Virus record (IMG/VR): IMGVR_UViG_3300024518_005074
Location: 1-23,613 of that record
DNA: 23,613 nucleotides
Strand: one strand, 5' to 3'
Source: a virus
The notes beneath the pieces were generated by a model, which had not been told where the DNA came from, did not search any database, and saw only the letters and a program-made list of their open reading frames with translations. Position numbers and translations under genes: made by a program. Of the stretch, positions 1 through 23,613 are shown in pieces. Within the stretch, counting starts at the first letter, position 1. Each line of letters starts with the position of its first letter.

Positions 1-126
1 GTCAGTCTTTGTACCCACCGCCGCCATAATATCAACTAATTTCAGGTTCAACAACCGAAGCTGGGTAGCGTACCCACTGATCACCGTATTCAAATCCTTC
101 TTTAAGAGTATTTCACCAACTGCCAT
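1..126 (-). CDS. Hypothetical protein, N-terminal 42 codons only
   Basis: The reading frame opens at an ATG (126-124) on the minus strand and is still open at the left edge, so only the N-terminal 42 residues are visible. A GAGG ribosome binding site lies just upstream, in the 12-nt gap after the stop of the neighbouring small zinc protein. The visible part begins MAVGEILLKKDL, lacks a signal peptide and looks amphipathic and helical. It belongs to the leftward late operon that starts at the terminase, so a virion or assembly role is likely, but I do not recognise the family. Confidence 0.6.
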   Translation of the reverse strand, partial: MAVGEILLKKDLNTVISGYATQLRLLNLKLVDIMAAVGTKTD

Positions 127-138
127 TGTAAGACCTCA

Positions 139-327
139 TTATTTGCAAGTGGGGCAATTAAGTTCGCCTGCACTGTAACATTCTAAACACTGTGTATGTC
201 CAAGGTTGCAAATTGTGTACCTGCTGGATGCATGCCCACATCTACACTGGATTGCCCACCGACTAGGGTGCTCCGGCGTAGCAGGTTTCCGCCATTTTAA
301 CCAAAAACGAAAATAATTCCAGTTCAT
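139..327 (-). CDS. Small RING-like / zinc-ribbon protein (62 aa)
   Basis: A 62-residue protein whose C-terminal half is dense in metal ligands: CRCGH, then C-x4-H-x2-C-x2-C, then a terminal C-x2-C. That gives eight Cys/His ligands spaced much like a RING or double zinc-ribbon fold. The N-terminal 25 residues are basic and aromatic (NYFRFWLKWRKP). Its ATG overlaps the stop of the upstream gene by 4 nt (ATGA), indicating translational coupling inside the leftward late operon. Function is unknown. It could be a structural zinc knuckle in a morphogenesis factor or a host-interaction protein. The zinc-binding call rests only on ligand spacing. Confidence 0.7.
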   Translation of the reverse strand: MNWNYFRFWLKWRKPATPEHPSRWAIQCRCGHASSRYTICNLGHTQCLECYSAGELNCPTCK

Positions 328-695
328 CCTACTCTCGCATACAAAAGGGAGGCTTGAACAGTCCCCGTTACAGAGGACAAGTTTGTGATCTTAAAGGTTT
401 CCCCTTCTGCAATTTCCACGATAGTCGGCATAGTCAATGACACCGGATTATTTGCCGGCACAGGCACATCCACGTTCTTAATATCAGCACTATCTGCCAC
501 ATTACGTCGAGCAAACCGAAATCGTGCGTCTATACTAGCCCACCCTACAAGAGCCACATGGTAGATTCCTGCGCCTAAAGGAGCACTTTGAACCAACAAC
601 GTATTAGCCAGTGGATTCACAACCAAAAAGCCCGCATTCCAATTACTGAAATCTGGCTCTTGGGCTGTCGCCACTCCAGGGACTGGTGTACTCAT
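324..695 (-). CDS. Small beta-rich protein, probable virion accessory or decoration protein (123 aa)
   Basis: A 123-residue protein with alternating short hydrophobic strands (AGFLVVNP, GIYHVALVGW, EIAEGETFKI, TVQASLLYARVG) and few charged helices, a composition typical of small beta-sandwich virion or decoration proteins. It has no cysteine, signal peptide or recognised motif. The start is fixed by a TAATG overlap with the upstream gene, and the end overlaps the next start by 4 nt. Its position downstream of the terminase in the leftward late operon supports a structural role. That role is an inference from fold-like composition and location; no family was recognised. Confidence 0.65.
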   Translation of the reverse strand: MSTPVPGVATAQEPDFSNWNAGFLVVNPLANTLLVQSAPLGAGIYHVALVGWASIDARFRFARRNVADSADIKNVDVPVPANNPVSLTMPTIVEIAEGETFKITNLSSVTGTVQASLLYARVG

Positions 696-1096
696 TAGTC
701 AGTGAAATCCCACAGGTTTAAAGCTGTTAACGGCTCAAAACCAAAACCCCAGTAAAATTCTCCGCCAGCACTGTCAACAGCCAAATTGATGCTCAACGCT
801 TTGAAACCAAACCCAAATCCAACTTGGCCGGAAAACGAGGGTTCTTGAACTTCCTCGGCTGTCGCCGCGCCATAAAGACAAGGGTTTAAAGTAACCTCAC
901 CCCAAGTGTAAAGAGAGGTTCCACATGCTCCAAAAGCCATCAACTTCGGCCCCGGGCCGCTATGGAGGAAAACGGTACGGATGCTGAGTTCCGGTTCTTG
1001 CGGAGTTTGTGGCTCAGCTTTCGCAGTCCCGCCCAAAACCCCCACAAGCATGAACGTGAGTGCTAAATAGCGCCAACCCTTACTTGGATTTTTCAT
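695..1096 (-). CDS. Hypothetical exported protein with signal peptide (133 aa)
   Basis: I place the start at the ATG at 1096-1094, preceded by a G-rich ribosome binding site (AAGGGGGTC). An in-frame start 17 codons earlier would bury the signal peptide behind a basic extension. From this start the protein has a classical signal peptide: MKNPSKGWR, a hydrophobic core (ALTFMLVGVLGG) and an AKA|EP signal peptidase I site. The mature part is rich in glycine, aromatic residues and short strands (SGQVGFGFGF, GEFYWGFGFEP), suggesting a small beta-barrel or periplasmic domain. A secreted protein in a late operon could act in lysis, superinfection exclusion or envelope modification. None of these is shown. 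Confidence 0.7.
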   Translation of the reverse strand: MKNPSKGWRYLALTFMLVGVLGGTAKAEPQTPQEPELSIRTVFLHSGPGPKLMAFGACGTSLYTWGEVTLNPCLYGAATAEEVQEPSFSGQVGFGFGFKALSINLAVDSAGGEFYWGFGFEPLTALNLWDFTD

Positions 1097-1187
1097 AACT
1101 TTTGACCCCCTTCTTAAACGATTTAGTGAGTGCGCTAGCGACTGCACTTGCCCGTTTCTTAGACTTCCGTTTCGCCTTCTTTGCCAA
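1080..1187 (-). CDS. Very small, highly basic protein (35 aa), TTG start
   Basis: One base after the terminase stop, a TTG codon (1187-1185) has a GGAG site just upstream and opens a 36-codon frame. It begins MAKKAKRKSKKRASAVASAL and is almost entirely lysine, arginine, alanine and serine. Its end overlaps the start of the exported protein by 17 nt. The spacing, ribosome binding site and strongly biased composition suggest a real gene, for instance a DNA-binding or scaffold-associated peptide. At this length chance cannot be excluded, and no family was recognised. Confidence 0.5.
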   Translation of the reverse strand: MAKKAKRKSKKRASAVASALTKSFKKGVKSYEKSK

Positions 1188-1188
1188 G

Positions 1189-2709
1189 CTAAACTCCTAC
1201 CCTATTGTGCCAAGTCCAGTCGTCACTGGTTTCTGGCTGAAGAGATTTAAGAATGTTCTCAACCAAAAGCGGGTTATTATCACGGGGTTGGGTGGGTGCG
1301 CTTTGCAAACGAGTTAGTTGAACCGCGTACGCCAACGCATCAATTACATCGTCGTGTGCGCCGTAGGGAAATTCCTCCAGTTCCTTGAACACCACATCTT
1401 GATTTGACCTGATCCACAAAGCCCCTTTGGCAAAATACTCCTTGAGGCTGAAAATTCGAGCAAGCCCAATCTTCTTCTTATTGCCAGGCTTTAGCTCCTC
1501 GATACTTAGATAATAGTCCTCTCGCCGCATCGCTTCCCGAATAGGGTACATCAGCACTTTCTGAAAGAGAACACTCTCTAACCCCATTCGCTGAGGTTTC
1601 CAAGCCCGATGGACGGCAAAAATGTTTTCAATGAGCATGTCCACAGACCAATGACCCCTCTGCACATCCACACAAAAGATATCATTCAGGTGATTCCGCC
1701 CAACGGTCACAATCGCACTATAGTCGGCCTTGAGCCCTTCACCGAGAGCAGGGTCGATAGCCGTGAAATAAGTCCAAGCACCCTCCGGCAACGCATCGAA
1801 CTTCCGAATGATAGATATGTCAAAGGCATTCACATCGTCGAAGGTTGGGTTGTTCATGTACTGCGTAGCGAAGATCTTTTTTCCCTGAGTATTTTGGATT
1901 TCTTTCAAAGTTTGCAGAGTGAAGCGCTCCGGCCAAATGGGCTTGCTATCCGAATTCAACTGCCCGTCATGAGTCGCCTGCTGGCGGAAAGTGCGGTATT
2001 GCGGCTCCCTTTCCAAGATGAAGGAAATGAGGTCGCTGAATGCCCACCGCGTACCAACCACAACCTTCTGCAGGGAAGCTGGACTAACACTCAAAGAGAT
2101 GGCATATTGATGCCACTCAATGATTTTAATCATTTGCTCAGGGCTTTCCAAATGCTCGGCGGCTACAAGGTCATCTTCAATCTGGAGGTCATAGTGCCGA
2201 CTGACAGCAGTACCGCCTACCCCAATACACTCAAAAGTTGACTCCGGCCAAACCTTTGACCGCACAACTTCTAGTTCTGTAGTTGTCCACTTTGTCTTGC
2301 CCTTTTCAGGGATGATCTCAGGAAACAGCCACCGAAAAATGGCGTTCTCTTCAAAATGACCCGAAATTGTCCGTAGAAAGTGAGAAGCATTTGTAGCTGT
2401 CGCATTGCTGATAAGGACTCGGAGATTGGGGTCATGAAGGACTCGCCAAATTGGATAACCTATTGTGCAAATACTACTCTTTAGGTGGCCTCGCGGTAGC
2501 TCGACCATTTTGTCCCATTTCGCAGGCTTGCCACTTTCATTAAGGGCGTGACTGTCACTCTCCAAGAACTGACACAGCGGGAGGTGCAGGTGGGGCACAA
2601 GGTCTTTATACCCTAAAACCGCCTTACAAAGGAAGAAGAGGGAGTCGAGGGACTTCTGCCGCATCTCCAACCGTAAGTCATCTTGGTTTTCTAGCTGAAC
2701 AGGCTCCAC
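1189..2709 (-). CDS. terL: Terminase large subunit (ATPase and nuclease)
   Basis: This is the DNA-packaging motor, which pumps the genome into the prohead and cuts the concatemer. In this 506-residue protein the N-terminal ATPase shows a Walker A-like ELPRGHLKSS (residues 70-79), a Walker B-like LQIEDD (175-180) and a coupling motif VVGTRW (217-222). The C-terminal RNase H-like nuclease shows its acidic residues in FTAIDPALG (D319), GLES (E378) and HDDVIDALAYA (D453, D454, D457). The deviant RGHxKS P-loop resembles the terminase group of T7-like and N4-like phages. Translation starts at GTG, whose G is shared with the TAG stop of the small subunit, with AGGAG just upstream. The motif set is complete and the gene appears intact. 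Confidence 0.95.
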   Translation of the reverse strand: MEPVQLENQDDLRLEMRQKSLDSLFFLCKAVLGYKDLVPHLHLPLCQFLESDSHALNESGKPAKWDKMVELPRGHLKSSICTIGYPIWRVLHDPNLRVLISNATATNASHFLRTISGHFEENAIFRWLFPEIIPEKGKTKWTTTELEVVRSKVWPESTFECIGVGGTAVSRHYDLQIEDDLVAAEHLESPEQMIKIIEWHQYAISLSVSPASLQKVVVGTRWAFSDLISFILEREPQYRTFRQQATHDGQLNSDSKPIWPERFTLQTLKEIQNTQGKKIFATQYMNNPTFDDVNAFDISIIRKFDALPEGAWTYFTAIDPALGEGLKADYSAIVTVGRNHLNDIFCVDVQRGHWSVDMLIENIFAVHRAWKPQRMGLESVLFQKVLMYPIREAMRREDYYLSIEELKPGNKKKIGLARIFSLKEYFAKGALWIRSNQDVVFKELEEFPYGAHDDVIDALAYAVQLTRLQSAPTQPRDNNPLLVENILKSLQPETSDDWTWHNRVGV

Positions 2710-3305
2710 TACTCCTGGCCTCCAGCAAGAACTTTCGGGCTTGAGAAATCTTCAACTTCCTGAGCCACCTCGCGCAGTTCCCGAAAGGCTGTCTCAATGC
2801 ACTCCCCCTGTTCCGCGTCAATGTGGATTACAGTTTTATCAACCTGCATATGTTGGCGGACAGCGTGGCCAGCCCGGTCAACCATTGCCAAGCTCATTTT
2901 ACCCACCAAATCCGCATCCTCACTATTGTAGAGAATGTTGGCAATACGGTCAAGACCTTGAGAAGCGAGTTGGGCGATACGGTCTTTTTGACTGAGTGCA
3001 TCCTCCCTTAACTCCGCCTGCATTTTATGGAAAGCGTTTATAAACTGTTCAGTTTGTACTACAGTGTAGACAGTGGGTGGAGCAAGATCAAGGAGTTTAG
3101 CGGCCGAAAGCCGACTCTCCCCCTGGAGTAATTTTATAGCAATTAGCTCATCACGCGGAAGTTCAAAGCCGTAACTTGAAGCCCAAGTACCGTCCTCGCC
3201 CAGAACAGCAGAGGGCTTTTGGGGTGGCTTGACCGCTACCTTTTGAGTCATTTGTTGCAGTAGGGCGACCAACTGGGCGGAACTTTTTGAGGCTTGTTTC
3301 TGCAT
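2709..3305 (-). CDS. terS: Terminase small subunit, probable
   Basis: This gene lies directly upstream of the large subunit and overlaps its GTG start by one base. The middle of the protein has a helix-turn-helix-like segment (SRLSAAKLLDLAPPTVYTVV), expected for the small subunit that recognises the packaging site, followed by a long helical oligomerisation-like region. The C-terminal third is acidic. I use the ATG at 3305, giving about 198 residues; a TTG at 3329 would add eight. Neither has a clear Shine-Dalgarno sequence, so the start is uncertain. Assignment rests on position, size and HTH pattern; I see no family-specific signature. Confidence 0.75.
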   Translation of the reverse strand: MQKQASKSSAQLVALLQQMTQKVAVKPPQKPSAVLGEDGTWASSYGFELPRDELIAIKLLQGESRLSAAKLLDLAPPTVYTVVQTEQFINAFHKMQAELREDALSQKDRIAQLASQGLDRIANILYNSEDADLVGKMSLAMVDRAGHAVRQHMQVDKTVIHIDAEQGECIETAFRELREVAQEVEDFSSPKVLAGGQE

Positions 3306-3679
3306 AGTGTAAGGATAACACGTTTGCAATCTTAAAGGAAAGTATTTTCTGGCGGCTCCCTTACCCAGAAACCCAGAAGGTGTAGGGAAGTCACTTGCAC
3401 AACTTTAAACAAGTGACTCCCTACAGTCTAACGACCCTCACTTTAAAAAACTTTATCCAAATTTCAGGGGCAGGGTTTCCCTCGTGGGGGGCGATCAAGG
3501 GGGACTACTATAGTGCGTAAAAGACCGATTTTTTACGTAGATTTGAGTAAGATTTGTGTTAATTTATCCCGCTTCATGTCATGAACCGCGCGCACGTGGT
3601 GATATCACCGCGAGGAAAGCGATTCGATGAAGCGTTATGTGACAAGCAACTTACTTACTTGAACTTACGGAGATTGAAT
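3306..3679. promoter_or_regulatory. Divergent intergenic control region between late and early modules
   Basis: These 374 bases separate the leftward terminase operon from the rightward early genes, so promoters in both directions are expected, but no sequence here matches sigma-70 consensus well. It contains a 16-bp hairpin (3381-3425), a 7-bp CGTAAAA/TTTTACG hairpin (3516-3537), runs of G at 3486-3503, and the perfect 12-bp palindrome GGTGATATCACC (3598-3609), a good operator candidate. A packaging (pac or cos) site is also plausible here because the small terminase gene is adjacent. An in-frame ATG at 3581 for the next gene has no ribosome binding site, so I count that stretch as leader. 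Confidence 0.5.
3381..3425. repeat. 16-bp inverted repeat (hairpin family copy D)
   Basis: The arms 3381-3397 and 3410-3425 pair over 16 bp with one bulged A (3388) around a 12-nt loop. The right arm CAAGTGACTCCCTACA resembles the right arms of the inverted repeats at 7752-7791 and 20619-20660 (shared pattern CAA-R-Y-GACTCC). It lies between the divergent early and late operons. It has no T-tract on either side, so a simple intrinsic terminator is not obvious. A protein-binding site, mRNA end protection or a packaging site are alternatives. Confidence 0.75.
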
Positions 3680-3859
3680 ATGAACGCTTTGATTTACAAG
3701 AAACTTATGCTTTTACAGGGATTGAACATTCGTGCTGAATTACGAGATGCTCAAACGTCTCCGGAGATGCGTAAGAAACTTATCAAAGCACTAAATAAAA
3801 TCAACGATATTCAAGACATGACAGATGCGCAAATTGCAGAAAGGCAAGCGTCTGAATAA
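3680..3859 (+). CDS. Small helical hypothetical protein (59 aa)
   Basis: The start is the ATG at 3680, which has GGAG at 3669-3672 with 7-nt spacing. The earlier in-frame ATG at 3581 lacks any ribosome binding site. The protein begins MNALIYKKLMLLQGL and is predicted helical and charged (ELRDAQTSPEMRKKLIKAL). It has no cysteine, signal peptide or recognised domain. It is the first rightward gene after the divergent control region, so it is probably among the earliest expressed. Early phage proteins of this size often bind a host target, but nothing here shows which. Confidence 0.6.
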   Translation: MNALIYKKLMLLQGLNIRAELRDAQTSPEMRKKLIKALNKINDIQDMTDAQIAERQASE

Positions 3860-4058
3860 GTGCTATGTCCGTCCCAAAGTATCCCATAGGGACATCCCGA
3901 AGTAGCAGCGCGTCGTTAACGATGTACACTCAACGCGTGGTAAAGCCTCTTAGGATTTACGCCTCTTGCGTCATGAATGCAACCTGTTCATAACGCAAAG
4001 CGTAACGACGATGAATCTTGTTCCTGATAGAGACAAGTGAGCGCGTCGATAGAACAAA
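3860..4058. other. Intergenic region with short hairpins, no gene seen
   Basis: There is no frame with a ribosome binding site in these 199 bases. I see several short self-complementary stretches: ATGTCC/GGACAT around 3865-3894, the palindrome TCGTTAACGA near 3913, ACGC/GCGT near 3995 and CTTGT/ACAAG near 4018-4037. The sequence GCGTTATG at about 3637 also has a complementary CATAACGC near 3990. That could be a degraded version of the gene-enclosing inverted repeats found next to it, but the match is too weak to call. Confidence 0.4.
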
Positions 4059-4520
4059 GCTTGACATTCTCGTAACGCGTCCCATTCATTCATAGGAGAC
4101 GCATTATGAGCCAATATAAGATTGTAAACTTAGACGTAAACCTTGACGATGAGGACGGTCTTGAATTTGTTATTCACAATGGATGTTTAATGCAATTTGA
4201 CGATCACAGCAACTTAATGTACGCCGTGATCGGCAGTGACGGACGCATTATTCAAGAAAGGAACGAACTTGAGACCCTAGAGCGGGAGGCATACATCGCG
4301 AGGATGGACGAGGGAGAACCAACCCCATATCGAGGAGACACTAAATGGGAATACGTTGAGGAACTTGACGAAGAGAGCATCCAGGTACTTGAAAAAGCAT
4401 TCCCGAAAGAGCAAAAGGCGTTCAACAATTTCCGTAAAATGAACGTTCCCTACACGTGGAGTGGCTACTGCCCCGACAAATAAACTTTAACACTTGGGGC
4501 GCGTTCCGAGAATGTTGAGC
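4059..4520 (+). repeat. Gene-enclosing inverted repeat 1 (26-nt arms 4059-4084 and 4495-4520)
   Basis: The left arm (GCTTGACATTCTCG...) lies 21 nt upstream of the ATG at 4106, and the right arm begins 12 nt after that gene's stop. Of 26 positions, 22 are Watson-Crick pairs, 3 are G-U pairs in the sense RNA and 1 is a mismatch. The gene is therefore contained exactly in the loop of a potential long-range RNA stem. The right arm ends one base before the left arm of the next such unit. Confidence 0.85.
4106..4483 (+). CDS. Acidic hypothetical early protein (125 aa)
   Basis: ATG 4106 has AGGAG at 4094-4098. The 125-residue product is strongly acidic (NLDVNLDDEDGLEF, EYVEELDEESIQ) and mixes short strands (EFVIHNGCLMQF, LMYAVIGSDGRII) with a helical C-terminal half. 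No catalytic motif is visible and the family is unknown to me. Acidic early phage proteins can be DNA mimics or inhibitors of host enzymes, but that is only a possibility suggested by charge and position. The gene is enclosed by the 26-nt inverted repeat at 4059-4084 and 4495-4520, so its mRNA ends could pair. Confidence 0.75.
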   Translation: MSQYKIVNLDVNLDDEDGLEFVIHNGCLMQFDDHSNLMYAVIGSDGRIIQERNELETLEREAYIARMDEGEPTPYRGDTKWEYVEELDEESIQVLEKAFPKEQKAFNNFRKMNVPYTWSGYCPDK

Positions 4521-4521
4521 A

Positions 4522-4860
4522 GATACTCGAATAGTGTCTTGTGCGCCTTTCAGCGCGTAGGAGACACATTATGGCGAAAATGACCGTAGGAAGACTAAGA
4601 AAAGCCCTTCAAGGGCTTCACAAAGATACAACGATCTTAATCGACACGATTGATCTTGCGGCGGATATCGTCGCACAGCCAGGAACATACGAGGAAGGTC
4701 TAGGGGATTACCTCTGGCATGAATTTGAGATAGGCGATAAAGTTACCGGTAACTTAGGCCGAGGCAGTAACGATGGAAAGTGGTGGATAACTTTGAAAGT
4801 CCACAAAAGAATCATCGGCGGATAACCTTACAAGGGCGCACAATACGCTATTCGAGTGTC
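4522..4860 (+). repeat. Gene-enclosing inverted repeat 2 (26-nt arms 4522-4547 and 4835-4860)
   Basis: The left arm (GATACTCGAATAG...) ends 23 nt before the ATG at 4571, and the right arm begins 9 nt after that gene's stop. There are 23 Watson-Crick pairs, 2 G-U pairs in the sense RNA and 1 mismatch. The arms are unrelated in sequence to repeats 1 and 3, so this is not one dispersed repeat element. Only a single base (4521) separates it from repeat 1. Confidence 0.88.
4571..4825 (+). CDS. Small hypothetical protein with TVGRLRKAL N-terminus (84 aa)
   Basis: ATG 4571 is chosen because AGGAG (4559-4563) precedes it with normal spacing; the frame extends upstream to 4541 but without a ribosome binding site. 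The N-terminus (MTVGRLRKALQGLHKDTTILID) resembles a recurrent small phage and bacterial pattern in which TVGEL-I-x-L-x-x-L is followed by a D-x-x-V/I-L strand; the rest is beta-rich and ends KWWITLKVHKRIIGG. The biochemical role of such proteins is not known to me. The gene is enclosed by the inverted repeat at 4522-4547 and 4835-4860. Confidence 0.75.
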   Translation: MAKMTVGRLRKALQGLHKDTTILIDTIDLAADIVAQPGTYEEGLGDYLWHEFEIGDKVTGNLGRGSNDGKWWITLKVHKRIIGG

Positions 4861-4865
4861 ACATC

Positions 4866-5550
4866 AGGCTAAACAGTCAAGGACTCTCACGCCCACGAAG
4901 TGAAACCACTTTGTGAACCCTTGAGGAGATTTGACTATGGAAAAGACAGTTCAGTACCAGGAAACAAAAACACCCGTGAGCGCTGATGCAAAAGCAGTCC
5001 TTGAACAACTACTTGGGATGATTAAAGATAATCCAGAGCTAGCGAAAGAGGCCGCGAAGGCATTACGACCACAAACAGCCGCCCAACTCGCACGCCAAGA
5101 GGCATTAAAGGCGATTGAGAGTTTCAGAAGTATCCCGATTACGGAAGTCATGGATAACGGTTATGAAACCTATGGCGACCTGATTGAGGACTTTCAAACG
5201 CTTGAGCGCGAATTGAAAAGCCATGGAAAAGGCGGCGGAACGAAAGTACGGAAAGCAAAGAAAAAATGGTGCTTCGTGAATGGTGACCCGTTCAGCTTCG
5301 AGATCTCCCTTTCAACCCTTGAAGGGGACGATGCGAAATTGAGCGTTCATCCGGACGTCGAATGGATTGAAACCTTCCTGGACTACGGCTACACACAAGG
5401 GCAGGTGGCTCATGTGCGCAAAGCCCGTCCGTACCGGAAAGACAGGGGCTTTTTGACTCAAGAAGTCCTTGATGAATTGAACAACAGAGCAACTAAGGCA
5501 CTTGCCTAAGCCCATTTATAACCTAGTGAGAGTCCTTGACTGTATGGCCT
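4866..5550 (+). repeat. Gene-enclosing inverted repeat 3 (25-nt arms 4866-4890 and 5526-5550)
   Basis: The arms share an uninterrupted 18-bp complementary core (ACAGTCAAGGACTCTCAC in the left arm). Overall there are 23 Watson-Crick pairs, 1 G-U pair in the sense RNA and 1 mismatch. The left arm ends 46 nt before the ATG at 4937, and the right arm begins 16 nt after the stop at 5509. It starts 5 nt after repeat 2 ends, making three back-to-back units. Confidence 0.88.
4937..5509 (+). CDS. Hypothetical early protein (190 aa)
   Basis: The ATG at 4937 has GAGGAG at 4923-4928 with 8-nt spacing; a TTG two codons earlier would be too close to that site. The N-terminal half is helical and charged with a possible coiled coil (residues about 15-100). 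A basic linker (KGGGTKVRKAKKKW) then leads into a compact C-terminal domain that may bind nucleic acid (FSFEISLSTLEGDD, WIETFLDYGYTQGQ). There are no cysteine clusters or nucleotide-binding loops. It is the third and largest gene held inside an inverted repeat. Function unknown. Confidence 0.75.
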   Translation: MEKTVQYQETKTPVSADAKAVLEQLLGMIKDNPELAKEAAKALRPQTAAQLARQEALKAIESFRSIPITEVMDNGYETYGDLIEDFQTLERELKSHGKGGGTKVRKAKKKWCFVNGDPFSFEISLSTLEGDDAKLSVHPDVEWIETFLDYGYTQGQVAHVRKARPYRKDRGFLTQEVLDELNNRATKALA

Positions 5551-5895
5551 AAGTGATTGAACCCCATTGTTGGAGGCTTTGGGGCTTGTGGAAAGTTCCA
5601 CCAAATTCCACCAAATTCTACGTCAATGTGGAACTTTTTTTTCAATGTTTTCAATGACTTAACCTATAAATTCTACAATTCCACGCATATACATATAATA
5701 TAATAATAATATACGGTCTTAGGCACTCTTTACCCTCTCTTTTACAATCTCTCTTTCTCTTTACAAGCGCGTGGAATTGCGGAATTGTATAACTTCAACG
5801 TTTTCAAACACTTAGCGTGGAATTGAATTCCACAAGTTCCACATCCCGAACATCTTTAATCAACAGCTACACCAGCCGGAAAGGAGACTCAGCCT
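5551..5895. other. AT-rich intergenic region with nine GTGGAA/TTCCAC hexamers; candidate replication origin or partition site
   Basis: Exact GTGGAA or TTCCAC hexamers start at 5588, 5596, 5606, 5628, 5679, 5771, 5817, 5828 and 5837. Two pairs form near-perfect palindromes: GTGGAA-AG-TTCCAC (5588-5601) and GTGGAATT-G-AATTCCAC (5817-5833). Between them lies an AT-only-like tract (5685-5713, TATAATATAATAATAATATA) and a tandem TTTTCAATG repeat (5639-5656). Iterons flanking an easily melted tract are the usual layout of a phage or plasmid origin. An initiator has not been identified and no canonical DnaA box was seen, so a partition site or multi-site operator remains possible. Confidence 0.55.
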
Positions 5896-6024
5896 ATGCG
5901 AATTAGTTTGCAGATGCTTTTGATGGCAGTTATCGCCACTCCCTATAGCACCCCGTTTGCGCTCATATGTGGGGAGATTGGGGTCGTGAGACTGCTATGG
6001 GAATTGTATATGGAAGTGGATTGA
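5896..6024 (+). CDS. Short hydrophobic protein, possible membrane microprotein (42 aa)
   Basis: ATG 5896 follows AAGGAG (5881-5886) with 9-nt spacing. The 42-residue product starts MRISLQMLLMAVIATPY and continues with a second hydrophobic stretch (FALICGEIGVVRLLWELY), giving one or two short membrane-compatible segments and an acidic tail. It lies directly after the repeat-rich intergenic region. Small phage membrane proteins can serve in superinfection exclusion or early host takeover. Nothing here distinguishes these, and at this size the coding call depends mainly on the ribosome binding site. Confidence 0.5.
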   Translation: MRISLQMLLMAVIATPYSTPFALICGEIGVVRLLWELYMEVD

Positions 6025-6058
6025 GGTCGTAGGGCTCAAGACTGTCGGTTCAAGGGAA

Positions 6059-6105
6059 GGGATAGACAGCACAGCGTCAATTCTAAGCGTGTGTCTGTCT
6101 ATCCC
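6059..6105 (+). terminator. 11-bp hairpin, possible terminator
   Basis: GGGATAGACAG (6059-6069) pairs perfectly with CTGTCTATCCC (6095-6105) around a 25-nt loop. It lies between the microprotein gene and the next promoter, where an upstream transcript would be expected to stop. The T-rich stretch (TTTCTCTTTT) comes about 14 nt later rather than directly after the stem, so it is not a textbook intrinsic terminator. Confidence 0.45.
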
Positions 6106-6227
6106 GATAAGTGATACGCTTTCTCTTTTAATGTCCCTTAGAATCGCATTTTGTCCCCTTCCTATCCATTCCCTCGCACAAGTTCCAAAATCGCATTCCC
6201 AAAGCGTTCAAACAAGCCCCAAGCGGT

Positions 6228-6256
6228 TTGACAAATAGAGAGGATTCTGATAAAAT
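6228..6256 (+). promoter_or_regulatory. Consensus sigma-70 promoter with extended -10
   Basis: TTGACA (6228-6233), an exact 17-bp spacer ending in TGA, then TAAAAT (6251-6256). This is the first of three rightward promoters with the same build. Its spacer and start region carry an inverted repeat, AATAGAG (6234-6240) and CTCTATT (6259-6265), which would place an operator over the -10 box. It should drive the gene at 6326 and those following it. Confidence 0.85.
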
Positions 6257-6325
6257 TCCTCTATTAAATAAAGAACATCGGATTTCGCTTAACTAGCACA
6301 ATTCACCCTTGGGGGTCAAAGTATT

Positions 6326-6529
6326 ATGGGCAATAAATATAAATGGGGGGATCGTGATGCTGACTTGGTTCTATCTCCTTCATCGAAGAGAATCATGGAG
6401 CTGGAAAATACAGTGAGCCACTTTGAGGATCTTTTAAATCCTAGAATGTGGACTAAGGAAATGAGTGATGCCTGGCACAATTATATTCCAGACACTCAAG
6501 CGGCTTTTGATGCACTAAGAGAACTATAG
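6326..6529 (+). CDS. Small hypothetical early protein (67 aa)
   Basis: ATG 6326 follows a GGGGG site (6311-6315), about 70 nt downstream of a consensus promoter. The 67-residue product (MGNKYKWGDRDADLVLSPSS...) has a polar N-terminus and a helical, tryptophan-containing C-terminal half (MWTKEMSDAWHNY, TQAAFDALREL). No domain is recognised. As the first gene after a strong promoter it is likely to be abundantly transcribed early. Confidence 0.65.
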   Translation: MGNKYKWGDRDADLVLSPSSKRIMELENTVSHFEDLLNPRMWTKEMSDAWHNYIPDTQAAFDALREL

Positions 6530-6550
6530 AGGCGCTTGGCTTTACGTTTT

Positions 6551-6622
6551 AGTTTGCCCCTATACCTGATGGCATTGGGTATAGGCCGGAATCTAAAACC
6601 AACAACCAAGGAGAAAATAGCA
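6551..6622 (+). promoter_or_regulatory. Structured mRNA leader, copy 1
   Basis: The leader of the gene at 6623 has a 12-bp stem: CCTATACCTGAT (6559-6570) with ATTGGGTATAGG (6574-6585), a three-base loop and two G-U pairs. It is followed by an unstructured AAAACCAACAACCAAGGAG stretch carrying the ribosome binding site. A second copy lies at 7179-7252, with several stem bases changed but pairing kept. Confidence 0.75.
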
Positions 6623-6838
6623 ATGCAAATCACGGATGAATATGATGAGTATATAGGAACGGTAGAAACTATCGAGGGAGTTTTTTATATAGTTAGGGCT
6701 GGAGATGAACTAAGAGCCGGTGGAACCTGTAACGTTGGCCTTATGGTCTCTGAGAGGCATGAAATTGACCCCTATCTTTCATTAGAGGAGCATATACAAG
6801 AATTCGCGTCCACCATTTCAGAAAAATACGGGTACTAA
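6623..6838 (+). CDS. Small acidic hypothetical protein (71 aa)
   Basis: The ATG at 6623 is preceded by AAGGAG (6608-6613). The frame also extends upstream to 6536, but that part overlaps the conserved leader hairpin and lacks a ribosome binding site. The 71-residue product (MQITDEYDEYIGTVETIEG...) is acidic, with strands in the first half (EGVFYIVRAGDEL) and a helix at the end (SLEEHIQEFASTISEKY). No family is recognised. It shares its leader with the gene at 7253 and its ribosome-binding segment with the gene at 6867, suggesting coordinated translation of this cluster. Confidence 0.7.
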   Translation: MQITDEYDEYIGTVETIEGVFYIVRAGDELRAGGTCNVGLMVSERHEIDPYLSLEEHIQEFASTISEKYGY

Positions 6839-6866
6839 AACCAAACAACAACCAAGGAGAAATGAC

Positions 6867-7169
6867 ATGAAAGTTCAAAATATGACAACCGCAAACGGAA
6901 ACAAAGCACTAAACCAGTTTATTATCAGAGACGGAACGCGCTGTGAACAGTTCCAGTCCTATGAGACAACCATAGTAGAGAAAACTAGAATTGACGGCCA
7001 ACTGGTGGTCACCCTAGATGTGGATTCATGGGATTACGGCGTAACTACTGGCAGGTATAGGAATTTATACCTTGGCGAGACAAAAAAAGAGACCCAGAAG
7101 AAGATCTATTCGGGAGAATACAGGCTTGCAAACCTAAACCCAGTGGCCAGTTGGCAATGGCGCTTATAG
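6867..7169 (+). CDS. Small conserved phage-type protein, FQSY/WDYGVTTGRYR family (100 aa)
   Basis: ATG 6867 follows AAGGAGA (6854-6860), within the same AAAACCAAACAACAACCAAG segment used by the neighbouring genes. The protein has a pattern I associate with a widespread small family of phages and mobile elements: MTTANGNKxLNQFII, an FQSYETTIVEK strand, WDYGVTTGRYRNLYLGET and a C-terminal KKIYSGEYRLANLN. The family appears to be one annotated as a DUF (I think DUF8033, not verified). Its function is unknown. It is probably a compact alpha/beta protein with no visible catalytic residues. Confidence 0.75.
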   Translation: MKVQNMTTANGNKALNQFIIRDGTRCEQFQSYETTIVEKTRIDGQLVVTLDVDSWDYGVTTGRYRNLYLGETKKETQKKIYSGEYRLANLNPVASWQWRL

Positions 7170-7178
7170 AACTGTTCT

Positions 7179-7252
7179 AGCTTGCCCCTGTATCCGATGA
7201 CTATCGGGTATAGGCTGGAAGTTAAAACCAAACAACAAAGGGAGAAAATGCC
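7179..7252 (+). promoter_or_regulatory. Structured mRNA leader, copy 2
   Basis: CCTGTATCCGAT (7187-7198) pairs with ATCGGGTATAGG (7203-7214) over 12 bp around a four-base loop. The same CAA-rich segment and AAAGGGAG ribosome binding site follow. Compared with the copy at 6551-6622 four stem pairs differ in one base each, all keeping pairing (for example U-A to G-U, and U-G to C-G), which points to a selected RNA structure. Confidence 0.75.
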
Positions 7253-7495
7253 ATGAGAAAATTTATACACAAAAAAATAGAACAACCCTCGGACATTACA
7301 AAAAGAACTGTTACCGCATATATAAAAGGAAGGCGCGGGTTCAATCATTCTGCGAACGAATATTATAATCAGGTCAATGGAATGCTAGACAACCCGAACC
7401 AGACCATTATGAGGCAAATTGATAGGGCTATCAATGGAATATGTGGAAGCGACACAAGCGTTCGCTCTTTCAGAGAGTATTATTACAATATATAA
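7253..7495 (+). CDS. Small basic hypothetical protein (80 aa)
   Basis: ATG 7253 follows AAAGGGAG (7237-7244) at the end of the second structured leader. The 80-residue product is basic (MRKFIHKKIEQPSDITKRT, VTAYIKGRRGFNH) and rich in asparagine and tyrosine, ending SVRSFREYYYNI. It has a single cysteine and no recognised motif. A nucleic-acid-binding role would fit the charge, but nothing specific supports it. Confidence 0.7.
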   Translation: MRKFIHKKIEQPSDITKRTVTAYIKGRRGFNHSANEYYNQVNGMLDNPNQTIMRQIDRAINGICGSDTSVRSFREYYYNI

Positions 7496-7515
7496 GATTG
7501 ATGGAGACACGGTCA

Positions 7516-7860
7516 ATGCCAAAGCGAATCAAGTGCAAAAGATGCCAAGGGCTCTTTGTGGGCGAAAGAGTCCTAACACCCCAAGGTCAAAAGTTGGAGA
7601 TTTTGCGGTGTTTGAACTGCGGCCACATCATTGACGAGCAGATTCTTCACAACCTCTATCACCTTCCAAAGGAGTACAAAGAGGTTGTAACGGTGGAGCG
7701 TTACGGCAAATGGAACCCTAGACCTCGAAGAAAGAAACAGTTTTCCGAGTTTGAGGAGTCGTTTGTTCATATTTGTACAAATGACTCCTCAGAGGGTGTT
7801 TGTACCATTTGCCACGAGCTTCAAGCAAATGTGTCTATGATAACTTCTACGAAAATATGA
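7516..7860 (+). CDS. Zinc-ribbon protein (114 aa)
   Basis: I chose the ATG at 7516 because GGAG (7503-7506) precedes it with 9-nt spacing; upstream in-frame ATGs overlap the previous gene. The N-terminus has a zinc ribbon with C-x2-C knuckles CKRC and CLNCG about 25 residues apart. The middle is basic (WNPRPRRKKQF). A second cluster, HIC-x8-C-x2-CH, lies near the C-terminus. Two zinc sites around a basic linker suggest DNA or RNA binding, for example an early transcription factor. The last part of the coding sequence overlaps an inverted repeat (7752-7791) that recurs elsewhere. Confidence 0.7.
   Translation: MPKRIKCKRCQGLFVGERVLTPQGQKLEILRCLNCGHIIDEQILHNLYHLPKEYKEVVTVERYGKWNPRPRRKKQFSEFEESFVHICTNDSSEGVCTICHELQANVSMITSTKI
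7752..7791. repeat. 15-bp inverted repeat (hairpin family copy A), inside coding sequence
   Basis: GAGGAGTCGTTTGT (7753-7766) and ACAAATGACTCCTC (7777-7790) pair with one G-U position, and a flanking T-A adds a fifteenth pair. The central 18-mer TTGTTCATATTTGTACAA (7763-7780) matches 13 invariant positions shared with the sites at 13114-13131 and 20631-20648. It lies at the 3' end of the zinc-ribbon gene, about 90 nt before the next promoter, so it may mark the end of the transcription unit begun at 6228. Confidence 0.8.
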
Positions 7861-7877
7861 GAAACTTTCAAAAAGAC

Positions 7878-7906
7878 TTGATTCATGCCCAAAAATGTGA
7901 TATAAT
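7878..7906 (+). promoter_or_regulatory. Strong sigma-70 promoter with extended -10
   Basis: TTGATT (7878-7883), a 17-bp spacer ending TGTGA, and a perfect TATAAT (7901-7906). The sequence AATGTGATA-x-AATC is shared with the promoter at 8512-8540. The predicted transcript begins near 7913 and quickly forms a 7-bp hairpin, TGCAAGC/GCTTGCA (7928-7948), which could protect the mRNA 5' end or serve as a regulatory site. Confidence 0.88.
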
Positions 7907-7989
7907 CTTTTTACAAATTAAACACTTTGCAAGCTACAGTGGCTTGCATTAACCGCCCAGAGAGGGCTTCAAGAAAGAGGAGAACTAAA

Positions 7990-8406
7990 ATGTCGAAAGA
8001 AACTTTGAATGTTGCGGATATGGTCAGCCAGCTGTCTGAAGAAGACAAGCTCGAAATTGCCAAGATACTTGGACTCACCAAGCGTGCGGTAAAACCCCGT
8101 TCACCCGAATTGGTTGCGGCAGAGACTGCCTTAGACGAATTTGTTGAGGCAAACTCGGTGGTCATTGAAGAGTACGAGAAGCTGAAAGAGCTGAAACGTG
8201 CGGCAAAAGGCACCCGAAAAATCACTGCCACAAAGCAGTATAACTTCGATTCAGACACAGGGGTTATCAGCGACAAGGTAACTGGCGAAAACATTGCCAC
8301 TTTTGGCGAAGAAGGATGGCAGTCTGCTGTTCGTGGAGCGGGCTTTACCCCTGGCCAAGTTTCCGCCATTGCCAAAAAGGTTCGTAGTCTGAACGCAACC
8401 GTCTAA
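7990..8406 (+). CDS. Hypothetical early protein (138 aa)
   Basis: ATG 7990 follows GAGGAGAA (7977-7984) and lies 84 nt downstream of a near-perfect promoter, with its own terminator-like hairpin after the stop, so it appears to be a single-gene unit with high expression. The protein has a helical N-terminus (VADMVSQLSEEDKLEIAKILGL), a long charged, probably coiled-coil middle (residues 35-75) and a C-terminal module (SDTGVISDKVTGENIATF then a helix). Its first 30 residues resemble those of the gene at 8620. No known domain. An abundant early regulator or DNA-binding protein is possible. Confidence 0.75.
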   Translation: MSKETLNVADMVSQLSEEDKLEIAKILGLTKRAVKPRSPELVAAETALDEFVEANSVVIEEYEKLKELKRAAKGTRKITATKQYNFDSDTGVISDKVTGENIATFGEEGWQSAVRGAGFTPGQVSAIAKKVRSLNATV

Positions 8407-8423
8407 CCCTCCTCCTTGGGGGT

Positions 8424-8483
8424 TGTGGGTAGGTGGTCAACAAAAAGTGACTGGCCGCACAGTTGCTACACCACCTGCCCACA
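8424..8483 (+). terminator. 14-bp hairpin, likely terminator of the 7990 unit
   Basis: TGTGGGTAGGTGGT (8424-8437) pairs fully with ACCACCTGCCCACA (8470-8483), with one G-U pair. The 32-nt loop has an inner CAAC/GTTG pairing. A moderately T-rich stretch (CTTTCTTCCTT, 8490-8500) follows. Its place between one gene and the next promoter favours a terminator. The long paired stem with an internal helix would also fit a small structured RNA. Confidence 0.6.
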
Positions 8484-8511
8484 CTTAGACCTTTCTTCCT
8501 TGGGGAGAGGT

Positions 8512-8540
8512 TTGACAAACAAAGATGAATGTGATAGAAT
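8512..8540 (+). promoter_or_regulatory. Consensus sigma-70 promoter with extended -10
   Basis: TTGACA (8512-8517), a 17-bp spacer ending TGTGA, and TAGAAT (8535-8540). An 8-bp palindrome TTACGTAA (8543-8550) lies over the expected start site and could be an operator. This promoter probably drives the DNA-metabolism operon that begins at 8620; I see no other promoter this strong before 20607. Confidence 0.88.
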
Positions 8541-8567
8541 CGTTACGTAAATAAACATTATAAATCT

Positions 8568-8615
8568 GGACGTGCTAGAATCAAAAAGTGCTAGCCGTCC
8601 TCCCATCAGTGGAGG
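8568..8615 (+). promoter_or_regulatory. Leader with two mutually exclusive hairpins, one covering the ribosome binding site
   Basis: Structure 1 pairs GGACG-(T)-GCTAG (8568-8578) with CTAGCCGTCC (8591-8600). Structure 2 pairs CCTCC (8599-8603) with GGAGG (8611-8615), the ribosome binding site of the gene at 8620. They share bases 8599-8600, so forming structure 1 weakens structure 2. This is the layout of a translational switch. The trigger (protein, ligand or temperature) is unknown and the pairing is read by eye. Confidence 0.55.
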
Positions 8616-8619
8616 AACC

Positions 8620-9108
8620 ATGTCTAAACAATCAAAAACTTTCAATCTACAGCATTTAATAAGTGGCCTCACGGCCGAAGAACGCACTCAACTTGGTGCG
8701 CAACTTAAACTCTCTCACCCTGATATTGTCAATCCAACCCATCCACGCCGCCAGTTCAACAAACCCTGGACACCGAGAGCGAAGCGCGTGAAGGTTGAAC
8801 CAACTGCCCCTATCTTTGACGGCCCCGCTGTTTGGAGTGAGGGGGAGCTGGTGGTACCTAAACCCATTCCCGCCCTTTACTACTGTGGCAAATGTCAAAA
8901 CCCTACTGGCCACCGAGGGCGCCGTATGCAGTCAATGGAAGAACTTACAATTCACTGCAATACAGGCCACCCTCATTACCCCTTTTTCGGTGAATGGAAA
9001 AGTGAGCTTGAACCTTCTTTCTTAGAAGCCCTCCCTTTCTCCAGTAGCCAACTCCAATCAGCCCTCGCGGAACTTAGCGCATTAGGGTGGGAGGACTTAC
9101 AAGCATGA
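8620..9108 (+). CDS. Zinc-finger-containing hypothetical protein, first gene of replication operon (162 aa)
   Basis: ATG 8620 has GGAGG (8611-8615) four bases upstream. The protein has a helical N-terminus (FNLQHLISGLTAEERTQLG), a proline- and basic-rich middle (PTHPRRQFNKPWTPRAKRVK), a single zinc-finger-like motif (YYCGKC ... HCNTGH) at about residues 90-116, and an acidic helical tail. It is the first gene behind a consensus promoter and a possible translational switch, a position suited to a regulator of the operon. Its stop overlaps the next start by 4 nt. The family is not recognised. Confidence 0.75.
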   Translation: MSKQSKTFNLQHLISGLTAEERTQLGAQLKLSHPDIVNPTHPRRQFNKPWTPRAKRVKVEPTAPIFDGPAVWSEGELVVPKPIPALYYCGKCQNPTGHRGRRMQSMEELTIHCNTGHPHYPFFGEWKSELEPSFLEALPFSSSQLQSALAELSALGWEDLQA

Positions 9109-9311
9109 GCCAATCACCAACAAAGCACACTTTTGACGCGAAGGCGGTTGTGCGGGAGTTGAACAGACGCTCCCCTGCACCTCCAAACTTGGAGAAAAAA
9201 CTTACACAAACCCTCACAACTTTGGAGCTAGACACCAGTGAGAAGGTGAAAGACCTCCTCAACCAACTTGTTAAGGGAAGGAAAGGGGTTAGAGATGATA
9301 ACAACAGTTGA
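9105..9311 (+). CDS. Small basic hypothetical protein (68 aa)
   Basis: The start at 9105 makes an ATGA overlap with the previous stop, with GGAGG ten bases upstream. The product is basic and helical (KHTFDAKAVVRELNRRSP, SEKVKDLLNQLVKGRKG) and lacks recognised motifs. It overlaps the next gene by 17 nt. Translational coupling to both neighbours supports it being real. Confidence 0.65.
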   Translation: MSQSPTKHTFDAKAVVRELNRRSPAPPNLEKKLTQTLTTLELDTSEKVKDLLNQLVKGRKGVRDDNNS

Positions 9312-9519
9312 TTTAAATGAGTGGGGCAAGTTTTTGGATGCACATGAGCAATACTACCCCTCAGACGCATGTATAACGTGTCAGTACGACCACAAAACAA
9401 TTCAATGGGAGGAATACGGTAGTACAACCTATGGCCGCCCTCTAAGTGAGTGTCGGCTTGACCCTGCGGACGTTGAAGGGTGTAACTTGCTAAAAACTAT
9501 TGTCAATGAGGAGGACTAG
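9295..9519 (+). CDS. Small acidic hypothetical protein with four cysteines (74 aa)
   Basis: ATG 9295 follows a purine-rich AAAGGGGTTAGAG. The product (MITTVDLNEWGKFLDAHEQ...) contains C-x2-C (ACITC), then EC and GC near the C-terminus, so a single zinc site is possible but not certain. It is acidic overall. It sits between two coupled genes at the head of the replication operon. Function unknown. Confidence 0.65.
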   Translation: MITTVDLNEWGKFLDAHEQYYPSDACITCQYDHKTIQWEEYGSTTYGRPLSECRLDPADVEGCNLLKTIVNEED

Positions 9520-9522
9520 GTT

Positions 9523-10056
9523 ATGGAACACTTACCTATAAGCACCGATATTTACTATCGAAAAGGGTACAAGTACCAGCTCGCTCGCCCTTATCATACT
9601 CAAACACATATCTTCCCACCGAAAGGGCAGAAGCTCCCAGGCGCAAATGGGTTCATTACCCTCCACCCCGATGGTTTCCTTGACATCGAATCTGGCTACG
9701 CATGGGATGGGGCATCTGGCCCCGCCGCAGACACTCCTAAGTTTATGCGAGGGTCACTTGTCCACGATGCCCTTTACCAGCTACTACGTGCGGGGCAACT
9801 TCTCCCGATACACCGTGAAGCGGTTGATGAACTCTTATACAAAAATTGCCTTGAAGATGGAATGTGGCGAGTTAAGGCCTATATTGCCTGGAAAGCAGTC
9901 AGATGCTTTGGCGCCAGCGCGGCCTCAACAAGATCCTTGAAACAAATCGTCAAAGCCCCAAATCTTTTGAGACTCGAACCCTTTTCCCAAAAGATAAAGG
10001 GTTCGAGAACACTTAGAGAGGAGGTTAAAAGTGGGCGCATCACCAACAGGAAATAG
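9523..10056 (+). CDS. DUF1353 family phage protein (177 aa)
   Basis: The core pattern of the DUF1353 family is clear: a strand ending GYAWDGASGP, then DTPKFMRGSLVHDALYQLLR with its invariant histidine and aspartate, then a helix holding DELLYKNCLEDGM. These are common in phages, usually as stand-alone genes of unknown biochemical role; the conserved W-D-G-S and H-D residues suggest an enzyme or a peptidoglycan-linked activity, not shown. The C-terminal 40 residues are basic and unique. The 3' end overlaps the nuclease gene by 26 nt. Confidence 0.85.
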   Translation: MEHLPISTDIYYRKGYKYQLARPYHTQTHIFPPKGQKLPGANGFITLHPDGFLDIESGYAWDGASGPAADTPKFMRGSLVHDALYQLLRAGQLLPIHREAVDELLYKNCLEDGMWRVKAYIAWKAVRCFGASAASTRSLKQIVKAPNLLRLEPFSQKIKGSRTLREEVKSGRITNRK

Positions 10057-10882
10057 CTACCTTGACAGTTTCAAACGCTGTCGCCGAAAGTTCTACTACC
10101 GCCACGTTCGAGGCTTAGAGACGAAAGGGCGCTCAATCGCCTTAGACGTAGGTACTCTTTTCCACGAAGGACTGGCGTTAATGGTTGAAAAGAACCAAGC
10201 CGACACCCTTCAACACATGCGAGATTTTTGGTCAAATGAGATGGCAGAAGGGTACAGTGACCAAGAGCCCCTGACCCTAGCCCTCTACCTAGTCCAATCC
10301 TACATGGATGTTTATGATAAAGACCCTTTCACATCACTTGTAGAGGAGCATGAGTTCTCCTACCTCATTGACAACAAGTACTCCTACACAGGAAAATGTG
10401 ATAGGATTGTGCGGGGGCCGGAAGACCGCCTTTATGTCATGGAACACAAGACAACAGGCTTTGCCATCTCCATGTACATGCGTAATTTCTACCTCGCACC
10501 CCAAATTACCGGGTATTATATCGGGGCAGTTGAGGCCGTCAAATCCATGAGTGGGGAGGGAATTAGTGGTATTATTCTCAATGTATGTCAAAAACCCCGT
10601 AAGAATAAAAAAGGGTATGGCAGTCCTCAATTCGGACGAGAGTTATTCACCCGTACACCAGAGCAAGTGAGTGAATTTCTTTCATCAACCGCCCAAGTCT
10701 TTCAAGCAATCGACGAATGTGCAGTTGAAAGTGCGGAAAAGGGTAAAGAAGCCTACTACAGATGTGAACATGAGTGTTTTTCTTTCAACCGTGCATGTGA
10801 GTATATTGAACTCTGTCGCTATGGCGAAGATGAACATCTAATTGAAGCCACCTTTAATGTGAACAGTGAGGGTTTAGTATGA
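10031..10882 (+). CDS. Cas4/RecB-like PD-(D/E)XK exonuclease with probable [4Fe-4S] cluster (283 aa)
   Basis: GTG 10031 is the start, with GGAGG eight bases upstream. The nuclease motifs are in order: GTLFHEG (H45), YTGKCDRIV (D124), EHK (E138 and K140) and QITGYY (Q158). A cysteine near the N-terminus (C17, in FKRCRRKFYYR) and a C-terminal set (C245, C249, C256, C262) match the split cysteine arrangement of iron-sulfur nucleases such as Cas4 and AddB. Phage proteins of this class resect DNA ends to make single strands for annealing recombination, which fits the Sak4-like ATPase and DUF669 protein downstream. No CRISPR gene is nearby, so an adaptation role is unlikely. Confidence 0.9.
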   Translation: MGASPTGNSYLDSFKRCRRKFYYRHVRGLETKGRSIALDVGTLFHEGLALMVEKNQADTLQHMRDFWSNEMAEGYSDQEPLTLALYLVQSYMDVYDKDPFTSLVEEHEFSYLIDNKYSYTGKCDRIVRGPEDRLYVMEHKTTGFAISMYMRNFYLAPQITGYYIGAVEAVKSMSGEGISGIILNVCQKPRKNKKGYGSPQFGRELFTRTPEQVSEFLSSTAQVFQAIDECAVESAEKGKEAYYRCEHECFSFNRACEYIELCRYGEDEHLIEATFNVNSEGLV

Positions 10883-10923
10883 GTGTCAAGGAATCCTTTG
10901 AAGAAATTGAGCAACGGGTCTAA
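10879..10923 (+). CDS. Possible 14-codon coupling minicistron
   Basis: ATG 10879 overlaps the nuclease stop (ATGA) and opens a 14-residue frame, MSVKESFEEIEQRV, whose TAA is followed at once by the ATG of the next gene (TAAATG). The next gene lacks a strong ribosome binding site, so ribosomes finishing this tiny frame could restart there. It may be a translational bridge rather than a functional peptide. Confidence 0.3.
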   Translation: MSVKESFEEIEQRV

Positions 10924-11235
10924 ATGGCAACAATCTCTTTCAATAACCATTACCCACATGAAGTAGATCACTTTTGGCCATCGAACCTCCCTATCAAACC
11001 TGATGTTTGCTTTGAGGCTGTGTTCAAGTGGTTGAAAAAGTGCGACCTTTCCCGTGACGAAGTTCACACGGTTGTAATGCCAGGCGTTCGTGAAGGCATT
11101 GTCGTGTGCGCTTACCATGCCTTAATGGGGCATTTCCCAATCGTCCTTTATAGCCGAATGGAAAGGGGCAAGTGGGTCTGGGATTGTTTTGAGATGCAGA
11201 CAGCCAGGCAACAAAAACGCGGCAATCGGGGATAA
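10924..11235 (+). CDS. Hypothetical protein (103 aa)
   Basis: The frame starts at 10924, immediately after the preceding stop; no strong Shine-Dalgarno is visible. The product has an aromatic N-terminus (NNHYPHEVDHFWPSNLP), a segment VHTVVMPGVREGIVVCAYHAL, a likely buried strand GHFPIVLYSRMERGKWVW, and a basic tail. The pattern of a PG turn, a helix and a G-H-F-P-I-V-L strand suggests a compact alpha/beta fold. I do not recognise the family. It lies between a recombination nuclease and an HTH-like gene. Confidence 0.65.
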   Translation: MATISFNNHYPHEVDHFWPSNLPIKPDVCFEAVFKWLKKCDLSRDEVHTVVMPGVREGIVVCAYHALMGHFPIVLYSRMERGKWVWDCFEMQTARQQKRGNRG

Positions 11236-11255
11236 CCCACACGTAAAGGGGATGA

Positions 11256-11594
11256 ATGAGTACGGGCAGACCAGACATGCTTGAGAAGTGGCAGAACGCC
11301 GTTCACCGTGAAAGAATTATCCGCCATGATCTACACTTAACCCGAATGCAACTTGTTCTTGCACTGGGTAAACTTGGTCTTTCAAAGACGCGAATCGGTC
11401 AAATCATGCAAATTAACCCAGCAGGCCGGAGACAACTAGAGATAAAGGCACAAGCCTTTCAAAAAGAGTGGGGTGAGTGGTTCGAGAACGCCCACATGCT
11501 CAACAAGACTATCCGCGGAGACGGAATCAATCCACCAGTAAGACCCCAAGAGGGTAGAAAGCGAGGCAGTAATGAAAGTAACGGAAATGGTTGA
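11256..11594 (+). CDS. HTH-like hypothetical protein (112 aa)
   Basis: ATG 11256 follows AAAGGGGATGA. The middle of the protein reads LGLSKTRIGQIMQINPAGRRQL, which fits a helix-turn-helix with a recognition helix starting near INPAG, preceded by a long helix (residues 10-35). The C-terminal 30 residues are disordered, basic and rich in glycine and asparagine. A DNA-binding or regulatory role is plausible from this pattern alone; no close family is recognised. Confidence 0.65.
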   Translation: MSTGRPDMLEKWQNAVHRERIIRHDLHLTRMQLVLALGKLGLSKTRIGQIMQINPAGRRQLEIKAQAFQKEWGEWFENAHMLNKTIRGDGINPPVRPQEGRKRGSNESNGNG

Positions 11595-11643
11595 TGGAGA
11601 CCTTCACGATGCAGTTTGTGGCACTCAAGTAGGGGAGGACTAA
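11572..11643 (+). CDS. Possible 23-residue peptide gene
   Basis: ATG 11572 overlaps the end of the previous gene, with GAGG upstream, and encodes MKVTEMVDGDLHDAVCGTQV plus three residues, stopping five bases before the next start. The frame also carries the GGGGAGGA ribosome binding site for the ATPase gene. It may be a real acidic micropeptide or only a coupling frame. Confidence 0.3.
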   Translation: MKVTEMVDGDLHDAVCGTQVGED

Positions 11644-11647
11644 AAGA

Positions 11648-12382
11648 ATGGCACTTAACATACAAAAAACAAATGATTTAAAGCAACCTCATTGGCACGG
11701 ATTGCTGTATGGCCCCCCTAAGACAGGTAAGACAACCTTCTGCGCCACTCTACCCAAGCCCCTAATCCTTAGTATGGACGAGGAGGGTATGCAATCTCTA
11801 CGCAATCAAGACCTCGCGTTCATTGAGATTTTGGATTGGATAACTTTGCAAGACCTCGTGAATAAGGTTGAGCGAAGTTGTAAAGACGGAAAATTTACCA
11901 TTGAGGGTCAGGAGTTTGAAAGCCTTATTTTCGATCCTTTGAACATGATGCAGACCCTTTTGCACAAAACGTACACAGTGAATGGAAAGTCTCTCACCCT
12001 TCCTGACCGTGGAGCGGCTAATGATAAGCTGACGAATGTAGTCCGTCGAATTTGTCGCTTCCAGTGCCACACTTTGTTCACCTGCCTTGAACGCTTGGAT
12101 AAGGATGAACTGACGGGGAGGGTTAAGGCTGGGCTAGATCTTAGTCCCGCAATCATGCGGTCTTTTCCAGCTATTGTCTCATTCGTGTGGCATACAGTGG
12201 TTGAGAATAAAGGCGGGGGTAAAGTAGCCTATAAAATCGCCACTGCAACAGAAGGGTACTATGAAGCAGGAGGACGGTATGCAGGGCAAGTAGTTCCGCC
12301 CCGTGTGGAGAGTGACTTTGGAAAACTTTACGAGTATGTAACTAGGGGTCAAATTAAAGGGGGAACTGATGGCAAAGTATAA
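11648..12382 (+). CDS. Sak4-like RecA-fold ATPase (phage nucleotide-binding protein, 244 aa)
   Basis: ATG 11648 follows GGGGAGGA. The protein has Walker A GPPKTGKTT (residues 22-30) right after an N-terminal strand and a Walker B-like SLIFD (92-96, D96). These fit the AAA_24 group of phage RecA-like ATPases that includes the Sak4 single-strand annealing proteins. A conserved-looking KIATATEGYYEAGGRY segment lies near the C-terminus. It would load onto single-stranded DNA to promote annealing recombination. The nuclease upstream and DUF669 ssDNA-binding protein downstream are the expected partners. It is intact and of usual length. Confidence 0.88.
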   Translation: MALNIQKTNDLKQPHWHGLLYGPPKTGKTTFCATLPKPLILSMDEEGMQSLRNQDLAFIEILDWITLQDLVNKVERSCKDGKFTIEGQEFESLIFDPLNMMQTLLHKTYTVNGKSLTLPDRGAANDKLTNVVRRICRFQCHTLFTCLERLDKDELTGRVKAGLDLSPAIMRSFPAIVSFVWHTVVENKGGGKVAYKIATATEGYYEAGGRYAGQVVPPRVESDFGKLYEYVTRGQIKGGTDGKV

Positions 12383-12542
12383 AGTAATTACTGATGTTGC
12401 TGAAAATATTGAACTAAGACTCAATACTCTAATCGAAGGCCGCCCAATGCAAGTAGTCTCCACTACTTCAACTTCATCTAAGGGCAAAATTTGGATCACC
12501 CTTCTTTTAGAAGAACCCCCAGAAAAGAATGCAAAGGGGTAA
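12369..12542 (+). CDS. Small hypothetical protein (57 aa)
   Basis: ATG 12369 overlaps the ATPase end by 14 nt and follows GGGGGAACT. The product MAKYKVITDVAENIELRLNT continues through LIEGRPMQVVSTT to a strand GKIWITLLLEE. This strand-helix-strand-strand layout is like small DUF1737/DUF4177-type proteins, which begin with a Y-K-V strand and a helix ending in a long turn; that likeness is architectural only. The overlap, ribosome binding site and place between two recombination genes make it likely to be real. Confidence 0.7.
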   Translation: MAKYKVITDVAENIELRLNTLIEGRPMQVVSTTSTSSKGKIWITLLLEEPPEKNAKG

Positions 12543-12643
12543 AATATTACCAACGGGTAGTCGTATCCGCCAAGCGACCCAGACATTTTATGCCTGGAAT
12601 AATAACAATCAATGCCACCAAAATGGGGCAGAAAGAGTCTAAC

Positions 12644-13021
12644 ATGAGTTACGTTGGAGTAAACACCGAAGAAATCCTTGACGATTTTCCAGCCATCACT
12701 GCCGGAGAATACATTGCCACTGTCAATCTGGTGGACTTTGCTACAGACAAGGACACCAATGAGCGCAAAACGGATAAGAATGGCAATGAGTACCTTCGGG
12801 GAGATTTCGTCATTAGTGAGGGGGAGTTTGCTGGTCAGCATGTCTATATCCCGTACCTCCGTGTCGACAAACAAGACTTCCGTGATCTGTGCTACAGCGC
12901 CGGGCTTCATGGGGTCGTTGAAGATACCGACGAGTTGACCGGATGCGGGGTGACGATCAAAGTCACCCAAGAAACCTATCAGGATAAGTTGCAGAGCAAG
13001 GTTAGTGGTTTCATAGCCTAA
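12644..13021 (+). CDS. DUF669 family single-stranded DNA-binding protein (125 aa)
   Basis: I chose the ATG at 12644, with a weak AAAGAG site before it; in-frame ATGs at 12590 and 12623 lack better sites. The core matches the DUF669 pattern: AGEYIATVNLVDF, NGNEYLRGDFVISEGEFAGQ, then YIPYLRV and a cysteine-containing helix DFRDLCYSAGL. DUF669 proteins are phage ssDNA-binding proteins, usually found beside a Sak4 or related recombinase ATPase, as here. It would coat single strands during replication and annealing. The 101 bp before it hold no gene. Confidence 0.85.
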   Translation: MSYVGVNTEEILDDFPAITAGEYIATVNLVDFATDKDTNERKTDKNGNEYLRGDFVISEGEFAGQHVYIPYLRVDKQDFRDLCYSAGLHGVVEDTDELTGCGVTIKVTQETYQDKLQSKVSGFIA

Positions 13022-13027
13022 CCTCAA

Positions 13028-13111
13028 GGATTTGTGAGGGTACTTGGACAGTCTGGACAACTGTAGACAAGCTAAGCTCCTAACTAGTGCATCCAAGTAC
13101 CCTCCAAATCC
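13028..13111 (+). repeat. 20-bp inverted repeat with 43-nt loop, candidate structured RNA or terminator
   Basis: GGATTTG (13028-13034) pairs with CAAATCC (13105-13111), and GAGGGTACTTGGA (13036-13048) with TCCAAGTACCCTC (13092-13104); T13035 is the only bulge. The loop holds further short pairings (CAGT/ACTG, AGCT/AGCT). It starts 7 nt after the DUF669 stop. No T-tract follows, so a processing site, a small RNA or an attenuator are as likely as a terminator. Confidence 0.7.
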
Positions 13112-13113
13112 AC

Positions 13114-13131
13114 TTGTTCAATATTGAACAA
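13114..13131. promoter_or_regulatory. Perfect 18-bp palindrome upstream of the ParB-methyltransferase gene (site B)
   Basis: TTGTTCAATATTGAACAA is a perfect palindrome followed by ACGAC, 37 bp before the start of the ParB-methyltransferase gene. It matches the centres of the inverted repeats at 7763-7780 and 20631-20648. Its outer TGTT...AACA is reminiscent of the bacterial parS palindrome, so the adjacent ParB-like protein is a candidate ligand and could regulate itself. Confidence 0.7.
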
Positions 13132-13167
13132 ACGACCTTACACATTTGAAAATTTCAAGGAGGTAGA

Positions 13168-14454
13168 ATGAGTACGACTCAAGTCAAACAAATAGAGCGG
13201 ACGGTTATTAAACCACATCCCTTTAATGCAACCCTTTACCAAGACAGTGAACGGAATGTCGAGTTCCAAGGCCTCGTCGCCAGCATTAAGACGCATGGGT
13301 TTAAAGAGCCCCTCGTCATCACCCCTGAAAATGTCTTGCTTTCCGGTCATCGACGTTTAGCCGCCGCAGAAGCCCTTGGAATCGAAAAAGTACCTTGTTT
13401 AACCGAGGAGACCGACAATGAAGAGCTTTCCATCGTTGAACACAATCGTTACCGAAAGAAAACGTATACGGAACTGATGCGCGAAGCTCAACATCTTACC
13501 GCCTCTGAAAAAGAAAAGGTTGCGGCCATGCGGTACGCTGACCCTTCCGCCGAAGATGTCGGAGATCGAAAAAAAGGCCAGCGAACCCAAGCCATCGTCG
13601 CAAAAGCGTTAGGGATTGGCAGTGGAACCAATCTGCACAAGCTCCAGAAGATTTTCGAGGCATCCAAAAGCGATCCAAAAATTGCCGCTCAAATGGATAA
13701 AATTGACTCTGGGGAAAAGTCCATAAATGCCGTGTTTAAATCCTTAAACGTAACTGCTGTGAGAAAAGAGGACTTTGGGCTCGACCTCCAACTCTTCTCT
13801 AGCTGGCACTTTCCAGTCTGCGATGTCACTCTGGGTCAAGATCACCCTGGCCGCATTCCTGGCCAAATCGTGGAGAACCTCATTTACTACTATACAAACC
13901 CAGGCAATCTTGTTGTTGACCCTTTCGGGGGAGGCGGTGTGACCGTTGACGCTTCCAAGAACCTTCGTCGTCCCTGTTATGTGACCGACATTGCCCCAGT
14001 TCGTTCTGATATCCACCCTTGGAACATCTCAGAAGGGTATCCCCCAGAAGCCCAAGATGCTCAATTTGTCCTCCTTGACCCTCCCTACTGGAATATGTTA
14101 GAGAAGGAGTATAAAGCCCTACATGCAGAGTCAAGTGCCACCCTCTCCCTCGATGACTTTCGCGAGTGGCTTCTTCAGCTCCTTCACCACACCCACGACA
14201 CTTTACAGGATGGCGGTGTTTGTGCCCTCATAATCATGCCCCAGAGCTTTAAACTTCCCGAAGGTATCCCCTTCATTGATTGGCCTTTTGAGGTCAGGAG
14301 TATGATGGATGAAGTAGGGTTTGTCCCGCTTATGCGAATCAGTCACCGCTGGCCGACCTCCATCTACAACGCTCCGCAGGTTGAACGGGCGAAAGATACA
14401 AAGACCTTTCTAATCACGCACGGGGATATTGTCATTGGAAAGAAGGTGATGTAG
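13168..14454 (+). CDS. ParB-like N-terminal domain fused to DNA methyltransferase (428 aa)
   Basis: ATG 13168 follows a perfect AAGGAGGT (13157-13164). Residues 1-100 form a ParB/sulfiredoxin-fold domain with LLSGHRRLAAAEALGIEKVP (57-76), the GxRR signature of ParB. Residues 100-195 look like the helical KorB-type HTH domain. Residues 205-428 are a methyltransferase: HPGRIPGQIVENLI as a motif X-like stretch, DPFGGGGVT (251-259) as the S-adenosylmethionine loop, and LLDPPYWN (302-309) as the catalytic motif IV, pointing to N6-adenine or N4-cytosine methylation. The motif order X-I-IV differs from the common beta class. Such fusions occur in phages and probably protect phage DNA from restriction; site specificity cannot be read here. 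Confidence 0.9.
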   Translation: MSTTQVKQIERTVIKPHPFNATLYQDSERNVEFQGLVASIKTHGFKEPLVITPENVLLSGHRRLAAAEALGIEKVPCLTEETDNEELSIVEHNRYRKKTYTELMREAQHLTASEKEKVAAMRYADPSAEDVGDRKKGQRTQAIVAKALGIGSGTNLHKLQKIFEASKSDPKIAAQMDKIDSGEKSINAVFKSLNVTAVRKEDFGLDLQLFSSWHFPVCDVTLGQDHPGRIPGQIVENLIYYYTNPGNLVVDPFGGGGVTVDASKNLRRPCYVTDIAPVRSDIHPWNISEGYPPEAQDAQFVLLDPPYWNMLEKEYKALHAESSATLSLDDFREWLLQLLHHTHDTLQDGGVCALIIMPQSFKLPEGIPFIDWPFEVRSMMDEVGFVPLMRISHRWPTSIYNAPQVERAKDTKTFLITHGDIVIGKKVM

Positions 14455-14481
14455 GTCAGCTCAACTTTAAAGGAGTGGATA

Positions 14482-15426
14482 ATGAGACCAATGCTTGCAG
14501 CAAAAGTAGATTTAAAGAAGGTAAATTACCCTTGCTACACCTCCCCGAAACTTGATGGGGTTCGGGCTCTCGTGATTGATGGCGTAGTGTACAGCCGCTC
14601 AATGAAAAGAATACCCAACAGGCACGTTCAGAGTCTCGCAGAAGAATGGCCTTCCGGCCTTGATGGGGAATTGATTATTGGAGATCCAACTGCCCCTGAT
14701 TGTTACAGAAAGACTGTCTCAGGGGTAATGAGACATGGAGGAGAACCTTCTGTAACATTCTGGGTCTTTGATCGGCATGATATGCTAACTGTAAAATTCG
14801 ACCTGCGTTATGCCCTTTTGTGTAATTCAATGGATCTAGGTTGCCCAGGGGTAACAATTCTCTCCCAAACACTCTGTGAGAATGAGGTTGACTTAACCTC
14901 TACAGAAGTTCGCTGGGTTCAAATGGGGTATGAGGGTTTAATCATTCGCGACCCTAACGGCCTTTATAAGTATGGGCGATCGACGGTCAACGAAGGCGGA
15001 ATGCTTAAAATGAAACGCTTTCTTGACGGAGAAGCCCATCTTCTTGGCATGGAAGAACTCATGCACAATGGAAATGAGTCTTTTATAAACGAGTTGGGTC
15101 AGACCGCCCACACCCACCACCAAGAAAACAAAGTGGGTATGGGCTCCATGGGCGCACTCTTAGTGAAGGATCTCGAAACGGGGGTTGAGTTTAAAATTGG
15201 AACGGGGTTTAGTCAAGTTCAACGAGACGCATTTTGGTCAATGGATTTGTCAGTCGAAACCCCCTTAATAATCAAGTATCAATATTTTCCCCTTGGGTCA
15301 AAGGACAAGCCACGGCATCCTTCTTACCTAGGGATCAGGGATGAAAAGGATATGGACTCTAAAGTGTTCAACGAACGCACTCTGGTTCAGAAAGGAAATG
15401 ATGCTAAAGAAGCCAAAAACCTGTAA
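14482..15426 (+). CDS. ATP-dependent DNA ligase (314 aa)
   Basis: ATG 14482 follows AAAGGAG. All nucleotidyltransferase motifs are present: motif I SPKLDGVRA with the AMP-accepting lysine K23, DGELI (61-65), FWVFD (93-97), EGLIIR (151-156) and LKMKRF (175-180, K176 and K178). A short OB-fold domain follows (GSMGALLVKDLETGVEFKIG). Its length is close to that of small phage T7-type ligases with no extra DNA-binding domain. It seals nicks during replication and recombination. The 3' end overlaps the polymerase start by 26 nt, so the two are probably co-translated. Confidence 0.93.
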   Translation: MRPMLAAKVDLKKVNYPCYTSPKLDGVRALVIDGVVYSRSMKRIPNRHVQSLAEEWPSGLDGELIIGDPTAPDCYRKTVSGVMRHGGEPSVTFWVFDRHDMLTVKFDLRYALLCNSMDLGCPGVTILSQTLCENEVDLTSTEVRWVQMGYEGLIIRDPNGLYKYGRSTVNEGGMLKMKRFLDGEAHLLGMEELMHNGNESFINELGQTAHTHHQENKVGMGSMGALLVKDLETGVEFKIGTGFSQVQRDAFWSMDLSVETPLIIKYQYFPLGSKDKPRHPSYLGIRDEKDMDSKVFNERTLVQKGNDAKEAKNL

Positions 15427-17746
15427 CGGTTGCCCCATGGAGCATGTTGGTAAAGGGTACGTCCACGCATCTGGGCCAAAAGATGCCTTGATTCAGTTGG
15501 TCGGAGACTGCCCAACAACTAACGAGGTAAAAATTGGTAAAGGGTTTCAAGAAGGTACAGGACGTATTCTTAACTCCCTTTTAAAGAGTGCGGGTATTGA
15601 CCGCACAGCTTGCCGTATTGATTACGCAATGCGGTGCCAACCCCCAAAAGGAAAAATAGACAAAAGTTTTGACCCTATAATCTGCGCTCAACGTCACCTT
15701 TTTCCAGAGTTAAAGACCGTCAAAGCCCACATTATTGTAGCACTTGGGGCAACTGCACTGGATATCATTTGTGGACTGGATAAGATCAGTAAACGGCGAG
15801 GCTCCCTTTATAAGACTCCTTATGGAAAGGTTCTCCCGACCCTCCACCCCTCGACCATGATGCGAAATCAAGTTATGTGGTTCATTGTAATTGCTGATTT
15901 ACGCAAAGCGAAGTCTGAAAGTCTTTTCCCAGAGTTGATCCCCCCTGCGTACAAATTCAACAAGTTTCCCACCTTGCAGCAAGTTAAAGAATTTAGCCCT
16001 ACCACCCCTCTAAGCGTAGACATTGAGACGAGTTGGGCTAAGTACTGGGAAAATTCCCTAATTTGTATTGGCTTTTCTGATGGCGTTGACACGCTTTGCA
16101 TACCCTGGCTTTCCCAGCACGGAGTACCCTATTGGAAACCAGAGGAGCAGGAACAGGTGGTTAGAGAGATTCAACGACTGCTTAGCCGCCCAGGCATCTA
16201 TCAAAATGGATTTTTTGATGTTCAGGTACTGACCGCCCTAGGCTTTGAGGTGAAGAACTTTTGGTTTGACACCATGCTTGCGCACCATCTAATCTACGCA
16301 GAGCTCCCGCATGACCTTGGCTTTCTATGTAGTGTTCACACAAATGTACCTTACTACAAGGATGAAAGTAAGAGCGATGCAGGTGCCCTTGCCCTCACCG
16401 ACGAAGTATTCAGGGGGTATAATTGCAAAGACGTTTATAGTACACATTTAGCTAGTCAAGACCTTACAAGAGACCTTCGGAGTACAGGGAATTATGACCA
16501 CTTCCGTGCCGTCACAATGAAGCTACCCCCGATCCTGCTTGATATGCAAAAGCGGGGTATTGGGGTGGACACAGCGACCCTTCGTGACGCAATCATTGAG
16601 TACACAATGCAAATTTCCCAACTGAATACAGACTTGGAGGAGGCTGGTGTGCCTAAGGGGGACAAGGCCTTAAAAGAATACCTATTTGTCAAGTTAAAAC
16701 TTCCGGTTGTGAAACGCAGTCGAAAGACCAAAGCCCCCTCACTCGACGCAGACACGTTTCTTAAACTTCATAAGAAGATTCTGCTCGAACAGGAGCAGTT
16801 AAGCCCCCAGAGTTCGCGTTATCAAATATTGGTTGAGGGTAGTAAAGCCCTACGCCTCATTTCCACCAAAAAGCAGAAGCAGAAAACTCTCAGTACGTAC
16901 CTTAGGGGACTTCCCATTGGCCCTGACGGAAGGGTTCACTGCTCGTGGCTCCAGCATGGAACTAAAAATCAACGCCTATCTAGCCGTGACCCTAATTTGC
17001 AAAATGTGCCTGCTGGAATTGCTCGGCGGATCTACTGTGCAAAACCTGGCCACAAACTATACCTCTTTGACTACAGCCAGATAGAGCTAAGGATCATTGC
17101 TTATGAAGCAGAAGATCTCCCTCTAATTCAAACATTCGAGGAGGGCAAAGACCCCCATGATAAAAACACGCGAGACTTTTTTGGCATTAAAGATGGGGAA
17201 ACGTATACAGAAAGGCAGAGAAGTTTTGCCAAGTCCTTCGTCTATTGTCTGAATTATGGCGGTGATGTGACCGCTGTGCTCATGGCAAACCCAGGGTTCA
17301 TCTCGTTTAAATACGCGAAGGCAGCCCAAGCTCGTTACTATAAAGAACGACCGGCTATAGCCCTCTACCGTGAACGGATTGAAAAAGAAGTTAGGTCGTC
17401 AAGGACTGTTGTTAACCCTTTTGGATTGAAGCGTATCTTTTTCGGGGCTTTAAGTGACAATATTAAAAGTGCCTACAACTACCCAATTCAAAGTGGGGCG
17501 GCACATGTTATTAACACCGCCTGTATTCGGCTTAGCCGTCAAGGGTTGACAACAGGGCTCATTCTCCAAATTCACGATGCGCTAGGTTTTGAGCTTCCCA
17601 ACCACCCAACCACTCCCCAACGACTTAAAGACATCCGTAAAGTAATGGAAATGCCCGTTACTATACGGGGCAGAAAGGTTGACTTACCCGTTGACCTAAA
17701 GTATGGAAAGAATTGGGATGCTTTAGATAAGTGGAAGTGGTCATGA
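15401..17746 (+). CDS. Family A DNA polymerase with 3'-5' exonuclease and N-terminal UDG-like [4Fe-4S] domain (781 aa)
   Basis: I use ATG 15401, with AAGGA about five bases before it. Residues 1-165 resemble family 4/5 uracil-DNA glycosylases: cysteines C8, C11, C79 and C95 spaced as an iron-sulfur site, VGDCP (34-38), ALGATA (114-119) and LHPS (148-151). The exonuclease follows: DIE (D207, E209), NGFFD (269-273) and YNCKD (340-344). The polymerase has RLSSRDPNLQNVP (525-537), motif A DYSQIELR (557-564), motif B R607-x3-K611 with Y615 and Y619, and motif C HDALGFE (725-731). Y615 sits where E. coli Pol I has Phe762. It is the phage replicase. Oddities are the UDG fusion and HDA in place of the usual HDE. 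Confidence 0.93.
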   Translation: MLKKPKTCNGCPMEHVGKGYVHASGPKDALIQLVGDCPTTNEVKIGKGFQEGTGRILNSLLKSAGIDRTACRIDYAMRCQPPKGKIDKSFDPIICAQRHLFPELKTVKAHIIVALGATALDIICGLDKISKRRGSLYKTPYGKVLPTLHPSTMMRNQVMWFIVIADLRKAKSESLFPELIPPAYKFNKFPTLQQVKEFSPTTPLSVDIETSWAKYWENSLICIGFSDGVDTLCIPWLSQHGVPYWKPEEQEQVVREIQRLLSRPGIYQNGFFDVQVLTALGFEVKNFWFDTMLAHHLIYAELPHDLGFLCSVHTNVPYYKDESKSDAGALALTDEVFRGYNCKDVYSTHLASQDLTRDLRSTGNYDHFRAVTMKLPPILLDMQKRGIGVDTATLRDAIIEYTMQISQLNTDLEEAGVPKGDKALKEYLFVKLKLPVVKRSRKTKAPSLDADTFLKLHKKILLEQEQLSPQSSRYQILVEGSKALRLISTKKQKQKTLSTYLRGLPIGPDGRVHCSWLQHGTKNQRLSSRDPNLQNVPAGIARRIYCAKPGHKLYLFDYSQIELRIIAYEAEDLPLIQTFEEGKDPHDKNTRDFFGIKDGETYTERQRSFAKSFVYCLNYGGDVTAVLMANPGFISFKYAKAAQARYYKERPAIALYRERIEKEVRSSRTVVNPFGLKRIFFGALSDNIKSAYNYPIQSGAAHVINTACIRLSRQGLTTGLILQIHDALGFELPNHPTTPQRLKDIRKVMEMPVTIRGRKVDLPVDLKYGKNWDALDKWKWS

Positions 17747-19176
17747 AAGACCTTAAATCTAATCTCGAAGATCTGGAGGAGGTTTTTAATCGGGATTGGA
17801 GCACTGCTACCATTGAGCTAAAGGTCGAAGTTATCAAAGTTCTTCAGCAAATCTACCCTGTTCTCGGTAAAATAGGGATGAAGGGTTGGGCAACCAGAAT
17901 ATCCCATATGTGGCATATACCGCTCACACGAGTGTGGAAGCTACTGGAGGGTAAAAATGTTGAGCTTGCCCTCCTGGAACCCCTCCTTATCGGAAAACGC
18001 GCTTCTAAAGATATCTACCCCAAAGAGGGTTTCATTTCTGACTACCTTACCTATACCCTCAACAGTGAAGCCCCTAAGTCCTTTCACTTTTGGGTGGCGA
18101 TTTCAGTCCTAGGCGCTGTATTCGGCCGTAATGTAAGTTTCCCTAGGGGTCACAGTCAAGTTTTCCCTAACCACTTTATCGTAATTGTTGCGCCTTCGGG
18201 GCGGTGCAAAAAGACGAGTGCAGGAGATATTGGAATTGACCTCTTATGGGAGCTTGAGGGACTCAATGTCATTGCAGAAAAAGTAACGCCGGAGGCACTT
18301 GTTGATTCCATGAAAAGCTCTGGGGGAGGGGAGTCTAAAGAGTGTCGGGGATTTATCTATGCCCCTGAACTCCCAGTTTTCCTAGGAAAGCAACAGTATA
18401 ATGAGGGCATGATTGACCTCATAACTCGTCTTGCAGATAATCCCCGAAAGTGGGACTACCGCACACGCACAAAAAGTATTGTTAAGTTGACCAATGTTAA
18501 TGCGGCGATGTTGGGCTGTGTGACCCCTGACGGACTCACTAGCGCCATACCTGCGACAGCCTTTGGCGGAGGGTTCATGAGCCGTTTTCTCTTCGTTATG
18601 GAGAAGCAGACCTCTAGAGAACTCGCTCTCCCCCCTCAGCGGAATGATTTACAGCGAGAGCAGCTCCTTCAAACGCTTAAAAAATTCCAAAAGCAAAAGC
18701 GCCAATTCTCCATGAGTGCGGAGAGCGAAAAGTGGTACATTAACTGGTATCACCAACTCCGAATAGATAGTGATAAAGTTGATGACCCTCGCATGTGCGG
18801 TTACTACGCAAGGAAACAAGACCACCTTCTCCGGCTAACAATGGTCATCACATTGGCTGAAGATCTTGAACCAGTTTTCACCGTTGAAAAGTTTGAAGAG
18901 GCTTTGCGGATTTTTGACACCCTAGAAATCCCTATGCCTGATGCGTTTGTAAATCCAAATGCACCGGCACTTGGGAAGAACAACCAACGAGTCCTTGACC
19001 AACTGATTGCGGCGGGGTCAGAGGGAATTCAACATTCAAAACTGTTGAAGAAAAATTACCGTCAAATGGATAAAAATGGCTTAGCAAAGTGCATTGAGAC
19101 TCTCATTAGCGCAAACTTAATTGATGCGGCACAAACAGCTGGCAAAGTATTCTACTACGTCAAACGAGGAGGTTAA
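17743..19176 (+). CDS. DUF3987-like replication ATPase/helicase (477 aa)
   Basis: ATG 17743 overlaps the polymerase stop by 4 nt. Residues 1-70 are helical, with an HTH-like stretch. The central domain fits DUF3987: FHFWVAISVLGAVFGRNV, a P-loop-like APSGRCKKTS (150-159), a Walker B-like GFIYAPEL (203-210) and an arginine-finger-like GGGFMSRFLF (275-284). The C-terminal 60 residues form a winged helix (QRVLDQLIAAGSEGIQHSKL). DUF3987 proteins in phages replace or accompany the replicative helicase-primase; no primase motif is visible here. Its position directly after the polymerase supports a replisome role. The P-loop is degenerate, so ATPase activity is inferred. Confidence 0.85.
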   Translation: MKDLKSNLEDLEEVFNRDWSTATIELKVEVIKVLQQIYPVLGKIGMKGWATRISHMWHIPLTRVWKLLEGKNVELALLEPLLIGKRASKDIYPKEGFISDYLTYTLNSEAPKSFHFWVAISVLGAVFGRNVSFPRGHSQVFPNHFIVIVAPSGRCKKTSAGDIGIDLLWELEGLNVIAEKVTPEALVDSMKSSGGGESKECRGFIYAPELPVFLGKQQYNEGMIDLITRLADNPRKWDYRTRTKSIVKLTNVNAAMLGCVTPDGLTSAIPATAFGGGFMSRFLFVMEKQTSRELALPPQRNDLQREQLLQTLKKFQKQKRQFSMSAESEKWYINWYHQLRIDSDKVDDPRMCGYYARKQDHLLRLTMVITLAEDLEPVFTVEKFEEALRIFDTLEIPMPDAFVNPNAPALGKNNQRVLDQLIAAGSEGIQHSKLLKKNYRQMDKNGLAKCIETLISANLIDAAQTAGKVFYYVKRGG

Positions 19177-19177
19177 C

Positions 19178-19675
19178 ATGGAAAGTACTGAACACGAGGT
19201 AGATCCACACACACGGGGGGCAAAGCTCGACTTCGGCAAACCACGAGTCGGTTTGCTCAAAGATTTCGCCCATGCTTTAAATGCTGTGGCGCAGGTCGCC
19301 ACTTATGGAGCGAAGAAGTACACAGAGGGCGGATGGCTTGAAGTACCTAATGGTCAAGCCCGTTACCGTGATGCTCTTTGGCGACATATGATTGCCGTGG
19401 AGCCTAGGGATGAATCAGGGTATAGTCACCTAGCGCACATGGCTTGGAATGCTCTAGCCCTACTTGAACTAAACCTAAGAGAAGAGGCAAATGCTCATGA
19501 AAATACTCCCAAGGTTCAATCACCATCTTCTCCCCTGCACGATGACCCAGTTTCTGAGCCAGTGCCAGAAGTTGCAAGTAACACCTGTCCTCGTTGCGGA
19601 GGTCTTAAACCTAGCCGAAGGCACCATACAGAAAGCGAATGCGACTTTGAATTTGAGCGGACGCAGGGGACATGA
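19178..19675 (+). CDS. dATP/dGTP diphosphohydrolase-like protein with C-terminal zinc ribbon (165 aa)
   Basis: ATG 19178 follows GAGGAGG and lies one base after the previous stop. Residues 10-103 match the phage dATP/dGTP diphosphohydrolase N-terminal family (DUF5664-like): GAKLDFGKPRVGLL, ATYGAKKYTEGGW, ARYRDALWRHM and SGYSHLAHMAWNALALLEL, where the His, Asp and Glu residues would bind metal. The domain would hydrolyse purine dNTPs to monophosphates and shape the nucleotide pool. After a proline- and serine-rich linker the protein ends in a zinc-ribbon-like CPRCG ... H ... C tail. Similar enzymes occur in phages with 2-aminoadenine DNA, but no PurZ is present in this window. Confidence 0.85.
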   Translation: MESTEHEVDPHTRGAKLDFGKPRVGLLKDFAHALNAVAQVATYGAKKYTEGGWLEVPNGQARYRDALWRHMIAVEPRDESGYSHLAHMAWNALALLELNLREEANAHENTPKVQSPSSPLHDDPVSEPVPEVASNTCPRCGGLKPSRRHHTESECDFEFERTQGT

Positions 19676-19917
19676 CTGTGGAACTCCCTCGGCCAGGCGA
19701 CCTCATCAAGTGGGGAACCAAACAGGAGATGGCTCAGGTAGTGTGGGTCGGACAACTGAAAATCCTACGCTATGGGAATCTCGAAGAGTTGGAGGCTATG
19801 TGCCTATTCCTGGTCAAGCGCGGAAGGTACAAGACCGTGACAACAAAGAATAAGAAAACTACGTGGAAAGAGGCCTATTGGTATTCCCGCGAGCTAATTG
19901 GAAAGGATGGTTTATGA
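19672..19917 (+). CDS. Small basic SH3-like hypothetical protein (81 aa)
   Basis: The start at 19672 gives an ATGA overlap with the previous stop, and the end overlaps the next start in the same way. The N-terminus (RPGDLIKWGTKQEMAQVVWVG) is typical of a small beta-barrel or SH3-like fold, and the C-terminal half is basic (KRGRYKTVTTKNKKTTWKE). No enzymatic motif is seen. Role unknown; it is sandwiched between the nucleotide hydrolase and the JAMM protease. Confidence 0.65.
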   Translation: MTVELPRPGDLIKWGTKQEMAQVVWVGQLKILRYGNLEELEAMCLFLVKRGRYKTVTTKNKKTTWKEAYWYSRELIGKDGL

Positions 19918-20327
19918 AAACCCTTTTAATCCCCCCAGATCTGCAGGAGATAGTCAAACAACATGCCCGTATAGAACTCCCACGTGAATGTGTTGGAGTT
20001 CTTGCAGGGTTCAATCACCAAGTCAGTGAGATATTTCCTTTAGTCAACATCCACACAACTCCCACCAAGAGTTACAATGCTTGGCCAGAACAACTCGCCC
20101 AAGTCCAACGACTGCTTCCGCGACTTCAATTAGACATGATTGCGGTCTATCATTCCCATCCAACAGCCGACCTCAAGCCATCAAAAAGTGACATGATGTT
20201 TGCCTTTTCCCCAGAGTTAGTCTACCTCATCACCGATGGAGCAGACCTAAAGGGGTGGCACATTGATGGAGAAAAATCGACCGAAGTTTCAATTATTCAT
20301 AACCGGAGGAAATTACATGAAAATTAA
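19914..20327 (+). CDS. JAMM/MPN-fold metalloprotease (Prok-JAB type, 137 aa)
   Basis: ATG 19914 overlaps the previous stop by 4 nt, with AAAGGA upstream. The full zinc-peptidase JAMM motif is visible: a glutamate in PRECVGVLAG, then HSHPTADLKPSKSD, matching H-x-H-x7-S-x2-D. The length is that of a stand-alone MPN domain. Relatives include the JAB half of phage tail protein K and bacterial deubiquitinase-like proteases, such as Cap3 of CBASS, that cut isopeptide bonds. Here it is in an early replication operon without a tail gene or an NlpC/P60 domain. Its target is unknown; it might cut a host or phage protein conjugate or a peptidoglycan peptide. Confidence 0.9.
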   Translation: MKTLLIPPDLQEIVKQHARIELPRECVGVLAGFNHQVSEIFPLVNIHTTPTKSYNAWPEQLAQVQRLLPRLQLDMIAVYHSHPTADLKPSKSDMMFAFSPELVYLITDGADLKGWHIDGEKSTEVSIIHNRRKLHEN

Positions 20328-20607
20328 AGAAGGCGTGGTCTTAGACCTAGCATCTGCCCTACACAATAAACTCCCCGTAATTGAGGAGGCATTTGGGTAC
20401 TTTGAATCCCTCCTCACCATTACCAGTGGGCGAGAGGGTGTTCACATGGAGGGGAGTAAGCACTATACGGGAGAGGCGATTGACTGTCGAACCCGTCATT
20501 TAGACTTTCAGCACCGTAAATGGATTGTTCAGCGGCTTCAGATGAAGCTCAAAGCGGAGTTTGACGTGGTACTGGAGCACTCACATATCCATATCGAAGT
20601 ACACTAG
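20317..20607 (+). CDS. Small M15-type zinc peptidase (96 aa)
   Basis: ATG 20317 follows GGAGG and overlaps the JAMM gene by 11 nt. The D-Ala-D-Ala carboxypeptidase (M15) zinc signature is clear: GVHMEGSKHYTGEAID (S-x-H-x6-D) and the C-terminal HSHIHIEVH (H-x-H). At 96 residues it is a minimal catalytic domain without a cell-wall-binding or signal segment. Such proteins cleave peptidoglycan stem peptides; phages use them as endolysins or virion-associated enzymes. In an early operon it could instead process the same substrate as the JAMM protease. It is the last rightward gene. Confidence 0.85.
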   Translation: MKIKEGVVLDLASALHNKLPVIEEAFGYFESLLTITSGREGVHMEGSKHYTGEAIDCRTRHLDFQHRKWIVQRLQMKLKAEFDVVLEHSHIHIEVH

Positions 20608-20618
20608 GTTAGGGGCTG

Positions 20619-20660
20619 GATAGGAGTCGTTTGTTAAATATTGTACAAACGACTCCTATC
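20619..20660. terminator. Perfect 16-bp inverted repeat between convergent genes (hairpin family copy C)
   Basis: GATAGGAGTCGTTTGT (20619-20634) and ACAAACGACTCCTATC (20645-20660) pair without mismatch around a 10-nt loop. It begins 11 nt after the stop of the rightward operon and overlaps the stop codon of the leftward virion gene, the expected place for a bidirectional terminator. No U-tract follows in either direction, so termination may need a protein or be by another route. The core 20631-20648 matches sites A and B. Confidence 0.8.
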
Positions 20661-23613
20661 TCAATGGATTCAAAGCATCTGAAAGGTCTGTAAGTCCCGG
20701 ATTGTTTCTACCAAACTGCCGCTCCGCACGTTCAGTCGGAGTTGTTTCGAGTAATTTATCAAGCGCCGTCTCAAATTTCTTTGACTCGAAGAGATTAGGG
20801 TGCAGCTCACTCAAGCGTTTTTGAATGTTGCTGATAGCTTGGGTACTCTGCGACCCACCATCAATGGAAAATTTAGCCGCATCCTGCACCCCCTCATTAA
20901 AATCTGATTGGAAGTTTGCTTTCTCCCTGGCCAGCTTTCTCAAGACCTTCCGCGCGTTACGTATAACAGGGTCTTTTACACCAAGCTGCATCATCCAGTG
21001 AACTGTCCAGGGCGTCATTAACTCTTCCTCTGTAATTCTCCGAAGTCTCGCATCCAAGACAGCCTCAGCTTTTATATTTCGTTCAGCTCTTACATACTTA
21101 TTGAATGTATTGTGCCCTGGAACATTGTTCCAAAGGAATTGAGAGAACTCTCTTTTCGCTCTGTCGACTGTTTTGATTCGAAGTTCCATAGGGTGGCCAG
21201 CGGCCATAATACCTAAGTTCCACATTCCCCGAAAAATAGGTGCACTGAACTTAATTAAAAGGCTATTTGGCCCATAAATTGACCGAATGTCCATATCCGC
21301 GTATTCTTCCATTGCCCAAGGTAACGACCACAAACTCCCAATAGTCGCCAGTACTCGTACTAATTTCAACCCATCCTTAGTCCGGATAGCCTCGCTTGTC
21401 GTTGTGCTAAATGTGCCCAGAGCATTAACGGGGAAGGAGGTGAAAAATGCTGCTGCTCGCCCGACTGGCCCCGTAAGGCGTGGGCTTTGACTGAGCGCCC
21501 CTCCCCTAAATGTATTAGGGGCATCTTGAAGTATCGCCTGGGCAACGGCATCGGATAGTTTGAAATTAGTGGTGAGTCGGTTTGCTCTAGCTCCGCTAAC
21601 CGGAATTGCATTCTTAATCGAAAGTCCTGCGTCGAGGCCGGCCTCCAGTTCAGAAACCACAGTAAATCCCCGTAAAAAATTCTCAGAGATGTTCAAGGGA
21701 CTGAGCGCCCACCTTCCAAACTTCTCCTCAAATTCCAAGAACTTTAGGTAGTCGGGGTCAAAGCGCCCTGGCAAAACATCCTGTTGCTGAAGGACGTCGG
21801 CAACTTCGGACATCAAACCACTAGCCTGCTTTATTGCGGCATCAATATCTGGATGACTGGTGCGTTTTAAAAGGAGCCGACCCACATTCCCATTACGCAT
21901 AGCAGGGATAACGATCTGAGTTGAATTTCCAAGACCAACTCCGAGATTTATAGTCAACGCTCCCAAGGCTTGAAGCGTGTTTACTTGTTTAACCCCCTCC
22001 CTAATTGCACCTACCTTTAGCACCTCTCGATTGACCGTCTCATTTAATTGTTGCGCGAGAAACTCAATCAGTTTTGAATCGCCTGTCGGTACTCCAACTG
22101 CGGCCTTAGCTAAGGACTCAATTTGATCCTTGTTCGTAAGAACAGCCCCAAGACGGCTACTCGCGGGGGAAATAGAGTTGTAGATAGCTCCAACCTCGTC
22201 AAGTGCAGGCTGCATATGAATAGCCCGGGAAGTGGTTCGAGTGTATTGAATCGCTGTTTGAAAGGCAGAAGAAATTGTCGGCACTTCGGCCCCAGTCTTT
22301 CGCAAAAGAAAACCATTAAACATGGCTTCGGGAAGTTCCCCTCGTAACCCTTTGGGCAATTCATCCCAATCTACAAGGTCTTTGAAGTTGAAAGCCGCCT
22401 TCAACCTCTGTTTATCTTTACTAGAGACAGTTCGCCAAGCCTTATTTCCCCGCAGTACCCTTTGAACCTGATTAAATTCTTTTTCTGAACCCACATTCAC
22501 TTTATATTGGGCTTCCAAATTGTCCCAACGCTTTTGGCCGCCAAGTTGTTTTTTAAACACTTTAAAGAGGGTTTCAAAGTCCGTAATATCTGGTTGATAA
22601 GTGGGGGAAAATACATCCTCCTTGCCCAGCTGTTCAGCAAACGCCTGATAAATATCCTGTAACCCTGCCGCCACCCTTTTCACATTTGGAGGAGCGTTTT
22701 TAACCTTTCCTCCGCTAAAAGCCCGTACCATTTTATCTTCTTTAGAAAAGGCCTTAATACCATTCTCATTAAAAAGTGTCACAATGCGGTGCGTCATTTC
22801 ATCTACTTGAATTCGAGCACCCGTGTCCCCTAGTCGAAGTGCCTGTAATGCTGCTCTAAGCTTTGGATCATTTGTGACCCCTGGCTGGAGATAAGGGTTG
22901 ATAAGTGTGACCTCTGAGGGTTTAAGGATATTTCGTCCCACCCATTTCACAATTTGTGGGTCAATGCCGTCGGCTTTCATGCTGGCCATCACCTTCCAGA
23001 CCTGCAAAGGCTTTTTCTTTGACTGAGGATGTTTGCGAAGTTGAGCTTGAATTGCCATAGTCATTGACCGTCGTGCGCTCAAAGGAACTCCTTTTGTCTC
23101 AAGATTACGATAGGTAAGATATCTCTGCCTTGACTGACCTTTCCGCCCTTTTTTGAAGTAGGCATTAAGTTTAGCAAAAAGCTGTGCCGCCCCGGCTCCA
23201 AAGGTTAGATCAGGGTCATCAACCTCAAGCTGTTGCCTAAACTCTGAGGAGTCCATATTTGAAAAATTGTGCTCAGCTTCATCAAGTCGTTGCTTTATGA
23301 GCTCTTCCTCATAAGCCTTTGGATCACTTTGTTTCATGTCAACTTCCTGTTCATGGGTTAGTCGAGCAATTTCATCCAGCTCTTCTTTACTGCGTAGTTC
23401 AGGGTCGAAGCCATTTTTAGGTTTATTAGTTTCAGTTGGCGCTTTAACTCCTGGCTTTCTGCCAACCTCAGGATCAACTCTTAAAACATTTGCAGGAATA
23501 TCAGGGTTATAAACCTTCCCCTCATTTAAGGCGTCACGCATCACTTTTGCCTGTCGCTGCACTTTCTGCAACTCTGTACCAGTCAGTTCGTCCCCACTCA
23601 AAATTTTATTTTG
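20656..23613 (-). CDS. Very large virion / internal (ejection) protein, N-terminus outside window
   Basis: More than 980 residues are visible, and the frame is still open at the right edge. A TTG at 23601 has no ribosome binding site, so the true start is probably outside. From that TTG, residues 1-130 are charged and helical, without a recognised enzyme motif. The long middle is helical. Hydrophobic or amphipathic segments occur near residues 545-570 (ALGALTINLGVGLG), 715-760 (FFTSFPVNALGTF, ATIGSLWSLPWAM) and 780-802 (LIKFSAPIFRGMWNLGIMAA). The C-terminus is basic and helical again. Size, leftward direction and membrane-active segments suggest an internal or ejection protein, or the end of a polyvalent phage protein. 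No specific family is confirmed. Confidence 0.75.
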   Translation of the reverse strand, partial: QNKILSGDELTGTELQKVQRQAKVMRDALNEGKVYNPDIPANVLRVDPEVGRKPGVKAPTETNKPKNGFDPELRSKEELDEIARLTHEQEVDMKQSDPKAYEEELIKQRLDEAEHNFSNMDSSEFRQQLEVDDPDLTFGAGAAQLFAKLNAYFKKGRKGQSRQRYLTYRNLETKGVPLSARRSMTMAIQAQLRKHPQSKKKPLQVWKVMASMKADGIDPQIVKWVGRNILKPSEVTLINPYLQPGVTNDPKLRAALQALRLGDTGARIQVDEMTHRIVTLFNENGIKAFSKEDKMVRAFSGGKVKNAPPNVKRVAAGLQDIYQAFAEQLGKEDVFSPTYQPDITDFETLFKVFKKQLGGQKRWDNLEAQYKVNVGSEKEFNQVQRVLRGNKAWRTVSSKDKQRLKAAFNFKDLVDWDELPKGLRGELPEAMFNGFLLRKTGAEVPTISSAFQTAIQYTRTTSRAIHMQPALDEVGAIYNSISPASSRLGAVLTNKDQIESLAKAAVGVPTGDSKLIEFLAQQLNETVNREVLKVGAIREGVKQVNTLQALGALTINLGVGLGNSTQIVIPAMRNGNVGRLLLKRTSHPDIDAAIKQASGLMSEVADVLQQQDVLPGRFDPDYLKFLEFEEKFGRWALSPLNISENFLRGFTVVSELEAGLDAGLSIKNAIPVSGARANRLTTNFKLSDAVAQAILQDAPNTFRGGALSQSPRLTGPVGRAAAFFTSFPVNALGTFSTTTSEAIRTKDGLKLVRVLATIGSLWSLPWAMEEYADMDIRSIYGPNSLLIKFSAPIFRGMWNLGIMAAGHPMELRIKTVDRAKREFSQFLWNNVPGHNTFNKYVRAERNIKAEAVLDARLRRITEEELMTPWTVHWMMQLGVKDPVIRNARKVLRKLAREKANFQSDFNEGVQDAAKFSIDGGSQSTQAISNIQKRLSELHPNLFESKKFETALDKLLETTPTERAERQFGRNNPGLTDLSDALNPLR

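Follow-up and report, generated by a model that had tools for sequence, protein, structure and literature searches.

Three tandem early genes of an uncultured phage enclosed by candidate leader-trailer RNA helices

The window, meaning the whole stretch of DNA analyzed here, is the complete IMG/VR contig IMGVR_UViG_3300024518_005074 (23,613 bases), which comes from an uncultured phage. Besides the terminase large subunit gene, the contig carries an ATP-dependent ligase gene, a DUF3987 primase/helicase gene, an ORF in which a ParB-like N-terminal domain is fused to a DNA methyltransferase domain (13168 to 14454), and a family A DNA polymerase ORF (15341 to 17746) in which a uracil-DNA-glycosylase-like domain and a 3'-5' exonuclease are joined to the polymerase. 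The nearest named relative was MW202554 (37% for the terminase and 32% for the polymerase), and this relationship, together with the gene layout, points to a tailed phage of the podovirus type. The early region begins divergently from the terminase and contains three consecutive units, in each of which a left (leader) arm and a right (trailer) arm enclose one ORF. The arms were located by helix scans and by folding of the sense transcript.

1189 to 2709, minus strand: terminase large subunit
4059 to 4084, plus strand: left (leader) arm of unit 1
4106 to 4483, plus strand: ORF 1, 125 amino acids, no known family, with an AGGAG ribosome site just upstream
4495 to 4520, plus strand: right (trailer) arm of unit 1
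4522 to 4550, plus strand: left (leader) arm of unit 2
4571 to 4825, plus strand: ORF 2, 84 amino acids, no known family
4832 to 4860, plus strand: right (trailer) arm of unit 2
4866 to 4890, plus strand: left (leader) arm of unit 3
4937 to 5509, plus strand: ORF 3, 190 amino acids, no known family
5526 to 5550, plus strand: right (trailer) arm of unit 3
5560 to 5860, no strand assigned: origin-like region directly after unit 3, an AT-rich stretch surrounded by TTCCAC (five copies) and GTGGAA (four copies) hexamers

Each arm pair brackets one complete gene together with its ribosome site, and the right arms begin near the position where the footprint of a ribosome at the stop codon would end. 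The left arms of units 1, 2, and 3 ended 21, 20, and 46 nt before the start codon, the right arms began 11, 6 (9 with a shorter unit 2 arm), and 16 nt past the stop codon, and consecutive units were separated by only 1 and 5 nt. The three arm pairs had no sequence in common, and the arms were not self-complementary. Pair 1 (26 nt) contained a single T.C mismatch and 3 G-U pairs. Pair 2 (4522-4547/4835-4860) could be extended to 29 nt (4522-4550/4832-4860), at which length it contained a single C.T mismatch and 3 G-U pairs, and pair 3 (25 nt) contained a single A.A mismatch and 1 G-U pair. None of the pairs included an A-C combination, with the small caveat that pair 3 gained two pairs, one of them A-C, in a strand-neutral scan. 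The initial annotation had drawn the arms of the three back-to-back units correctly to the base, and its description of one true mismatch per pair, with all other differences giving G-U and never A-C in the sense RNA, holds for the arms that it had drawn.

The complementarity between the two ends of each gene exceeded chance expectation. In a G-U-aware helix scan of the entire window, the three pairs occupied ranks 1 to 3 with scores of 59.5, 54.5, and 54.5, compared with 42.5 for the next helix and 42.5 for the top score among 20 dinucleotide shuffles of the window. Within the local region, the next real helix scored 31.5 and the best of 150 region shuffles scored 48.5, corresponding to Gumbel p values of about 1e-4 to 1e-5 per arm pair. 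All three stems paired in the predicted fold of the 4040 to 5560 sense transcript, with a probability of about 1 at nearly every position. The calculated duplex energies of pairs 1 to 3 were -41.6, -44.7, and -42.7 kcal/mol in the sense orientation versus -33.5, -34.8, and -39.4 kcal/mol in the antisense orientation.

Unit 1 is preceded by a 59-codon ORF and then by approximately 200 nt of noncoding sequence (3860 to 4058) without a clear gene, in which a strong hairpin is predicted at about 3957 to 4005; neither this segment nor the window as a whole gave an Rfam match. We found no good promoter directly upstream of unit 1 and no intrinsic terminator (a GC-rich hairpin followed by a T run) on the plus strand between 3300 and 8000. 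Other elements were observed farther away. In the region divergent from the terminase, hairpin arms CGCTTCAT/ATGAAGCG surround the palindrome GGTGATATCACC at 3571 to 3635, which is possibly an operator or an early leader structure. Past the origin-like region, the next operon starts with a near-consensus extended -10 promoter, TTGACA-17-TAAAAT (11 of 12), at 6228 to 6256. Two further hairpins (7752 to 7791 and 20619 to 20660) have a common stem, GGAGTCGTTTGT/ACAAACGACTCC, with one base different in the first; the first lies inside or near the end of the ORF at 7441 to 7860, the second lies between convergent genes, and together they possibly represent a shared terminator or protein site.

The codon-position G+C of ORFs 1 to 3 matched that of the known genes of the phage, and the ORFs had AGGAG/GAGG ribosome sites. 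ORF 2 gave a weak, sub-threshold match of 24 residues to DUF6225. No convincing homologue of the three proteins was found in the phage and viral contig sets or in 33 whole related contigs, and we therefore searched for the arrangement instead of the genes. Alignment of the terminase brought in 77 new loci, a first match led to two further units, and a census of approximately 2 Mb (the window and all loci) was made for helices whose arms bracket one ORF. Six of the 18 helices that scored at least 54 in the first census bracketed an ORF. Nine top units, chosen by score and by eye, were well formed, and they came from seven phages: three from the window and one each from the loci L065, L081, L084, L085, L093, and L094. 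The arrangement thus recurs in six other phages. In all nine units the right arm started 6 to 22 nt past the stop codon and the left arm ended 15 to 46 nt ahead of the start codon, and in the four relatives with the terminase on the same locus (L065, L081, L084, and L085) the unit was divergent from it, as in the window. The L085 unit (3176 to 3418, minus strand) encloses a hydrophobic peptide of 49 amino acids with one likely membrane span, and its right arm runs into the TTGACA-17-TATATT promoter of the next genes.

The relatives closest in their terminase (whole or nearly whole contigs of L014, L016, L019, L022, and others) contained no unit, and the feature is therefore sporadic. The proteins encoded inside the L065, L081, L093, and L094 units are homologous (28 to 42% identity to the L094 protein), whereas their arm sequences are largely unrelated and still pair. 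Comparable arms were missing around homologues of this protein in L005, L063, L066, L068, and L069. L081 contains a further copy of the gene, for which only a weak, differently placed helix was seen. Thus, the arms are not needed for the protein as such and, judged from these comparisons, are a gain-and-loss feature that is not obligatory for the gene. Structure models of the enclosed proteins had low confidence (pLDDT of 61.6 and 42.9), and two genome-contig scans for this protein family in host genomes gave no relative. Among relatives found through the polymerase (L004 to L010), there was no comparable tandem, and their strong inverted repeats were mostly short-loop hairpins or repeats. Gene-bracketing candidates from four loci were set aside: in L008 and L009 each arm folded into a hairpin of its own, and the L068 and L069 candidates lay in repetitive sequence. 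Long inverted repeats that are not of the one-gene type were seen in the early regions of L005 (35772-35849/35941-36018) and L010 (257-286/2228-2257, with several genes enclosed, and 43071-43096/43392-43417).

L093 and L094 were close enough for a base-by-base alignment of the arms, and positions 2 to 27 were compared. From L093 to L094, there were three double compensatory changes (C-G to T-A twice and T-A to C-G once) and six one-sided changes via G-U that kept the pairing, while one pair was lost and one was gained. As the window proteins have no homologues, this covariation evidence comes from the arms of the relatives and not from those of the window. Additionally, we repeated the census with a strand-neutral score that treats G-U and A-C alike, to avoid favoring the sense strand. 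Detected in this manner, the nine units had a G-U to A-C ratio of 24:7 in the gene sense (p=0.003), with 2 to 3 A-C pairs in the L081 unit. All well-formed matches of any score together gave a ratio of 33:28, which is no bias; the bias was confined to high-scoring units, as expected if the low-scoring matches are due to chance. Distant relatives share the arrangement although their arm sequences differ, so selection appears to act on the pairing as such. The compensated changes and the G-U excess mark the arms as RNA structure and not as a DNA repeat. The initial annotation had proposed selection on sense-RNA pairing of the ends of each gene. Retained complementarity despite arm turnover and the 24:7 ratio support this proposal, and the homologues without arms speak against it: genes kept with complementarity lost, which had been named as the contrary outcome, was seen in part, in five of the relatives (L005, L063, L066, L068, and L069) and in the second L081 copy.

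The boxA sequence of rRNA leaders (consensus TG[CT]TCTTT[GA]A[AC]A) is an rRNA antitermination signal that is otherwise typical of rRNA operons and is also found in phage nut sites and CRISPR arrays. A perfect boxA was present 2, 13, and 12 nt ahead of the left arm in L084, L093, and L094, respectively, and L081 had a near-perfect match (12.5 of 14) further upstream. No boxA was found in the window or near the L065 and L085 units. Only six perfect copies occurred in 2.01 Mb on both strands, three of them at left arms; a single shuffle of the same 2.01 Mb gave three perfect matches. Because L093 and L094 are homologous, boxA at the left arm represents at least two independent cases. Both of these loci also had near-consensus TTGACA-17-TACAAT promoters 38 to 41 nt before the left arm. 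Elsewhere, boxA-like copies were observed in SPO1 (L140, 2501 to 2528), where TGTTCTTTGACAACTGAATA forms a boxA-like leader ahead of gene 27.9 with no gene-enclosing stem, and in Javan451 (L139, 2501 to 2525), where the copy looks like a promoter, also with no gene-enclosing stem. The Javan451 copy warns that TTTGACA can be a -35 box; L093 has no -10 box at the right distance.

The explanation that we favor, with confidence and doubt in about equal measure, is that each arm pair is a leader-trailer helix on phage mRNA that separates and protects single cistrons, probably via RNase III. In the sense transcript, a stem of 25 to 29 bp would join the untranslated sequences on the two sides of a single cistron. 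As RNA polymerase leaves the gene, the trailer arm would pair with the waiting leader arm, and in some relatives a boxA-NusB/S10 complex probably holds this leader in the manner of rRNA operons. The duplex formed in this way would be long enough for RNase III, cleavage could split the three-gene transcript into single-gene mRNAs, and the residual end-stems may shield both ends of the released messages. Capture of the left arm in the stem would also keep it off the ribosome site. That the helices form in the cell, that Nus factors assist them, that RNase III cuts them, and that single-gene messages are thereby protected is inferred.

The main rival to processing, which we regard as rather unlikely, is a toehold-type cis-acting translational switch, and the two could act together. 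In such a switch, the 3' half of the left arm would mask the start codon and ribosome site as long as the right arm is missing from the transcript; the right arm, once made, would take the free 5' end of the left arm, displace the hairpin, and open the ribosome site, and translation would be limited to messages that extend beyond the stop codon. All three window leaders, when folded without the right arm, had a hairpin over the ribosome site, while the first 9 to 12 nt of the arm stayed largely unpaired.

4069 to 4110, plus strand: predicted alternative hairpin of unit 1, formed without the right arm between the 3' portion of the left arm and the segment holding the ribosome site and start codon (p of 0.005 to 0.065, depending on the measure)
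4534 to 4568, plus strand: predicted alternative hairpin of unit 2 over the ribosome site (p of about 0.02 to 0.04)
4875 to 4936, plus strand: predicted alternative hairpin of unit 3 over the ribosome site (p of 0.04 to 0.18)

Leader folding energies compared with arm shuffles gave p values of 0.008, 0.020, and 0.167 for units 1 to 3, and the real right arm was predicted to leave a larger fraction of the ribosome site unpaired than a shuffled one (0.43 versus 0.36, 0.50 versus 0.16, and 0.62 versus 0.34). Unit by unit, the leader hairpins were at the border of significance. Over all nine units, the right arm opened the ribosome site in the expected direction in seven (p of about 0.07 against shuffled right arms and 0.03 against truncated RNA), while the change was in the opposite direction in L081 and L093. 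However, in the units of the six relatives pairing between the left arm and the ribosome site did not exceed that of shuffled arms (single-unit p values of 0.18 to 0.86), the Fisher combination over nine units (0.034) was carried by the window, and the arms are far longer than strand displacement needs. The switch model looked strong on the three window genes but was much weakened by the six units of the relatives, and we keep it as a rival.

The remaining alternatives are less probable still. A stem that serves only as a shield, tying the mRNA ends together against 5'-end-dependent decay and 3' exonucleases and having no role in cleavage or translation, would agree with the high stability (about -42 kcal/mol), the closed ends, and the position of the arms near the edge of the footprint of a ribosome at the stop codon; however, the window units are internal to one presumed transcript and lie back to back, so there would be no free ends unless the RNA was first cut between them, and we consider this explanation improbable. 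It is more improbable that the transcript through the units serves the adjoining replication origin, as a processed primer or by origin activation, with the stems shaping the RNA. In the window, L065, L081, L093, and L094 the units do read towards a directly adjoining origin-like repeat region, which in the four relatives is likewise AT-rich with short repeats; in relatives, the comparable region after the unit has TCAATAGCTTACG and TTCTACA repeats. However, the stems enclose whole ORFs with their ribosome sites and not RNA abutting the origin, and a link between the units and replication, although possible, is not general because no AT-rich region follows within 600 nt of the units in L084 and L085. 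The least credible of the alternatives places the arms at the DNA level, where they would be terminal inverted repeats bounding small mobile cassettes, parts of invertible segments, or sites for proteins. The arm length is typical of transposon ends and the units are modular and sporadic, but the sense G-U bias and the compensatory changes argue against DNA repeats, as do arms that share no sequence within the window and respect the spacing to ribosome site and stop codon. Inspection of the flanks of all nine units also found no target-site duplications, and the modular DNA cassettes suggested in the initial annotation thus found no support.

Several known systems resemble the units in part. 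In phage T7, RNase III sites between the early genes are local hairpins, and cleavage there cuts the polycistronic early transcript into single mRNAs. The units described here would likewise split an early polycistronic phage transcript, but unlike at the T7 sites each stem spans a whole gene. Long-distance interactions between the 5' and 3' ends are also known from the hok and aapA type I toxin mRNAs, in which transient leader hairpins precede an inactive message that acts with an antisense RNA (PMC6733600). The end-to-end pairing of a short mRNA and the possible local hairpins at the ribosome site before the 3' end is made are similar in the two cases, whereas the predicted effect on the ribosome site is opposite and no antisense partner was found for the phage units: on the minus strand there were only weak promoter matches (9 of 12) at 4113 to 4149, and the total number of sites was not above that in shuffles. 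On reading the window ORFs (84 to 190 amino acids), we saw no hydrophobic span, unlike in type I toxin peptides. The icaR message of Staphylococcus aureus likewise forms a double strand between its own 5' and 3' untranslated regions, with involvement of RNase III, and a 7-nt motif of the 3' untranslated region pairs with the Shine-Dalgarno sequence and blocks translation (PMC3868564). In contrast, 25 to 29 bp pair upstream of the ribosome site in the phage units, where left arms end 20 to 46 nt before the start codon, and this pairing would leave the ribosome site freer. A search of the open literature, outside which most subscription papers lie, gave nothing comparable to mRNA leader-trailer helices or gene-enclosing stems in phages.

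The leader-trailer helices of rRNA precursors are the closest in mechanism. In Escherichia coli, the pre-16S helix needs more than 17 bp and the pre-23S helix has 27 bp, and the proposed task of boxA is to keep the leader at the RNA exit while the trailer is still to come (PMC10250234). As in the 16S and 23S precursors, distant complementary flanks of 25 to 30 bp, above the minimum of about 17 bp, enclose a product RNA, and in the window several enclosed units lie in one presumed transcript, as 16S and 23S do; in three relatives boxA stands just upstream of the leader arm, as in an rRNA operon. However, the units are not members of this group: what they enclose is an mRNA that carries a ribosome site, boxA is absent from the window, and RNase III cleavage is a presumed step here. 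Since the window has neither boxA nor a good promoter at unit 1, the parallel with the rRNA operon is complete in three relatives only. We tentatively suggest, as a possibility on the doubtful side, that the units form a class of phage mRNAs that follow the layout of an rRNA operon, in the order promoter, boxA, leader arm, ribosome site, gene, and trailer arm, in which the host rRNA transcription complex (NusB, S10, and other Nus factors) would fold the helix cotranscriptionally and RNase III would release single-gene messages; the window would then be a boxA-less tandem of three. For bacterial mRNAs, long-range pairing between the two ends has been described in a few individual cases and is mostly regarded as repressive. 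The arrangement described here recurs, independently of sequence, among a group of uncultured phages; it has support from covariation, and some of the phages add boxA. If the proposed reading is true, the leader-trailer design is not restricted to rRNA, it offers a compact way of turning an operon into separately protected messages, and these phages would provide a genetic route for testing how the Nus complex helps distant RNA arms to meet.
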